Assembly (NCBI RefSeq): GCF_030065545.1
Contig: NZ_JASJNC010000003.1
Coordinates: forward strand, 372,001 to 436,000
Source of the DNA: Marinicella marina
GTDB taxonomy: Bacteria > Pseudomonadota > Gammaproteobacteria > Xanthomonadales > Marinicellaceae
Length of the DNA: 64,000 nucleotides
Direction of reading: 5' to 3'
The notes under the pieces are model-generated. The model searched no databases. It was not told the origin of the DNA and was given only the letters and a program-made list of their open reading frames with translations. Of this stretch, positions 1 through 64,000 are shown one piece after another. The stretch's first letter is position 1; each line of letters begins with the position of its first letter. The position numbers and the translations under genes are program-made.

Positions 1-155
1 GCTCGCTTTTTTTGCAGCATGTCTCGCAAACCCAATAAAGCCAACGGCCCGATAATGACAAAAGACCACCATGCTGCTGGCCAATATTGTGCCCACAAAA
101 CCACCAAAACTGGAACTGCTACCAACAGCACCACAAATTTTTGTCTAACCGTCAC
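1..155 (-). CDS. FMN-binding glutamate synthase-like protein, N-terminal fragment
   Basis: Partial gene running off the left edge; only about 51 codons are present. It begins at a GTG at 155 with GGAG nine bases upstream, inside the last codons of the DUF2782 gene, so the two are probably co-transcribed. The fragment starts with a hydrophobic stretch (VVLLVAVPVLVVLWAQYW) and continues with a second hydrophobic turn ending in LLGLRDMLQKK. From memory this matches the N-terminal membrane segment of GltB-like FMN-binding glutamate synthase family proteins, which read 'GPLxLLGLYDxLQ' at this point. The catalytic part lies outside the window, so the assignment rests on a short segment only. Confidence 0.5.
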   Translation of the reverse strand, partial: MTVRQKFVVLLVAVPVLVVLWAQYWPAAWWSFVIIGPLALLGLRDMLQKKR

Positions 156-158
156 TAC

Positions 159-533
159 TTAAAACTCCTTAATCACCCAACGCACTGGTTTCACACCAGA
201 ATTAATCAAGTCCTGTCCCGAGCCATGGTTTTTTTGTTGCTCCAAGGGGTCAATAAAATAAGGTACGCCCTCATTAGGGATGACCTTAACCAATACCAGT
301 TCACCGCGTTGACGGTACTCTTCTATGGTTTGCTTTTTTTGCACTATGACTTTGACACTGGTGGCATCATCGGCCGTTTCAGAACTTTGTGCCAATAATT
401 CTCCGGCACCTTTCAACTGAGTGGTATCAGGTTTTATGGCTGCTGGCTTTGGGTCTGGGTTGGTTTGTGCTTGAAGCGCTTGTGGGTTGATCAGGACCCA
501 GCCCAAACAAACCAATCTCATTGTATATTTCAT
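159..533 (-). CDS. DUF2782 family exported protein
   Basis: A 124-residue protein with an N-terminal signal sequence (hydrophobic residues 5-20, likely cut after LQA) and a C-terminal domain with the DUF2782 pattern: TIEEYRQRGELVLVKVIP, then PYFIDP and a final WVIKEF. The family consists of small proteobacterial exported proteins of unknown function, often close to polA or thrB. The ATG at 533 has GGAG upstream and is a good start. The linker at residues 25-55 is rich in Pro, Thr and Ala and is probably disordered. The gene is followed three bases later by the glutamate synthase-like gene. Confidence 0.75.
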   Translation of the reverse strand: MKYTMRLVCLGWVLINPQALQAQTNPDPKPAAIKPDTTQLKGAGELLAQSSETADDATSVKVIVQKKQTIEEYRQRGELVLVKVIPNEGVPYFIDPLEQQKNHGSGQDLINSGVKPVRWVIKEF

Positions 534-617
534 CTTTAAATCTCCGCTGATTAATAAACCAGACCCATATCACCCAAAAATCTGACCAAAATTCATTAAT
601 ACTTTCTCATTGTTCTT

Positions 618-629
618 ACATGATACAAT
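618..629 (+). promoter_or_regulatory. Possible extended -10 promoter of the lipoprotein gene
   Basis: TGATACAAT at 621-629 is close to an extended -10 box (TGnTATAAT) and lies about 30 bases before the ATG at 660. No good -35 box is visible. The upstream neighbour is divergent, so a promoter is expected in this gap. Confidence 0.3.
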
Positions 630-659
630 GCAAACTATGATTTTAAAATCTGTTTTATC

Positions 660-1154
660 ATGATTATTCAATCCATAAAAATCAAATCCATGGTCCTGCC
701 TTTGGTCGTATGTTGGCTGCTGTCAGGCTGCTCTAGTGCCCCTGAATTAGATAAACAAACACGCATCTTGAATACCCTAAAAACCATGGAAACTCTGATA
801 GAAGCCAAAGCCTTGGACGATTTTATGGATTTCGTTAGCGACGACTTTGCTTTGGTCAGTCGCGGCTACAACAAAAAAGATGCCGAGCGCCTGCTCAGAA
901 TCCGTTTGATGCGGAACAAAAACATCCATGTACACCAAGTGACCAAAAATCTGACATGGACTGATGGTGGTGATAGCCAAGTTGAGGTCACTGTTGTGGC
1001 TGCAGTAGCTGGCAGCGATATCAGCCTCACTGACTTGCCGACATTCAGAGGTGAAATGGCAAAATTCAAGGTTAATTTTGAATTGATTGATGGTGAATAC
1101 CTCATCACTGAAGCCACTTGGGAACGGGCCACACCAGCTGATTTTGTGCTCTAA
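660..1154 (+). CDS. Lipoprotein, probably with a SnoaL/NTF2-like domain
   Basis: A 164-residue predicted lipoprotein: basic N-terminus, hydrophobic core, and lipobox LSGC with the lipidated Cys at 24. The mature part opens with a helix (LDKQTRILNTLKTMETLIEAK), then FMDFVSDDFALVSRGYNKKDAERLL, and ends with alternating strands (GEYLITEATWERA). This helix-then-sheet order resembles the NTF2/SnoaL cone fold; that is inference, not a recognised family match. A second ATG at 690 would remove the positive residues, so the 660 start is preferred although no clear ribosome site precedes it. Confidence 0.6.
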   Translation: MIIQSIKIKSMVLPLVVCWLLSGCSSAPELDKQTRILNTLKTMETLIEAKALDDFMDFVSDDFALVSRGYNKKDAERLLRIRLMRNKNIHVHQVTKNLTWTDGGDSQVEVTVVAAVAGSDISLTDLPTFRGEMAKFKVNFELIDGEYLITEATWERATPADFVL

Positions 1155-1193
1155 AGACAGACCACAAGACTGCGTCAACAGCAACAGTTCACA

Positions 1194-1202
1194 TGCTATA
1201 CT
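1194..1202 (+). promoter_or_regulatory. Possible extended -10 promoter of the secreted repeat-protein gene
   Basis: TGCTATACT at 1194-1202 matches an extended -10 element and lies 30 bases before the ATG at 1233. A small inverted repeat (CAAGT-CCGAA-ACTTG) lies between it and the start codon. Confidence 0.35.
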
Positions 1203-1232
1203 GACCCATCTCCCAAGTCCGAAACTTGAGCC

Positions 1233-2627
1233 ATGAAAAAACTGATTTTTTGCCTACTTTTCCCGTTGATGTGTCAAGCACAATGGTCTGATGACGCCTT
1301 CAATAATTTAATTATTTCTGACCGCTCCGGTGAACAGGCACAAGCAAAAATGGTGGCTGCAGAAAACGGGTTTTCATACATCAGTTGGTTTGATAACAGT
1401 GATGGTGGCTATGACGTTTACTTGCAACGGTTGGATGCCAATGGCAATGCCCAATGGGCTCAAAATGGTATATTGGTTGCCTCGCGTAATTTCTCCTCCA
1501 CCCAAGATTATGGTCTGGCAATCGATGCTGCCGGCCATGCCCTATTGGCCTTTCGCAATGACCGTGATGGCAATGAAAGTATCACCGGTCAGAAAATCAA
1601 TTCTCAAGGTGGCCTGATGTGGGGAGTCAACGGTGTTGATGTCAGCGGCAACGGTGGTATTTTGGCCAACCCGAAAATCAGCGGTACCACTGACGGTCAA
1701 GCAGTTATCATCTGGACAGAAGGACCACTGGTCAAAGCACAACGATTAGATGTCGATGGCACCAAACTGTGGAGCGATGGCATCACCGTCTCTGACCCCA
1801 GTTCCACTTTTATCAGCAGTGACATTCAAGCCAGTGATCAGGGTCAAGTGATTGTTGCCATGGTTGAATCATCTGGTTTTTCCTCTCCCAAGCACTTGTT
1901 CGCACAAAAATTGGCCGCTTTGGATGGCGCCGGCCTTTGGGGCTTAAATCCGATTCCAGTGTTCGCGCCTGCCAATGGCAGTCTGCAATTTGGCAATTTC
2001 CCAGCATTCATCAGTGACTCCATGGGCGGTGCGATTTTCACTTGGTATACCTCATCCCCTTCATTAAATACTTGGGTACAAAGAATTGATACCAATGGTA
2101 ATGAGTTGTTCGACACTGATGGTATTGAGACCTCAACCAACCAGGCACAACTGAGGGTCTCCCCCACCAGCTCATTTGATCCATTGACCAAGGAAATATA
2201 TACCTTTTGGGTCGAGCTGAGTAACAACCAATCACAAGCAGGAATCTACGGCCAAAAATTTGATGCCATGGGCAATCGACAGTGGACCAACGATGGTAGA
2301 GTGGTTGCAGCCATCACTTCAAGCGCCCGCAGTTTTGTACAAAACTTATTAATCAATGACCAACCTATGGTGGCTTGGATTAACAGCCGCAGCTTCAATA
2401 ACGACAGCATTGAGGCGAGTAAAGTTAACACCAACGGTGAGGTCATTTGGCAAACAGAAATTGGCAGCAACACCAGCACTGACTCACGCCTCAACAGTGT
2501 CGCTAACAGCCAAGGCTTTGGCATGTTCACATGGACCGAAAATTCAGACTTGAAAGCCCAAAATCTCAATCCAAATGGCAGTTTGGGCAGGGATTTAATT
2601 TTTGCTGATGGCTTTAATCAACAATAA
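1233..2627 (+). CDS. Secreted repeat (probable beta-propeller) protein with C-terminal IFADGF tail
   Basis: A 464-residue exported protein of unknown function. A signal peptide occupies residues 1-16 (cut likely after CQA). The mature part is built of about eight copies of a roughly 45-60-residue unit whose clearest piece is '(A)QRLDxNGNxxWxxxGI', for example QRLDANGNAQWAQNGI, QRLDVDGTKLWSDGI, QRIDTNGNELFDTDGI and QKFDAMGNRQWTNDGR. Each unit also has a 'xxxIxWxE' strand. This suggests a beta-propeller or similar beta repeat. The protein ends in DLIFADGFNQQ, a tail shared with three other exported proteins in the window. Its 3' end is five bases from that of the convergent hemD. No enzymatic motif is visible. 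Confidence 0.7.
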   Translation: MKKLIFCLLFPLMCQAQWSDDAFNNLIISDRSGEQAQAKMVAAENGFSYISWFDNSDGGYDVYLQRLDANGNAQWAQNGILVASRNFSSTQDYGLAIDAAGHALLAFRNDRDGNESITGQKINSQGGLMWGVNGVDVSGNGGILANPKISGTTDGQAVIIWTEGPLVKAQRLDVDGTKLWSDGITVSDPSSTFISSDIQASDQGQVIVAMVESSGFSSPKHLFAQKLAALDGAGLWGLNPIPVFAPANGSLQFGNFPAFISDSMGGAIFTWYTSSPSLNTWVQRIDTNGNELFDTDGIETSTNQAQLRVSPTSSFDPLTKEIYTFWVELSNNQSQAGIYGQKFDAMGNRQWTNDGRVVAAITSSARSFVQNLLINDQPMVAWINSRSFNNDSIEASKVNTNGEVIWQTEIGSNTSTDSRLNSVANSQGFGMFTWTENSDLKAQNLNPNGSLGRDLIFADGFNQQ

Positions 2628-2632
2628 TTAAT

Positions 2633-3349
2633 TCAGATCATTGATGACATCGATAGATCGCTGGGGCTGCCAGCTTCAGCGATGTCAACAAATCCCAATG
2701 CGCAGGCCAGTTCGGCGATTCTTTTTGCTCCTACCAATAACGGCATACCCAGTACTTGGGACTTTAAGCTGGTTGGTAATTGCGCCACAAAATGGTTCAA
2801 AATATCACTGCTGGTAGCAGTTAAAACCACTTGTTTGCTGGCTTCAAGTAAAACACTGATGGCAGCCACATCGATAGCCAATGACACCCTGATGTAGCTG
2901 TTAATTTGATTAAAGCTGATGGCTTGGTCCATACAGTACTTTCTGATTAAATCACGACCACCGCTTGTGCTGATGGTTTTGACAGATTGCGGCTTACTGT
3001 TTTTTAACAGCTCTATCACTCCTTCTGAATTCATCAAGGGGTGGTAGTTGATGCTTTGATTGAAGTGTTTTTCCCAGGCAGCTGCCACCGCTGGTCCGAC
3101 GGCAATGACCTCAGTACCAGCTGGTGGCACCCATTCAGGAGCTATTTTTAAAGCATGATTCAAAGCATTGACACTGAGAATCACCCACACATCGGCTTTG
3201 AGCTGAAGCCATTCAGGTTTTATCGAATTATTGGTTTGGATATCAAAACAAGGGGACTTAAATACCTTAAACCCTGCTGCCTCATAAACTGCCGCAGTGG
3301 TATCAATCACTGGCGCTGGCCGAGTAATGATGACGGTTGTTTGAGGCAT
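2633..3349 (-). CDS. hemD: Uroporphyrinogen-III synthase
   Basis: A 238-residue cytosolic enzyme that closes and inverts ring D of hydroxymethylbilane to give uroporphyrinogen III in haem synthesis. It starts with ITRPAP, the usual HemD opening, and has the weakly conserved two-lobed pattern with VILSVNALNHAL in lobe one and VVLTATSSDILNHF near the C-terminus. HemD diverges fast, so its place one base after hemC is strong supporting evidence. It lies last in the algZ-algR-hemC-hemD cluster, and no hemX or hemY follows: the next gene is convergent. Confidence 0.9.
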   Translation of the reverse strand: MPQTTVIITRPAPVIDTTAAVYEAAGFKVFKSPCFDIQTNNSIKPEWLQLKADVWVILSVNALNHALKIAPEWVPPAGTEVIAVGPAVAAAWEKHFNQSINYHPLMNSEGVIELLKNSKPQSVKTISTSGGRDLIRKYCMDQAISFNQINSYIRVSLAIDVAAISVLLEASKQVVLTATSSDILNHFVAQLPTSLKSQVLGMPLLVGAKRIAELACALGFVDIAEAGSPSDLSMSSMI

Positions 3350-3350
3350 G

Positions 3351-4265
3351 TCAGTTGGCTAAATCGAGGATCGCTCTGGCACCTTGCGACAACAGTTCTT
3401 CGGCCACGTATTGGCCTAATTCCTCCGGATCATAACCTTGTTGTTGGGTGACTATCGACTGCTTGCCATCCGGACTGTATACACCGGCTTTCAGAGACAG
3501 CGTATTATCAGCGTGGTATTCAGCCAAGGCACCGATGGCCACTGAGCACGAACCTTCAAGTTTTAAATTCAAAGCCCTTTCAGCTTTAACACATTGCCAA
3601 GTTTTTACATCTGCCAACTGCTTTAATACCGCCGCCAAATCATGGTTGTCCTGCAAGCATTCAATGCCCACAGCACCTTGAGAAACAGCGGGAAGCCAGT
3701 CTGGCGTGGTCAGACGTGATTTGATGCGCGCATCAAAGCCCAGTCTTTGCAAGCCCGCCGATGCCAGTATGATCGCATCGTAGCCGCCATCATCTAACTT
3801 TTGTAAACGACTGTTGACATTGCCGCGCAATGGCCTGACTTTTAAATCTGGTCGAAGCGCCAACAATTGTGCCTGTCGCCGCAGGCTTGAAGTACCTATC
3901 ACCGCCCCTGGCGGCAATTGATGCAACTGATCATAGGTATTTGAGACAAAAGCGTCACTTTCATCGGCCCGCTGAAAGACCGCACATATTTGAAACTCCT
4001 CCGGCATATCTGCTGGTACATCTTTCATCGAGTGAACAGCAATATCGGCCTCACCAGCCAACATAGATTGTTCTAACTCTTTCAAAAACAACCCCTTGCC
4101 ACCAATTTTATTTAAAGTCACTTCAAGGCGTTGATCACCCTCAGTTGTCATCGGTAACAATTCAGTTTTGTAAGGTGTGTTGGCTTCGATTAGATCAGCC
4201 ACAAAACGGCTTTGCCAAAGCGCAAGTGCAGACTCTCGGGTGGCTATGGTTATGGTTTTTTTCAT
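3351..4265 (-). CDS. hemC: Hydroxymethylbilane synthase (porphobilinogen deaminase)
   Basis: A 304-residue enzyme that polymerises four porphobilinogens into hydroxymethylbilane. Visible motifs are IATRESALALWQ at the N-terminus, HSMKDVPA (residues 78-85), GTSSLRRQAQL (124-134), RGNVNSRLQKLD and the dipyrromethane-binding Cys 240 in LEGSCSVAIGAL. Length is normal for the family. The ATG overlaps the algR stop as ATGA (4262-4265), so translation is probably coupled to the response regulator. Confidence 0.97.
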   Translation of the reverse strand: MKKTITIATRESALALWQSRFVADLIEANTPYKTELLPMTTEGDQRLEVTLNKIGGKGLFLKELEQSMLAGEADIAVHSMKDVPADMPEEFQICAVFQRADESDAFVSNTYDQLHQLPPGAVIGTSSLRRQAQLLALRPDLKVRPLRGNVNSRLQKLDDGGYDAIILASAGLQRLGFDARIKSRLTTPDWLPAVSQGAVGIECLQDNHDLAAVLKQLADVKTWQCVKAERALNLKLEGSCSVAIGALAEYHADNTLSLKAGVYSPDGKQSIVTQQQGYDPEELGQYVAEELLSQGARAILDLAN

Positions 4266-4945
4266 ATTTGTTTAAGCAATTTCCTCACAGCTGGTAGTTG
4301 CCTCCGGCTGATAGTGGGTTTTAATTCAATGTGTTCTAAGACACATTGTGGCAGCTGCCCAGGAGCATTATGAATGCCCGTTAAAAAATTTGGATTGATT
4401 AAGGCATTGCGGTGTATACGTATAAACAATGGGTATTTGTTTTCCAGTTCGGCTAAACTTTGATCCAATAAAAAAGCTTGTTTTGATAAATAAGCCGTGA
4501 CATATTTATCCTCAGCAAGCAAACAAATCACATCACTGGCAGCCAATAAAAACACGTCAGTGCCTCGTTTGACCTGAATTTTATCATGAGAATCTGTGAA
4601 ACCGACTTTTTCAATCGCTTGTTTCAACCGTTCCAGTGACAGCGGCTTCAATAAATAATCAGCGGCTGATAAGTCAAAGGCTTTGAGTGCAAATTCATCA
4701 TGCGCAGTAGAGAAGATAATCGGCATACTGGGGTGGTTTTGTTTGATTTGTGATGCAGCTTCAATGCCGTTCATCTCAGGCATCTCAATGTCCATAAAAA
4801 TCAAATCAGGTAAATATTCTGTTGCCATATTCATCCCCTCTCTACCGTGATTGGCCTCAAGCACATCATTGAAACCGAGGTGCTCTAGCATTGATTTTAA
4901 CCTCATCCTGGCCAACGGTTCATCATCAACAATCAGCACTTTCAT
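4262..4945 (-). CDS. algR: LytTR response regulator, AlgR type
   Basis: A 227-residue DNA-binding response regulator. The receiver domain (1-115) has the acidic pocket DDEP, phospho-acceptor Asp 52 in FMDIEMPEMNG, Thr 80 and Lys 100. A LytTR DNA-binding domain (about 122-227) follows, with FIRIHRNALIN. The ATG at 4945 is preferred to one five codons upstream because it forms an ATGA overlap with the stop of the sensor gene. In Pseudomonas, AlgR with AlgZ controls alginate, type IV pili and cyclic-di-GMP and sits in the same algZ-algR-hemC-hemD order. The targets here are unknown, so the symbol rests on synteny and family. Confidence 0.88.
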   Translation of the reverse strand: MKVLIVDDEPLARMRLKSMLEHLGFNDVLEANHGREGMNMATEYLPDLIFMDIEMPEMNGIEAASQIKQNHPSMPIIFSTAHDEFALKAFDLSAADYLLKPLSLERLKQAIEKVGFTDSHDKIQVKRGTDVFLLAASDVICLLAEDKYVTAYLSKQAFLLDQSLAELENKYPLFIRIHRNALINPNFLTGIHNAPGQLPQCVLEHIELKPTISRRQLPAVRKLLKQI

Positions 4946-5967
4946 GTTTTCACCGTCCAAATCGCTTCAAATAATTCGCCAGCATGCACCGTCATTTGCG
5001 CCTTATCTCCAAATGCCAGTTTTAAGCGCTGCCTGATGTTATCAATACCTGTTTGTAACCCAGGGGTCACTTTTTCAGCTTTGTATGGATTGGTTACACG
5101 AACTTGAAATTGATCTTTTTCATGGGTGATTTGTACCTTAATTTGACCACCCTCTGAAAGGTGTTGTATGCCATGGATCACTGCATTTTCGACCAACGGC
5201 TGTATCGATAATAAAGGAATTTTTTTTGTTAATAAGGCATCATTCACCACAATCTCATAACTCAATCGGTCCATCAAACGCAGTTGTTCAATGGCTAGGT
5301 ATTCATCCACCCATTCTAATTCTCGGCGCAAAGCCGTCATGTTTTTCTCGGGGTTTGAAAAAGCTTTGCGAAACAAACCCGATAGGTTCAGAACGGCTTT
5401 CTCTGCAGCCACTGGATCTAGCGGAATCAAACTGGCAATCGAGTTCAGTGAATTGTATAGAAAATGTGGTTTGATACGTGCTTGTAGTTCACTCATTTGT
5501 GCCTTTGCTACGGCTTCTACCTGGAACAACCATTGTTCCTGAACATAAAAATAACGCATCAATGCCAATAAAGTAAGGCCAGTAGCCAAAGTGATTTTAA
5601 AAGTAGTCATGAAGCTGCGGTCAATCAAGTCGAACATCAGGGCTTCATCTATCCAGGCCAAAAGCAAGGTATAGGCAGCAGCCACCAACAAGGTCATGAC
5701 CATGACCAAAGAAAGACCGATATAAACACTGAATCGGTTAAAAAAATCTCTTAATGCGGTTAATAAAACCACCACGCTGATGGCAATGAGTTGGGCCAGT
5801 AAACTCAGTAAAGCCAACTGGTTGAGAAAGTTAAAATTGAAACTGAAGAAACTCAAAGAGTAAACCAGCACCATCATTTCTGCCACCACGATGACGACAA
5901 AAATACGCACCGTGTCAGAAAAATCAGCCAGCCAAGGCTGTTGTAATGGATTCAGTTGCTTGCTCAT
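4942..5967 (-). CDS. algZ: LytS/AlgZ-type membrane sensor histidine kinase
   Basis: A 341-residue protein. Residues about 18-140 hold four membrane segments, followed by a short coiled region and the His_kinase domain with phospho-accepting His 168 in PHFLYNSLNS. The ATPase part carries the N-box (IQPLVENAVIHGI) and a final glycine motif (TGIDNIRQRL). This is the unorthodox kinase class that pairs with LytTR regulators. It is the first gene of the operon and overlaps algR by four bases. A 14-base perfect palindrome lies 13 bases upstream of the ATG and may regulate the operon. Confidence 0.88.
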   Translation of the reverse strand: MSKQLNPLQQPWLADFSDTVRIFVVIVVAEMMVLVYSLSFFSFNFNFLNQLALLSLLAQLIAISVVVLLTALRDFFNRFSVYIGLSLVMVMTLLVAAAYTLLLAWIDEALMFDLIDRSFMTTFKITLATGLTLLALMRYFYVQEQWLFQVEAVAKAQMSELQARIKPHFLYNSLNSIASLIPLDPVAAEKAVLNLSGLFRKAFSNPEKNMTALRRELEWVDEYLAIEQLRLMDRLSYEIVVNDALLTKKIPLLSIQPLVENAVIHGIQHLSEGGQIKVQITHEKDQFQVRVTNPYKAEKVTPGLQTGIDNIRQRLKLAFGDKAQMTVHAGELFEAIWTVKT

Positions 5968-5979
5968 CTACGATTATTT

Positions 5980-5993
5980 TCGTTAATTAACGA
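5980..5993. promoter_or_regulatory. 14-bp perfect palindrome upstream of algZ
   Basis: TCGTTAATTAACGA is fully self-complementary and lies between an A/T-rich promoter-like stretch (TATAAAAT on the minus strand, about 6028-6035) and the algZ start at 5967. This is a plausible operator for a dimeric regulator. LytTR proteins usually bind direct repeats, so AlgR itself is not the obvious ligand. Confidence 0.35.
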
Positions 5994-6076
5994 CAAAAAT
6001 ACCTACTTTTGGTTGATTTATCTGCTATTTTATAGAAAAATCACTCGGTTCAAGTAGACAATTTTATCAACACCCC

Positions 6077-6397
6077 ATGAAAACAGCTTTTTTACTTATC
6101 ATTTTGATGTTCATCAGCCTTGCAGCTGTTGCCAATGACGTCTCATGTCAAAGTGATTTAATGAAACCAAAGCTGAACAACACAATGACTCTGACCGAAG
6201 CTGAAAAGCCGGCGCAACTGACCGTCTCTGATACCCAAAAGAGGTTGAAAGAGAACCGTTCTAAAGACATTGAAAAGTCAAAAACAGAGAACACCATCAG
6301 TGCTACAGAAGAAGAACCAACAGTTAAAAAAGAATCCAGCTTGGGTAATATTTTTGATATTTTATTGCCTGCAAAACTCAGAAACCCGGTTAAATAA
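6077..6397 (+). CDS. Small exported Lys/Glu-rich protein of unknown function
   Basis: A 106-residue product with a clear signal peptide (hydrophobic residues 5-18, likely cut at AVA-ND). The rest is highly charged (KRLKENRSKDIEKSKTENT) and probably disordered, ending in a short amphipathic piece (GNIFDILLPAKLRNP) that could touch a membrane or a partner. It is divergent from algZ and 35 bases before the thioesterase gene. I do not recognise a family. The signal peptide and spacing make it a likely real gene. Confidence 0.55.
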   Translation: MKTAFLLIILMFISLAAVANDVSCQSDLMKPKLNNTMTLTEAEKPAQLTVSDTQKRLKENRSKDIEKSKTENTISATEEEPTVKKESSLGNIFDILLPAKLRNPVK

Positions 6398-6432
6398 CCC
6401 ACACCACTGACATCAAAAACCTTGCCACTCAT

Positions 6433-6891
6433 ATGACAGCTTTGCGCTCATTTCAATCATTCCTGTATCAGCACATCCCATTGGTTGCACAAATGAAAAT
6501 GGAATTACTTGATTTAACCACTCAGGAATTACTGGCGGCAGCACCATTGGCTCCCAACATCAATGATAAATCAACGGTGTTCGGTGGCAGCAGTGCCGCT
6601 TTGATGACCATTTGTGGTTGGAGTTTAATTAAACTGCAATTAGAGTCGCATGGTATAGAAAATGACGTGGTGATTCATCGAGCCGAAACCACTTGGAAAC
6701 AAGCTCAGTATGACGACCTCATCATCAAAGCCATGACCATTGATGATGTCGATTGGTATGAAGTCGCAGCCACCTTGAAAAGCAAAAATCGGGCAAAAAA
6801 AATCACCATCAAGTGCCAGGTATTGAATCAAAAGCAAGAAATTTGTAGCTGCATGAGTGCCAACTATGTTGTGCTCAAACTAAACAGCTGA
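6433..6891 (+). CDS. YiiD-type (hotdog) thioesterase domain protein
   Basis: A 152-residue protein that matches the putative thioesterase domain found at the C-terminus of YiiD. It opens with FQSFLYQHIPLVAQMKMEL and has the hotdog hallmark LAPNINDKSTVFGGSSAALMTI, where the family has 'LxxNxNdkgTaFGGSLaal'. Members probably hydrolyse acyl-CoA or acyl-ACP; the substrate is unknown. Unlike YiiD, no GNAT acetyltransferase domain is fused. Start is at ATG 6433, with no strong ribosome site visible. Confidence 0.8.
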   Translation: MTALRSFQSFLYQHIPLVAQMKMELLDLTTQELLAAAPLAPNINDKSTVFGGSSAALMTICGWSLIKLQLESHGIENDVVIHRAETTWKQAQYDDLIIKAMTIDDVDWYEVAATLKSKNRAKKITIKCQVLNQKQEICSCMSANYVVLKLNS

Positions 6892-6970
6892 ATCCCATTT
6901 AGATTTTTAATTTTTTTTTAAGCAGGGTTGTGGCATACTCAGTATTTCTAATCACCACTGAGGTCCACTC

Positions 6971-7378
6971 ATGAGAAAAATTACCATCGCTTTGCTTATT
7001 TGTGCCCTGTTGTCAGCTTGTGGCGGTCGCATGGGAAAGAAACAATCACTTGATCACACCTTATACCAATACGCCAAAGTCATGCGTTGGGCCGACTTCA
7101 ATACTGCTTTGACTTTCTTTAGCCCTGAAATGGAAACAGCAAACAAGCCGTCAAATACCGACATAGAGCGACTGAAACAGTTTGGTGTCAGTTCCTATGT
7201 GGCCTCACCCATTTTACCGGGAGCTGATGAAAATGAAATCATGCAAGATGTCCAAATCAAGTTGTATAACAAACACACCAAACGCGAAAAAGTCATCATT
7301 GATCGTCAGGTTTGGACCTACGATAATGACAACAAAACTTGGCTGTTACTCAGTGGTTTACCCAAGATAGTCAACTGA
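6971..7378 (+). CDS. Lipoprotein of unknown function
   Basis: A 135-residue lipoprotein with lipobox LSAC (Cys 17) followed by GGR. The mature region begins with a helix (LDHTLYQYAKVMRWADFNTALTFF) and then strands ending WTYDNDNKTWLLLSGLP. The helix with Tyr/Trp and 'F...A..FF' resembles the start of NTF2-like folds, as in the lipoprotein at 660, but this is weak. GAGG eight bases before the ATG supports the start. It lies 15 bases before folB and may be co-transcribed with it. Confidence 0.65.
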   Translation: MRKITIALLICALLSACGGRMGKKQSLDHTLYQYAKVMRWADFNTALTFFSPEMETANKPSNTDIERLKQFGVSSYVASPILPGADENEIMQDVQIKLYNKHTKREKVIIDRQVWTYDNDNKTWLLLSGLPKIVN

Positions 7379-7393
7379 TAGCCTACGCCTTAG

Positions 7394-7750
7394 ATGTCAG
7401 ATAAAATACTAATTCGTGGTTTAGAAGTAGGTGCCATCATTGGCATTCATGACTGGGAAAAACAAAAAAAACAGCCATTGTTTTTTGATTTCAAATTGTA
7501 TTTTGACTGTCAGAAAGCCGCGCAAAGTGACGATATAAAAGATGCATTGGATTATTTTGAGGTGTGTGAGAAGGTGACTGAATTTGTTGCAAACAGTCAT
7601 TTTGAATTGATTGAAGCGTTGGCAGAATCAGTCTGCCAACTGGTGTTTAACAATTTCAAATGTCACAAAATAAAACTGACTGTACTAAAACCAGAAGCCA
7701 TTGCGGATGCTGAGTCTGTTGGAATCAGCATCACGCGCAAATCAAAATAA
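7394..7750 (+). CDS. folB: Dihydroneopterin aldolase
   Basis: A 118-residue enzyme of folate synthesis that splits 7,8-dihydroneopterin into 6-hydroxymethyl-dihydropterin and glycolaldehyde. Family features are the start ILIRGLEVGAIIGIHDWE, the tyrosine-bearing DALDYFEVCEKV (usually 'DYxxv'), LIEALAESVC with the substrate-binding Glu, and KLTVLKPEAI containing the conserved Lys-Pro. Length is normal. Its 3' end is 15 bases from the convergent AbgT gene. Confidence 0.92.
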   Translation: MSDKILIRGLEVGAIIGIHDWEKQKKQPLFFDFKLYFDCQKAAQSDDIKDALDYFEVCEKVTEFVANSHFELIEALAESVCQLVFNNFKCHKIKLTVLKPEAIADAESVGISITRKSK

Positions 7751-7765
7751 TCGTTCATCAAACCC

Positions 7766-9376
7766 TCAGGGGTTGTAATAAGTGGCTGCTCCTGGCCCCA
7801 CTGGCATACCCAATAAAAACACCCAGATGTAGAACAACAAAGTCCACCCGACGAAGAACACCATACTGTAGGGCAGCATGGTTGCTATCAATGTGCCGAT
7901 GCCTAAATTCTTCTTGTATTTGGATGCCACCGCCAAAATCAAACCAAAATAACTCATCATTGGGGTGATGACATTGGTCACTGAATCACCGATTCGGTAA
8001 GCCGCTTGAATGGTTTCAGGTGCATAGCCTATCAGCATCAACATCGGTACAAATATCGGTGCGGTCACTGCCCACTGTGCAGAAGCACTGCCCAACGAAA
8101 GATTGACCATGCCACAAACCATAATAAAGAAGACAAAAATAATGGGGCCATCTAAGCCGATGGTCTGTAGCAATACCGCGCCTTTGACTGCCATCACGGT
8201 ACCCAAATTGGTCCATTTAAAAAAGGCCACAAACTGTGCTGCAAAAAACACCAATACAATGTACATGCCCATGGTGCCCATGCTTTTGCTCATGGCATCA
8301 ATCACATCCCGGTCATTTTTCATGGTCCCGGCCACCTTGCCATAGACATAACCTGGTATGGCAAAAGTGATGAAGATATAGGCCACAATGCCTTTTAAGA
8401 ACGGTGAATTTTTAACCAAGCCTGTTTCTTGATTTCTCAAAATACCCCATTCAGGCACAATGGTTAATGCCAAAATACCGCAAATGATCAAAAAAGTTAA
8501 ACCAGCCATGCGCAAGCCACGGCGTTCTTGGTCTGTGACATCAGCCACTTTTTGTTCACCCAGCTCTACACTGGCCTCATCTTCGTTGTATTTCCCTAAT
8601 CGAGGCTCAACAATTTTCTCAGTAACAAAGGTACCCATAACAGCAATCAAGAACGTACTGATCATCATGAAGTACCAATTCACTTCTGCGCCAACCAAGT
8701 ATTCTGGGTCAAGCATTTGAGCCGCTTCTTGGGTGATTCCCGAAAGCAATGGATCAACTGTTCCAATCAACAAATTGGCACTGTAACCGGCCGAAACACC
8801 AGCAAAAGCCGCTGCCAATCCAGCCAATGGGTGCCTACCTAATGAGTGGAAAATCATGGCTGCCATTGGAATCAGTACCACATAGCCTAATTCAGATGCG
8901 GTATTGGAAACCACACCAGCGAACACCACCATCACTGTTACCATGCGTTTAGATGCGCCCATAACCAAGGAGCGCATGGCCGCAGAAAGCATCCCAGAGT
9001 GTTCTGCCACTGACACACCCAACAGTGCTACCAAGACGGTACCAAGTGGGGTAAAACCAGTGAAGTTGGTGACTAAGTTGGCGACAATCCAGCGCAACCC
9101 CTCTGCTGAAAACAGCGAAATAACCTCAATGATGCCATCCGCTTCACGGCCTTTGGCACCCAGTGGGCGTGGGTCCTCGACACTGACACCTAAAAAATCT
9201 GCCAACCCACTGAACAACACAATGAACACACAAAACAAAGCAAACAGTGTGATTGGGTGTGGCAATAAATTGCCCAGCCATTCGACCGTGGCTAAAAACT
9301 TAGCAAACCAACCTTGCTGCTGAGGGTTTTGCTCATTGTTATTGTTACTTTTGTTGCTCTGGGTTTCAGTGGTCAA
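7766..9376 (-). CDS. AbgT family transporter (paralogue 1)
   Basis: A 536-residue inner-membrane transporter with about 12 hydrophobic segments. Conserved AbgT stretches include GNLLPHPITLFALF, FTGFTPLGTVLVALLGVSVAEHSG, GVVSNTASELGYVVLIP, HPLAGLAAAFAGVSAGYSANL and YRIGDSVTNVITPMMSYFGL. Members import p-aminobenzoyl-glutamate or export sulfonamide-like compounds; the substrate here is unknown. The best start is TTG at 9376, since GAGGAG lies six bases upstream. The same GAGGAGTC leader precedes the second AbgT gene at 62621. The N-terminus is Asn/Gln-rich and cytosolic. Confidence 0.93.
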   Translation of the reverse strand: MTTETQSNKSNNNNEQNPQQQGWFAKFLATVEWLGNLLPHPITLFALFCVFIVLFSGLADFLGVSVEDPRPLGAKGREADGIIEVISLFSAEGLRWIVANLVTNFTGFTPLGTVLVALLGVSVAEHSGMLSAAMRSLVMGASKRMVTVMVVFAGVVSNTASELGYVVLIPMAAMIFHSLGRHPLAGLAAAFAGVSAGYSANLLIGTVDPLLSGITQEAAQMLDPEYLVGAEVNWYFMMISTFLIAVMGTFVTEKIVEPRLGKYNEDEASVELGEQKVADVTDQERRGLRMAGLTFLIICGILALTIVPEWGILRNQETGLVKNSPFLKGIVAYIFITFAIPGYVYGKVAGTMKNDRDVIDAMSKSMGTMGMYIVLVFFAAQFVAFFKWTNLGTVMAVKGAVLLQTIGLDGPIIFVFFIMVCGMVNLSLGSASAQWAVTAPIFVPMLMLIGYAPETIQAAYRIGDSVTNVITPMMSYFGLILAVASKYKKNLGIGTLIATMLPYSMVFFVGWTLLFYIWVFLLGMPVGPGAATYYNP

Positions 9377-9540
9377 AGTAGACTCCTCAGTGTGATTTAT
9401 ACAAGCCAATCATTTTTAACTAACTGAACGCTGTTTTCAACCAACAATTGGCCTCATGTGGACTTAACTGAATTAATTTGAACAAATGACCCAGTTAAAA
9501 GTCTGAATTGACTTCAATAATCATAAAAAAGGGAGCTTAC

Positions 9541-10308
9541 ATGCCGATCTCAGTCATCTTCAAAACAATGGTTACCACCAGTTTAATGGTGTTCACAACA
9601 ATCAATCAGGCCGCTGGCAACGACTATCAACAGATCTTAAAAAACATGACAGGTCAAAACTTAACCGTTAAGTCGGTCAAAGATGCCGCTGTATCTGGAT
9701 TCAAAGAAGTGGTCGTCTCTGGTGGTTCGACCCATCAAATTATCTACCTCAGTAACGACGGTGAGTACCTTTTTGATGGCAACCTGATCCGCACCCAGGC
9801 CAAAGAAAACCTCACAGAATTGGCTGAGAACAGCATGCGAATGGAAATGTTGGATGAATTCAAAAAAGCCCACAAAAGTATCGACTTTTTTCCTGCTGCC
9901 ATGACCGATCACATCACTGTTTTCACCGACATTGATTGTGGCTATTGCAGGAAATTACATGAGGATGTGTCGCAATACAATGACCTGGGTATAGGTGTCT
10001 CGTATCTGTTTTTTCCGCGCACCGGACTGAACACAGCTTCACACACAAAAGCCATCAATGTGTGGTGTGCAGATGACCAGCAAACGGCCATGACCCAAGC
10101 CAAATCAGGTCAATCATTGTCCCCTATGATGTGCCCGAACCCAATTGAAACTCAGTTCAATTTGGGACTGGGTATGGGGGTACATAAAGTAGGCACGCCA
10201 GCCGTGCTGTTCGCCGATGGTTCTTTGTTGCCAGGATACTTGCCTGCCCAAGCAATGAAATCGCATCTTGAAGAAAAAAGCAAACACTCACAGTCAAACA
10301 GAGATTAA
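9541..10308 (+). CDS. dsbC: DsbC-like periplasmic thiol:disulfide isomerase
   Basis: A 255-residue exported protein: signal peptide to about residue 25, an N-terminal dimerisation region (about 28-110), and a thioredoxin-fold domain with active site CGYC (133-136) in FTDIDCGYCRKLH. The cis-Pro segment is VGTPAVLF. A second Cys pair (WCADD...MMCPN) fits the structural disulfide of DsbC. DsbC reshuffles wrong disulfides in the periplasm. The ATG at 9541 with GGGAG upstream is preferred to one 11 codons earlier. The symbol is by family; a DsbG-like role is not excluded. Confidence 0.85.
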   Translation: MPISVIFKTMVTTSLMVFTTINQAAGNDYQQILKNMTGQNLTVKSVKDAAVSGFKEVVVSGGSTHQIIYLSNDGEYLFDGNLIRTQAKENLTELAENSMRMEMLDEFKKAHKSIDFFPAAMTDHITVFTDIDCGYCRKLHEDVSQYNDLGIGVSYLFFPRTGLNTASHTKAINVWCADDQQTAMTQAKSGQSLSPMMCPNPIETQFNLGLGMGVHKVGTPAVLFADGSLLPGYLPAQAMKSHLEEKSKHSQSNRD

Positions 10309-10320
10309 GTCTTGCCGTGT

Positions 10321-10359
10321 GAATTGGCCCACAGAATTCTCATCCTTTGGGCTCAATTC
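10321..10359. terminator. Inverted repeat between convergent genes
   Basis: GAATTG-GCCCA (10321-10331) pairs with TGGGC-T-CAATTC (10348-10359) with one bulge, around a 16-base loop. It lies between the ends of dsbC and the PLDc_N gene, where a terminator is expected. No T-tract follows on either strand, so intrinsic termination is uncertain. Confidence 0.3.
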
Positions 10360-10379
10360 AGCATGCGTCTTGTAGCACC

Positions 10380-10628
10380 TCACTTACCAATGACATAGTA
10401 GAGAATAAAACCAATCAATGGCAGCAATAAAATCACCAATACCCAAAGTATTTTTTGTTCTGTAGGTTTGCCAGATTTCAAAACATCAAGAATGGCGATG
10501 ATGGCCAAAATAAAGATAATCAGACCAATAATCCCACCACCCCAGCCAAATCCTAAGAATGGGTCTGCCAAAGCCAACGGGCTGAACAAAATCAACAACA
10601 ACGCCGCCAATAAATTATACTTTTTCAT
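10380..10628 (-). CDS. Small membrane protein with PLDc_N domain
   Basis: An 82-residue protein: signal-like hydrophobic start (residues 5-21), then two membrane segments (about 31-48 and 60-79). The pattern 'GIIGLIIFILAIIAILDVLKSG...KILWVLVILLLPLIGFILYYVIG' fits the PLDc_N family, the membrane anchor seen at the front of cardiolipin synthases but also occurring alone. No phospholipase HKD motif is present, so it is not an enzyme. A strong AAGGAGG lies just before the ATG at 10628. Confidence 0.8.
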   Translation of the reverse strand: MKKYNLLAALLLILFSPLALADPFLGFGWGGGIIGLIIFILAIIAILDVLKSGKPTEQKILWVLVILLLPLIGFILYYVIGK

Positions 10629-10739
10629 GGTACCTCCTTTTGTTTAAAGGTTTACACACTAGCAACTTGACCATCATTTTAACGTCAATAAAAATGTTAA
10701 CACCAATGTAAAAAGCACTACAACCCTCCAGTGAGTTGA

Positions 10740-10768
10740 TTGTCAAGTCCAAAGAGTTGCTTTAAAAT
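10740..10768 (+). promoter_or_regulatory. Sigma-70 promoter of the CAP-domain gene
   Basis: TTGTCA at 10740-10745 and TAAAAT at 10763-10768 are each one mismatch from consensus and are separated by exactly 17 bases. The CAP-domain start codon follows at 10807, giving a leader of roughly 30 bases. Confidence 0.55.
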
Positions 10769-10806
10769 AAATTGAACTTAAAGCCTTACAGTTGAACTAA
10801 ATTACC

Positions 10807-11415
10807 ATGACTGAATTGATTAAAAAGCTATTGCTGCTGTTAATGATGACTTCCAGCAATCCTGTTTTTAGCCAAGCTGAAGCGCCATTACTGAATTCTT
10901 GTGGCATCCATCCCAAAGCAGCACATTTGGCTCAATTGATTATTCAACATGATGAGCAACAACGTTTCCATTTAGCGTGTCACCCAACCCTGGCACTGAC
11001 CGCTGCCAAAAAAGCCAAAGCCATGGCGTCCAACCAACGCATCGAGCACAACCTTGATTACAGCGCGCCCAACGCTTTGCTTGAGTCACATGGCTACTTC
11101 TTGCCAGCGGCATTTTTACCGACCAGCAACCAGGTCGAATCAATTGCCGGTGGCAGTAAAACGGCAGAAAAAACCCTGTACAACCTAAAAAACAGTAAAA
11201 ATCACCGATCGCACATGCTCGGTTTGACAGACTTTCACCAAGGCCAAATACACATTGGGGTGGGCTATCATTACAACCCAGATACACCGCATGAACACCA
11301 TTGGGTGGTTCACATAGCAGAACCCAGAAGAAATTTAGTGGCCAAACAGTCCATCGATTACCAACAAATCATCAATGATTTCCCCAGCAAGCACAAAGCG
11401 CCAACAAGAAAATAA
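10807..11415 (+). CDS. Exported CAP (SCP/PR1-like) domain protein
   Basis: A 202-residue protein with a signal peptide (about 1-23). The mature region follows the CAP pattern: a first helix with LACHPTLALTAAKKAKAMASNQRIEHN, then QVESIAGGSKTAEKTLYNLKNSKNHRSHML, and strands IHIGVGYHYNP and HHWVVHIAEP. The two His in typical CAP cavities may correspond to EHN and HRSHM. Bacterial CAP proteins are secreted and mostly of unknown role. It has its own promoter and stands alone, convergent with ilvA. Confidence 0.65.
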   Translation: MTELIKKLLLLLMMTSSNPVFSQAEAPLLNSCGIHPKAAHLAQLIIQHDEQQRFHLACHPTLALTAAKKAKAMASNQRIEHNLDYSAPNALLESHGYFLPAAFLPTSNQVESIAGGSKTAEKTLYNLKNSKNHRSHMLGLTDFHQGQIHIGVGYHYNPDTPHEHHWVVHIAEPRRNLVAKQSIDYQQIINDFPSKHKAPTRK

Positions 11416-11462
11416 GCAGCAACAATAACCATCATCTGTTGATTGCACAAGCAAAGCAACAC

Positions 11463-12737
11463 TCACAGCACCAAAGAAAACAACTCAGGTTGATTGTTGA
11501 GGTAGTCGTTGTAGAACCCCCCTGCCTTCATGCGCTTTAACAGGGGTTCAAAATCTTGGTTGGCATTGAGCTCAATACCAACCACAGCAGGCCCGTGTTC
11601 ACGGTTGTGTTTTTTTTGGTATTGGAAATAAGTGATGTCATCTTGTGGCCCCAAAACATCTGCTACAAACTCCTTTAATGCACCTGCCCGTTGCGGGAAA
11701 CGCACCAAAAAATAATGTTTTAAACCATTGTATAACAGCGCTCGCTCCCGAATTTCTTCAATGCGAGTGATGTCATTGTTGCTGCCGCTAAGAATGCAAA
11801 CCACACGTTTACCTTGAATTTTTGAGCGGTATTGATGCAAACCAGCCAAAGACAAAGCACCTGCTGGTTCCACCACAATCGCATCTTTGTTGTAGAGGTT
11901 TAAAATGGTTTGACAGATCAAACCATCTGGAACCTGAATCACATCATCCAAGTAATTTTGACAGATGGCACGGGTGTGTTCGCCCACTTGTTGTACTGCA
12001 GCACCATCGACGAAACGACTGATTTGGGGCAGCTTGACATGATGCCGCGCCTGCAAAGCAGCGGTCATTGATGCTGCTCCTTCGGGCTCCACACCAATCA
12101 CTTTGGTATGTGGTGCATGTTGTTTGAAAACACTCAACAGACCAGAGGCCAAGCCACCACCACCTATAGGGACAAATACATAGTCAATGTTTTCATTGGC
12201 AGATTGTGACAATAACTCAGTTGCTATGGTTGCCTGTCCCGCAATGATTTCCGGGTCATCGAAGGGATGAATGAAAGGGTGATAATGGCGTTCACTGAAT
12301 TTAACGGCAGCCTGTTGGGCCTCATCAAAAGTATCACCAATTAAACTCACTTTTACCCAATCACCACCAAACATTTTCACCTGATCAACTTTTTGTCGCG
12401 GTGTGGTAACTGGCATAAATACTGTTGCTTTGATTGCCAGTTTACAACAAGTGAAAGCCACGCCCTGGGCATGGTTACCTGCGCTGGCACAAACCACATG
12501 TGACATCTTTGGTTGCTGTTCCTGTAAACTCGCCAACTTGTTATACGCGCCTCGAATCTTATAGGATCTGACGGTTTGTAAATCTTCCCTTTTTAACAAC
12601 ACCTCTGCAGAAAAATGTTCTGAATAATTGAAGTTGGGCATCAATGGCGTCTGTTGAACCACACCCTCAAGCCTCTTTTGTGCAGATTCAACATCAATCA
12701 ATGAGATCATTGATTTTTTTAAAGGCGCGACACTCAT
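11463..12737 (-). CDS. ilvA: Threonine ammonia-lyase, biosynthetic, single regulatory domain
   Basis: A 424-residue PLP enzyme that converts threonine to 2-oxobutanoate, the first step of isoleucine synthesis. Visible are the PLP lysine in REDLQTVRSYKIRGAYNKL, CASAGNHAQGVAFTC, the phosphate-binding loop PIGGGGLASGL, and CILSGSNNDITR. One ACT-like domain follows (about 335-424) with HYFLVRFPQRAGALKEFVADVLGP. This short architecture differs from the two-domain 514-residue E. coli IlvA and looks like the Bacteroidota form. ATG 12737 (AAGTGAG upstream) is preferred over GTG 12746. It is the last gene of the ilv operon, just after ilvC. Confidence 0.95.
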   Translation of the reverse strand: MSVAPLKKSMISLIDVESAQKRLEGVVQQTPLMPNFNYSEHFSAEVLLKREDLQTVRSYKIRGAYNKLASLQEQQPKMSHVVCASAGNHAQGVAFTCCKLAIKATVFMPVTTPRQKVDQVKMFGGDWVKVSLIGDTFDEAQQAAVKFSERHYHPFIHPFDDPEIIAGQATIATELLSQSANENIDYVFVPIGGGGLASGLLSVFKQHAPHTKVIGVEPEGAASMTAALQARHHVKLPQISRFVDGAAVQQVGEHTRAICQNYLDDVIQVPDGLICQTILNLYNKDAIVVEPAGALSLAGLHQYRSKIQGKRVVCILSGSNNDITRIEEIRERALLYNGLKHYFLVRFPQRAGALKEFVADVLGPQDDITYFQYQKKHNREHGPAVVGIELNANQDFEPLLKRMKAGGFYNDYLNNQPELFSLVL

Positions 12738-12755
12738 ATCATTCACTCACTTGAA

Positions 12756-13802
12756 TCAAGCATTTTCAGGTCTGAGTTTTCTGACTTGTTGGCCAGTTTG
12801 CCACAGCTCCGAATTGCGCAGATGTTCCAACTCCTGATCCAGTTTTTCTCGGTAATCAGGTTTTTGGTTGGCCTCGATCACCACCTTGGCTTCTTCACCA
12901 CTGGCAACCCTGGCATACAGCTCTTTGAAAATTGGGGTGTTGGCATCACGAAATTTATGACGCCAATCCAATGCGCCACGTTGTGCCGTGGTTGAAGTAT
13001 TGGCATACATCCAGTCCATGCCATTATCGGCCACCAGTGGCATCAAACTTTGGGTGAGTTCTTCCACCGTTTCATTAAAGGCCTCTGAGGGTGAGTGACC
13101 ATTTTCACGCAGCACGTTATATTGTGCTTCAAACAAGCCAGCGATGGCTCCCATCAAAATTCCACGCTCACCAGTTAGGTCTGAGTAAACTTCTTTTTTA
13201 AAGTCGGTTTCAAACAAATAACCGGAACCCACACCGATTCCCAATGCGGTGGCGGTTTCTTTGGCACTGCCGGTCACATCCTGAAACACCGCATAACTTG
13301 AGTTCAAGCCTTTGCCCTGTTTAAACAAGCTGCGCAATGAAGTTCCAGAACCTTTCGGTGCAACCAATACCACATCTACATCAGATGGTGGCACAATGCC
13401 GGTTTGCTCATGGTATGTGACCCCAAAACCATGCGAAAAATACAAGGTATCACCGGTATTGAGGTTTGCTTTGACTGTTGGCCACGCCGCAATTTGACCA
13501 GCATCAGACAGTAAATACATCACCACATCAGCGCGTTGCGTGGCTTCAGCCAAATCAAACAGGTCCTCCCCCTCAAGCCAGCCATCAGCAAGTGCCTTGT
13601 CCCATGAAGCGGATGCTTTGCGTTGTCCCACAATGACCTGAAAGCCATTGTCTTTTAAGTTCAAAGCCTGACCTGGGCCTTGCACACCATAGCCCAAAAC
13701 CGCAATGGTTTTATTTTTAAGATACTGTTGTGCTTGAGACAAGGGATATTCCTCTCGAGTCACCACTTCCTCCCATGTGCCACCGAAATTCAATTTAGCC
13801 AT
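12756..13802 (-). CDS. ilvC: Ketol-acid reductoisomerase, Bacteroidota/fungal-like type
   Basis: A 348-residue NADPH- and Mg-dependent enzyme that isomerises and reduces acetolactate in valine and isoleucine synthesis. The Rossmann segment is VLGYGVQGPGQALNLKDNG with VGQR, where ordinary class I enzymes have 'GSQGHAHALNL...VGLR'. Further motifs are YFSHGFG, VLVAPKGSGTSLR, SDLTGERGILMGAI, GHSPSEAFNETVEELTQSL and a C-terminal VRKLRPENA. From memory, 'VRKLRPEN' and 'QGxGQALNL' mark the Bacteroidota and mitochondrial/fungal lineage. AGGAG precedes the ATG. It lies 25 bases after ilvN. Confidence 0.97.
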   Translation of the reverse strand: MAKLNFGGTWEEVVTREEYPLSQAQQYLKNKTIAVLGYGVQGPGQALNLKDNGFQVIVGQRKASASWDKALADGWLEGEDLFDLAEATQRADVVMYLLSDAGQIAAWPTVKANLNTGDTLYFSHGFGVTYHEQTGIVPPSDVDVVLVAPKGSGTSLRSLFKQGKGLNSSYAVFQDVTGSAKETATALGIGVGSGYLFETDFKKEVYSDLTGERGILMGAIAGLFEAQYNVLRENGHSPSEAFNETVEELTQSLMPLVADNGMDWMYANTSTTAQRGALDWRHKFRDANTPIFKELYARVASGEEAKVVIEANQKPDYREKLDQELEHLRNSELWQTGQQVRKLRPENA

Positions 13803-13827
13803 AATTTTCTCCTACTTTTTTATTAAT

Positions 13828-14397
13828 CTAAAATTTTGCAACCGCCTGCTCTTCAGGACTACAGGTGGCATGTTGTTTAAAAATAACCGCATCAGTTTGT
13901 GATGCAGCCTGCATCAAAGGCCTGCTGATACTTACCGGTCCTGAACGCACAAATTCAATGACGCCAATAACTGTTAAAGCCTCAAGAAAAGCCTGGTTTT
14001 CCTGGTATTGGCCAGTTCTTTGAATCACTGTGAATTCATTGTTCATGCTCAATACGCTGGCATGGTGCTGACGAATGATTTGTTCAGCTGTTGGTTGATC
14101 TAACATCGACTGGGTGGCCACTTTGAACAAAGCCACTTCAAGTTGAATCAAATCTCTTTCCTCCCTGAATTCCGCACTTATAACATCAATCTGGCGTTCT
14201 AATTGTTTGCTCAATCGCATGGCCACTTGCTGTTCACAATGTACCTGAACGCTGTGTCTGGATACGCCAACTTGTTCAGTTTCACAAACTGAAAGTGCAT
14301 CGATATTCAAATTCACCCGCGAAAAAACTGCGGTAATGCGGTTCAAAATGCCGGTTTGGTCACTCGAATAAATGGCAAAGTTATAATTCTTTTTCAT
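13828..14397 (-). CDS. ilvN: Acetolactate synthase regulatory (small) subunit
   Basis: A 189-residue ACT-domain subunit that binds branched-chain amino acids and adjusts the catalytic subunit. The first ACT domain (about 4-78) has FAIYSSDQTGILNRITAVFSRVNLNIDALSV. The C-terminal half (IQLEVALFKVATQ...VIGVIEFVRSGPVSISR) is the second regulatory domain. The ATG at 14397 is chosen because GGGAGG lies eight bases upstream, inside the end of ilvB; an earlier ATG nine codons upstream lacks a site. The last 25 residues are an unusual extension with Cys. Wording such as 'VALFKV' and 'IEFVRSG' recalls Bacteroidota IlvN. Confidence 0.93.
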   Translation of the reverse strand: MKKNYNFAIYSSDQTGILNRITAVFSRVNLNIDALSVCETEQVGVSRHSVQVHCEQQVAMRLSKQLERQIDVISAEFREERDLIQLEVALFKVATQSMLDQPTAEQIIRQHHASVLSMNNEFTVIQRTGQYQENQAFLEALTVIGVIEFVRSGPVSISRPLMQAASQTDAVIFKQHATCSPEEQAVAKF

Positions 14398-14401
14398 GCG
14401 A

Positions 14402-16183
14402 TTAGCCTCCCATTTGTTCGACATCAGATTCGGGTGATTCTAGGCACATATCTGCCACTGAAGCACCTGGCGTTATGATTGGAAATACATTTTCTTGCTG
14501 CTTCACCATCACTTCAAGTACATAAGCACCGGGATGTGAGAGCATGTCTTTGATGGCTTGATTCAATGCCTTGGGTGAATCAATTTTTTGATTGGCAATT
14601 CCGTAACTCTCAGCAACCATGCAAAAATCTGGGTTACTCATGGGAGTTGAAGCATAGCGTTGTTCAAAGTACAACTCCTGCCACTGGCGAACCATACCCA
14701 AAAATTGATTGTTCAAGATGATGAGTTTAACAGCCAGCTGGTGTTGCATCATCACACCAAGCTCTTGCATGGTCATTTGCACCCCACCATCACCAACCAC
14801 ACCAATCACTGGACGATCTGGGCGGGCAAATTTAGCACCAATGGCTGCAGGCAAACAAAAGCCCATGGTACCGAGTCCACCGGAAGTAATGAGGCTGCGA
14901 CTTTGCTTGAATTTGGCATAGCGACAAGTTGCCATCTGATGCTGACCGACATCGGTCACTAAAATGGCATCATCGCAGTTTTGATTGATGGCTTCAATCA
15001 CCCCAGCCATACCTAACTCATCACCTTCAACATTTAAATCAGCTTGGATAATTTTTTTATCCTCAACCGCATGTAATTTTTGAAAATTCTGCAGCCACAC
15101 TGGATAAGTTTTTGGCCTCAATAATTTGCTCAGCTCTGGCAAGGTCTGCTTCACATCTCCTAAAACAGCAACATCAGCATGGACGTTTTTGTTGATTTCA
15201 CTGGGATCAATTTCCAAATGAATCACTTGGGCTTGTTTGGCATAATAGGCCAAATTACTGGTTACCCGATCATCAAACCGCATGCCCACAGCCACCAATA
15301 CATCACACTCATTAGTCAACGTATTGGGCGCATAATTACCATGCATACCCAACATACCAACGTACTGCGGGTGATCTGTTGGTAGTGCTGATAAGCCAAG
15401 CACAGTACTGGCAACGGGCATCCCACTGCGCTCTAAAAAGCTCAGAAACTCGGTTTCAGCCTCGCCCAAAATGACACCCTGTCCCATCAGCACCATCGGT
15501 TTTTGCGCTTGGTTAATCAAACTGGCGGCTTGCGCCAATGCCAATTGACTGGGCCTGGGGTAGGGTGCATAACTCGTTAAGTTATGACACGATTGATAAA
15601 CAAAATCCAATGCATCCATCTGGGCATTTTTTGTGATATCAATCAACACCGGGCCTGGTCGACCACTTTTGGCGACATAAAACGCTTTGGCCATTGCCGC
15701 TGGAATTTCAGCGGCTGTGGTTACTTTGTAATTCCACTTGGTAACTGGAATGGATATATCCAATATATCGATTTCTTGAAAAGCATCTGTTCCCAGTAAG
15801 CTGGCAAAGACCTGACCTGTGATACAAACGACAGGCGTTGAATCAAGGTAAGCGTCAGCAATGCCGGTAATCAAATTTGTAGCACCTGGACCAGATGTGG
15901 CCACACAAACACCGACCTCACCGCTGGCACGCGCATAACCTTGGGCAGCGTGTACGGCGCCTTGTTCATGGCGCACCAAGATATGCTCTAATTGATTTTC
16001 ATAGTTATACAGCACGTCATAAGTGGGCATGATGGCACCACCTGGATAGCCAAATATTTTTTCAACACCTTCAGCCAAAAGACTCAAGATGATGGCCTCG
16101 GCCCCAGTCACAGTTCGGGTCTCAGCGCTGGCTGCAGGTTTTTGCTTGATGTTAGGATCGGCAATTATTGAGGCTGATTTCAT
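14402..16183 (-). CDS. ilvB: Acetolactate synthase catalytic (large) subunit
   Basis: A 593-residue thiamine diphosphate enzyme that condenses two pyruvates, or pyruvate with 2-oxobutanoate. Motifs: [13 protein letters not shown], the catalytic Glu in [34 protein letters not shown], the ThDP-binding [20 protein letters not shown] and [25 protein letters not shown] is, from memory, typical of the Bacteroidota enzyme. The N-terminal 25 residues are a non-conserved leader. The ATG overlaps the ilvD stop (ATGA), with AAGGAG upstream. The symbol ilvB is generic; ilvG or ilvI would name the same activity. Confidence 0.96.
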
Positions 16184-17970
16184 GATGGAGCTCCTTGTCT
16201 TGAATGATTTTCTGCGCCTTCATCAGGGTTCACATTCAACGCCAGTGGTGCCGGTTTTGCGGCGCTGAATTCGACCACTGAATCAGCTTCACTCGGCAGG
16301 TCAGTCAAACAACCGGTTGACGCCGATGAAACTGTGCGGGCGTATTTTCCTAATGTGCCACGTTGTGTTTTGAGCGGCGGTGCTTGCCAGTTTGTTCTGC
16401 GCTGTGCCAGTTTTGTTGAATCCACATGCAGGGTTATTTGATTTTGTTTGGCATCAATGGTTATGAGGTCGCCATCTTCTACCAAAGCAATTTCGCCACC
16501 GACTTGAGCCTCTGGTGTGACATGGCCAACCACAAAACCATGGGTGCCGCCAGAGAAACGCCCATCAGTGATCAAGGCCACGGAATCACCCAACCCGGCA
16601 CCTATGATGGCGGCTGTTGGCTTGAGCATTTCTGGCATACCAGGCCCACCTTTGGGTCCTACATAGCGAATGACCACCACATCACCGGCCTTTACCTGGT
16701 TTAATGCAATGCCCTCGTTAACCTCTTTCTCGCTGTTGAACACCCGCGCTGGGCCATGAAAAAACTCACCTTCTTTACCGGTGATTTTAGCCACCGCACC
16801 AGCACTGGCCAGATTGCCCTTGAGAATCTGTATGTGACCTGTGGCCTTAATTGGTTTGTGGTAAGGGAGAACCACATCCTGATCAGCATCGAGCGGTTTG
16901 ACCTTGGCTAAATTTTCACTCATGCTGTGACCGGTCACGGTCATACAGCTGCCATCTAACCAACCCAAATCCAACATGTAACTCAGCACGGCAGGGACTC
17001 CACCAATGCGGTGCAGATCCTCCATCAGGTATTGTCCGCTGGGTTTGAGATCGGCCAGAAAAGGTGTGGTATCACTGACTTCTTGTAAATCCTCCAAACT
17101 CAAATCAATGCCGGCGGCATCGGCAATCGCCAAAAAGTGCAGCACCGCATTGGTCGATCCGCCCAACACTGTCACCAACTTGAAAGCATTCAACATCGAT
17201 TCTTTGGTTACGATGTCCCTTGGCTTCAGATTTTTATGAATCAACCCGTTGATGGCATCTGCCACTTGAAGGCATTCGCCCGCTTTGCTGTTACTAACAG
17301 CTGGATTGGATGACGAATAAGGCAGGCTCATGCCCATGGCCTCAATGGCCGCGGCCATGGTGTTGGCGGTGTACATCCCACCACAAGCACCGGCACCGGG
17401 ACAGGCTTTTTGAATCACTTGATGGTAGTTTTTCTCGTCCATTTGGCCCGCCACTTTGGCACCCCAAGCCTCAAAAGCAGAAACCACATCTAGTTTTTTT
17501 CCTGCATGACAACCTGAGGCGATTGTTCCGCCATAAACCAAAACAGCTGGTCGATTCAAACGCAACATCGCCATCATCGCACCTGGCATGTTCTTATCAC
17601 AACCAACCACAGTTACAACCGCATCATAGTGCATACCTGCCACCACTGTTTCCATCGAATCAGCAATTAAATCCCTGGATGGCAGAGAATAATGCATGCC
17701 ACTGGTGCCCATTGAGATGCCGTCTGAAATGCCGATGGTATTAAAAATTAAACCATTGAGTGGGTATTGACTGACCGCCTGTTTGATGTGCTTTGCCAAG
17801 TCATTCAAATGCATGTTACAAGGGTTGCCCTCATATCCTGTGGATGCGATACCAACAAATGGTTGATTCAATTGTTCAGGCGTCAAGCCAATCGCATGTA
17901 ACATGGCTTTGGCTGCTGGCTGGCTGTCGTCTTGAGTAACAGCTTGTGAATAGGGGTTTAATATTTTCAT
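16180..17970 (-). CDS. ilvD: Dihydroxy-acid dehydratase
   Basis: A 596-residue iron-sulfur enzyme that dehydrates dihydroxy acids to 2-oxo acids, the third common step to valine and isoleucine. The three cluster cysteines lie in [19 protein letters not shown] and [16 protein letters not shown]. Other motifs are [40 protein letters not shown] and [15 protein letters not shown]. The sequence is nearer to the Bacteroidota/eukaryotic type than to E. coli IlvD. The C-terminal 40 residues are an extra low-conservation tail. The start shares a base with the ilvE stop (TGATG), so translation is coupled. Confidence 0.97.
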
Positions 17971-18866
17971 CAGGCAGCCTTGGTTTTTTTAAATTTAACT
18001 TTTCGCAGTCGAACATGTTGGTGAAATTGTTGTTGTAATGTGGCACCAAAAGTATCTGGCCAAGGTAACTTGAAGGGTTGTCTATTGATGCTACCTATGG
18101 CCTGTATCTCAACCGCTGTACCGGTTAAAAAGGCACCGTCTGCTGCCATCAATTCATCCGGTGTGAATAACTTTTCATGGACAGTTATGCCATTGGCTGC
18201 TGCCAACTGCATGACTATTGAACGGGTGATACCAGGCAGAATATTGCCTTTAGGCGGGGTAAAAAGTGCACCATCTTTTTGGCAAAATATATTGGCACCA
18301 CTGGCCTCAGCAACATAGCCTTTTTGATCCAATAACAAAGCATCATCAAAGCCCTCGTTATGGGCATCTTTCATGGCTAAAATTGAATTGACATAATGGC
18401 CTGAGACCTTGGCATCAACATGACATGAACGTGGGTCAGGGCGACAATAGGGTGAAACTTTCATGCTCAATTCACCTGCGGCGAAATACTGACTCCAGTC
18501 CCATGCGCAGAGAAACAAGTTGGATTTATTTTCAGCCTGCAGACCCAGTTTTTCCTCAGCATATACCAGTGGCCTGATGTAGGCATCTTGTAAATTGTTC
18601 TTTGCCAATAACTCTTGCGTTAATTGAATCAACTGCTCCACGCTGTAGTCAACATCAAGGTGCATCATCTTGGCTGAATACAACAACCTTTCATAGTGCG
18701 CTTCAGCCCTAAGGATTTGTGCACCCTGATCAGTGGCATAGGCCCGAATGCCCTCAAAGACGCCATTGCCATAATGGAAAGACTGTTGGTACAGACCTGT
18801 TGAAGTGTCTTTGGCCAATTGCCATTGGCCATTAAGGTAAATCACTGTTTCGTTGTTGTAATACAT
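17970..18866 (-). CDS. ilvE: Branched-chain amino acid aminotransferase
   Basis: A 298-residue fold-type IV PLP enzyme for the last transamination to valine, isoleucine and leucine. Seen are [13 protein letters not shown], the segment with the probable PLP lysine [37 protein letters not shown] and [16 protein letters not shown]. It starts at ATG 18866 with AGAGAG upstream and is the first structural gene of the ilv operon, directly after the attenuator. The last residues are basic ([13 protein letters not shown]). Confidence 0.95.
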
Positions 18867-18912
18867 CGTTCTCTCTTTTTTTATTTTTGTTGGTTTAAAA
18901 AATTAAAGTAAA

Positions 18913-18945
18913 AAAAAAGCCCTTCTTGGTGAGAAGGGCTTTTTT
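18913..18945 (-). terminator. Attenuator terminator of the ilv operon
   Basis: AAGCCCTTCT (18917-18926) and AGAAGGGCTT (18932-18941) form a perfect 10-bp stem with a 5-base loop, extendable by A-T pairs. In the minus-strand transcript it is followed by about nine U. It lies between the leader peptide (stop at 18970) and ilvE (start 18866), the position of a classical transcription attenuator. It is nearly symmetric, but no plus-strand gene ends here. Confidence 0.82.
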
Positions 18946-18969
18946 GGATTGACCAATTGTTTGCCGAAC

Positions 18970-19047
18970 TCACCACACATGTGGGTCAATAATCACGAGG
19001 ACGATGACGACGATGTTAATGAGTTGAATGTTGGCAAATAAGTTCAT
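18970..19047 (-). CDS. ilvL: ilv operon leader peptide
   Basis: A 25-codon open frame from ATG 19047 to TGA 18970. Fourteen of 25 residues are Ile (6), Val (5) or Leu (3), mostly in the run QLINIVVIVLVII (residues 8-20); it ends DPHVW. The terminator hairpin follows within 25-55 bases. This is the standard arrangement by which ribosome stalling on Ile, Val or Leu codons prevents the terminator from forming. No strong ribosome site is visible before the ATG (an A-rich stretch instead), which is the one weak point. It is a cis-acting sensor, not a functional protein. Confidence 0.87.
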   Translation of the reverse strand: MNLFANIQLINIVVIVLVIIDPHVW

Positions 19048-19302
19048 TTGGATTAATTTTTTCAGTTTATTTTTGTTGTTGTTAATAAAATATTTTGTGT
19101 TCGTTTCGGCATATGTTGTTGCAGCTAATTTTTATTGTCAACAATTATTTTTGGTTTTTTCATGGCGCTGCATGAATACAAAAAAAGTATTTCTTTTTTC
19201 AATTTATTTATGTTAGCTTAAAAAAAGGCGTCCAATTTTTAAGCATAAAAACAGGACAAATCGATCACTTATTAGATTAAAAATAACCAAGAGGAAACCG
19301 TT
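19048..19302. promoter_or_regulatory. Divergent ilv/leu promoter region
   Basis: This 255-base A/T-rich gap separates the ilv leader (minus) from the leu leader (plus) and must hold both promoters. On the minus strand a perfect TTGACA -35 box lies at 19142-19137, but the -10 choices downstream (such as CATATG) are poor. On the plus strand no convincing pair is visible; TATGTT near 19209-19214 is a possible -10. No open frame of interest is seen in the gap. Confidence 0.4.
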
Positions 19303-19413
19303 ATGAAACGGCAACATTATCGACATCATCACACACCTGTAAACAGCTCAACAACCAACCCATCTAACGCCCGCATCATTCTCCTCGACCTCCTCCTCTT
19401 GATTAGAATTTAA
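19303..19413 (+). CDS. leuL: leu operon leader peptide
   Basis: A 36-codon frame with GAGGAA seven bases before the ATG at 19303 and TAA at 19411. Residues 27-33 read LLDLLLL, six leucines in seven codons (CTC CTC GAC CTC CTC CTC TTG), flanked by Ile pairs. leuA begins 147 bases later. This is the expected design of a leucine attenuator. Unusual points are the four His in residues 5-10 (HYRHHH) and the length before the control codons. The frame was found by translating this gap directly. Confidence 0.78.
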   Translation: MKRQHYRHHHTPVNSSTTNPSNARIILLDLLLLIRI

Positions 19414-19560
19414 ACTTCGAATCAAACACTTAAGTCCGTTCTGACACTCAGAACAAACTCATTTAAAAAAACCAAACTGACGTGATTTCTTTCGAAGATT
19501 GAATCTTTGAATACAGGTGAACTGTACCTGCGTTTTACGTCACACAAAGAGGTGATTACC
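19414..19560 (+). promoter_or_regulatory. Structured leu leader RNA between leader peptide and leuA
   Basis: Several pairings are visible: a perfect 7-bp hairpin GTTCTGA-CAC-TCAGAAC (19438-19454), a short AAGAT/ATCTT hairpin near 19494-19506, CAGGT-GAACTGT-ACCTG followed by CGTTTT, and a long-range TGACGT/ACGTCA pairing. The CAGGT hairpin has only four T after it, so it is a weak intrinsic terminator. The region probably holds alternative attenuator structures or hides the leuA ribosome site. Confidence 0.4.
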
Positions 19561-21171
19561 ATGAAACACATTAAAATATTTGATACCACATTAAGGGATG
19601 GCCAACAGTGTCCAGGCGCTGGCATGAGTTACAGTAAAAACATCGAATATGCGCAGTTGGCGGCTAAAATTAACATCGACGTTTTAGAAGCTGGCTTCCC
19701 CAGTGCAAGTACTGAAGACTACAAAATAGTCAACCACATCGCGCAAATGTATGCGCAACAATCACACAGTCCCAAAGTGGCTGCTTTGAGTCAATTACGT
19801 GAAGAGCAAGTGCTGAAAACCATGCAAGCCTTGAGTCCGCTAATACCTTCAAAACGTGCCGTTTTGCATGTTTATTTACCAGTGGCTCCTGAACTGATGA
19901 AAGCCTCTCTGGGCAAATATGCTGAGGATGAACAACAAATCATAAAAGACACCCAAAGCATGATTGAAATGGCAGTGAATGCCGGTTTAGAAGTTGAATT
20001 CAGTCCTGAAGCCTATTCACAAATGGGTAATAATTTTGATTTCACCACTGAGTTAATCAGCACCGCTATTGCCGCAGGTGCCACCACCATTAACTGTCCA
20101 GATACCATTGGGCGTGCCTGTCATCTGCAAGGTGATGATTATTTTGTCAACCACATGAACCAACATGCTGCCATCATGAAACGACGCTTTCCAGATCGAG
20201 ACATCACCTGGTCTGTGCATTGTCATAATGATTTTGGTTTGGCTTTGGATAACAGCATGCGCGCCGTTTTTGATGGCCCAGCAACGCAAGTAGAGGGCTG
20301 TTTTAATGGCATTGGTGAACGGGCCGGTAATGCCGCTTTAGAACAATGCATCATGTACATCAAAACCTTCAGCAGTAAAAAAAATCCAGCCATGACGCGT
20401 TGTCAAAATCGACACATTAGTCAAATTTCAGACTTTGTTGATAAACACATGTTGATCCGCCAACCACACTGGCCCATCAGTGGCGACAATGCAGCCAAGC
20501 ATTCATCTGGCGGCCACACCAACGCCATCCTGAAAAATGCAGAAGTTTACCAACCATTTCCTCCCAGCTCAGTGGGTCAAAACATATCATTTGTCTTCGG
20601 TCCCTTAAGTGGCAGCAACCACGCACAGTCAATCATCCAAAAACATGGCTATGTGTGTGAACCTCAAGAACGTCAAACAATTACCCAGTACATCAAGGAT
20701 TATCACAAAAACCGACGCAAAGGCTTAACCGATGCTGAATTCATGGCAGCTTACTTCAGTTACCGAAAACCGATTGATGTGAAAAAAATTGTGTTTGAAA
20801 ATAAATCACAACAAAAGCACTTTGCCATTGCCGCCAAAGTCTTTGGCGAAGACGAACGCTTTGACATCACATGTCAGGATGATGCCACTGCAACCACCGC
20901 CTTGCATCGATACCTGCGTGAACGTTTTGCTCAATTTCACATCCAATCCTATCGCAGTGAATCCAAAGAACCCGGGCGTCATGCCGAGGCATATGCCACC
21001 ATCAGCATCGCTGTAGGTGATGATTTTTATCAAGGAAAAGCCCATCACCACGACATTGAAACAGCTGCTTTGATGGCTTTGATAGATGCTTTCAACCAGC
21101 ATTTGATTGCCGAACATTACCGCCTAGAAACAGCTCAAGAACCGGCGTTAAAAGTTGCTATGAGGGACTGA
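19561..21171 (+). CDS. leuA: 2-isopropylmalate synthase
   Basis: A 536-residue enzyme that condenses acetyl-CoA with 2-oxoisovalerate, the first committed step to leucine. Motifs: IFDTTLRDGQQCPGAGM at the start, EAGFPSAS, FSPEAYSQMGNNFDF, the metal-binding HCHNDFGLALDN, and GCFNGIGERAGNAALEQ. A C-terminal LeuA regulatory domain spans about 415-536. The usual 'HxSGIHQDG' is replaced by KHSSGGHTNAILKN, marking a divergent LeuA subtype. The ATG at 19561 with GAGGTG upstream is preferred to one 18 codons earlier. First structural gene of the leu operon. Confidence 0.93.
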   Translation: MKHIKIFDTTLRDGQQCPGAGMSYSKNIEYAQLAAKINIDVLEAGFPSASTEDYKIVNHIAQMYAQQSHSPKVAALSQLREEQVLKTMQALSPLIPSKRAVLHVYLPVAPELMKASLGKYAEDEQQIIKDTQSMIEMAVNAGLEVEFSPEAYSQMGNNFDFTTELISTAIAAGATTINCPDTIGRACHLQGDDYFVNHMNQHAAIMKRRFPDRDITWSVHCHNDFGLALDNSMRAVFDGPATQVEGCFNGIGERAGNAALEQCIMYIKTFSSKKNPAMTRCQNRHISQISDFVDKHMLIRQPHWPISGDNAAKHSSGGHTNAILKNAEVYQPFPPSSVGQNISFVFGPLSGSNHAQSIIQKHGYVCEPQERQTITQYIKDYHKNRRKGLTDAEFMAAYFSYRKPIDVKKIVFENKSQQKHFAIAAKVFGEDERFDITCQDDATATTALHRYLRERFAQFHIQSYRSESKEPGRHAEAYATISIAVGDDFYQGKAHHHDIETAALMALIDAFNQHLIAEHYRLETAQEPALKVAMRD

Positions 21172-21173
21172 AG

Positions 21174-22550
21174 ATGCCTGATAATATTGTAGAAAAGATT
21201 TGGCAACAGCATTTAATCAAGCAACAGAACGGCTTCCCCGATATCTTAGGTATTGATTTTGCTTTGTTGCACGAAGTGACTTCCGCTCAAGCTTTTGACA
21301 TGCTTGATGATAAGAATTTGGGCGTATATGATTCCAGCAAGTTCCTGGCGACCATCGATCACAGCATTCCCACCCGCACCAATCGCCATGAAATTCATGA
21401 CCCAACCGCCAAAGCTCAGATTGAATTGCTGCGCAAAAATTGTGCCAAACACAACATACCCATCTGTGATTTAGACAGCACTCGTCAGGGCATAGTTCAT
21501 GTGGTTGGCCCTGAGATGGGTGTCACCCAACCGGGCATGACATTGGTTTGTGGTGATTCACACACCGCCACTCACGGCGCTTTTGGTGCCTTGGCTTTTG
21601 GCATAGGCACATCAACCTTGGCTCATGTTTTTGCCACAGGAGCGATCTTAATGAACCAACCCAAAGTCATGCAAGTGGCGTTCACAGGCGAATTACCCAA
21701 TGGGACTTATGCCAAAGACATGATCATGCATTTGATTGCTGAAATTGGTATCGGTGGAGCCACTCAACACGTGATTGAATACACCGGTGCTGCGGTCAGG
21801 GCCTTGTCCATGGAACAGCGCATGACATTATGTAACATGAGTATTGAATGCGGTGCGATTGCGGGTTTAATTGCACCTGATCAAACCACTTTCGATTACA
21901 TCAAAGATCGACCTTACGCGCCTCAGGGGCCATTGTTTGCACAAGCCGTTGAGTATTGGCAGAGCCTTTGCAGTGAGCCAGACTGCAGCTATGATTCAAC
22001 CATTGAATTGAACATTGCTGAGCTTAAACCGATGATCAGCTGGGGCACCAACCCCCAACAAGCGATTCAAAGTCACCAAAAAACACCCGATGAACACAAT
22101 GCAGCCATGGATTACGTCAAATTAAACACCAATCAAAAGCTGATAGGTACGCCAATCCAATGGGCTTTTATCGGCTCGTGTACCAACGGCCGCATAGAGG
22201 ACTTGCGGATTGTGGCAGATATATTGCGTGACAGAAAAATTGCCACAGCTGTCACCATGTACGTGGTGCCCGGTTCTGAACAGGTGATGCTTCAAGCCAA
22301 AGCAGAAGGTTTAGATCAAATTTTCGAAACGGCTGGTGCTGAATTTCGCCTGCCTGGCTGTTCCATGTGTCTGGGCATGAATGATGACAAAGTGCCTGCT
22401 GGAGCACGTTGTATCAGCACCACCAACCGCAATTTCATAGGGCGACAGGGAACCGGCAGCATCACTCATCTGGCATCACCAGCAACCGTTGCCTACAGCG
22501 CATTGGCCGGTTTTATCTGTACTGAATTCATCCAACACGAGGCTTCATGA
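21174..22550 (+). CDS. leuC: 3-isopropylmalate dehydratase large subunit
   Basis: A 458-residue aconitase-family subunit that, with LeuD, isomerises 2- to 3-isopropylmalate. The 4Fe-4S cysteines lie in GSCTNGR and LPGCSMCLGMN. Other motifs are DHSIPT, VCGDSHTATHGAFGALAFGIGTS and NRNFIGRQG. It starts two bases after leuA and overlaps leuD by four bases (ATGA), so the two subunits are translated together. Confidence 0.97.
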   Translation: MPDNIVEKIWQQHLIKQQNGFPDILGIDFALLHEVTSAQAFDMLDDKNLGVYDSSKFLATIDHSIPTRTNRHEIHDPTAKAQIELLRKNCAKHNIPICDLDSTRQGIVHVVGPEMGVTQPGMTLVCGDSHTATHGAFGALAFGIGTSTLAHVFATGAILMNQPKVMQVAFTGELPNGTYAKDMIMHLIAEIGIGGATQHVIEYTGAAVRALSMEQRMTLCNMSIECGAIAGLIAPDQTTFDYIKDRPYAPQGPLFAQAVEYWQSLCSEPDCSYDSTIELNIAELKPMISWGTNPQQAIQSHQKTPDEHNAAMDYVKLNTNQKLIGTPIQWAFIGSCTNGRIEDLRIVADILRDRKIATAVTMYVVPGSEQVMLQAKAEGLDQIFETAGAEFRLPGCSMCLGMNDDKVPAGARCISTTNRNFIGRQGTGSITHLASPATVAYSALAGFICTEFIQHEAS

Positions 22551-23164
22551 TGATGTATAAAAAAATTGCAAAACACAATATTCAAGGTTTATGTGCGCCA
22601 ATGATGATTGATGACATAGACACTGACATCATCATTCCAGCCCAACACTTGACTCAAACCTCACAGTCTGGATTTGGTCAACATGCATTTGCTCGACTGA
22701 AAAAGGCAAACACTGATTTTGTCTTGAACCAAAAACGCTATCAAGCAGCTAAAATCCTTATAGCTGGTGATAATTTTGGCTGTGGCTCTTCACGTGAGCA
22801 TGCCGTTTGGGCGATACAGGAATTAGGCTTTGAGGCCATCATTGCACCTTCATTTGCCGATATTTTCAGTAATAATGCCAAGAAAAACGGCTTGGTATTG
22901 ATCGAATTAAGCACTGATACTTGTCAACAAATGGCCCAATTTGCTGAAGCTGAAAACCTGTATTTAAGCATAGACCTAGCGACAGCGAACGTCACAAGTA
23001 AACACTTCAACCATGCATTTAATATCAATCCATTCTTTCAATACTGCATCACCCATGGCAGTAATGAGGTTGATTATTTGTTGCAGCACATGGGTCAAAT
23101 CAAAGCCCACAAAACGGCTGCCGTGAATCACTCGCTGTTTATCCAAAATGGGGCATCACAGTGA
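22547..23164 (+). CDS. leuD: 3-isopropylmalate dehydratase small subunit
   Basis: A 205-residue swivel-domain partner of LeuC. It has the typical DDIDTDIIIPAQHL segment and the substrate-loop motif GDNFGCGSSREHAVWAI, then APSFADIFSNNAKKNGL. Length is normal. Several ATG codons cluster at the start (MMMY); the first overlaps the leuC stop. The stop overlaps the GTG of leuB. Confidence 0.96.
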   Translation: MMMYKKIAKHNIQGLCAPMMIDDIDTDIIIPAQHLTQTSQSGFGQHAFARLKKANTDFVLNQKRYQAAKILIAGDNFGCGSSREHAVWAIQELGFEAIIAPSFADIFSNNAKKNGLVLIELSTDTCQQMAQFAEAENLYLSIDLATANVTSKHFNHAFNINPFFQYCITHGSNEVDYLLQHMGQIKAHKTAAVNHSLFIQNGASQ

Positions 23165-24240
23165 GTGAAGCTAAAAATAAGCCACACATTGCGGTGCTGG
23201 CTGGTGACGGCATTGGTCCCGAAGTGATGCAGCAGGCATTGAGGGTGTTACATAAAGTGGCACCAGAAGTTACTTATTCCCACGGCCTGATTGGTGGTGC
23301 TGCCTATGTCAAATACCAACAGCACTTTCCAACTGCCACCAAAAAATTAATCAACCAAGTTGATGCTGTTTTATTTGGGTCAGTAGGGGGGCCCATTGAG
23401 GCCACAGATTCACCCCAATGGCTCAACTGTGAAGTCAATTCAATCCTGGCTCTGCGTAATCACTTGAATTTAAGTGTCAATGTCAGACCAGCCAAGTTTT
23501 ATTCATCATTGGCCAATATCTCACCATTAAAAAATCACTTATTTAATGCTTGTGATGAAATCCTAATTTACCGTGAATTACTCGGAGACATTTATTTTGG
23601 AGACAAACGCAGTTTTAAAGTCGATGGGCAAGTAGTCGCTGAAGACGTAGCCTCTTATAATGAAGCACAAATCAAAACCATTGCGTTGCAAGCATTTGAG
23701 TCCGCGGCACAGAGATCCGGCAAACTCACTTCAGTCGATAAAGCCAATGTGCTCGAAACCTCCAGACTGTGGCGCCAGGTTTTTAATCAAGTGGCAAAAG
23801 ACTACCCTCAAGTCGAGCTGTCTCACATGCTGGTTGACAACTGTGCCATGCAACTGATTCTCAACCCAGCGCAATTTGATGTGATTGCCACCGCCAATTT
23901 ATTTGGTGATATTTTGTCTGATGCAGCCAGTGCTTTACCGGGATCACTGGGGATGATGCCATCAGCCAGTTTCAATGACAAGGGTTTTGGTTTGTATGAA
24001 CCATCTGGTGGCTCAGCCCCAGACATTGCCAATCAAGATGTGGCTAATCCAATGGCACAATTACTGTCACTGGCTATGCTGCTGCGGCATTCGCTCAACA
24101 AAGACGCTGCAGCATCGGCCATCGAACAAGCGATTGAACAGGTGCTGGCGTCAGGTTTTCGCACCCTTGATATCAGCGAAAGTACTTGTCAAACATTGGG
24201 AACCACTGCATTTACCGATCAGGTCTTAAAGCAGCTTTAA
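23161..24240 (+). CDS. leuB: 3-isopropylmalate dehydrogenase
   Basis: A 359-residue NAD-dependent decarboxylating dehydrogenase that gives 2-oxoisocaproate. Motifs: VLAGDGIGPEVMQQALRVL at the N-terminus, LLGDIYFG, the substrate and cofactor region ANLFGDILSDAASALPGSLGMMPSAS, and EPSGGSAPDIANQDVANP. It starts at GTG 23161, which overlaps the leuD stop (GTGA). It is the last gene of the order leuA-leuC-leuD-leuB, in which leuB comes last instead of second as in enteric bacteria. Its 3' end is close to the convergent HxlR gene. Confidence 0.96.
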   Translation: MSEAKNKPHIAVLAGDGIGPEVMQQALRVLHKVAPEVTYSHGLIGGAAYVKYQQHFPTATKKLINQVDAVLFGSVGGPIEATDSPQWLNCEVNSILALRNHLNLSVNVRPAKFYSSLANISPLKNHLFNACDEILIYRELLGDIYFGDKRSFKVDGQVVAEDVASYNEAQIKTIALQAFESAAQRSGKLTSVDKANVLETSRLWRQVFNQVAKDYPQVELSHMLVDNCAMQLILNPAQFDVIATANLFGDILSDAASALPGSLGMMPSASFNDKGFGLYEPSGGSAPDIANQDVANPMAQLLSLAMLLRHSLNKDAAASAIEQAIEQVLASGFRTLDISESTCQTLGTTAFTDQVLKQL

Positions 24241-24249
24241 AACTTGTAT

Positions 24250-24687
24250 CTAGTTCACCGTTTCGACATGGCACTTTTGCCGGTATTCCTGTTTCACGAT
24301 GTCAACCGCATCATCAAAACGGTGTTCTAAATAATGCATGATTTTCTCTGAAAGCAATGTTTCAGAATCATGTTTTCCACTCCACTTGATCAGGTGCAAG
24401 ATCGCTGGAACCAAATCCAAACCTTTGGTGGTCAGGTGATACAGCTTCTGGCGGCCGTTGTTGGGGTCCTTACATTGTGTAATTAAATCATGTTGGGTCA
24501 GTTTTTTGAGGCGATTGGCTAAGATGTTGGTGGCCATGCCCTCATCACTCTCGATGAATTGTTTGTACTGACAACAGCCCTTGAACAGCATGTCTCTGAT
24601 GATCAGAAAGCTCCATTTATCACCGAGTATTTCCAACACGTATGTCATCGGACAGACGGTCATTTTATATGTGGTATTTTTGGTCAT
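24250..24687 (-). CDS. HxlR family transcriptional regulator
   Basis: A 145-residue winged-helix regulator. The family signature is clear: CPMTYVLEILGDKWSFLIIRDML, then FIESDEGMATNILANRLKKLTQHDLI, then DPNNGRQKLYHLTTKGLDLVPAI. The Cys in CP is often redox-sensitive in this family, and a CC pair (FKGCCQYKQF) adds two more. The ATG at 24687 is preferred to a TTG five codons upstream. It faces a divergent membrane-protein gene across a palindrome, so autoregulation and control of that neighbour are likely. Confidence 0.9.
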   Translation of the reverse strand: MTKNTTYKMTVCPMTYVLEILGDKWSFLIIRDMLFKGCCQYKQFIESDEGMATNILANRLKKLTQHDLITQCKDPNNGRQKLYHLTTKGLDLVPAILHLIKWSGKHDSETLLSEKIMHYLEHRFDDAVDIVKQEYRQKCHVETVN

Positions 24688-24707
24688 GGCTAAATAATAC
24701 AAATATT

Positions 24708-24724
24708 ACTTGCATTTTACAAGT
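24708..24724. promoter_or_regulatory. Probable HxlR operator
   Basis: ACTTG-CATTTTA-CAAGT is a perfect 5+5 inverted repeat with a 7-base spacer. The flanks (AAATATT... and ...ATTTAA) partly extend the symmetry. It lies 21 bases upstream of the HxlR start and 51 bases upstream of the divergent gene, where a dimeric winged-helix protein would control both. Confidence 0.5.
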
Positions 24725-24774
24725 ATTTAATTAAACTGGGAATTACTTTCATTATGCAAGCAATCGAGGTTACC

Positions 24775-25227
24775 ATGAAAATATATCTGCTTTTCTCGAC
24801 CCTATCATTCATTTTGATTTCATTTTTGATTGATTTGATGATGTCTAATAATCCGGGTTTCACCACCTATGCTGGATTCAACGGTTTATTGAGCACACAC
24901 CTTTTTTCTGTTAAAAACACCATAATCTGGGGCATTGAAGGACTGGCCCTGAGTTTTGCTGCTTACCTTTATGTGATGCCCAAAACAGCCTTATCTGATG
25001 GATTCAGATTTGGGTTAATAACAGGCTTGATGTTTGTCTTAATCTTGCTGTTTAACATGATGTTCCAATATGACTACAGTAATTATCCTTTTTTTAGTGA
25101 CTCACTGTTGCCATTGGTTATATTACAACTGATTGGTTTTGCTGTGAATGGCTGGATTTTTGGTTTGATGTTTGAATTGTTTTCTACCAATCAAAAGTAC
25201 ACCATCAGAATATGGTCTATTGCATAA
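24775..25227 (+). CDS. Four-helix membrane protein of unknown function
   Basis: A 150-residue protein with four hydrophobic segments (about 2-21, 41-62, 73-94 and 108-132), probably an inner-membrane protein. I recognise no family motif. GAGG six bases before the ATG at 24775 sets the start, seven codons after an earlier ATG. It is divergent from the HxlR regulator and shares its palindrome, so it is the most likely target. Small four-helix proteins next to HxlR genes are often stress- or detoxification-related; that is only a guess. Confidence 0.65.
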   Translation: MKIYLLFSTLSFILISFLIDLMMSNNPGFTTYAGFNGLLSTHLFSVKNTIIWGIEGLALSFAAYLYVMPKTALSDGFRFGLITGLMFVLILLFNMMFQYDYSNYPFFSDSLLPLVILQLIGFAVNGWIFGLMFELFSTNQKYTIRIWSIA

Positions 25228-25396
25228 ATTCGACCATAAACAGAGACAACCATTGATTCAATCAAAAGCATTTTTTCAGTAGAGTGAGTTAGTCTGGCTT
25301 AGACATAAGCATACGCTGACTGTTGTTACCTGATAGATTGAAAACCTCTAGGTACTGAATTGCTTTCTCAAAAAAACTATTTTCTTATTTGTGCTG

Positions 25397-25405
25397 TGCT
25401 ATATT
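25397..25405 (+). promoter_or_regulatory. Possible extended -10 promoter of the secreted-protein pair
   Basis: TGCTATATT at 25397-25405 is one mismatch from an extended -10 box and lies 37 bases before the GTG at 25442. The preceding 170 bases (25228-25396) hold no gene that I can see. Confidence 0.35.
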
Positions 25406-25441
25406 AATGATTGCAAAGACTCGCTGAGGGGAATAATCAAA

Positions 25442-25705
25442 GTGAAGGCAACAAGCATAACAACTTGGGCACTGGTGGCATTAACAATCAGTCCTGCCCA
25501 GTCGGGTGACGATTATGAAATCACCCAATCCACTATACAAGCTTCTGGCGGCACTGCCTCTGGCTCAACATATGAAGTCAAGGGCAGCGTTGGTCAATCC
25601 GAAGCATCATCCTTTGTTACAGGTGGCATCTATGTCATCAATGGTGGCATATGGTCTGCCTCCAGCAACAATGACATCATATTTAAGAACGGCTTTGATA
25701 ATTAA
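25442..25705 (+). CDS. Small secreted glycine-rich protein with C-terminal IFKNGF tail
   Basis: An 87-residue exported protein from GTG 25442 (GAGGGG ten bases upstream). Residues 1-21 form a signal peptide. The mature part reads YEITQSTIQASGGTASG, then YEVKGSVGQ, then TGGIYVINGGIW. From memory this matches a short beta motif ('STIDGGGG-S-GGxYxLxGTIGQ...GGxYxLxGGFW') seen in many secreted proteins of unknown role. It ends NNDIIFKNGFDN, the tail shared with three other exported proteins here. Its stop overlaps the first possible ATG of the next gene, so the two form a unit. Confidence 0.68.
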   Translation: MKATSITTWALVALTISPAQSGDDYEITQSTIQASGGTASGSTYEVKGSVGQSEASSFVTGGIYVINGGIWSASSNNDIIFKNGFDN

Positions 25706-25716
25706 TGGGGAACAAA

Positions 25717-27417
25717 ATGAAAGATTTAATCATACCAGTGGCACTGATATTTATCAGCTTGGCTGTAACAGCACAAACAGAATTAGGCTCTGAAATCAGT
25801 TATCAAGGTAATTTGACTATAAACGGTGTCCCTGTGGATGGGTCCTATGATTTTGACTTATATGCGTATGATGCAGCAAACGGTGGTAACGAATTGGCAC
25901 AATTCCTGGTCGATGACGCCAATGTTAATCAAGGTTTTTTTAGCGTAGAGCTGGATTTTGGTGATGTTCCTTTTACTGGCAATCAAGTTTGGTTAGAAAT
26001 TCGTATCCGTGAAGGCAGCAGCAACGGCGGTTTCCAACAGCTGTTACCCAGGTATAAAATCAATTCTTCTCCTTACGCCATTCACGCCCAATTTGTTGGC
26101 GCAGATGCTGTGGGTAACTCAGAAATTCAAGATGGTTCTATCACCACGACCAAACTGGCCAATGACGCGGTTAATACAGCAAAAATAATTGACGGTGAAG
26201 TGAGCAACAGTGATTTGGCTGATGGCGCAGTGAACAGTATTAAAATTTCAGATGGCAGCATCAACAATATAGATTTAGCTAACGGTGCGGTGACCACTGA
26301 TAGCATCCTCGATGCCACCATAACCTCAGCTGATTTAGCTGATGGTGAAGTGGGTGCAGCACAAATAAACATTGCTGAAGTGCAACAACGCATCACCGGC
26401 GGCTGTTCACAAGGCCAGTATGTCAGTGCCATCAATGCAGACGGCAGCATCATATGTAACGATGCAATAGATCAGAGCGCACAGGGCGTTTGTCAGTCAT
26501 CCAATGGGTCACCAGGTGTGATATTCAATAACGTATGTATATTGGATTACGACAACACCCAATCAACCGATTGGAACACAGCAGTGACATCCTGCTCGGC
26601 ATTGGGTGGTGATTTATGCTCTGCCAGCCAATACGTCGCCATGACCACGAATGGTGGGACATTTAACACAGACTTGTTCTATTCAGGTAGACCGCGTTGG
26701 ACCCAAGATTTTTCTGATAATGACAGTAATTCGAAAGGTGTATTCCTCCACAGCTCTGATGATCCCTCTTTAATTCAGCAGTACAGTTATGCCTGCTGTG
26801 GCAATGTCTTACCTGAACCAACCCGATCAAATGCCACCGACATCAATGGCGTCAAAGTAACCTATCTTCATGACAAACAGGACACCATTTGGTCAACTGC
26901 CAGTCAAATCTGCCACCAAAAGAATTCAGATTTGTGTACTAAATCCCAACTGGTGGCATTGAATGATGCCAATGCTTTTGGTTCCACTGCTGTGCGCAGA
27001 GCCAGTAACGACCTGTCTGATAATGATGCTAATTTAATGAACGATGTTTTGGGCACCAACTCATTAGATAACGCAAACTATCTTCAAACATTTGCTTTTG
27101 CCTGCTGCGGCCTGTCAACCAAACCGACAGATAACTCTTGCCCAGGCACAGTGATTGCTGGCGTCTGCACAGGCACCATCAATGATGCCAATGACAGCAA
27201 TTTTTTTGATGCTGCTCGTACTTGTCATGCAGAAGGTGCCAATATTTGCAGCAAAAGTCAAATGCAGGTGTTGCGCAACAACGGCCAATTCAGCAATGCC
27301 TGTTGGACCAGCGATGGCGCCGACAATGATTCCAACAGAGGCGCGGGCGTCTTGGCTTCACAACCAGACAACCCAAACCCAAACACCGATTTATTTGGTT
27401 ACGCTTGTTGTTATTAA
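25717..27417 (+). CDS. Secreted modular protein: beta domain, ten-residue repeats, three Cys-rich modules
   Basis: A 566-residue exported protein of unknown function. Residues 1-19 are a signal peptide. Residues about 25-128 form a domain of the type ISYQGNLxxxGxPVDGSYDFDLYxYD...WLEIRIR...LLPRYKINSSPYA, which I recall from many secreted bacterial proteins. Residues 137-216 are eight exact ten-residue repeats ((I/L)xDGxVxxxx). Residues 268-565 hold three copies of a roughly 95-residue module, each with a Cys-Gly/Asn-x-(D/N)-(L/I)-C-(S/T)-x-SQ segment, a 'DNDxN' segment and a terminal ACC. GGGG lies just upstream of ATG 25717, preferred over ATG 25705. A surface fibre or lectin-like adhesin is plausible. 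Confidence 0.7.
   Translation: MKDLIIPVALIFISLAVTAQTELGSEISYQGNLTINGVPVDGSYDFDLYAYDAANGGNELAQFLVDDANVNQGFFSVELDFGDVPFTGNQVWLEIRIREGSSNGGFQQLLPRYKINSSPYAIHAQFVGADAVGNSEIQDGSITTTKLANDAVNTAKIIDGEVSNSDLADGAVNSIKISDGSINNIDLANGAVTTDSILDATITSADLADGEVGAAQINIAEVQQRITGGCSQGQYVSAINADGSIICNDAIDQSAQGVCQSSNGSPGVIFNNVCILDYDNTQSTDWNTAVTSCSALGGDLCSASQYVAMTTNGGTFNTDLFYSGRPRWTQDFSDNDSNSKGVFLHSSDDPSLIQQYSYACCGNVLPEPTRSNATDINGVKVTYLHDKQDTIWSTASQICHQKNSDLCTKSQLVALNDANAFGSTAVRRASNDLSDNDANLMNDVLGTNSLDNANYLQTFAFACCGLSTKPTDNSCPGTVIAGVCTGTINDANDSNFFDAARTCHAEGANICSKSQMQVLRNNGQFSNACWTSDGADNDSNRGAGVLASQPDNPNPNTDLFGYACCY
26125..26364 (+). repeat. Eight tandem ten-residue coding repeats
   Basis: Encodes eight consecutive decapeptides, among them IQDGSITTTK, LANDAVNTAK, IIDGEVSNSD, LADGAVNSIK, ISDGSINNID and LANGAVTTDS. 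An aliphatic residue comes first and Asp/Asn-Gly at positions 3-4. The strict period of 30 bases suggests a beta-solenoid or trimeric stalk. Confidence 0.8.
26518..27414 (+). repeat. Triplicated Cys-rich module
   Basis: Three diverged copies of one module at about 26518-26802, 26830-27108 and 27136-27414. Shared anchors are W/F...A...C, then (G/N)xDLC(S/T)xSQ or ANICSKSQ, then SDNDSN/SDNDAN/ADNDSN, then (Y/F)ACC. The copies differ enough to be old duplications. Confidence 0.75.
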
Positions 27418-27610
27418 TGGCAGTAATTAATCACTGAGTTCTGACTGCTGTAAAACTTATTTAACATATCTGCAAGTCAGCTGAATGCTTTCTGAATGCA
27501 TTGAGTTGGTGCTTGTGATGTTGGCCACAATCCAGCGAATTATTGGTGGTTTTAATTGCAACAGCAATGAAACATTTATACGCTGTTTATTTTGAACTTG
27601 GATACAAACA

Positions 27611-28060
27611 ATGCTTAAAATTTTGCCAGTTGGAACCTGCTGCGTTTTTTTAATTGGCTGCGATGCCACTGAACCCAAACAAGCCATCGCTGAAGATGAG
27701 GTCATCATCACCTACCAAGCAGTCACTGATGAGGCGGGTGGTTGTCGACCCACCTATGAGGCCTTGACTCAGAACGATGCCGATGGCTTACCTCTGAATA
27801 AAATCTACTTGATTAACGGTGAGACCCATTACTACAACCATGAGCAAATAAAAATTGGCAACATCCCCCTACAAATCAAGATGGCAGATGAAACCATCAG
27901 TCTGCTGAATGAAGTGATTGCTTGTGATCAATTACGGATTGAACTGGTGATCGAACAGTGTCGTTATGAGTGGGGCACAGAACGCACAGACTGTCCGAAA
28001 ATCACCATCAAAGGCAGTGAATCTTTTGCTGGAATCAAGGCCAAAATGGCAACATCGTAA
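27611..28060 (+). CDS. Lipoprotein of unknown function
   Basis: A 149-residue predicted lipoprotein with lipobox LIGC (Cys 17). The mature part has five further cysteines (GGC, ACDQ, QCRYE, DCPK and one shared segment), enough for disulfides after export. No family is recognised. The end contains TIKGSESFAGIKAKM. It stands alone, convergent with the dioxygenase gene 15 bases away. The 193 bases before it hold no other gene that I can see. Confidence 0.6.
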   Translation: MLKILPVGTCCVFLIGCDATEPKQAIAEDEVIITYQAVTDEAGGCRPTYEALTQNDADGLPLNKIYLINGETHYYNHEQIKIGNIPLQIKMADETISLLNEVIACDQLRIELVIEQCRYEWGTERTDCPKITIKGSESFAGIKAKMATS

Positions 28061-28075
28061 ACTCTGATTTCAATT

Positions 28076-28711
28076 TCAAACTGCGGCCATCACGATTTGG
28101 TAATTGAGACGATCTTTTTGCTCTTCATCAGCATTTGCAATCATCATTTTTTGTTCATGGGCGTCTTTACTTTGTAATAATTTATCAACATCATTCAGTG
28201 GATTATCTGGAAAGTACATCTGTGTCACCACTTCTTGAAAGCCTGCTTTGCTCACTTTGAAATGGATGTGTGGCGGCCTGCTCCATTCAGCCGATACTGG
28301 GTAGGCGCCTGGAATAATGGTTTTGAATTTAAAACCACCGTTCTCACCACTTTGTACAATGGCCCAGCCTTGGAAATGAGGGTCTAAAGGCGCTGTATTT
28401 GTATCATGCGGGTGATTGTAACGGCCGGCCGCATTGGCCTGCCAAATATCTACCGTGGCGTTGTCAATAGGATCTCCCTTGGTATCAACCACCTGTCCAT
28501 GTATAACAACCACCTCACCCAAAGCTTTCTGTGTGTGACCATCAATTTGGGTTAAATCAAAATCTTGGTCTTTTTGTGGTGTGATGGGGTAAAAAGGACC
28601 AGCTGTTTGACTGGGTGTGGCCTGAGCCGATAATGCAGACCCAGTGATTGCTGCCAGTGCAGTACTGGCAACACCTTGTTTGATGAAATGTCGGCGATTG
28701 GTTTTTTTCAT
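28076..28711 (-). CDS. Intradiol ring-cleavage dioxygenase-like protein, exported
   Basis: A 211-residue protein related to the protocatechuate/catechol dioxygenase family. Probable iron ligands are the Tyr in AAGRYNHPHD and the His pair in SRPPHIHFKVS; GEVVVIHGQVVDTKGDPIDNATVDIWQAN is the usual beta-sandwich opening. The N-terminus has an Arg pair (NRRHFIKQG) before a hydrophobic stretch, as in Tat or lipid-free exported forms, so it may act in the periplasm. The ATG at 28711 with GGGG upstream is preferred over one 28 codons earlier. Downstream of ahpC-ahpD on the same strand; substrate unknown. Confidence 0.83.
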   Translation of the reverse strand: MKKTNRRHFIKQGVASTALAAITGSALSAQATPSQTAGPFYPITPQKDQDFDLTQIDGHTQKALGEVVVIHGQVVDTKGDPIDNATVDIWQANAAGRYNHPHDTNTAPLDPHFQGWAIVQSGENGGFKFKTIIPGAYPVSAEWSRPPHIHFKVSKAGFQEVVTQMYFPDNPLNDVDKLLQSKDAHEQKMMIANADEEQKDRLNYQIVMAAV

Positions 28712-28865
28712 GTTGCTGCCCCTTTGAATGAATACAAACATTATAGACCATAATTGCTGCATCACTTGAGCGGAACAAAAAAAACCACCCACCAAATGTT
28801 TTCAGTGAGTGGCCAAGGGAGGTTTTAAATGAAAAAGTTGTTATTTAATCTTCAAAATGTGTCGT

Positions 28866-29396
28866 TTATCGCTCAATATCCAAAGCTTGAGACACTGCAT
28901 TGATGGTAGCCGCTATGCGTATAGATGACTGAATGCCTTCTTTACTGATACCATGTTTGGCAATGACTGCCACATGGGAATCAATACAGAGCCCACAACC
29001 TTCAATGGCAGACACGGCCAAAGAAATCAATTCGAAATCCACTTTATCAATGCCTGGATTGGCCATCACGTTCATACGCAACTTGGCTGGCATGCTGGCA
29101 TAACCCTGGTCACTGACCAAATGTGTAAATCGGTAATACACATTGTTCATGGCCATGATGGTGGTGGCTGCTTTGACCGCCGTGATGTCTTCGGCTGAAA
29201 GCAAAGTCTCAACAGCACCTGTGATGCCTTGGATGACTTCACGGTCTTTGGTGGCGTAGGCTGAACCCAAAGCAATCATGGCTATTTGGGCTTCTGTTAA
29301 ACCGGCTGATCCTTCTTCAGTCAGTACACTACCAAGGTTCAATTTGATGTCCTTGGCAAATTCAGGAAGGGCTGATTTTAATTCTTTGATTGACAT
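28866..29396 (-). CDS. ahpD: Alkyl hydroperoxide reductase AhpD (carboxymuconolactone decarboxylase fold)
   Basis: A 176-residue all-helical protein. The redox site is EGCGLCIDSH, with Cys 134 and Cys 137 and His 141, as in mycobacterial AhpD where the CxxC pair and His reduce AhpC. The start SIKELKSALPEFAKDIKLNLGSVL also matches AhpD. Start at ATG 29396 with GGAG six bases upstream, 13 codons inside the longest frame. It follows ahpC by 78 bases and is probably its electron donor. Confidence 0.92.
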   Translation of the reverse strand: MSIKELKSALPEFAKDIKLNLGSVLTEEGSAGLTEAQIAMIALGSAYATKDREVIQGITGAVETLLSAEDITAVKAATTIMAMNNVYYRFTHLVSDQGYASMPAKLRMNVMANPGIDKVDFELISLAVSAIEGCGLCIDSHVAVIAKHGISKEGIQSSIRIAATINAVSQALDIER

Positions 29397-29474
29397 ATTA
29401 TTCTCCGCTGTTAGCAGTTGGGTGGTGACACCCAACTGCGCAGTCTTTATTTGTGGGTTTAAGTCGCTATCTAA

Positions 29475-30044
29475 TTATGATGCTGTGGCTTGGTTCAAAT
29501 CGATGGTTTCGTCGCCTTTGCTCCAGTTACAAGGACACAGTTCATCGGTTTGAAGGGCATCTAAAACACGCAGAACTTCTTTCGGGTTTCTGCCAACATT
29601 CAAGTCGGTAACCATTGAAAACCTGACAATACCATCTGGGTCGATTATGAAAACAGCACGCTGTGCCACGCCTTCATTTTGATCCAAAATACCTAAAGCC
29701 GAAGTCAATTCACGCTTAACATCAGCCAACATTGGAATCGGTAAGTCACGCAATTCTTCTTGGTGCTTACGCCAAGCCCAGTGGGTAAATTCAGTATCGG
29801 TACTGGCAGTGATTAACTGTGTGTCACGGTCTTCAAAATCTTCGTTCAAATCACCGAATGCAGCAATTTCAGTTGGACAGACAAACGTGAAATCTTTCGG
29901 ATAGAAGAAAATCACTTGCCACTTACCGGGAAAACTTTCATTAGTTAAGTTGATAAAAACATTATCAATATTGATTTCGTCAAAAGGCTTGCCATCTACG
30001 GCAGTTAAGTCAAATGCTGGAAATTTTTCACCTACACTGATCAT
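29475..30044 (-). CDS. ahpC: Peroxiredoxin AhpC, mycobacterial type
   Basis: A 189-residue peroxiredoxin that reduces hydrogen peroxide and organic peroxides. The peroxidatic Cys 56 is in KDFTFVCPTEIAAFGDL. The resolving region is DELCPCNW with Cys 170 and Cys 172, the three-Cys pattern of mycobacterial AhpC, which pairs with AhpD rather than AhpF. EFTHWAWR and DVKRELTSALGIL are further family segments. AGGAG lies upstream of ATG 30044. No ahpF is nearby, in keeping with an AhpD-dependent system. Confidence 0.95.
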   Translation of the reverse strand: MISVGEKFPAFDLTAVDGKPFDEINIDNVFINLTNESFPGKWQVIFFYPKDFTFVCPTEIAAFGDLNEDFEDRDTQLITASTDTEFTHWAWRKHQEELRDLPIPMLADVKRELTSALGILDQNEGVAQRAVFIIDPDGIVRFSMVTDLNVGRNPKEVLRVLDALQTDELCPCNWSKGDETIDLNQATAS

Positions 30045-30199
30045 GATTTTTTACTCCTGTTGTGGGTTAATTAAATAAGTTGAGCTCATGATAGTAAATG
30101 AAGAATGATTTGTAAAATTGAATGATTAAATCACCACATCCTATAAAACAGAACGTTGTGGTTGTCAGTTTGGATTGCTTTCGTTTGAATTGGTGTGAT

Positions 30200-30937
30200 T
30201 TATTTGGCTCTTTGTCGGATGACCTCGAACAAAGCCACGCCGGTGGCCACGGATACATTAAGACTCTGCACTTCACCGGCCATTGGAATGTGCACCAAAT
30301 GATCACAAGATTGTTTGACCAAATGTCGCAACCCTTTGCCCTCATTGCCCATAACCACAGCCACTGCACCTGAGAACTTGGTGTCATAAATACTGACACT
30401 GTCATCGCTCAGTGCGGTGCCATAGACCCAGACACCAGCGGCTTTGATGGCTTCAATGGCTCTGGCTAAATTGGTCACTTGAAAGATTTCCAAATGTTCG
30501 ACTGCACCTGCCGCTGTCTTGTGGGTTATCGGGGTGATGGAAGCTGACTTGTCTTTACTGAATACCACCGCAGTCACACCAGCTGCATCGGCACTGCGCA
30601 AACATGCACCCAAATTTCTCGGATCCTCAATGCAGTCTAAGATCAGAATCAATGGATTGTCCCATTGTTGTAATGCCAGCTTAAGTTCTTTTTCTGTTTT
30701 CAGCTGTACCGCATTGATGCTGGCTACCACACCTTGATGTCGTTCATCGCACAAACGATCCAATTCTTGTAAACTCAGTCGGTTCAACGTGACACCGGCT
30801 TTCTCTACCAGAGCCAGCAATTTAAGTAAGCGTTTATTTTGAGCGTCTTTTTGCAACCAAACTGTTTTGACTTCACCAGCCTTTATCGCCATTTCGATGG
30901 CGTGAATGCCAAATATGAGTTTATTCTCTGATGTCAT
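30200..30937 (-). CDS. rlmB: 23S rRNA (guanosine-2'-O)-methyltransferase
   Basis: A 245-residue SPOUT methyltransferase that methylates the ribose of G2251 in 23S rRNA. An N-terminal substrate-binding domain (about 5-80, FGIHAIEMAIKAG) is followed by the knotted SAM-binding domain: LDCIEDPRNLGACLRSADAAG, VMGNEGKGLRHLV and IPMAGEVQSLNVSVATGVALFE. It starts five bases after rnr, the same linkage as in enteric bacteria. Confidence 0.95.
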   Translation of the reverse strand: MTSENKLIFGIHAIEMAIKAGEVKTVWLQKDAQNKRLLKLLALVEKAGVTLNRLSLQELDRLCDERHQGVVASINAVQLKTEKELKLALQQWDNPLILILDCIEDPRNLGACLRSADAAGVTAVVFSKDKSASITPITHKTAAGAVEHLEIFQVTNLARAIEAIKAAGVWVYGTALSDDSVSIYDTKFSGAVAVVMGNEGKGLRHLVKQSCDHLVHIPMAGEVQSLNVSVATGVALFEVIRQRAK

Positions 30938-30942
30938 ATTGG

Positions 30943-33282
30943 TTATCTTTTTCGGCGTTTTTTGCCCTTATTTGTTTTCTTATTTTGGTTTTTGTTATGG
31001 TCTTTTTTGTGGTCTTTTTGCTTTGATTTTTTGTGCTTTTTGGATTTATTAGTTTTGTTTGACTGTTTATTTTCGCCTTCCTCAGGTGCACGTTTTAACT
31101 CGCCTTTGGCGTTGATCTTACCGACAAATTCAAAATCAATTTTACGGTCATCCAGATCAACTGCCGCAATTTTAATCATCAATTCATCAGTCAAACGGAA
31201 CCGGTTACCGCCCCGTTCACCAGTCAGTTGGTGTTTGATACCATCATAATGATAGTAATCATTGGGCAAAGAGGTCACATGTATCAGTCCATCCACTTGG
31301 TATTGCTCTAATTGTACAAACAGACCAAATCGGGTGACGCCTGATACCGTTCCGACCATTTCATCGCCAATGAACTGCTGCATAAACAGGCATTTTAAAC
31401 GCGCATCAACTTCACGCGAGGCGGTTTCAGCCCGCCGTTCAGTCAATGAGCACTGCTTGTTGATTTCCTCGGCTTGGGCCTCTGTGTAGCGGTAATTTTC
31501 ACCTTTGTGATACAAAATGTGATCAATGGCCCGGTGCACCATCAAATCAGGATAACGCCTGATCGGCGAGGTAAAATGGGCATAATGAGTCAAAGCCAAA
31601 CCAAAGTGCCCTGCATTCTCGGCTTCATAAGTAGCCAGTGATTGCGACCGCAAAACCACTTGTTCAATCAGGCTTTTATCCTCGCGATGTTGGATCTGAT
31701 TCAATAACTTAGTTAAGTCCTTCGGTGTTGGATGGTCTTTAAAGTTTGGGGTAACACCCAGCCCTTTCAAAAACGCCGTTAAATCCTTGATCTTGCCCTC
31801 AGGAGGCTGATTGTGACACCTGAAAGAACCCGGCACGCCATGCTTTTCAATGAATTTAGCTGCACAAACATTGGCTGAAATCATGAAGTTCTCGATCAGC
31901 TTATGGGCATCATTGCGGGTGTACTGCTGGATGTTTGAAACCATGCCATCTTCACCGATTTCAATAAACACATCCGATGAGTTGAACTCAATGCCACCGC
32001 GGGCATGCTTTTCTTGCTGTAAAATTTTAAACAGGTGGTATTGGTGCTGTAGTGAATCAGTAACTTTATCAGACCAACCTTTGGGATTTTCACCTTGGTC
32101 CAAATAGGCCCAAGCCTCATCATAGGTGATGCGCGCATGCGAATGCATCAGGCCGCGGTAAAATTCGTATGACTGGATTTCCCCGGCGCCATTGATGTGC
32201 ATTTCACAGACCATACTCAAACGATCCACATCAGGGTTCAATGAGCAGATACCGTTAGATAATTCCAGCGGCAACATCGGAATGACTTTACCAGGAAAAT
32301 AAACCGAGGTTCCACGGTTATAAGCCTCTTTATCCAGCGGATAATCAGGCCTGACATAAGTCGACACATCGGCAATGGCCACCAGCAGTTTATAACCTTT
32401 ATCGGTGGGCTCCACATACACCGCGTCATCAAAGTCCCGGGCATCAGCTCCATCAATGGTGACCAAAGGTAAGTGACGGATATCAACGTGTGGCCCAATG
32501 TTAGGCTCATCCACTTCTTTGGGTATTTGTGAACGGTAATTTTCAACAGCATCAGGCCAATCATGTGGCAAACCTTCACTGACAATGGTCAATTGCATCG
32601 AAAGTTCATGATTCAGCTGTTGACCTAAAATGGCAATCACTTCACCAACCGCTGGGCGGTGTTTATCTGGGTATTTTTTGATACTGACCGTAACGTAATC
32701 ATTGTGTTTGGCTGTGCCCATGTATTCACGTGGAATCATGATGTCGCTGATTCTCGAATTATCGGCTTTCATAAAAGCCAAACCCTCCTCATCGACCAAG
32801 CGACCAGCCACAGTGGCATGGGCACGTTTGAGCACCTCAACAATATAGGCGTCTTGTTTACCGCCGCCTTTGTAAGAGTCTTGCACATCGGCCAAGACCA
32901 CATCGCCATCCATCACCATGCGCATTTGCTTGGGTGTGATAAAAGCGTCTTCTTCCAATTCTTCAGAAATCAAGAATCCAAAGCCATCACTGTGGGCGCT
33001 GATGCGGCCTTGAATCAATGCCAGTTTTTTTCTGACGCCATAACCGCCACGGCGATTAACCAATAATTGACCATCACGGACCATGCTTCTTAGGCGGATT
33101 CGCAGGCCATCGAACTGGGCATCATTCTGAATGCCGATTTTCATCGCAATGCTTTCTAATTTGAGTAATTTTTTTTCTTGTTCTAGAAAGTCGATCAGTG
33201 CTGTTCTTGAGGGAATGGGGTTATCATATTTTTTAACCTGTTCGGCAAATTCCGGATCAGGGATGTTAAATGGGTTTTTCAT
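30943..33282 (-). CDS. rnr: Ribonuclease R
   Basis: A 779-residue 3'-5' exoribonuclease. It has an N-terminal winged-helix region, two cold-shock domains (about 80-230), the RNB catalytic domain with DGADARDFDDAVYVE, and an S1 domain (about 640-725, GTVSGVTRFGLFVQLEQYQVDGLIHV). The last 50 or so residues are an almost purely Lys/Asn tail, as in other RNase R proteins, thought to help with structured RNA and ribosomes. It leads an rnr-rlmB pair. Confidence 0.96.
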   Translation of the reverse strand: MKNPFNIPDPEFAEQVKKYDNPIPSRTALIDFLEQEKKLLKLESIAMKIGIQNDAQFDGLRIRLRSMVRDGQLLVNRRGGYGVRKKLALIQGRISAHSDGFGFLISEELEEDAFITPKQMRMVMDGDVVLADVQDSYKGGGKQDAYIVEVLKRAHATVAGRLVDEEGLAFMKADNSRISDIMIPREYMGTAKHNDYVTVSIKKYPDKHRPAVGEVIAILGQQLNHELSMQLTIVSEGLPHDWPDAVENYRSQIPKEVDEPNIGPHVDIRHLPLVTIDGADARDFDDAVYVEPTDKGYKLLVAIADVSTYVRPDYPLDKEAYNRGTSVYFPGKVIPMLPLELSNGICSLNPDVDRLSMVCEMHINGAGEIQSYEFYRGLMHSHARITYDEAWAYLDQGENPKGWSDKVTDSLQHQYHLFKILQQEKHARGGIEFNSSDVFIEIGEDGMVSNIQQYTRNDAHKLIENFMISANVCAAKFIEKHGVPGSFRCHNQPPEGKIKDLTAFLKGLGVTPNFKDHPTPKDLTKLLNQIQHREDKSLIEQVVLRSQSLATYEAENAGHFGLALTHYAHFTSPIRRYPDLMVHRAIDHILYHKGENYRYTEAQAEEINKQCSLTERRAETASREVDARLKCLFMQQFIGDEMVGTVSGVTRFGLFVQLEQYQVDGLIHVTSLPNDYYHYDGIKHQLTGERGGNRFRLTDELMIKIAAVDLDDRKIDFEFVGKINAKGELKRAPEEGENKQSNKTNKSKKHKKSKQKDHKKDHNKNQNKKTNKGKKRRKR

Positions 33283-33376
33283 GGTGCCATTGTAGCATCA
33301 TGCAATCACAATGAGTAAATTGTTGCTGCAGCGCTAATGATGGTAAAATATCCAAAACACACATGATTACTTACCT

Positions 33377-33613
33377 ATGATTAAAGCAGAAGTCGTTGAA
33401 GACATCGTCAACAAAGTAGAACAATACATTCCAGAGGATTTAAAAACCATGCGCGAAGATTTCAGTAAAAACATGAAATCAATCCTCACTGCCAGTCTGC
33501 AGAAAGCCGATTTGGTCACACGCGAAGAATTTGAGGTACAAAAAGCCGTTCTGGCCAAAACCCGTGCCAAACTTGAGGCGCTGGAAAAACAATTAGAACA
33601 GTTCAACTCCTAA
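33377..33613 (+). CDS. ubiK: Ubiquinone biosynthesis accessory factor UbiK (BMFP domain)
   Basis: A 78-residue helical protein. The first half (EVVEDIVNKVEQYIPEDLKTMREDFSKNMKSIL) and the coiled-coil second half (LVTREEFEVQKAVLAKTRAKLEALEKQL) match the YqiC/UbiK family. It forms trimers and helps ubiquinone synthesis under aerobic growth together with UbiJ. No other ubi gene is nearby. Divergent from rnr. Confidence 0.92.
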   Translation: MIKAEVVEDIVNKVEQYIPEDLKTMREDFSKNMKSILTASLQKADLVTREEFEVQKAVLAKTRAKLEALEKQLEQFNS

Positions 33614-33626
33614 CCCAATTACTCTT

Positions 33627-36023
33627 ATGCAAATGAAAAAGCTTATGGCATGCGCCATGTCGTTGTTACTTGGTGTGCAAGCATTGGCAATCACCGAACA
33701 CCACTTGAACCACGCATCGCATCTGGAATATCCAGCCGTGGTGCGGGTGTATTATAAACAACCCGCAGAACTTCAACCTTTGGTCGATGATTTTGATGTT
33801 TGGCACATCAACCAGGCGCAAAAATTTGCCACCATCCAACTCAATGATGCAAGCGAGTTGCAACTGCTGCTGCAGCAGAACCTCCCCACCAAGGTAGATC
33901 TGATGCTGATGAATCAATACCAGAACGATTTATTGCGCATCAAACAAGCTGAAAAATCTGGGGCTGGCATACCCGGATTCGCCTGTTATTCAACCGTGTC
34001 CGAGACTTTCCAAAAAATCCAGCAATTGGAAACCGAACAACCGAATTTAGTTGATTTAATTGACATTGGTGACAGTTGGGAAAAAATTCAAAACGGGGAA
34101 CAGGGTGATGATTTAAGGGTAATCAAAATCACCAATGAGAATATCAAAGCCGATAAACCAATCTTATTTATGGCATCTTCAATTCATGCCAGAGAATATG
34201 CCACTGCTGAGCTCAATACACGCTTCGCTCAGTATTTGGTCAATAACTATGGTATCGATGCTGATGTGACATGGATTTTAGATAACCATGAAATACACCT
34301 GTCATTGATCACCAATCCCGACGGTCGCAAACAAGCCCAAACCGGTATATTGTGGCGCAAAAATACCAACAATGACTACTGCAGCAACAGTAACTCCAGA
34401 GGCGTCGACTTGAATCGCAACTACCCATTCAAGTGGGGTATCGGCGGTTCGGAAAATGAATGCAGTGATGTTTTTTATGGTCTCAACCAAGCTTCTGAAC
34501 CCGAAGTGGCTTCACAAATGGACTACTTGCGCCAAATCTTCGAGGACAACAGAGGTCCTGGAGATGACGATGCAGCAGCCGATGATGCCACCGGCATTTT
34601 TATTGACATTCACAGCTTCGGCCAATTGATGTTGTGGCCCTGGGGCTACACCAACGGTGTTTCGCCCAACGACAACCAATTACAAGCCATTGGCAAACGC
34701 ACCGCTTTCATCAATAATTATTTTCCACAACCGGTCAACCAACTGGTGATCACTGGCGGGGGTTCAATCGATGCTGTTTATGGTGAACTGGGCGTGGCGT
34801 CACTGGCTTTTGAGTTAGGCACATCATTTTTTCAAGACTGTGAAACCTTTGAAACCCAAATTTGGCCAGACAACCTCAAAGCTTTGATCTATTTAGCCAG
34901 AGTCACATCGGCACCCTATCAGCAGCCATTGGGTCCCGATGTAGATTCCTTGCGGGTGATACCCAATGTCATAACAGCTGGAACCAATGTTGAAATTTCG
35001 GGCTTGGCCGATGATGATCGCTACAACCAAAGTAATACAAACCAAGCTTTCCAAACCGTGACAGCAGTTCATGCCGCTTTGAACGAATTCCCCAGTGACA
35101 GCCAAAACCAACAAACGTTAGCAGCCTCAGACGGAGCCTATGATGCGGCACAAGAAGCTTTCAGTGGTCAACTTGATACCCAAAACCTCAACACAGGTAA
35201 AAACACCGTGTTTGTTCAAGCCTCTGATGGTCAATACGAAGGTGCTGTTTTTGCTCGATTCATTGACGTCATTGAACCCAGTCAAGTGGCGCAACTCTCG
35301 GGCGTTGTGCGTGATGCACTGAGTGGTGCACCGATAGCCGGTGCTTTGCTATCTGTCAATCAGTCTGAAGCGCTCAGTGCAGCGGATGGCAATTATAACC
35401 AATACGTTCAAGCTGGCACTTCAACCTTGCAAGTTCGCGCTGAGGATTATGCCGGGTTTTCTCAAGCAGGCCTGAGTTTGGTTGCTGGCGAACAATTACA
35501 ACTTGATATTGAACTTCAACCTTTTTGTGAAATCTTTGCTGATGATGTAGAGGGTGGTAATGTAGGCTGGCAAGCTGATGCGCCATGGGCCATCAGTACA
35601 GATCAAAGTAACAGCCCAACTCGTGCTTGGACTGACAGCCCCGGTAGCGAATATGACAACCAAATAAACATCAGCCTCACTTCACCAACCATTAACATAG
35701 CTGGCGCAAATTCATTGCAGGTCAGTTATATGAATATCTGTGACACTGAGGCAGGCTATGACTATGGCATATTTGAAGTTCAATATGATGAGGGTGCATG
35801 GCAGGAAATCAGCCGATGTGACAACCAAAACAGCTGGCAAGCGGCCAATAACCAGTTGAACCCACCGGTGAATGCAATAGATTTTAGGCTACGTTTTCGC
35901 TTAGATACCGACGTCACAGTGACACGCGATGGGTGGCATATAGATGATGTCAGTGTGAAAGCATCGGGGCCTGTTTGTGGGCAGTTTATTGATGATGTTA
36001 TCTTCGCCAATGGCTTTAATTAA
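33627..36023 (+). CDS. Secreted M14 zinc carboxypeptidase with C-terminal domains and IFANGF tail
   Basis: A 798-residue exported metallopeptidase. Signal peptide about 1-21, a propeptide-like region to about 112, then the M14 domain: zinc ligands His 187 and Glu 190 (SSIHAREYATAE) and His 329 (DIHSFGQ), the substrate-binding DLNRNYPF (261-268), and catalytic Glu 396 (SLAFELGTS). After it come a regulatory-like beta domain (about 553-630, GVVRDALSGAPIAGALL) and a MAM-like or immune-inhibitor-like jelly roll (about 632-782). It ends DDVIFANGFN. It likely digests extracellular peptides. ATG 33633 is an equally possible start. Confidence 0.9.
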   Translation: MQMKKLMACAMSLLLGVQALAITEHHLNHASHLEYPAVVRVYYKQPAELQPLVDDFDVWHINQAQKFATIQLNDASELQLLLQQNLPTKVDLMLMNQYQNDLLRIKQAEKSGAGIPGFACYSTVSETFQKIQQLETEQPNLVDLIDIGDSWEKIQNGEQGDDLRVIKITNENIKADKPILFMASSIHAREYATAELNTRFAQYLVNNYGIDADVTWILDNHEIHLSLITNPDGRKQAQTGILWRKNTNNDYCSNSNSRGVDLNRNYPFKWGIGGSENECSDVFYGLNQASEPEVASQMDYLRQIFEDNRGPGDDDAAADDATGIFIDIHSFGQLMLWPWGYTNGVSPNDNQLQAIGKRTAFINNYFPQPVNQLVITGGGSIDAVYGELGVASLAFELGTSFFQDCETFETQIWPDNLKALIYLARVTSAPYQQPLGPDVDSLRVIPNVITAGTNVEISGLADDDRYNQSNTNQAFQTVTAVHAALNEFPSDSQNQQTLAASDGAYDAAQEAFSGQLDTQNLNTGKNTVFVQASDGQYEGAVFARFIDVIEPSQVAQLSGVVRDALSGAPIAGALLSVNQSEALSAADGNYNQYVQAGTSTLQVRAEDYAGFSQAGLSLVAGEQLQLDIELQPFCEIFADDVEGGNVGWQADAPWAISTDQSNSPTRAWTDSPGSEYDNQINISLTSPTINIAGANSLQVSYMNICDTEAGYDYGIFEVQYDEGAWQEISRCDNQNSWQAANNQLNPPVNAIDFRLRFRLDTDVTVTRDGWHIDDVSVKASGPVCGQFIDDVIFANGFN

Positions 36024-36050
36024 TTAAATAAAAGCCAAAACAAGTAGCTA

Positions 36051-36188
36051 TACCCACACACTTCAGTTAAAGTACGCGCCCCGCAATAAAGCGGAGACAG
36101 TGGGTATCACCTACCAGCGTGCGCAAAACAGTTTCATTTAATCTGCTATTTGTCGCACACCTTAAAGTGCAACAGCCAATGGGCTGTT
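36051..36188 (+). promoter_or_regulatory. Structured leader upstream of rhlE
   Basis: TACCCAC (36051-36057) pairs with GTGGGTA (36100-36106) and encloses CCGC-AATAAA-GCGG (36081-36094). Downstream, GTGCG/CGCAC (36119-36158) and GCAC/GTGC (36155-36170) are mutually exclusive. AACAGCC-AATG-GGCTGTT (36171-36188) forms a perfect hairpin 17 bases before the rhlE ATG. The first hairpin could also terminate the carboxypeptidase transcript, but no T-tract follows. Confidence 0.38.
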
Positions 36189-36204
36189 AAATACAGAGAA
36201 ATGA

Positions 36205-37884
36205 ATGAAATTTACAGAACTTGGCCTGTCCAAGCCACTGCAACAAGCCGTTGCAGATCAAGGATACGACACACCTTCACCGATTCAAGCCCAAGCCATA
36301 CCTGCCGTCTTATCCGGCAAGGATGTGATGGCCGCAGCACAAACTGGCACCGGAAAGACCGCCGGTTTTACCCTACCCATATTAGACATACTGGGTCGTG
36401 GCAAACCAGCCAAATTCAACAGTGCCCGAACACTTATATTGACCCCTACCCGAGAATTAGCCGCGCAAGTAGAAGCCAGTGTAAAAACCTATAGCAAGCA
36501 CGTCAAAATCCGTTCTGCAGTGGTATTCGGTGGTGTTAAAATCAATCCTCAGATGCAAAAACTGCGTCGTGGGGTGGATGTCTTGGTGGCCACACCGGGT
36601 CGATTGTTGGACTTGTACAGTCAAAATGCCGTGCGCTTTGATGATTTAGAGGTTCTGGTCCTGGATGAAGCCGATCGCATGTTGGACATGGGCTTCATTC
36701 ACGACATCAAACGCATCATTAAACTGTTGCCCAAGAAACGTCAGAACTTGATGTTTTCTGCCACTTTCTCAACCGAAATCAGACAGTTGGCCAAAACCAT
36801 CATGCACCACCCGGTTGAAATAACCATCAACCCCGAAAAAACCACTGCTGAAAGTGTGGCCCAAGTCATGCACCCAGTGGATAAACGCCGCAAAAAAGAA
36901 CTGTTGTTGCATTTGGTTGCTAAGGGACAATGGCAGCAAGTATTGGTTTTCAGCCGCACCAAACACGGTGCCAATAAACTTTCTGATTACCTCAACAAGT
37001 TTGGAGTGACCTCGCTGGCCATTCATGGCAACAAAAGCCAAGGAGCCAGAACCCGAGCTTTGGCTGAATTTAAACAAGGCAAGGTACGCGTTTTGGTGGC
37101 TACCGATATTGCGGCCCGCGGTATTGACATTGACTTGTTACCGCATGTGGTGAATTTCGATCTACCCAATGTGCCTGAAGACTATGTGCATCGCATTGGT
37201 CGAACAGGTCGTGCCGGTGCCGAAGGCGAGGCAGTGTCATTGGTCAGTGCCGATGAATTTGTGCAGCTGTTTGATATTGAGAAACTATTAGGACACCCAT
37301 TGGAACGCCAATATGTGGATGATTTCGAACCTGATCACGATGTGCCGGTGTCAAAACAAGCGATGCGCAGAGAATTGGCCAAATCTGCTGTAAAACCGAA
37401 GCGCAACAAAGCAAAAAAATCTCAACACAATAATTCCAAAGGCCAGCAACGCCCACCGAAAAAACGTCACAATGACCGAGCCAATCAGTCTCAAAATGCC
37501 AACGGTAATAATGAATACCAAGGCAAGAAAAAACCTAAAAAACCCAAACAAAGACCCTTTGTGAAAGCAGCCGTTAGAGAGAAATGGGCCAACCGCAGTG
37601 AAGCAGAGAACCAACTGGCCTATGCCCGCAGCCAAATGGCCAAAGCCGGTCAAGGTAAAAAAGCCCACAACCCATGGCAGTCTGATGAGGACGATGAGCA
37701 AGGCAACAAACGCAAAGCGGGTAAGAGACACCCAGCAGGAAATTCACACAGAAAACCCAAAGGCAGTAACCACGGTAATAGCGGCCAGAAAAAAAAACCT
37801 GCCAGGGGCAAACCGTTCAGCAACAACAAGAACAAAAAATCCAATAACCGCCGCAGCCAACCAAAAAATAAACAGCAGTCATGA
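36205..37884 (+). CDS. rhlE: DEAD-box RNA helicase RhlE
   Basis: A 559-residue ATP-dependent RNA helicase. Core motifs in order: Q motif ([16 protein letters not shown]), [66 protein letters not shown] and [10 protein letters not shown]. The core ends near residue 375. The remaining 180 residues are a Lys/Asn/Gln/Pro-rich basic tail, typical of RhlE but long. It overlaps the NYN gene by four bases. The structured leader suggests post-transcriptional control, as in cold-induced helicases. Confidence 0.93.
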
Positions 37885-38360
37885 AGATTGGGGTCTTTGT
37901 TGATGTACAGAACATTTATTACACCACCAGAGAAGCTTTTGGCAGAACCTTTGATTACCGCAAGTTTTGGCAGCATGTCAGTGATATGGGCCAGATTGAA
38001 GTGGCCAAAGCCTATGCCATCAGTCGCAATGTAGATGACCAAAAGAAATTTCAAAGCGCATTGCGACACATCGGTTTTGATGTCATCTTAAAACCCATGT
38101 TTCGTCGCCAGGATGGCACCACCAAAGGCGATTGGGACGTTGGCATCACCATTGATGTCTTAGAGGCTGCTGCAGAATTGGATCGGGTCATCTTATTATC
38201 AGGAGATGGTGATTTTGCTATTTTGTTACAGCACATCATGAAAAAGCACGGAATCAAAACCCAAGTTTTTGGTGTACCGAAACTGACCTCAGATTCCTTA
38301 ATCAATGCCTGTACCGATTTCACCGCCATTGATGGTATTTGGCTACAAAACCCAAAATAA
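37881..38360 (+). CDS. NYN domain (PIN-like) protein
   Basis: A 159-residue protein of the NYN/LabA-like family, predicted RNA-binding or nuclease. Acidic residues expected at the active site are visible: Asp in FVDVQNIY, Asp in [14 protein letters not shown], and the pair in [12 protein letters not shown]. The Asn of DVQNIY is also conserved. The ATG overlaps the rhlE stop (ATGA), so the helicase and this protein are made together and may act on the same RNAs. That link is inference. Confidence 0.85.
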
Positions 38361-38473
38361 ACCCAACTGATTTTAATTGACCACCGCATAAGCTATCTTT
38401 TGATTTAAGGCCAAAGCCTCAGCTTCATCTGTTACGGCTTGAGCTCATTATTTGTAGGCTGAAATCAGTGGTG

Positions 38474-38502
38474 TTGAATAAAAGACATAATATACATTTA
38501 AT
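38474..38502 (+). promoter_or_regulatory. Promoter of the wHTH-nSTAND regulator gene
   Basis: TTGAAT (38474-38479) and TTTAAT (38497-38502) are spaced by 17 bases. A very A/T-rich, nearly palindromic stretch (38500-38530, AATTATATATAAT...ATATTATATAATT) follows and might be an operator or melt easily. Confidence 0.42.
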
Positions 38503-38545
38503 TATATATAATGTTTATATTATATAATTATTAATTTGTCGCATT

Positions 38546-41500
38546 TTGTCTATAGAATTGACTCATAGTGGTTTTTACCTCGGTGCTTGGCTGGTTCAAC
38601 CCAAACAAAATCAGCTCACCAAGGCTGGGGTTGCTCAAACCATAGAACCAAAGTTGATGGAGGTTTTGTTACACCTTAGCCTCAAATCCCCCGAAGTTGT
38701 CAGTACCGATGAACTGGTAACAAATTGCTGGCCCAATCAATACATCAGTGACAACCCAGTACATAAATGCGTGGCGCAATTACGCAAAGCTTTGGGTGAT
38801 GATGCCCGAAAGCCCAGTTACATCAAAACCATTCCCAAAAAAGGTTATGCCATCATCGCTGCAGTCAAGGGATTTGATAGACCCAATGCAATGGTCAGAC
38901 CAACTTGGTTAAACGGCCCACCATATTTGGGCTCAAAACCCTATCAAGAAAGCCATAAAAGTATTTTTTTTGGTCGCCAAAAAGCCAGTTCCGAAATCAA
39001 AAAAATCATTGATAAATTGAACTTCAATGAAACCCATGCACTGTTGATACTGGGCGCTCAGAAAGCGGGTAAAACATCACTGATTAACACTGAGATTGTG
39101 CCTTTTTTAAAAAACCCGGTGAAGCCCCTCAGTCACCCATTCTGTGGTTTCATTCAACACAGTATCAATGCCTCAGATGAAGCCATGGCACTGTCATTGC
39201 AGCAAACACTCAAGGCTCATATTGACATCGGTGCTGGTGCTGATTTTACCAATGCCTATCCACATGAACAGGCAAAATTTCTTTTGGTATTGGATCAATT
39301 CGAGCAAGTCGTCATTAATAAAGAAGCAGCTGAAATCACTGCATTTTTTGCCTGCCTCAATCAACTAATGGCTGATAAAAAGTTTTTCATCATCAGCTTA
39401 ATCGCCAATGAATATTATGCAGACCTGATGCGTCAAGAGGGTTTTCAAAAATACAAAAAAGCCGCAGTCTCTTATGACTTAATTCCACCCAATGACGACG
39501 AAATAAAACAAATCATTAAGCAACCAGTGGCCGCTGCAGGTTTGCGTTTTGAATATGACAAAACATGTTTTGAGTCATTGTCAGAACACATAACACGGGA
39601 TGCAGAAAACCTGAACAATGCCTTGCCTGTCATCAGTCAAGCCATGCGTCATCTTTGCTTACAGGTCAATGATCACAACCAATTTACCTTTCATGCCTAT
39701 CGAAAAATGGGTAGGCTCAGTGGCTTTCTGGCACACAAAGCCGAAGCAGTCTTTGATGTTTGTGAGGCACATCAAGTCGAAGCATTCAAAAAATACTTAA
39801 ACCATTTAATCAGGGTGAATAATGAGGGTGTAAAACAACTCAGCCAATGTGATCTAGCAACAATCAATGACACTGACGCCATGATTGTCATTAATCAGCT
39901 GATTGATGCCGATATCATTAGCACGCAAATGCACGAGCAACAAACTTACATCACATTGGTTCACCAATCACTGCTCAGTGAAAGTCCTACCATTCGGTCT
40001 TGGCTGAATGCCAACCAACTGCAACTGAGTATCAAAACAAACCTACAAACGCAAGCGCATTGGTGGATCAAAAATAACAAACAGAATGATTACCTGTTAG
40101 ATAATACCTATTTATTGGATCAAGCTGACACATTAAACCTCAATAACAATGAACGCGCTTTCATCAAAAAATCAAAAGCCAAAGTTCACCAAAAACACCG
40201 CATCAAACAATTTTTTGCAGCCACCATACTGTTGTTGTTGGCCAGCGTCAGTGTGCTTCTGGTCAAGAACCAAAACATCAACCAAGCGCTGCTGGTCAGT
40301 CAAACCAGCGCGGAGGCCCTGAATAATTTTTTAATCAAAGACCTGAAGCAAAAATTATATCCTATTGGCCAACTCAACCTTCTGGAAATGCTCAGCACCA
40401 AGGTCATTGCCCATTATAAGAATCAAAAAAATCCCAGCACCACCACCCAAATGCACCACATTGAAGCACTGAACACACTGGCCGAAGTTCACATCAACCA
40501 AGGGCGTTGGCAAGATGCCCACAAACACCTCACACTCGCCCAACAAAAACTCACAGACCTGCAAGCGCAAACCACAGAAACCACATATTTACTCAGTCAA
40601 ACCCAATACTGGCTTGGTTACATTGACTACTTACAAAAAGACTTTCAACAAGCACAAGGCTTCTGGCTTGAATACTTACACCAAGCACAACAACTCATGC
40701 AAGCAGAACCCAACAATAAGCAATGGCAGTTAGAACTTTCCTATGCCTTAAATAACATGGGCAGCCTTAAACTTAAAATGTTTGAGTTGGATGCTGCAGC
40801 AACGTTTTTTAATCAATCTGCCAACTTAAAGCAACAATTGGTGAACCAACACCCCGATGAGCTACAGTATTTAGCCGACTATTCCGACACCGTCTCATGG
40901 TTGGCCACCAGTAAAAGCCGCAACAACCAATTAAACGATGCCAACATGTTGTACGCCCGATCACTGCAACTGGCTGAACAATTATTTCAAACTGAAAGTG
41001 ACAACAAGATCTGGCAACACCGACTGGCCTTGGCTAATTACCGCTTGAGTTTGAGCCATTATGATTTGGGTCAATTACAGCAAGCCAAAAATCATGGCGA
41101 CCGAGCTGCACAGTTATTTACTGAGCTGACAAAAGCAGACCAAGACAACCAAAATTGGCGGGGAACGCTGATAAAAACCAACACCTTATTGGCTAAAATC
41201 AGTCGCCACAGCGGCGACATCGATCAGGCCCAGTTATTTAACAACCAAGCGTTGAATTTGTTTCAGCAGTTTCCTCAATCGGTACAAAAATTAAAAAATA
41301 GACAACTCCAACAAGTTGAAACTGAAAACATTCGAATATTATCCGCACTGGGACAGCACAAGGCAGCATGGGACAGATTCACTCGGATTTTCAAAGCCAC
41401 TACAAACCACAAGGATGTTTTGAATCATGTTGAATTGCAGTTATTGCAGTATCAGTTGCAATCAGCAGTCAGCCAAGGCGAAGCGAGCACCCTTGTTCTA

Positions 41501-41668
41501 GCACAAACCGAACTGAGTCAGTTTATTGCCGCCAACAAACACAACAGGATAGCACTGGCATTGGCCAAGCAACTATCCAGTCAATTAGGTCAACCGCTCG
41601 ATAAAGGACAAGTTGCTTACCTGAATGGCATTGAATTTAAAAACCCTGATTTTTTAACGGAGATATAA
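38546..41668 (+). CDS. Membrane-spanning transcriptional regulator: wHTH, nSTAND NTPase, TPR
   Basis: A 1040-residue protein with four parts. Residues about 8-108 form an OmpR/ToxR-type winged helix (TIEPKLMEVLLHLSLKSPEVVS...CVAQLRKALGDD...IKTIPKKGYAI). Residues about 138-500 form an nSTAND-like NTPase with FFGR, P-loop GAQKAGKTS (170-178) and Walker B FLLVLDQFEQ. One membrane helix lies at about 556-575. The rest (about 610-1000) is TPR-like helices, probably periplasmic. It resembles CadC/ToxR one-component regulators with an inserted ATPase switch. The start is TTG 38546 with no clear ribosome site, so it is uncertain. The 123-residue gene follows four bases later. Confidence 0.82.
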   Translation: MSIELTHSGFYLGAWLVQPKQNQLTKAGVAQTIEPKLMEVLLHLSLKSPEVVSTDELVTNCWPNQYISDNPVHKCVAQLRKALGDDARKPSYIKTIPKKGYAIIAAVKGFDRPNAMVRPTWLNGPPYLGSKPYQESHKSIFFGRQKASSEIKKIIDKLNFNETHALLILGAQKAGKTSLINTEIVPFLKNPVKPLSHPFCGFIQHSINASDEAMALSLQQTLKAHIDIGAGADFTNAYPHEQAKFLLVLDQFEQVVINKEAAEITAFFACLNQLMADKKFFIISLIANEYYADLMRQEGFQKYKKAAVSYDLIPPNDDEIKQIIKQPVAAAGLRFEYDKTCFESLSEHITRDAENLNNALPVISQAMRHLCLQVNDHNQFTFHAYRKMGRLSGFLAHKAEAVFDVCEAHQVEAFKKYLNHLIRVNNEGVKQLSQCDLATINDTDAMIVINQLIDADIISTQMHEQQTYITLVHQSLLSESPTIRSWLNANQLQLSIKTNLQTQAHWWIKNNKQNDYLLDNTYLLDQADTLNLNNNERAFIKKSKAKVHQKHRIKQFFAATILLLLASVSVLLVKNQNINQALLVSQTSAEALNNFLIKDLKQKLYPIGQLNLLEMLSTKVIAHYKNQKNPSTTTQMHHIEALNTLAEVHINQGRWQDAHKHLTLAQQKLTDLQAQTTETTYLLSQTQYWLGYIDYLQKDFQQAQGFWLEYLHQAQQLMQAEPNNKQWQLELSYALNNMGSLKLKMFELDAAATFFNQSANLKQQLVNQHPDELQYLADYSDTVSWLATSKSRNNQLNDANMLYARSLQLAEQLFQTESDNKIWQHRLALANYRLSLSHYDLGQLQQAKNHGDRAAQLFTELTKADQDNQNWRGTLIKTNTLLAKISRHSGDIDQAQLFNNQALNLFQQFPQSVQKLKNRQLQQVETENIRILSALGQHKAAWDRFTRIFKATTNHKDVLNHVELQLLQYQLQSAVSQGEASTLVLAQTELSQFIAANKHNRIALALAKQLSSQLGQPLDKGQVAYLNGIEFKNPDFLTEI

Positions 41669-41672
41669 AGCA

Positions 41673-42044
41673 ATGATCATAAAATTAAGTGTAGCCAAAG
41701 TTGAATTTGGCGGTAATACCGGTGAAGGACAATATTTTTATGCCTTTTCACCACAAACCATTTTTATCACCGATAAGCAGTCTGAGTTCACCATTGAATT
41801 CACTGCAAGTACAGCTGAAGACTTTGCCATGCTGGCTGTGGTCTCCAGCGATAATAACAGCACCTTCACCAACCCTACTTTTGGTTCAGGACATCGCAGC
41901 CTGAGTATCAAAACCAACAGCGAAAAATCACAATTAATCAATGTTTCTGTGATTGTTCAAGACAAGTCAGATAAGACTTTGATTAATTGCGATCCCCAAG
42001 TATTGAATGACCCTGACTTGGGTCAGCAAGTTAAGCCTGATTAA
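41673..42044 (+). CDS. Small protein of unknown function coupled to the nSTAND regulator
   Basis: A 123-residue protein without signal peptide, mostly predicted strands (KLSVAKVEFGG, EFTIEFTAST, INVSVIVQDKS), suggesting an Ig-like beta sandwich. The end CDPQVLNDPDL recalls small proteins whose C-terminus carries 'DPxxxNxP'; this is a weak impression from memory. GGAG precedes the ATG, and only four bases separate it from the regulator stop, so the two form one operon. It could be a target, ligand or modulator of the regulator. Confidence 0.6.
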   Translation: MIIKLSVAKVEFGGNTGEGQYFYAFSPQTIFITDKQSEFTIEFTASTAEDFAMLAVVSSDNNSTFTNPTFGSGHRSLSIKTNSEKSQLINVSVIVQDKSDKTLINCDPQVLNDPDLGQQVKPD

Positions 42045-42056
42045 GCAACCCACATA

Positions 42057-42081
42057 CGGTAGCCGTTAAAAAACGGCTACC
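42057..42081. terminator. Strong hairpin between convergent genes
   Basis: CGGTAGCCGTT (42057-42067) and AACGGCTACCG (42071-42081) form a perfect 11-bp stem with loop AAA. It lies 13 bases after the 123-residue gene and 20 bases after the end of the convergent gene, so it probably ends both transcripts. There is no T-tract on either side. Confidence 0.5.
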
Positions 42082-42100
42082 GCATCATATTGTCATACCA

Positions 42101-42616
42101 TCAAGGGCAGTGATTGGCGGCACAATTCAATAAATACAAATGCGTTTGTGCTGGTGTCAGCCTCAAATTGGCTTGGGCATTCAAAAAACCAGACTCACAC
42201 AAGCTGTGCCCTGGAATCACTGCTGCCTGATTCACTGCATTGAATCGGTCGACGTAGTTTTGGACACTGACGCCACAAACCATATTAGGCTGTCCTGCCA
42301 TGATGTTTAAGCCTGCTGGCCAGACACCAGTGAGTTGGCTGCTGCCCTGACATTGAGGCGGAGCCGGATTGTTTCTGACAGTTAAATGCAGGTTAGTGAC
42401 GGCATTGAATGTGGTGTGAATGTCCGGTGAACCACCGGTGAGGTCACAAACCCAGAGGTTTTGATTACCTGGGCTTAAGCCCTTACACAGCCCTTCGTTG
42501 ACAGCGTTGCCGTAAAAACTCAGCGCTTGACAGGTGTTGACTTGGGCCACCACTGGATTGATAAATGCAATGAATAATAACAATGCGATGCTTTTTGTTA
42601 AGATTGAATATTTCAT
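42101..42616 (-). CDS. Secreted Cys-rich protein of unknown function
   Basis: A 171-residue exported protein: signal peptide about 1-24 (MKYSILTKSIALLLFIAF..., cut likely after VVA). The mature part has eight cysteines spread evenly (TCQ, LCK, VCD, QCQ, VCG, LCE, NCA, HCP), likely four disulfides. Other features are Asn- and Pro-rich segments and a final NCAANHCP. No family is recognised. GGAG seven bases before ATG 42616 sets the start, 32 codons inside the longest frame. It is convergent with the nSTAND operon. Confidence 0.62.
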   Translation of the reverse strand: MKYSILTKSIALLLFIAFINPVVAQVNTCQALSFYGNAVNEGLCKGLSPGNQNLWVCDLTGGSPDIHTTFNAVTNLHLTVRNNPAPPQCQGSSQLTGVWPAGLNIMAGQPNMVCGVSVQNYVDRFNAVNQAAVIPGHSLCESGFLNAQANLRLTPAQTHLYLLNCAANHCP

Positions 42617-42962
42617 AAGAAGCTCCTGAAAATGATTGGTTTTGGGTGTCTTGTTTGAGTCAATAAAAAAAACACGGGTGTGTGCATTTCTTAATCGAAC
42701 CAAAGGATTCACCCATCAAGGAGAACACCTCCTCGACACCTTCAATACTACTCAGCACAAGTCACAAAGTTCTTACCAAAATCTGGAGAAAACCAGCGAT
42801 GTTCCTACCATGCAAGTATCATAAACTGCGGCATTGAACCAGCTAAAAAATGATTTCAATCAACGTTTTTTCGTGAACAGTTTCATGGTTTTCAACGCAC
42901 TGACAGCATGTTTCTGACGCAGGCTTACGCTTCCGCTGAGAATATATTATGATAAATACGTG
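42617..42962. other. Gene-free gap between two secreted-protein genes
   Basis: A 346-base gap between divergent genes. I see no credible coding frame. It contains a small inverted repeat AGGAG-AACAC-CTCCT (about 42719-42733) and, at the right end, a TATATT/TATTAT box (42943-42950) close to the start of the plus-strand gene. Confidence 0.4.
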
Positions 42963-43889
42963 ATGATAAAAAAATACTGCCACCAACTTTTTATTGGCTT
43001 CACTCTGCTACTGATTGCAACAACGCATCAGTTGGCGCTTGCAGGCGGACCCTTTTCTGATGAATTCAACGACTATGCCGACCTGTTAAATAACAACACC
43101 ACGGCATGGTCTGTTCTGGGCGCTGAGATCAATGACAGCAGGGCATTGTCACTTTCCATTGATCAAGGAGCATTAACTGTTGAGCCTGAAATTTTCGCTA
43201 TGAATGCTTGGTTTGAAGATCAGTATGGACCCTTGGTTTACCAAAATGTCAGTGGTAATTTTGCAGTCGCCATTGCTTTAAGTGTGACTCAAAGTACTGA
43301 CCCAGAACAACCTGCTGACTTGGGTTTCAATGCCGGTGGCTTTGTCATCCGGGATGCCAATGGCAGCCACAATGGTGATGAGAACTGGGTGATGTACAAC
43401 ATGGGCGGCCAAGGCCAAAATGGTGTGACTTATGCCCGCGAAATGAAGAAAACAGTGAACTCAGTTTCCAATTTGTATTTGACAGAACAAGTGGGGGTGG
43501 ATGAATATTTACTCGCTTGTCGGGTGGGTCATGTGTTCTATTTTTATTACTGGGCCGATGCCATTGGCGCGTGGCGCCAAGAAACCTTTTATAACCAGTT
43601 CGATGTCGATGGGGCGAATACCACCACATGGCGCAACAGCGGCAGCGTAACGGCTGAAATCAATGTCCCCGCTGTGGGCCAATCATCACCGATGCACTTT
43701 GATCATGCAGGTATGCCAGATACGGTCCAACTGGGTATCATGGGGCACAGCTGGCAGAACGGTGATAATGGCTTGCTTGCACGTTTTGATTTCATCCGTT
43801 TTGCGCCTTCAATACCGCAAAGCCAAAACGATTGTACCCAAGCCTTTTTAACCATTGATGAACTGATATTTGCTGATGATTTTGAATGA
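42963..43889 (+). CDS. Secreted concanavalin-like domain protein with C-terminal IFADDF tail
   Basis: A 308-residue exported protein: signal peptide about 1-27 (cut after ALA). The mature part looks like a concanavalin/LamG-like beta sandwich of the DUF1349 sort: FSDEFNDY at the start, FAVAIALSVTQST, FNAGGFVIRDANGSHNGDENWVMYNMGGQG, YLLACRVGHVFYFYYW and VQLGIMGHSWQNGDNGLLARFDFIRF. It ends TIDELIFADDFE, the tagged tail with Asp instead of Gly. Carbohydrate binding is possible. The start may be ATG 42963 or GTG 42960; no good ribosome site is visible. Confidence 0.68.
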   Translation: MIKKYCHQLFIGFTLLLIATTHQLALAGGPFSDEFNDYADLLNNNTTAWSVLGAEINDSRALSLSIDQGALTVEPEIFAMNAWFEDQYGPLVYQNVSGNFAVAIALSVTQSTDPEQPADLGFNAGGFVIRDANGSHNGDENWVMYNMGGQGQNGVTYAREMKKTVNSVSNLYLTEQVGVDEYLLACRVGHVFYFYYWADAIGAWRQETFYNQFDVDGANTTTWRNSGSVTAEINVPAVGQSSPMHFDHAGMPDTVQLGIMGHSWQNGDNGLLARFDFIRFAPSIPQSQNDCTQAFLTIDELIFADDFE

Positions 43890-43908
43890 AATGCGTTATC
43901 ATTAGGGC

Positions 43909-44685
43909 ATGAGCAAACAACATTTCAATACCAACAAAACCTCTTGGAACAAACGGGTTGAGACCCACTTCACATCTAAGTTTTATGATGTGCCAGGGTT
44001 CCTGGCAGGCAAATCATCATTAAACAGCATCGAACTTGAAGGCTTGGGTGATGTGAATGACAAAAGCCTGTTACACCTGCAGTGTCATTTTGGTTTGGAC
44101 ACCCTATCTTGGGCCCGCCTGGGTGCTGATGCCACTGGCGTAGATATTTCTGATGCCGCGATCAAAAAAGCCAACGAGTTACAACGACAAACGAAGTTGA
44201 ACGCACAATTCGTTTGTACCGACGTTTATGCCTATGGCACCCAATCTGAACAGCTGTATGACATTGTTTACACTTCTTATGGTGCCATATGTTGGTTACC
44301 TGACATCAAACTTTGGGCGCAAACAGTGGCCAATAAACTCAAAACCGGTGGCCAATTCTTTATGGCTGAGTTTCACCCGATGATTGATTTACTGGCTGGA
44401 TATGACTATTTTCACAAACCCCAACCTGATGTGGAACAGGAAGATACCTATACCGAAAACTGTGATGGTTCAAAGCACGAGTTTGCGGTTTGGACCCACA
44501 CCATGGCAGATGTTATTTCTGCTTTGATTGATGCTGGCTTAAGCATTGAAAAAGTCAATGAATATGATCACAGCCCTTACAACTGTTTCGAGGGTATGAT
44601 TGAGAAACAGCCAGGAAAATTCTACCTCGAACATAAAAATCACCACGTCCCGATGGTTTATAGCATCGCAGCGAAAAAACCTTGA
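43909..44685 (+). CDS. Class I SAM-dependent methyltransferase
   Basis: A 258-residue protein with a Rossmann methyltransferase fold: motif I LLHLQCHFGLDTLSWARLGADATGVDIS, motif II region AQFVCTDVYAY, and IVYTSYGAICWLPDIKLWAQTVANKLKTGGQFFMAEFHP. The C-terminal part (DYFHKP...TYTENCDG) matches small-molecule methyltransferases of unknown substrate. It lies 14 bases before alkB and may share its transcript. Confidence 0.88.
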   Translation: MSKQHFNTNKTSWNKRVETHFTSKFYDVPGFLAGKSSLNSIELEGLGDVNDKSLLHLQCHFGLDTLSWARLGADATGVDISDAAIKKANELQRQTKLNAQFVCTDVYAYGTQSEQLYDIVYTSYGAICWLPDIKLWAQTVANKLKTGGQFFMAEFHPMIDLLAGYDYFHKPQPDVEQEDTYTENCDGSKHEFAVWTHTMADVISALIDAGLSIEKVNEYDHSPYNCFEGMIEKQPGKFYLEHKNHHVPMVYSIAAKKP

Positions 44686-44699
44686 AGTAATCGCGGCTG

Positions 44700-45335
44700 A
44701 TGTCAGATTTATTTGCCACAACCACAGACCAGCAACTCATAGAGTTACAAACTGATACCTATCTGATTCGTCATTTTGCAGTACATGATGATTTGATTAG
44801 CCTGATTAAGGCCATCACTGATCAAGCACCTTTTCGCTTTATGCGCACGCCTGGTGGCAAACGCTTGAACATCTCAATGACCAACTGCGGTGATTTAGGT
44901 TGGATCAGCGAACCGGCTGGTTACCGTTATGCCAAACATGACCCCAGTTCAAAAAAACCTTGGCCTAAAATGCCTGATGCGTTTTCTCAACTGGCCCAAC
45001 AAGCAGCCGAAATGGCAGGCTTTAAAAATTTTCAGCCCAGTGCCTGTCTGATCAACCATTACCAACAAGGACAAGAGCTGACTGCGCACCAAGATAAAAA
45101 CGAAACCGATTTATCCCAACCCATCGTTTCAGTGTCTTTGGGCATGAGTGCACGATTCCAAATTTATGGTGATAGCAGAAATAATTCACCACAAGAAATT
45201 GAACTGTATGACGGCGATGTCATGGTCTGGGGGCGCACTGCCCGGCTGATTTACCACGGGGTGAAAACCAAAGGTGGTATACCTCATCCAAAACTGGGCT
45301 TACACCGCATTAATTTAACCTTCAGGGCGGTTTAA
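44700..45335 (+). CDS. alkB: Alpha-ketoglutarate-dependent dioxygenase AlkB
   Basis: A 211-residue Fe(II)/2-oxoglutarate enzyme that removes methyl groups from N1-methyladenine and N3-methylcytosine in DNA. The iron ligands are His 130 and Asp 132 (AHQDKNE) and His 186 (YHGV); Arg 203 and Arg 209 in HRINLTFR bind 2-oxoglutarate. MRTPGGKRLNISMTNCGDLGW is the nucleotide-recognition segment. No ada gene is nearby. Convergent with the S9 peptidase gene. Confidence 0.95.
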   Translation: MSDLFATTTDQQLIELQTDTYLIRHFAVHDDLISLIKAITDQAPFRFMRTPGGKRLNISMTNCGDLGWISEPAGYRYAKHDPSSKKPWPKMPDAFSQLAQQAAEMAGFKNFQPSACLINHYQQGQELTAHQDKNETDLSQPIVSVSLGMSARFQIYGDSRNNSPQEIELYDGDVMVWGRTARLIYHGVKTKGGIPHPKLGLHRINLTFRAV

Positions 45336-45345
45336 TGCCTGCGGC

Positions 45346-47418
45346 CTATTCAGGGTCTTTTTTGTACCTCTCAAACCACGCCAAGATGTGGTCTACTTTG
45401 GTCAACAACCGCGATGGGCGGTCAGCGATGCCATGCGGCGTATCAGGAATCCTGACCATCATGGTGTCCACATTCAACAACTGCAGTGCTTGATAAAACT
45501 GCTCTGTTTCTGAAATTGGTGTGCGGCGATCATCCTCTCCCGTAAGCAACATAGTTGGGGTCTTGACGTTAGCCACCAGAGACAAAGGTGAGCGCTGCCA
45601 ATAATGCGCTAAATGGTCCCAAGGCATACCAGGAAATTGATGACGAATTTGTCCAATGGATGAATCGGCAGTTAAGGTTTTACTGACCCAGTTAATTACT
45701 GGCTTGGCCGCCACTGCAGCATTGAAACGATTGGTTAAACCAACCGCATAAGCCGCTGCAATGCCACCTGCCGAGCCACCGGTGATGAACAAATTATGCT
45801 CATCGACAAAACCTTTATCAATCAAGGCATCGATGCCAGACATGTGATCGGCAAAGTCATCAGCGCTGGAATATTTGCCATGTAATAGCATCGCAAAATC
45901 AGTACCATAACCGGTTGAACCACGGAAGTTATTATAGAAAACCACATAACCGGCGCTGGCCATTTGCTGCAGTTCTGCGGAAAAATATGGCCCATAGGCC
46001 AACCATGGGCCGCCATGAATCTCAATGATCAAAGGGTATTTTTTGTTGGGGTCAAAATCAGGTGGCGTGATATACCAGCCTTGTATCTGTTGTTGATCTA
46101 AAGATGAGTTGTAGATGATTTCATGCACTTCTCCAAGTTTTTTGTGGCCCAATAAATCCTCATTAACTGCAGTCAGTACTTTGTGCTTTTTGGCTTTATA
46201 AACAGCCAAGTCTGCAGGTCGGTATGCCGAACCTTTGGTATAAGCTATCACCTCATCGTCATTGATGCTGAAATCACCTGAAACATAAGGTCGGCCATTG
46301 GAGGTGCCGCTGATGCCTTGTACCTTGGGTGATATTTTACCTCGCAGATTAATTTCAGCCAGCCGTCTGATGGCGCGCTGATCATATTGGATGTGTAATG
46401 ATTTGTTGTTACCCGCCCAAGCAAAATCATCGATGTTCACGTCGAAATTTTTACTCAAATCATTGGCCCCAGAACCATCACTGTTGATGACCACCAAAGT
46501 TGACTTGATGTATGACAGTTTCAGGTTTTCAGTTTTGATGTAGGCTATTTTTTTACCATCAGGTGAATACGCTGGTTGGTTTTCTGCGCCGGGTTCACTG
46601 GTGATTTGGGTCAACTTACCCAGCAGGTCAATCTGGTACACATCACTTTCAATGGTTTGCCTTTCCCAACCAGCATCCCTGTTGGCTGAAAACAGCAGGT
46701 GCTGTGAATCATTCGACCAGGACAATGGCCCTTGGTGCTGAAAATTGCCTGTGGTTAATTGGCGTTCGGTGCCGCCATTGGCCGGCAACACAAAAACATG
46801 GTTGAACGCTGTTGGAATGATGCCACGGCCATCGCGCTGGTATCTGATGCTATCAATCACAACAGCCGCCTCAGACCACTTGGCACCTTTGGGCTGCGGT
46901 CTTTTCTTCACCAGTTTACTTGGTTTGGCTGGCACCGCCATGGTGAACGCCAGGTATTTACCATCAGGTGACCAAGTGATTGATGCCGGTGGTTGACGCA
47001 GATCGCTGATCACAGCCACTTGCCCAGTATCCATCCACATGAGGTGAATTTGTGGACTGCCACCACTGGCAGCAACAAAGGCAATGCGATCACCTGATGG
47101 CGACCAGCGGGGCGAAGTGTAGCTGTTTTTTCCTGTCAGTAAGGGCCGGTTTTTGGCGCCATCAACATCGATAATCCACAGGTTTGAATGGGTCTTATCA
47201 GTCATGATGTCGTTGCTGTTCAAGCGGTAAACAACCTGCTTGCCATCGGGTGATATGCGTGGATCACTGACATACTGTAAATCAAACACATCCATACCAG
47301 TGTAGTGCTTGGGGTTGTTGACTGCACTCAAGTCAGGGTCCTCATCAGCCCAGACTGTGGGATTAAAAACAAACAAAAACAGTGAGATGTAAAAAATTTG
47401 AGTCAATTGGTTTTTCAT
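45346..47418 (-). CDS. Exported S9 family prolyl oligopeptidase-like peptidase
   Basis: A 690-residue serine peptidase. Signal peptide 1-24, then a seven-bladed propeller with PD40/WD40-like 'SPDGKxxAF' units (SPDGKQVVYR, SPSGDRIAFV, SPDGKYLAFT, SPDGKKIAYI), then an alpha/beta hydrolase domain from about residue 440. The catalytic set is Ser in GGSAGG, Asp in TGEDDRRTP and His in DTPHGI. It is of the acylaminoacyl/dipeptidyl peptidase type and acts outside the cytoplasm on short peptides. The ATG at 47418 with AAGG upstream gives a clean signal peptide and is preferred over a start 27 codons earlier. Confidence 0.93.
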   Translation of the reverse strand: MKNQLTQIFYISLFLFVFNPTVWADEDPDLSAVNNPKHYTGMDVFDLQYVSDPRISPDGKQVVYRLNSNDIMTDKTHSNLWIIDVDGAKNRPLLTGKNSYTSPRWSPSGDRIAFVAASGGSPQIHLMWMDTGQVAVISDLRQPPASITWSPDGKYLAFTMAVPAKPSKLVKKRPQPKGAKWSEAAVVIDSIRYQRDGRGIIPTAFNHVFVLPANGGTERQLTTGNFQHQGPLSWSNDSQHLLFSANRDAGWERQTIESDVYQIDLLGKLTQITSEPGAENQPAYSPDGKKIAYIKTENLKLSYIKSTLVVINSDGSGANDLSKNFDVNIDDFAWAGNNKSLHIQYDQRAIRRLAEINLRGKISPKVQGISGTSNGRPYVSGDFSINDDEVIAYTKGSAYRPADLAVYKAKKHKVLTAVNEDLLGHKKLGEVHEIIYNSSLDQQQIQGWYITPPDFDPNKKYPLIIEIHGGPWLAYGPYFSAELQQMASAGYVVFYNNFRGSTGYGTDFAMLLHGKYSSADDFADHMSGIDALIDKGFVDEHNLFITGGSAGGIAAAYAVGLTNRFNAAVAAKPVINWVSKTLTADSSIGQIRHQFPGMPWDHLAHYWQRSPLSLVANVKTPTMLLTGEDDRRTPISETEQFYQALQLLNVDTMMVRIPDTPHGIADRPSRLLTKVDHILAWFERYKKDPE

Positions 47419-47495
47419 AGGTAACCTTAATAGTTTTTTGTTGTGGGATATGTGTTTTGTATTTGACGAACACGTCGGTTGATTCACATCATACT

Positions 47496-47888
47496 TCAAC
47501 GGTGTTGATCTATCAAAATAGCATTGCCATCCGGATCAACCAGGCTGATGTGACCGGGGCCTGACTCAGCGGCCAGATTGGCGTCGGTAATTTCGATGCC
47601 GGCAGCCTGCAGTTTTTGCTGAATCTCACGCACATCGGTGAATTCATTGAGGTCATTACAATTTGCGTCCCATCCTGGGTTGAAAGTCAATACATTGCCC
47701 TCAAACATGCCTTGAAACAGACCGATGGTGTTGTCACCATTGCGCAAGATCAGCCAATTTTGAGATTGATTACCACCCACCACAGAAAAACCCAGTTGTT
47801 GATAAAACACTTTTGATTGTTCGATGTCTTTGACAGCCAAACTGACTGAAAAAGCACCCAAAGGCATGTTTGTTTGATTGCTTGTCAT
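47496..47888 (-). CDS. VOC (glyoxalase/bleomycin resistance) family protein
   Basis: A 130-residue protein with the two beta-alpha-beta units of the VOC fold: VSLAVKDIEQSKVFYQQLGFSVVGG, and later GHISLVDPDGNAILIDQH. Members include isomerases, dioxygenases and resistance proteins; the activity here is unknown. AGGAG lies five bases before ATG 47888, preferred over ATG 47927. Upstream of the S9 peptidase on the same strand. Confidence 0.88.
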   Translation of the reverse strand: MTSNQTNMPLGAFSVSLAVKDIEQSKVFYQQLGFSVVGGNQSQNWLILRNGDNTIGLFQGMFEGNVLTFNPGWDANCNDLNEFTDVREIQQKLQAAGIEITDANLAAESGPGHISLVDPDGNAILIDQHR

Positions 47889-48031
47889 GTATCGCTCCTG
47901 AGAAAAGTACCCACACATAATAGCCAATCTCAGCCCTCAGACCAACTTTCGATTCACAGAAATAAGGTTTTGGCACAAATCAACAATCATCTCATGTTAC
48001 CATTTCAACTGTTTAACAGCCTGTTTTTAAC

Positions 48032-48901
48032 ATGACACAAACCACCATTACCCGCCTGATCGAACCCAGAGAAAAAGATTTGGGTGGTTTTTCTGTGCGT
48101 CGCATTTTACCGGTAGCTGGGCAACGCATGATTGGTCCTTGGATCTTTTTTGACCACATGGGACCAGCCGATTTCAAAGCCGGCCAAGGCATCAATGTCA
48201 GACCGCACCCTCACATTAATTTAGCCACCGTCACTTATTTATTTGAGGGTGAAATTTACCACCGCGATTCGTTGGGTTCCAGCGAGCCCATTGTGCCCGG
48301 TGACATCAACCTGATGGTGGCAGGTAAAGGCATCGTTCATTCTGAACGAGAACGCGATTTCATTCGCAACCAGGATCACAAGTTGGATGGCTTGCAGTTG
48401 TGGTTGGCTCTGCCTCAAGCTGATGAAGAAATCGATCCGGCCTTTTATCATTATGACCGCAAGGCCATTCCAGGCAAAGACATCGACGGCGTGCCGGTGC
48501 GGGTGATGATGGGTTCAGCCTTCGGTCTGCAATCACCGGTGAAAACATTTGCTGAAACCTTGTACATTGAAGCCACTTTACAACAAGGCCAATCCCTGTT
48601 GTTACCCACAGCAGCAGAACGGGGCTTATATGTGGCCAAAGGGTCGGTATTGATTGCAGATAAGGTCATCGACAGTTATCATATGGCCGTGTTGGATGCA
48701 GTCGAGGTAACCATCACTGCGCAGCATGACAACACCCGCATTGCCTTGATTGGTGGCGAAAACATAGGAGCCAGATTCATCGACTGGAATTTTGTCTCAA
48801 GCCGTCAATCTCGCATAGAACAAGCCAAAGATGATTGGCGCGAACAAAGGTTTCCATCCGTTCCCGGCGATGATAAAGAGTATATTCCCTTACCAGAATA
48901 G
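48032..48901 (+). CDS. Pirin family protein
   Basis: A 289-residue bicupin. The N-terminal metal site is visible in RPHPHINLATVTYLFEGEIYHRDSLGS, with VHSERERDF supplying further ligands. FGLQSPVKTFAETLYIEATLQQGQSLLLP begins the second cupin. Bacterial pirins act as redox-sensing regulators or quercetinase-like enzymes; which applies here is unclear. Length is normal. It precedes the DUF1456 gene by 24 bases. Confidence 0.93.
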   Translation: MTQTTITRLIEPREKDLGGFSVRRILPVAGQRMIGPWIFFDHMGPADFKAGQGINVRPHPHINLATVTYLFEGEIYHRDSLGSSEPIVPGDINLMVAGKGIVHSERERDFIRNQDHKLDGLQLWLALPQADEEIDPAFYHYDRKAIPGKDIDGVPVRVMMGSAFGLQSPVKTFAETLYIEATLQQGQSLLLPTAAERGLYVAKGSVLIADKVIDSYHMAVLDAVEVTITAQHDNTRIALIGGENIGARFIDWNFVSSRQSRIEQAKDDWREQRFPSVPGDDKEYIPLPE

Positions 48902-48925
48902 GACAACACACCACAGGACCACACC

Positions 48926-49591
48926 ATGACCCATAACGACATACTGCGTCGCATCAGATATATTTTAGATGCCCGAGACAACAAAATTGCTGCCATATTT
49001 GCCAAAGCCGATCACACAGTAACCACTGAACAAGTGAACCGCTGGCTCAAACGCGAGGAGGAGGATGGCTATGCGACGTTATCCGCCCATGAATTGACCT
49101 TGTTTTTAGATGGTTTAATCATTGATCAAAGGGGCCCCAAAGACGGTCCTCAAGTGAAATACATCCAAGCCATGTCCAACAACTTGATTCTGATGAAACT
49201 CAAGATAGCCTTTAATTTAAAGTCAGAGGACATGCTGGATTTGATGAAGCTCGCAGGCTTCCAAATCAGTAAACATGAACTCAGTGCCTTGTTTCGTAAG
49301 AAAGACCACAAGCATTACCGGGTATGTAAAAATCAAATCTTGCGCAAGTTCATGAAAGGACTACAAATCAAATGCCGGGGGCACAATGCGGCTAAAAAAC
49401 CCATACCGAGCGCAACAACCGAACCAAAGACTACCCGTAAAACTGTGACGAAAACATTAACAAAAACAGCTGCGAAAACGCAATCAAAACCTGCCCCAAA
49501 AACCACAACAAAAACCACAGATGAAACGCCACCCAGCAAAGCGGCGAGCATTTGGCAAAAATCATTGAAGAAGGCCCCTAAAGGGGATTAA
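48926..49591 (+). CDS. DUF1456 family protein with histone H1-like tail
   Basis: A 221-residue protein. Residues 1-75 and 86-155 are two DUF1456 (YehS-type) helical units: NDILRRIRYILDARDNKIAAIFA...QVNRWLKREEEDGY and NLILMKLKIAFNLKSEDMLDLMKLAGF...ELSALFRKKDHKHYR. Residues about 165-221 form a Thr/Lys/Ala/Pro tail (KTTRKTVTKTLTKTAAKT) like bacterial histone H1-type sequences. The usual YehS is shorter and lacks this tail, so nucleic-acid binding is a reasonable guess. Confidence 0.85.
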   Translation: MTHNDILRRIRYILDARDNKIAAIFAKADHTVTTEQVNRWLKREEEDGYATLSAHELTLFLDGLIIDQRGPKDGPQVKYIQAMSNNLILMKLKIAFNLKSEDMLDLMKLAGFQISKHELSALFRKKDHKHYRVCKNQILRKFMKGLQIKCRGHNAAKKPIPSATTEPKTTRKTVTKTLTKTAAKTQSKPAPKTTTKTTDETPPSKAASIWQKSLKKAPKGD

Positions 49592-49616
49592 CTGGCTGGG
49601 TGTGAACGCACCTCAA

Positions 49617-50765
49617 TCAATTATTATCGGGCTTGCTTGCTGCCAGAAATGATTTGATCTGTTCTTGCTGAGCCAGCGCATCTTCATGGCCCAATTCAAT
49701 CAATGCCTCGGTGTAACTTGGCTCAAACAATAAATAACTGGGCATGCGCCAATCCTTGCCCCAGCCGCCAATCATTTTTAGCAAAGACCTGACTGGTTTA
49801 GGTATCGCTGCTGCATTCGCTGCCGTGATATCACGCACATCGACACTGGGTTTGATGATGAGGGTTTCGATTTGTTTCAAATGGGTTTGGGTGGCTTTTT
49901 CAGGTGGAATCAGTCGCAGGGTTTGGTTGATGCGATTCAAGCGCGATAAATCAGCCATCATGGTGTCCATAAATATGGTATCCAGCATATAACCACCGAG
50001 TTCACCCATACTGGGATAAGGCCCAGCCTCATTGGGTACTTTTATCGGACTCTCATCACGGGTGCCAATAACCAAAATGCGATCTGCACCCAAGTGAATG
50101 GCGGGTGACAGCGGTGCAGAGTTCCGCAAGCCGCCATCGCCATAGTATTCATGCCCGATCAGTTGGGCCGGAAACAGAAATGGCAATGCGGTTGATGCCA
50201 TGATGTGTTCAACTGTGATGTCCTCTGCCAAACCCACCCGGCGAGAGCGATGCCATGGCACCACAGCTTCTCTGGCTTGATAGAAACATTTGGCCACTGC
50301 GGTGTCATAAGATGAGGCTGCAATGGATAAGCCCATCAAATCACCGTCATCAATGGCGGTTTGAAGTTGATGTAATTTCAGTTCACTTGATAATAACTCA
50401 GCCAATGGTTGGTTATCCAGCAGTGAATCAGGCGGACGCACACCCAAACGCCCAAACACCAAAGCACCCATGACCCGCGCCATGGTCTTGAAAATTTGTC
50501 TGCTGTCCGTGCGGTAAACCTGTTCACAATGAATGTTGCTCCAAAAATGATGTAAACGAGCCACGCCATATTTTTGGTCTTTGGCATGGGTGGCCATGAC
50601 CACCGCATTGATGGCGCCGGCGGAAGTGCCATTAATCACGGGGAAACGAAAACCATCTGGCATGAAGGACATGATGGCTTGGATAACGCCCACTTGATAG
50701 GCACCACGGGCGCCACCGCCTGGCAACATCAATGCTGGTATGGGTTTTTGGCTGTTCATAGCCAT
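49617..50765 (-). CDS. Patatin-like phospholipase
   Basis: A 382-residue protein of the patatin family. The oxyanion loop is LPGGGARGAYQVG, the nucleophile Ser is in NGTSAGAINA, and the dyad Asp is in DGGLRN. The C-terminal half (residues about 230-382) carries further conserved family segments such as GGYMLDTIFMD. It likely hydrolyses acyl chains of lipids. No signal peptide, so a cytosolic or membrane-associated place is expected. ATG 50759 is an alternative start. Confidence 0.92.
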   Translation of the reverse strand: MAMNSQKPIPALMLPGGGARGAYQVGVIQAIMSFMPDGFRFPVINGTSAGAINAVVMATHAKDQKYGVARLHHFWSNIHCEQVYRTDSRQIFKTMARVMGALVFGRLGVRPPDSLLDNQPLAELLSSELKLHQLQTAIDDGDLMGLSIAASSYDTAVAKCFYQAREAVVPWHRSRRVGLAEDITVEHIMASTALPFLFPAQLIGHEYYGDGGLRNSAPLSPAIHLGADRILVIGTRDESPIKVPNEAGPYPSMGELGGYMLDTIFMDTMMADLSRLNRINQTLRLIPPEKATQTHLKQIETLIIKPSVDVRDITAANAAAIPKPVRSLLKMIGGWGKDWRMPSYLLFEPSYTEALIELGHEDALAQQEQIKSFLAASKPDNN

Positions 50766-50831
50766 ACATTATAAATGTTTTTTGTGGTTGGGTTTGTTAT
50801 AGTAATGATGACAATACTACAACGTTGAAAC

Positions 50832-51689
50832 ATGCTTAAAAAATTACTGCCTTTTGTTCTTATGATGGTTTCAACCCAAATGGTTGGCGCAGCTGATCAT
50901 GAAAATGCCATTGATTATCCCACTACTGCATCTGCGGTGAGCTTTAAATCAGTCACTGAATTGGCTTTTACTCAACCCACCCAGACCATTTCCTATGGTG
51001 ATGACATCCTGCAGTTTGGCTTGTTGTGGCAACCTTCAGCAGGTGTCAAAAAACAACCACTCATTGTAATGATTCATGGTGGCTGTTGGCTCAATGCTTT
51101 TGGCGTTGATCATGCGCTGGCAGCAGCCACGGCTTTGGCCCAAAAAGGCCACCCGGTATACGCCTTGGAATATCGGCGCACCGGCGATGAAGGCGGCGGT
51201 TGGCCGGGTAGCTTTGATGACATCAAGTCAGCCCTCAACCAAATCAATGCCTTACAACAGTTCAACGTCAATACCGGTGAAATCATCTTAATGGGTCACT
51301 CAGCCGGTGGCCACTTGGCACTCTTAGCCGCTTCAGAATTAAGTCATATCAACTTCAAACACGTCATTGGCTTGGCAGCCATCACCGATGTGAGCAGCTA
51401 TGCTAAAGGTGAAAACAGTTGTCAAAAAGCCGCACCGCTTTTTATGGGCGGCAAGCCAGAGGAGGCCGCTGAGGCTTACCGACAAGCATCCTTAAACACC
51501 AACTTTTTACCCAACACAACGATATTATTGCAAGGAGATGCGGATAAAATCGTTCCCATAAGTCAATCTGAATTGCATCAAATCAAAGTTAAACTACTCA
51601 ATGAGGCAGGACATTTTGACTGGATTCACCCTGGCACTGCAGCCTTCGATAGCTTGTTGAAGCTGCTCAGTGACAGTAAAAACGAGTAA
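50832..51689 (+). CDS. Exported alpha/beta hydrolase
   Basis: A 285-residue hydrolase with signal peptide 1-20. The oxyanion motif HGGCWL and the nucleophile elbow GHSAGGHLAL match the esterase/lipase group that includes kynurenine formamidase-like and BD-FAE enzymes. The acid is probably Asp in LQGDADKIVP and the base His in AGHFDW. Substrate unknown. It precedes the antiporter gene by 15 bases. Confidence 0.88.
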   Translation: MLKKLLPFVLMMVSTQMVGAADHENAIDYPTTASAVSFKSVTELAFTQPTQTISYGDDILQFGLLWQPSAGVKKQPLIVMIHGGCWLNAFGVDHALAAATALAQKGHPVYALEYRRTGDEGGGWPGSFDDIKSALNQINALQQFNVNTGEIILMGHSAGGHLALLAASELSHINFKHVIGLAAITDVSSYAKGENSCQKAAPLFMGGKPEEAAEAYRQASLNTNFLPNTTILLQGDADKIVPISQSELHQIKVKLLNEAGHFDWIHPGTAAFDSLLKLLSDSKNE

Positions 51690-51704
51690 CATTAAACGGG
51701 GGAA

Positions 51705-52991
51705 ATGATGGCAAACATGCTGATACAAAATGTGGTTTTTTCACTGGTGATATTAATCATCGCCAGTTTATTGGCTGAACCCTTGGCTCGAATATTCAGA
51801 CTGCCTTTTGTGGCATTTTTAATCATCGTTGGTTTCCTCGGTTCGGAACTGGTGGTGATGCTGGGGTTTGATACCGGCATTCGGGCCTCTAATTTCAATA
51901 CCATGGTGTTTTATGTGTTTCTACCGATCATTATTTTTGAATCAGCTTATCGCATCAACCGCCTGGCACTGAAAGAGAACTTGTTTGTGATTTTGATGTT
52001 GGCAGGACCGATCATGTTGGTTTCAGCAGGTATTGCAGCTTTACTGATTTACTGGGGTGTCGGACACAGTTCTGGATTCCCCATTTATACCGCCTTGGTG
52101 GCAGGCGCTTTATTGGTGGCAACCGACCCGATGGCTGTGGTCAGTCACCTCAAACGCATCAATGCACCACAGGAAGTTACCACATTGATTGAGGGTGAAA
52201 GTTTATTCAATGACGCCATCGCTGTGGTGTTGTTCACCACATTATTGACTTTGGCATTGAATCAACAATCAGCCTCCGATGCCAGTTTCTCTGGATGGGC
52301 AACATTGTTGAGCTTTCTCAAAATATTTTTTGGTGGCATTTTATTTGGTTTTGTTTGTGGCTGTTTGGGCACTTTTTTCAGTTACATCATCAAAACCAGA
52401 ATCTTAGAGAATGTGTTGTTGGTTTCGGTCGCTTATGGCTCATTTCTGATTGCGGAAGACACGCTGAACGTATCGGGCATGATGGCAGTTCTGACCGCTG
52501 GCCTCATCATGAACAAAGCACATGAAAAATTCATTCCAGCTGAGGACCGGGTTTTCGTCAATTATTGGTGGGAAGTGATCAGTTTTTTTGCCAATGCCAT
52601 GATTTTTATTTTATTGGGCGTAACCATAACCATCAGCATGTTTCAAGAGCGCTGGTTGGCGATGTTAATAGCCATAGCTGCAGTGCTGTTGACCCGCGCG
52701 ATTGCCATATATGGCTTGTTACCGCTGTGTGCTTTTAAGTTGAAAAAACCTGTGAACGAGCCAACCAAGAAGATGTTGTTCTGGGGCAGCACCAGAGGCG
52801 CAGTCACAGTCGCATTGGCGCTGTCTCTACCAGTTGAGCTTGAGGCCTGGTGGACCATCCAGTCTATGGCTTTTGGGGTGGTGCTTTTTACCTTATTTGT
52901 CCAAGCCCCAACCGTGCCAAGGATGCTGCAACAAACCCACCCCAAACACAACAAAAGCCACATCAACCTCATGAGCCGAAAAAAAGACTGA
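51705..52991 (+). CDS. Sodium/proton antiporter, NhaP (CPA1) type
   Basis: A 428-residue inner-membrane protein with about 12 hydrophobic segments. The ion-binding region is VATDPMAVVSHL...LIEGESLFNDAIAVVLF, with the conserved Asn-Asp pair; FLIIVGFLGSEL at the front and WGSTRGAVTVALALSLP near the end are also typical. It exchanges Na+ or K+ for H+. GGGGGAA precedes the tandem ATG codons (51705 and 51708). The C-terminus is short, without a TrkA or cNMP domain. Confidence 0.92.
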   Translation: MMANMLIQNVVFSLVILIIASLLAEPLARIFRLPFVAFLIIVGFLGSELVVMLGFDTGIRASNFNTMVFYVFLPIIIFESAYRINRLALKENLFVILMLAGPIMLVSAGIAALLIYWGVGHSSGFPIYTALVAGALLVATDPMAVVSHLKRINAPQEVTTLIEGESLFNDAIAVVLFTTLLTLALNQQSASDASFSGWATLLSFLKIFFGGILFGFVCGCLGTFFSYIIKTRILENVLLVSVAYGSFLIAEDTLNVSGMMAVLTAGLIMNKAHEKFIPAEDRVFVNYWWEVISFFANAMIFILLGVTITISMFQERWLAMLIAIAAVLLTRAIAIYGLLPLCAFKLKKPVNEPTKKMLFWGSTRGAVTVALALSLPVELEAWWTIQSMAFGVVLFTLFVQAPTVPRMLQQTHPKHNKSHINLMSRKKD

Positions 52992-52998
52992 AAGGGGC

Positions 52999-54357
52999 TT
53001 ATTCACTGCACAAGGCCGCCAGCAACTTTTTGGGCGCGGCCTCAAATCCACCGTTGCTCATGAACACCACCTGATCTTGAGGTTTTGAATCTGCAACCAA
53101 CTGTGCAATCAAAGCAGAGACAGAATCAACCACCACGTATTGTTCAGCCAAAGTTGTTTTAATGACTTCATCCCAATCCAACTCAGGGTAAATCATCACA
53201 TAGGCCTTATCACAACCGGCCAACGCCTGTGGCAGGGCATCGGCATGCACACCAGCACGCATCGAATTACTGCGCGGCTCCAGAACTGCAATCGTGCGGC
53301 CTTTACTGACTGCTTTCAGCCCTGATAATGTGGTTTCGATGGCGGTTGGATGGTGTGCAAAATCATCATAAATAGTTACCCCTTGTGCCTCGCCCACCCA
53401 TTCCATGCGGCGCTTGACGTTTTGGAAGGCAGCCATTGATTGTGCCGCTGCCGCGATTTCTACACCGGCTTCTTTGGCCGCTAAAATAGCCGCCAAGGCA
53501 TTCAACTGATTGTGCGCTCCAGTGATGTTCCATTGCACGTCAGCCAATTGACCAGATTGGTCATGGATGCTGAATCTCCTGGCATCCTTTGCATTTGTTT
53601 CGACCCAATAATCAGCTTGATTATCTTGACCAAAAGTAACCACTGGCGTCCAACAGCCCATATTCAGTACTGCATGCAGGTTGGCATCATCGGCATTGAC
53701 AATGATGGTTCCGTTTTGTGGGATGGTTCGCAGCAAATGATGGAACTGCTTTTTAATCGCGGCCAAATCTTCGAAGATGTCGGCATGATCGAACTCTAAG
53801 TTATTTAAAATCACCACATCACTGTGGTAATGCACAAATTTCGATCGTTTATCAAAAAAGGCCGAGTCATATTCATCTGCTTCAATGACAAAACAATCAC
53901 CTTCAGTGATGCGGGCTGATTGTGAGAAATGTTGGCAGACGCCGCCAATCAAAAAACCTGGATCAACATCATTGTCAGCCAAAATCCACGCCAACATAGA
54001 CGAAGTGGTGGTTTTACCGTGGGTGCCAGCCACCGCAAATACACGCTTATGGCGCAGCACCTGCTCACCCAACCATTGTGGACCAGAGACGTATTTGGTG
54101 TGATTTTCTAACAAATATTCTGTGGCTGCCATGCCTCGAGTCATCACATTACCCACAATCACTTCATCCAACTCAACCGTCTTCAAAGGCGCTGGGTCAT
54201 AACCGGTGTGGATATCAATACCCAATTGTGCCAACTGATCACTCATCGGTGGGTAGACGTTTTGATCCGAGCCCGTTACTTGATGCCCCATGGCCCTGGC
54301 GATGGCCGCAATGCCGCCCATGAAAGTACCGCAAATGCCCAAGATATGAATATTCAT
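52999..54357 (-). CDS. mpl: UDP-N-acetylmuramate:L-alanyl-gamma-D-glutamyl-meso-diaminopimelate ligase
   Basis: A 452-residue Mur-ligase family enzyme that recycles murein tripeptide onto UDP-MurNAc. Seen are the N-terminal IHILGICGTFMGGIAAIARAMGHQVTGSDQNVYPPMS, ATP loop AGTHGKTTTSSML, EADEYDSAFFDKRSKF, LEFDHADIF and VTIYDDFAHHPTAIETTL. GICGTFMGG and DKRSKF separate Mpl from MurC. It indicates meso-diaminopimelate peptidoglycan. Convergent with the antiporter gene. Confidence 0.96.
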   Translation of the reverse strand: MNIHILGICGTFMGGIAAIARAMGHQVTGSDQNVYPPMSDQLAQLGIDIHTGYDPAPLKTVELDEVIVGNVMTRGMAATEYLLENHTKYVSGPQWLGEQVLRHKRVFAVAGTHGKTTTSSMLAWILADNDVDPGFLIGGVCQHFSQSARITEGDCFVIEADEYDSAFFDKRSKFVHYHSDVVILNNLEFDHADIFEDLAAIKKQFHHLLRTIPQNGTIIVNADDANLHAVLNMGCWTPVVTFGQDNQADYWVETNAKDARRFSIHDQSGQLADVQWNITGAHNQLNALAAILAAKEAGVEIAAAAQSMAAFQNVKRRMEWVGEAQGVTIYDDFAHHPTAIETTLSGLKAVSKGRTIAVLEPRSNSMRAGVHADALPQALAGCDKAYVMIYPELDWDEVIKTTLAEQYVVVDSVSALIAQLVADSKPQDQVVFMSNGGFEAAPKKLLAALCSE

Positions 54358-54504
54358 TGTTTGTTTAATTGATTAATGGTGTTTGGTAGATTGGCGGTTA
54401 TATCACATTTACCACACCACCGGCAAAACATGTACACGCTGAAACATGGCATATTGCAGGCCAGTGCCATTACAATGTAACCCCTTTAATGACTGACACC
54501 CAAC

Positions 54505-55581
54505 ATGACTGAACGCCTGAATACCATCATAAAAACCCTGAATTCAGAACAGCTGGATGGCTTTTTGCTGTTTGATGCCAATAACATCACTTACCTGTCT
54601 GGCTTCACAGGCCATGCCGCCACTGCCTTGGTGCTGGGTCAACATGCCTATTTGTTAACAGACTACCGCTATTTCGAACAGGCCAAGGCCGAGTGCAGTG
54701 TATTTGAGGTGATTTGTCGTGACCGGATCAAGCAGTCACTGGCTGAGCTGATAGCCGAATTGTTACTAAAGCATGGGATCAGAAGACTGGCTTTTGAGGC
54801 TGATCACATCAGCCACAGTGCTTGGTTGGGCATGCAAACCCATTGGCCCGAGACTGACGCTGTGCCATTCTCACGCCTGGTTGAGGATTTGCGCTACACC
54901 AAAGATGATGGGGAGATTGCATCGATTCAACAAGCAGCAAAAATTGCTGATGATGCGCTGCATGAAATGCTCAAAAGTGTCAAGGCAGGGGTGACCGAAC
55001 GTGAATTGGCGGCTGAACTTGAGTACCAAATGGCCCAAAGAGGCTCTCAAGGACCTTCTTTTGACACCATCATGTTGATGGCTGAACGCAGTGCATTACC
55101 ACATGGCGTTCCCGGCGACAGACAACTGCAACACGGTGATTTGTTGTTGATTGATTTTGGTGCGGTCGTCAACGGTTACCATTCTGACATGACGCGAACT
55201 TTTGTCTTTGGTCAGGCAGATGAAAAACAACGAACGGTTTACCAGACTGTTTTGGGTGCGCAACAAGCTGCAATGGATGCACTGAGTGAAGAAGTCGAAG
55301 GGCTTAAGCTGCATCAGGCCTCACAACATATATTGAACCAATCACCTTACGCCAAGTACCAAGGTGAGGGCCTGGGCCATGGGCTGGGTATGGACGTGCA
55401 TGAATTGCCATTCATTGGTATGGGCAAAAACTTGATGGTGAAGAGAAACTGTGTCATCACCATTGAACCAGGCATTTATATTCCGGGATGGGGTGGCGTT
55501 CGGGTTGAGGATGATGTGGTCTTAACCGATAACGGATTGGTCCAATTGACCCAATTTCCCAGAGAAATGATTGAATTATAG
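54505..55581 (+). CDS. M24 family Xaa-Pro aminopeptidase
   Basis: A 358-residue cytosolic metallopeptidase. The N-terminal creatinase-like domain (1-130) starts RLNTIIKTLNSEQLDGFLLFDANNITYLSGFTG. The pita-bread domain has the five metal ligands: Asp pair in LLIDFGAVVNGYHSDMTR, His in GEGLGHGLGMDVHE, Glu in ITIEPGIYI and Glu in VRVEDDVVLT. It removes N-terminal residues before proline. Length fits the short PepQ/YpdF-like class. Confidence 0.93.
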   Translation: MTERLNTIIKTLNSEQLDGFLLFDANNITYLSGFTGHAATALVLGQHAYLLTDYRYFEQAKAECSVFEVICRDRIKQSLAELIAELLLKHGIRRLAFEADHISHSAWLGMQTHWPETDAVPFSRLVEDLRYTKDDGEIASIQQAAKIADDALHEMLKSVKAGVTERELAAELEYQMAQRGSQGPSFDTIMLMAERSALPHGVPGDRQLQHGDLLLIDFGAVVNGYHSDMTRTFVFGQADEKQRTVYQTVLGAQQAAMDALSEEVEGLKLHQASQHILNQSPYAKYQGEGLGHGLGMDVHELPFIGMGKNLMVKRNCVITIEPGIYIPGWGGVRVEDDVVLTDNGLVQLTQFPREMIEL

Positions 55582-55656
55582 CGCGTTTCTTTATTCACTC
55601 AGTCTGCCATAAAACGCAACAACATCAATGCAAAGCCCACTGGTATCTCTTATAAT

Positions 55657-56478
55657 GTGCGGCTGACCAAATTCAGCAGAGCTAAATATTTTTTGAAAAC
55701 CCTGATTCACATAGTTAGATTCACCTTGCGCATCACTGCGTTCATACTGGCATTGGTTTTTGTCCTGCCTTTTGTGATCATGGGCATATTGCTGGCTAAA
55801 TTGTTTCGCAACAACCCAGTGAATGAGTTTTTACTGGTTTACTGGTCTCGCTTGTTGTGCTTCATTTGTGGACTGAAAGTCTATGTGCATGGCGTCAAAC
55901 CAGATGCTCCGGTATTTCTGGTAGCCAATCACGTCTCATGGCTCGATATTCCAGTGATTCATTCCTTGATGCGCGCTGGTTTTGTGGCTAAAAATGAAAT
56001 CAAGTACTGGCCAATTCTCGGTTTGATCACCATGGTTGGTGATACCTTGTTTTTGAAAAGAGGAAATGCCCAATCCCGCAAAGGCGTCATCACCCAAATC
56101 AAGAAAAGACTGAATGCCGGTAGATCCGTTGCGGTTTTTCCTGAGGGCACAGTCACCGATGGCAGTCATTTAAGAACTTTTCATCGACAATTGATTCATG
56201 CCGCGATTGAGACCAAAACACCGATATTGCCAGTGGCAATAAAATTCATTAACAGCAATGGCACACGCAATGATCGCGTGGGGTTTTTGAATGATGAGTT
56301 TTTCCTCAGCAGCGTTTGGCGCATTCTGACTTTGCCGAATTCTACTGTCGAAGTACATTGTGGTGGCTTGGTCACCGATTTTGATTTAGGGGCCAGAACC
56401 GTTACCACCCAAGCCAGGGCTTACATTGAACAGGAGTTGTTGAGAAATGATTATATGTCAACCACCCATCAAGCCTAA
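55657..56478 (+). CDS. plsC: 1-acyl-sn-glycerol-3-phosphate acyltransferase
   Basis: A 273-residue membrane-bound acyltransferase. A hydrophobic helix (about 25-50) precedes the catalytic NHVSWLD (HX4D) motif; VGDTLFLKRGNAQSRKGV and FPEGTVTDG are the acyl-acceptor and glycerol-phosphate motifs. It converts lysophosphatidic to phosphatidic acid or a related lipid. The start is GTG 55657, nested in an ATGTG; it is uncertain. The end overlaps the YheT-type gene by 32 bases. Confidence 0.9.
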   Translation: MRLTKFSRAKYFLKTLIHIVRFTLRITAFILALVFVLPFVIMGILLAKLFRNNPVNEFLLVYWSRLLCFICGLKVYVHGVKPDAPVFLVANHVSWLDIPVIHSLMRAGFVAKNEIKYWPILGLITMVGDTLFLKRGNAQSRKGVITQIKKRLNAGRSVAVFPEGTVTDGSHLRTFHRQLIHAAIETKTPILPVAIKFINSNGTRNDRVGFLNDEFFLSSVWRILTLPNSTVEVHCGGLVTDFDLGARTVTTQARAYIEQELLRNDYMSTTHQA

Positions 56479-57406
56479 GAACAAGCACCTACAATCGATT
56501 TTGGCCAGTGCCAAACTGCGCCTGTTGCGGCTGCGAAAAAGTAATCCAGTGGTTGAAAACGAAACCAAACAAATACTTAAAAACCCGCTGGCATCCTTGT
56601 TGGGATTTTATACCAAACACGCAGAAGAATCTGATACTGTGGCCATATTGTTACATGGCTGGGAAGGCAGTTCACAATCCACTTACATCCAATTAATAGC
56701 TGACAGCCTGTACCGCCAAGGACTTGATATTTATCGCTTGAATTTACGCGATCACGGAGATTCACACCACATGAATGAGGATTTGTTCCACTCCTGCCGG
56801 ATTGATGAAGTGGTACATGCAGTTAAAGACATCCAAGCACAATTCCCAGACAAAAAATTCATCATGTGTGGTTTTTCATTGGGTGGTAATTTTGCCTTGC
56901 GGGTGGCTGCCAATACCACAGATGCCGGTTTGTCTTTTGCACATGTGTTTGCAATCTCTCCACCCATCATTCCCAAACACAGTATGCAAGCCATTCACGC
57001 TTCCAAACTCTACAATAAATATTTCTTGCGCAAATGGAAACGCTCCTTACACATAAAACATCAGCTGTTTCCGCATATTTTCAGCGACCATTCTTGGCAA
57101 CAAGAAGAAAACTTAGAGCGCCTGACCCAAATGTTGATTGTGGCGCACACTGAATACACCAGCACAGATGATTATTTCAATGGCTATTCCATCACACCCG
57201 AGATCATCAGTGAAATCAAATGTCCCACCCACGTCATTACCTCTTGGGACGACCCTGTGATACCATTCAAAGACTTCACCACCATCGATCGATTGCCACA
57301 AATCAAGTTGATTACCAGTAAGCAAGGAGGCCACTGTGGCTTCATTCAGGGCTGGTCAATGCGATCATGGATTGAAGACCATGTGATTAATGAGATAAAC
57401 CAATGA
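56447..57406 (+). CDS. YheT-type alpha/beta hydrolase
   Basis: A 319-residue hydrolase of the YheT/ABHD1-3 family. The N-terminus KPKNKHLQSILAS mirrors the family's 'NxHLQTIL' signature. HGWEGSS forms the oxyanion region and GFSLGGNFALRVA holds the nucleophile Ser; the acid Asp is in SWDDPVIP and the His in QGGHCGF. Substrates in bacteria are not well known; lipids or esters are likely. It sits inside a plsC-to-uppP gene string and overlaps the next gene by ATGA. Confidence 0.9.
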   Translation: MIICQPPIKPKNKHLQSILASAKLRLLRLRKSNPVVENETKQILKNPLASLLGFYTKHAEESDTVAILLHGWEGSSQSTYIQLIADSLYRQGLDIYRLNLRDHGDSHHMNEDLFHSCRIDEVVHAVKDIQAQFPDKKFIMCGFSLGGNFALRVAANTTDAGLSFAHVFAISPPIIPKHSMQAIHASKLYNKYFLRKWKRSLHIKHQLFPHIFSDHSWQQEENLERLTQMLIVAHTEYTSTDDYFNGYSITPEIISEIKCPTHVITSWDDPVIPFKDFTTIDRLPQIKLITSKQGGHCGFIQGWSMRSWIEDHVINEINQ

Positions 57407-59400
57407 GTGAATTAGAAAACATTAAAAAACTGCATGCCGACGGCCAATTTGAACAAGCCATTGACGGCTACCTAGATATTTTAAAAACTGAACCAAACAG
57501 CGATGAAGCGCATTTTGGTTTGGCCCATGCCAGCAGCCGCCTGAACCAGCTTGAAGTCGCCTTGAAGCACGCAGAAGAAGCCGTCAAATTATCTCCAAAA
57601 ACCGACCGCTACTTACAATTCAAAGGCCAAATGTTGTTGGCAAATAACCGCATAGATGAGGCCTTAAAGGCATTCAAAGCCTCAGTCAAAGAAAACCCTA
57701 ACTTGTTCTATTCATATTTAGCCATTGGTGATATTTACGCCATTAAAAATGAATCGAACAAGGCCAAAGAGAACTATAACTTTGCTTTAAAAGTCCACAC
57801 CGACGGCCTCCCAGCTATGGTTAAACTGGCCAGGTTATTAACTATAGAAAGTGATTATATTGCCGCAGAAAATCTATTGAATCAAGCCGAATTACAGTTT
57901 CAAAACAATCCTGATTTAATTCTCCAAATGGGCATCACACGTCTAGAACTAGGCCAAGAAGGCTTTGCTGAGTTGTATTTCAAAAAGCTATTAGAGGATG
58001 AGCCAGAAAACCAAGTTGCTAAGGCCTATCTGGGCATCGCATTGTTAAACAGCAACACCGCTGAAGCTATGAAAATCATCACTGAAATGGTTCACCAACA
58101 AATCAAAATTCCTGAACTGATGTTGGCATTGGGTATGATGTATGTGAAAACCAATAACTACAACGAGGCCATCAAATACCTCACCCACATGTGTCAATCA
58201 GGTTTGGCTTATCCCAGCTGGTTGATGGCATTGGCCCATGCGCTGGTTGGCAATGGACAGCCCAATTCAGCGCAAGCGGCATTACAACAAGTTCTGGAAC
58301 GAGGCAACAACAGCAGGGCGTTGTTAATGCTTGGTCAAATTCATCAAGTAAATAAAAATTATGCAAAAGCCATAAAGACTTACCAAGAAGTGAATTTTGA
58401 AAGTGAAGACTACCTGCAAGCTATCATCTTGCAAGCAGATTGTCTGTATTCAGATCATAAATATGAACAAGTTATTAGCTATTTGGAACCTGTCTTCAAA
58501 GAACAGGCCAATCACAACACTGCCATTAAGCTTAAACTCAATGCTTTGTCTCAACTGAACCGCATTGATGAAGCTTTAGCAGTTATTTCTGAAATTGATC
58601 AAGAAAAACAAACCAGTCAATTCAATCAACTAATGGCGTTGTATGCAGGCCTGTTATTGGATGCCAAACAACAGTATGATGAAGCTTGGCAGCATTTCAA
58701 TCTGATCGAGTCTGATAAGCCTAAGCTGGTAAACTTGTTAACTTCAGCAGAAGAAAAACAAGTTCAGGCGTTTGCTTCCGAATCAGCCGAATCATCATTT
58801 AAGTTTGTCTTTACAGACCCAGCTACGGGCCACCATGATTTCACCAATTGGTTATTGGAGAATAACATCACCCCATTGATTGACCGTTTTAAAGGAGCAC
58901 TAAGAAAAGATGTGTTTGGCGAACATTGGACGGTTGAAAAGCTGGCTGAATTGGATCAAGCCAAGATTCATTTCTTACGCAAAAAATACGTCAAACAAAT
59001 GAATTTAGTGATTGATAAAGACACAGCCAGTGTTGCTGACTTCATACCATTTTCACCCATTAACTTAGCCATCATTAAACGTATTTTCCCTAAAGCGCAA
59101 GTGCTTGTTTTGAATCGAAACTTTGCTGATATGCGCCTGCATCAAAAAGTATTTAGTAGCTATCAAGTACATTATTCTCAATTTTCAAAAGTGATCAATC
59201 AAATGGTGGCGATGAACCCTAATCTATCGGTGGTTGATGTTGATGCTTGGCAACAAGGCGAATCAATAGCGGTTGAAAACATTGAAAAAGTATTTGGCAA
59301 ATCACTGAAACCATTTGCCATCAAGGCATCAACCCCGCTGGATCAATTGATGTTTCCCTACATGCATTGGAAGCATTATCAACAGCATTTGAATCAGTAA
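57403..59400 (+). CDS. TPR protein with degenerate sulfotransferase-like C-terminus
   Basis: A 665-residue protein without signal peptide. Residues 1-450 are about a dozen TPR helices (for example IDGYLDILKTEPNSDEAHFGLAHASSRLNQ). The remainder resembles the TPR-linked sulfotransferases, but the PAPS-binding 'PRSGTT' loop is replaced by FTDPATGHHDF (about residue 466 on), and the 3'-phosphate motif is reduced to NRNFADMRLH. It is therefore probably an inactive relative with a binding role. It overlaps the YheT-type gene (ATGA) and touches uppP. Confidence 0.75.
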   Translation: MSELENIKKLHADGQFEQAIDGYLDILKTEPNSDEAHFGLAHASSRLNQLEVALKHAEEAVKLSPKTDRYLQFKGQMLLANNRIDEALKAFKASVKENPNLFYSYLAIGDIYAIKNESNKAKENYNFALKVHTDGLPAMVKLARLLTIESDYIAAENLLNQAELQFQNNPDLILQMGITRLELGQEGFAELYFKKLLEDEPENQVAKAYLGIALLNSNTAEAMKIITEMVHQQIKIPELMLALGMMYVKTNNYNEAIKYLTHMCQSGLAYPSWLMALAHALVGNGQPNSAQAALQQVLERGNNSRALLMLGQIHQVNKNYAKAIKTYQEVNFESEDYLQAIILQADCLYSDHKYEQVISYLEPVFKEQANHNTAIKLKLNALSQLNRIDEALAVISEIDQEKQTSQFNQLMALYAGLLLDAKQQYDEAWQHFNLIESDKPKLVNLLTSAEEKQVQAFASESAESSFKFVFTDPATGHHDFTNWLLENNITPLIDRFKGALRKDVFGEHWTVEKLAELDQAKIHFLRKKYVKQMNLVIDKDTASVADFIPFSPINLAIIKRIFPKAQVLVLNRNFADMRLHQKVFSSYQVHYSQFSKVINQMVAMNPNLSVVDVDAWQQGESIAVENIEKVFGKSLKPFAIKASTPLDQLMFPYMHWKHYQQHLNQ

Positions 59401-60156
59401 ATGGCAGAGGTCTTACAATGGGTGGTGTTGGCTTTGGTTCAGGGTTTGACCGAATTTTTACCCATCTCATCCTCTGCTCACTTGATTCTGGCCTCGCAGT
59501 TCGCAGGTTGGCAAGACCAAGGTCTGGTGATGGACATCGCTGCTCATTTTGGTTCATTGTTGGCGGTCATTTGGTATTACCGCAAAGATGTTCTGAGTTT
59601 GTTAACTGGCCAAGACTGGCCTTTGTTTCAACAAATTTTATTGGCCAGTATCCCTTTGGCGATGACAGGTTTGTTGTTTGCAGATTTTATTGATAGCCAC
59701 CTCCGTGCCGCATGGGTAATTGCCGCAGCCTCGGTTATTTTTGGGGTGTTACTGTGGTTCAGCCAAAGACACAGCAGCAACAAAACACTCGACTTAAAAG
59801 CAGCGCTGATCATTGGTTTTGCCCAGTGCCTGGCTCTGATTCCAGGCGCCTCAAGGTCTGGGGTCACCATGACCGCGGGAATGGCATTGGGACTGAGTAA
59901 AACCGCTGCAGCTAAATTTTCTTTTCTGCTGGCCATCCCAGCCATCTTAATGGTTTCGGCCTATGGTGCATTGAAACTGCTACAAACACCACAAAGTTAT
60001 GACATCACTGGAGTCATTACCATCACCTCGCTGAGTTTTCTTGCCGCTTGGTTGTGTATCCACTTCTTCATGAAGTTCATCCAAAAAATTGATTTTATTT
60101 GGTTCATGCACTACCGAATATTATTGGCTCTTTTGATCATGCTGACATTGCTATGA
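59401..60156 (+). CDS. uppP: Undecaprenyl-diphosphatase
   Basis: A 251-residue inner-membrane enzyme (BacA family) that regenerates undecaprenyl phosphate, the lipid carrier for peptidoglycan. Motifs are QGLTEFLPISSSAHLILAS near the N-terminus and the second catalytic segment IPGASRSGVTMTAGMALGLSK. Seven or eight membrane segments are visible. The start follows the previous stop with no gap; the end overlaps the next gene by ATGA. It is a little shorter than E. coli UppP (273). Confidence 0.95.
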   Translation: MAEVLQWVVLALVQGLTEFLPISSSAHLILASQFAGWQDQGLVMDIAAHFGSLLAVIWYYRKDVLSLLTGQDWPLFQQILLASIPLAMTGLLFADFIDSHLRAAWVIAAASVIFGVLLWFSQRHSSNKTLDLKAALIIGFAQCLALIPGASRSGVTMTAGMALGLSKTAAAKFSFLLAIPAILMVSAYGALKLLQTPQSYDITGVITITSLSFLAAWLCIHFFMKFIQKIDFIWFMHYRILLALLIMLTLL

Positions 60157-61013
60157 ATAACCCAAAAACCATCACATTTGAGACCCGCTACGGCAACATT
60201 GCTGCCTTACAATGGGGCGCTGGAAACAGCCATAAAATGTTGGCCTTGCACGGCTGGTTAGACAACGCGGCCAGTTTTTCACACATCGCCCCGCTACTGG
60301 CAGCACAAGGACATGAAGTCACTGCCATTGATTTTCCTGGACACGGGCATTCGGATCATCGTGCTCCTGGGCACAACTATGGTTTCATTGATTATGTGAT
60401 GGACATCCAAGCAGTGGTTAAACAGCTGGAAACGCCTGTACATTTGTTGTGTCATTCAATGGGTGCCGCCATCGCCGTTATGTATGCCGCGGCTTTTCCT
60501 GAGCACATCAAAAGAATGGTGTTGTTAGAAAACTTAGGTCCCATACCACCCTACCAACCCGGTAAAGCCGTTGAGTCGCTGCGCGAAGCTTTGAAGTTAT
60601 GGGATAAGCACTCATTGGTACACAAAAGGTTTTATCAGAATATTGATGAGGCCATCGCAGCACGCAATGAAGCCACCCCTATGGCTGCTGAAATCATCAG
60701 ACCGTTGGTTGAGCGGGGTTTGTGCGAAACCCCACAAGGCTACCATTGGCGTACCGATAAACGCTTGCGCTTGCGCAGTTTTTTTAGGATGGCTGAGGCA
60801 CAAATTCAAGAATACTTGGCAGCCACATCTGTACCGACCCAACTGATCATCGGTAAACCCAGGACTTATGCTCTGCAGTACCCGATGTTTGAGGCACGGC
60901 TTGAGTCATTGAAACCGGATGAATTTGTAGAGATCAAAGGTGATCATCACTTGCACATGAGCCAAGCCAGTGATGTTGCTGAAAAAATACTCAGCTTTTT
61001 AAGCCAGGATTGA
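60153..61013 (+). CDS. Alpha/beta hydrolase (MEST/SERHL-like)
   Basis: A 286-residue hydrolase. It has LALHGWLDNAASFSHIAPLL, nucleophile elbow CHSMGAAIAVMYA and the base His in GDHHLHMS; the acid is likely Asp before or within the VP..LIIG segment. The 'HGWLDN' wording is typical of the serine-hydrolase-like/MEST group. Substrate unknown. Start at ATG 60153 overlaps the uppP stop, preferred over an internal start 18 codons earlier. Last gene of the string, followed by a terminator. Confidence 0.88.
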   Translation: MNNPKTITFETRYGNIAALQWGAGNSHKMLALHGWLDNAASFSHIAPLLAAQGHEVTAIDFPGHGHSDHRAPGHNYGFIDYVMDIQAVVKQLETPVHLLCHSMGAAIAVMYAAAFPEHIKRMVLLENLGPIPPYQPGKAVESLREALKLWDKHSLVHKRFYQNIDEAIAARNEATPMAAEIIRPLVERGLCETPQGYHWRTDKRLRLRSFFRMAEAQIQEYLAATSVPTQLIIGKPRTYALQYPMFEARLESLKPDEFVEIKGDHHLHMSQASDVAEKILSFLSQD

Positions 61014-61016
61014 AAT

Positions 61017-61059
61017 CAGCAACCACCGCCTATTAATGCGGAGGTTGCTGACTGTTTTT
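61017..61059 (+). terminator. Intrinsic terminator after the uppP-hydrolase string
   Basis: CAGCAACC-A-CCGC (61017-61029) pairs with GCGG-A-GGTTGCTG (61038-61050) across an 8-base loop, with one A-A mismatch. It is followed by ACTG and TTTTT. It lies four bases after the hydrolase stop and 6 bases before the end of the convergent AbgT gene. Confidence 0.7.
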
Positions 61060-61064
61060 ATTAA

Positions 61065-62621
61065 TTAACCTGCAGGGTAAACGTAGCTGGCTTGCAGACC
61101 CAATGGAATGCCTAAGTACCAATAAGCCAATAAGAACAACGTCCAACCAACCAAAAAGGCTATAGAGAACGGAATCATCAACGCGATCAATGTACCCACT
61201 CCAGTGTCTTTGACATATTTCTGGCAATACACCACAACCAATGGGAAGTACGGCATCAATGGTGTGATGATGTTGGAACTCGAATCACCGACACGATAAG
61301 CAGCCTGAGTCAAATCAGGCGATATACCCAACTGCATCAACATCGGCACAAAAATCGGCGCGAGCAACGCCCATTTACCTGAGGCCGATCCAACAAACAA
61401 GTTAACAAAGGCCGTCAAAAAGATAATGCCTACCACTGTAACAGCACTGGGTAAAGCCAGCGCTTTGAGCATTTGTGCCCCTTCAATCGCCAATAAAGCA
61501 CCGAGATTAGATTTGGCAAAAGCGGCCACAAATAAGGCGCAGAAGAAAACCATAACCAAGTAGTAAGACATGCCATTCATGGCTTTGGTCATCGCATCTA
61601 TCATGTCTTTAGAGCTTTTAAAGGTGCCTGAAACAAAACCATAGATGGCACCAGGAATCCAAAACAATAAGAAAATCAAAGGTACGATGGACTGCATCAG
61701 CGGTGCTTGAAATACCGCCAATTCGCCTTCATAACGCAACGGTGAATCTTCTGACCAAGAAGCCCAAACCAACAAGCCAATACCCACTAACATCACTGTC
61801 GAGGCAATATAAAATGATTTCCTCTCGGTAACAGAAATCTCATCCAGCTTAGGCAAGTCTTCGGTATCACCGTCCAGTTCTGTGGATGCCAGTCTGGGTT
61901 CAATGATTTTATCAGTGATGTACCAACCAACCAATACGATGAATAAACTAGAGGCCGATGTGAAGGCCCAGTTATTCAACGGATTAACCGCCATTTCAGG
62001 TTGAATGATTTGCGCTGCACTTTGGGTAAAACTTTGCAGCAAGGGGTCGATACCAGATGGCACAAAATTGGCACTGAAACCACCACTAACACCAGCGAAT
62101 GCTGCAGCAATACCAGCCAATGGATGACGCCCCATGGCGTAATAGATGACGCCTGCTAAAGGTATCACCAATACATAACCCGCATCTGTGGCAGTGTGAG
62201 AGACGATTGCCACCAGAATAATCACCGGGGTAAGAAGTGCTTTGGGGGTCCTGCGTAGCATCAGTTTAATGGCCGTGTTGATGTAGCCAGAGTGTTCGGC
62301 AACACCGACACCCATCATCGCTACCAACACCACACCCAGTGGTGCAAACCCAGTGAATGTGGTGACCATGGTTGAGAGGAAATTGGCCAGTGCATCACCG
62401 GTAAGTAAATTGTTGATGATGATCGGGGCATCGCTGCGCGGATCAATGGCACTGAAATTAACCCCAGATAATAACCAAGAAAGCACCCAAATGATTAACA
62501 GTGCAAAAAGGAAGATGATGGCAGGATCAGGTAACTTATTACCCACCCGCTCGACTGAATTTAAAAAGCGTTGAACCCAGCTTTGTTTCACTGGTGTTTC
62601 AGGTGCTGCAGTATCGTTCAC
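61065..62621 (-). CDS. AbgT family transporter (paralogue 2)
   Basis: A 518-residue inner-membrane transporter, clearly paralogous to the one at 7766-9376. It has GNKLPDPAIIFLFALL, FTGFAPLGVVLVAMMGVGVAEHSG, VSHTATDAGYVLVIPLAG, HPLAGIAAAFAGVSGGFSANF and YRVGDSSSNIITPLMPYFPLV. The start is GTG 62621 preceded by GAGGAGTCCAAT, the same ribosome-site leader as in paralogue 1. The Asp/Ser differences in the last motif may reflect different substrates. It follows the DUF885 and DUF6265 genes. Confidence 0.94.
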   Translation of the reverse strand: MNDTAAPETPVKQSWVQRFLNSVERVGNKLPDPAIIFLFALLIIWVLSWLLSGVNFSAIDPRSDAPIIINNLLTGDALANFLSTMVTTFTGFAPLGVVLVAMMGVGVAEHSGYINTAIKLMLRRTPKALLTPVIILVAIVSHTATDAGYVLVIPLAGVIYYAMGRHPLAGIAAAFAGVSGGFSANFVPSGIDPLLQSFTQSAAQIIQPEMAVNPLNNWAFTSASSLFIVLVGWYITDKIIEPRLASTELDGDTEDLPKLDEISVTERKSFYIASTVMLVGIGLLVWASWSEDSPLRYEGELAVFQAPLMQSIVPLIFLLFWIPGAIYGFVSGTFKSSKDMIDAMTKAMNGMSYYLVMVFFCALFVAAFAKSNLGALLAIEGAQMLKALALPSAVTVVGIIFLTAFVNLFVGSASGKWALLAPIFVPMLMQLGISPDLTQAAYRVGDSSSNIITPLMPYFPLVVVYCQKYVKDTGVGTLIALMIPFSIAFLVGWTLFLLAYWYLGIPLGLQASYVYPAG

Positions 62622-62709
62622 ATTGGACTCCTCAATTAGTTGGAAATGTTATACCCAATATGCTGCCTTTATTCAAGCCAGCCAGCTTGAAAAGGTCAAA
62701 TACTTGAAG

Positions 62710-63231
62710 TTAAAAATCAGCCCTGTTGTAGGCAATGTGATGTTCTGATTTACTGCCATCTTGGTGTTTCATAACGATGTACCCATCTATTTTATCTGCA
62801 CCATTTTGATAAAAACTTAAACCCGAAAAGTGCACGGCTTTGTCTTCAATCTTAACCAAAGGAAACTCTACGAAATCCGCTTTGTCTTCCCAAGCAACAA
62901 AATCAGCACTGAAGTGCTTAACCAATAAAACCAAGCCGTCACCTTGTTCCTTGATCAGCATCAGTTCGTAAAAGTCGACACCCTTATCTTCATCGTACAG
63001 TTTCCACATGCCAACCATCGATCCGGCTGAAGCAGGATTCCACACTTCCTCAAAACGACTGCCAAAGGCAGTGCCCTGCCAAGCGCCTACCAGCCAAGCG
63101 ACATCAGTCAATTGACCTTTGCCAAGTGGTGCATCAGTTGATAGATGGTAGGTATGTTCAGTCAATTTCTCTTGTGCCATAACCATGCCACTGAAAAAGC
63201 AGATGATGAGGGCCAGGATTGTTTTGTTCAT
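62710..63231 (-). CDS. Exported DUF6265 family protein
   Basis: A 173-residue protein with signal peptide 1-19 (cut after VMA). The mature part matches DUF6265: DVAWLVGAWQGTAFGSRFEEVWNPASAGSMVGMWKL, FYELMLIKEQGDGLVLLVKHFSADF and FVEFPLVKIEDKAVHFSGLSFY. The family is a lipocalin-like exported beta barrel of unknown role. It lies between a DUF885 peptidase-like gene and the AbgT transporter on the same strand. Confidence 0.8.
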   Translation of the reverse strand: MNKTILALIICFFSGMVMAQEKLTEHTYHLSTDAPLGKGQLTDVAWLVGAWQGTAFGSRFEEVWNPASAGSMVGMWKLYDEDKGVDFYELMLIKEQGDGLVLLVKHFSADFVAWEDKADFVEFPLVKIEDKAVHFSGLSFYQNGADKIDGYIVMKHQDGSKSEHHIAYNRADF

Positions 63232-63301
63232 GTTAACTCCTGCTTCACTGAGGGCTCACTCAAAACAATTTGAGTGAGCTGTGAGGTGTTGGTTTACACC
63301 A

Positions 63302-64000
63302 TTAAACGGCTTCAGCAATGTATTTGTCAACCAAACCTTCAAGAATGGTCAATGGCACGGCACCATTTTTCAATACCACATTATGAAATTCACGGATGTC
63401 ATAACGATCGCCCAAAGCAGCTTTGGCCTTTGCTCTCAATTCCATGATCTTAATCATACCCACCTTGTAGGCCAAAGCCTGACCTGGCCACACAATGTAG
63501 CGTTCAATTTCAGAAACCACATCAGTCATGGTCATGCCAGTGGTAGATGCCATGTAATCAATGGCCTGTTCGCGGCTCCAACGTTTGTGGTGGATACCGG
63601 TATCAACCACCAACCTCACTGCACGCAACAGTTCGGCTTGTAGGCGACCTAAATTACTGAAGGGTTCTTGTTGGTAACCTTGTTCCCAAGCCAAACGTTC
63701 AGCATACAAAGCCCAACCCTCTGAATAAGCGGTAAATCCAATGAAATTCCTGAAACTGGGTAAGCCCTCTAATTCAGTCCTGATAGCTATCTGAAAATGA
63801 TGACCCGGCACGGCCTCATGATAAGCCAAGGTTCGCATGCTCCACTTTGGCGTGGCTTTGATGTCGTATAAATTGGCATAAAAAATACCAGGTCTTGAAC
63901 CATCTGGTGCTGGCCCTCTGTAGGAACCGCCAGCGGCTGTTTTTTGTCTGAATTCGGGCACTTTTTTGACCACCACATCGGCTTTGGGCTTGATGTCAAA
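63302..64000 (-). CDS. DUF885 family protein (metallopeptidase-like), C-terminal part
   Basis: Open to the right edge; 232 codons are present and the 5' part lies outside. The zinc-type motif is [12 protein letters not shown] (HExxxGHH), and [22 protein letters not shown] supplies a likely third ligand Glu, as in DUF885 proteins. The end reads [27 protein letters not shown], also typical. Members are usually exported lipoproteins or periplasmic proteins of about 600 residues and are predicted peptidases. Confidence 0.88.

Follow-up and report, generated by a model that had tools for sequence, protein, structure and literature searches.

Leader-peptide attenuators have been described for ilvG, ilvI and leuA in Shewanella (PMC2659441), and proteobacterial attenuators of the same three genes are attributed to Vitreschak et al. 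2004 in the passage of PMC2965389 that cites them. Biased control codons have been reported for attenuator leaders (PMC1183508). In Escherichia coli K-12 the ilvL leader of the ilvXGMEDA operon (NC_000913.3, 3950322-3950420) is rich in Ile and Val, and by inspection its in-frame GUGCGGGG is complementary to the terminator sequence CCCCCGCAC.

Here we describe a locus in a 64-kb stretch of Marinicella marina DNA (the window, meaning the whole stretch analysed) that, judged by its sequence elements and modelled RNA structures, very probably controls the ilvEDBNCA operon as a ribosome-mediated transcription attenuator. In silico support comes from all of the sequence elements, their conservation and the competing pairings. 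As in the Shewanella attenuators, a leader peptide, an antiterminator and a terminator are combined. With E. coli ilvL the locus shares an Ile/Val-rich leader (15/32 residues there vs 14/25 here), a GC hairpin, eight to nine T residues soon past the stop codon and ilv genes downstream. In contrast, the Marinicella antiterminator has another sequence and includes the leader stop codon, and the first gene of the operon is ilvE, unlike in enteric ilvXGMEDA. The first-pass annotation had assigned the locus to the enteric ilvGMEDA design; this applies to the attenuator logic, but not to the gene order (ilvE-D-B/G-N-C-A), and there is no detectable homology in leader or RNA sequence.

The window peptide was not matched by the Pfam family IlvGEDA_leader (PF08046, cut-off 25 bits), and searches of Pfam and NCBIfam with the 25-residue ilvL peptide returned no match. 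An X-padded peptide from one relative scored 11.4 bits against PF08046 (E 0.26), which does not place it in the family. At the gathering threshold no Rfam family, including the cis-regulatory leader families, was found in the window. Thr_leader (RF00506) reached 26.3 bits on the correct strand against a gathering score of 55; this family and Phe_leader (RF01859) have the generic leader-terminator layout in common with ilvL. The sub-threshold leader-like Rfam matches obtained at a relaxed threshold were taken as chance. Marinicella ilvL would work like enteric ilvL, but is outside the enteric Pfam leader family and every Rfam family. No earlier description of a Marinicellaceae ilv attenuator was found in the literature within the search scope, outside which Vitreschak et al. 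2004 lies; among the matches listed for Marinicella and leader peptide, the publications concerned other subjects.

An Ile/Val-rich leader precedes the ilv operon

The features of the locus are as follows.

19113..19141, minus strand: putative promoter, -35 TTGACA (19141-19136), 17-nt spacer and weak -10 CAACAT (19118-19113), in a box conserved in relatives
19047..18970, minus strand: leader peptide ORF ilvL, 25 aa, MNLFANIQLINIVVIVLVIIDPHVW*, TGA stop
19012..19025, minus strand: region 1, protector 5' arm at codons 8-12, predicted by RNAfold, able to pair with region 2
18988..19014, minus strand: control codons 12-20 (ATC GTC GTC ATC GTC CTC GTG ATT ATT), assigned from codon composition and Val codon bias
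18963..18975, minus strand: region 2, UGGUGAGUUCGGC, antiterminator 5' strand, spanning the leader stop; GGUGAG invariant in 20 aligned leaders
18927..18939, minus strand: region 3, GCCCUUCUCACCA, terminator 5' arm and loop and also antiterminator 3' strand, predicted to pair with region 2
18910..18945, minus strand: intrinsic terminator (3:4), 10-14 bp stem, 5-nt loop, 9-T run
17970..18866, minus strand: ilvE, branched-chain aminotransferase, first gene of the operon (NCBIfam TIGR01122, 265.8 bits)
11463..17970, minus strand: ilvD, acetolactate synthase large and small subunits, ilvC and ilvA (TIGR00110, TIGR00118, TIGR00119, TIGR00465 and TIGR02079, all above cut-off)

Translation of 18970..19047 confirmed that 14 of the 25 ilvL residues are Ile, Val or Leu, as the first-pass annotation had stated. 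Ile and Val account for most of the control codons; there are three Leu codons, one of which (codon 17) lies within the control stretch. GTC makes up 68% of the Val codons in the leaders vs 19% in the ilv/leu genes, and GTT is absent (0/85 leader Val codons), in agreement with the reported bias of control codons. The leader is rich in codons for the end products of the operon, with 12-15 Ile, Val or Leu residues in each of the 20 relatives described below. A Shine-Dalgarno sequence was found at the ilvL start in none of the 20 leaders, extending the earlier remark that the window leader lacks a good ribosome site; translation of ilvL is therefore an assumption. In E. coli, too, the start annotated for ilvL (AAGAAAAGACAAAATG) is without a strong Shine-Dalgarno sequence.

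Upstream of the leader, each of the 19 relatives whose sequence reaches far enough has TTGACA or TTGACT and, after a 17-nt spacer, an AT-ending hexamer; this box lies 59-133 nt ahead of the ATG. The -10 hexamers include GATTAT, CAACAT, AAACAT, CACTAT and similar sequences; the CAACAT of the window is poor and was missed by a consensus scan. Downstream, the operon consists of biosynthesis genes for the amino acids that would be sensed (ilvE, D, B/G, N, C and A). The divergent neighbours are leuA, leuC, leuD and leuB, of which leuA was profile-checked and the other three were named by their sequences.

Competing RNA structures are predicted in the leader

An intrinsic terminator lies between the leader and the first gene and is kept in all relatives. 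It consists of AAGCCCTTCT (18941-18932), the loop CACCA and AGAAGGGCTT (18926-18917), with nine T residues on its 3' side (18918-18910). The 10-bp stem is perfect and the U-run is present, as the first-pass annotation had proposed, but where that annotation has "GC-rich", only 5/10 pairs are G-C. Flanking A-U pairs lengthen the stem to 14 bp (18945-18913). The stem ends 53 nt past the ilvL stop codon, within the 55 bases given earlier, and ilvE starts at 18866, 44 nt past the T run and outside the predicted helices. Folding of the 156-nt leader RNA gave -40.1 kcal/mol vs -24.4 for shuffles (z -4.2). All 14 terminator pairs form in every relative in the model-fitted alignment, a figure that is partly by construction because the alignment was fitted to the terminator structure.

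The predicted antiterminator pairs UGGUGAG(UUC)GGC of region 2 with GCC(CUU)CUCACCA of region 3 (7 + 3 base pairs), and its formation would exclude the terminator; two relatives are marginal and covariation is weak. Whether relatives conserve an antiterminator had been posed as a check in the first-pass annotation; one is conserved, and RNAfold predicted an equivalent helix in 20/20 leaders with some register change. In the second genus of the family the GG:CC pairs are partly lost and UU is replaced by AA, gaining A-U pairs with UU of region 3, and in one relative (L018) the GGC part is gone and eight continuous pairs are found instead. The helix thus moves register yet persists. The region 2/3 duplex was better than 97% of shuffles in 18/20 leaders; those of L014 and L018 were not clearly above shuffled sequence (79 and 52 of 1000, respectively). 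In a slide control, antiterminator cells were paired in 81% of cases vs 31-51% in slid registers. Covariation is slight since most pairs hardly vary: one pair alone (columns 25/81) varies on both sides, and shuffles were often equal.

Region 2 can alternatively be taken up by a predicted protector (1:2) that overlaps the leader codons. The mean pairing probability over region 2 is 0.84 for the window and spans 0.60-0.99 across relatives, and the location of the protector depends on the genus, at about codons 4-11 in the first and 11-18 in the second. The first-pass annotation had called the attenuator "complete"; this was not warranted by leader and terminator alone, but is so once the protector, the antiterminator and the conserved promoter box are included.

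The probable attenuator is conserved in the Marinicellaceae

Comparison covered 20 orthologous ilvE loci from two genera, the window's own included, at 58-100% identity; relatives identified through ilvE at 71-84% include Marinicella litoralis and M. meishanensis, which places the window in Marinicella or close to it. In an initial alignment (MAFFT, A1) the second genus had a displaced terminator arm, and the seed alignment (A2) has one A inserted in rows L012, L014 and L016 for register; pair counts were taken from natural, unaltered sequences realigned by the model (A4).

All 20 loci contain an ATG, an Ile/Val/Leu-rich frame, a TGA that forms part of GGTGAG, and the terminator with GCCCTTCTC. 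The outcome that the first-pass annotation had named as counting against it was retention of the hairpin with loss of the frame; the opposite was seen, both being kept in the 20 loci and in a further one (L059) at ilvD. ATG-to-stop lengths take seven values (17, 18, 19, 20, 24, 25 and 26 codons), every one in frame. With the ATG and GGTGAG fixed and all length differences multiples of three, these data show selection on the reading frame.

The further, 21st copy (L059; C40 of genome G019) is a covariance-model match directly 5' of ilvD, with no ilvE orthologue present. As this copy adjoins ilvD without ilvE, the element belongs to the operon and not to ilvE. In G019 the ilvE orthologue has been lost from the head of the operon, and just more distant aminotransferase paralogues occur elsewhere.

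The attenuator was detected in 20/22 family genomes with ilvC vs 1/11 without it. The exceptions are G018, whose KARI scores quite differently, and two fragmented assemblies, one with ilvC and no element detected (G031) and the other with the element and no ilvC detected (G014). Among about 600 sampled gammaproteobacterial genomes in total, the covariance model found no true copies outside the Marinicellaceae (~220 additional genomes from the order and ~365 more from the class). In the rest of the order, five matches scored 33-37 bits and covered mainly the terminator. One class-wide match (G591, 47 bits) lies next to a tRNA-like gene and not an ilv gene, and was rejected as an ordinary terminator.

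As a separate observation, five genomes of the genus Marinicella (G001, G002, G007, G010 and G011; 91-98% complete) lack ilvC, an ilvE orthologue and a close leuA, and are probably branched-chain amino acid auxotrophs. The attenuator is absent from the first four, and G011 has one weak 42-bit model match.

A Leu-rich leader precedes the divergent leuA

On the opposite strand, two further features lie upstream of leuA.

19303..19413, plus strand: Leu-rich leader ORF MKRQHYRHHHTPVNSSTTNPSNARIILLDLLLLIRI*, with ribosome site AAGAGGAA; also in L063-L082
19410..19555, plus strand: segment between the leu leader and leuA in which TTCGAA occurs twice, at a distance of about 75 nt, as mutually pairable motifs

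The Leu-rich leader was present in all 19 of the family genomes in which the start of leuA was readable, with endings LLLLIRI, LLLLRLI or similar. By inspection, no conserved U-run terminator follows it in these 19 genomes, many of which have a run of Leu codons able to pair with the ribosome-binding region upstream of leuA. In the actinobacterial LEU element, Leu codons pair with the ribosome-binding region of leuA (PMC1262725). By analogy, the Marinicella leuA leader may act by LEU-element-like translational attenuation. Pairing of a leader with its own ribosome site was more stable than pairing in swapped combinations (61 of 10,000 permutations were as good, with relatedness ignored), and shuffle controls for single genomes were mostly not significant. 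The TTCGAA motifs, followed in the window and in aligned leuA gaps from L002, L003, L005-L007 and L010, may alternatively lie within separate hairpins, GTTCTGA..TCAGAAC and GACGTGA..TTTACGTC. This arrangement suggests another set of alternative structures in that segment.

Proposed mechanism and alternative explanations

For the ilvL attenuator, translation, stalling, termination and the amino acid response are deduced from the elements described above. RNA polymerase would start near the promoter box at 19141-19113 and a ribosome would translate ilvL. With ample charged tRNA-Ile and tRNA-Val, the ribosome would reach the UGA (18972-18970); since this codon lies inside region 2, a ribosome at the stop would cover region 2 and block the antiterminator, so that the 3:4 hairpin would form and transcription would end near 18910. 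When Ile or Val (Leu less so) is short, the ribosome would stall at codons 12-20 and mask region 1; region 2, thus freed, would capture GCC(CUU)CUCACCA, the terminator would be blocked and the operon transcribed. If the leader were not translated, the 1:2 protector would form, making termination the default.

An extremely improbable alternative is that the terminator is constitutive or non-ribosomal, either ending an upstream transcript or serving a protein- or small-RNA-dependent attenuator, and that the Ile/Val frame is a coincidence of AT-rich sequence. Ile-rich frames do arise by chance in AT-rich intergenic DNA, and five of the 1220 short ORFs (15-36 aa) in the 64-kb window consist of at least 50% Ile, Val or Leu; however, ilvL is the only one of the 1220 in which such a frame is followed by a terminator on its 3' side. 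The end of an upstream transcript is also a poor fit, as leuA is divergent and therefore no same-strand upstream gene needs a terminator here. Moreover, the element goes along with the ilv operon across genomes, the antiterminator bases after the stop codon are conserved, and lengths change in ways that preserve the frame over 20 genomes. This explanation is largely refuted by the in-frame indels.

Ribosome-mediated sensing of Ile and Val could also act mainly on ilvE translation or RNA stability and not on transcription termination, a reading we regard as very improbable. In its favour, the leuA leader on the opposite strand of this intergenic region is without a U-run terminator, so the lineage may use translational control at leuA. 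At ilvE, in contrast, a strong stem and 9-T run occur in every relative, the antiterminator overlaps the 5' arm of the terminator, and the ilvE start is separated from the T run and lies beyond the predicted helices. These features favour transcription attenuation.

Implications

A broader proposal is offered tentatively, as one we consider rather unlikely to hold as a whole: that this ilv attenuator is specific to the Marinicellaceae, through separate origin or divergence past recognition, that its stop codon is placed in the antiterminator GGUGAG, and that it stands back to back with a translation-acting, Leu-rich leuA leader. The paired leu leader is a lead that merits separate study. Work on how attenuation is tuned by leader length, by the placement of the stop codon and by codon choice could draw on the 21 natural variants, whose leaders range from about 17 to 26 codons. 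Classical attenuation by amino acids, its parts all identifiable, would extend to a marine family in which Pfam, NCBIfam and Rfam recognise no such element. If the broader proposal is true, a single 700-bp intergenic region would hold two attenuators that act on the branched-chain pathway by different mechanisms.
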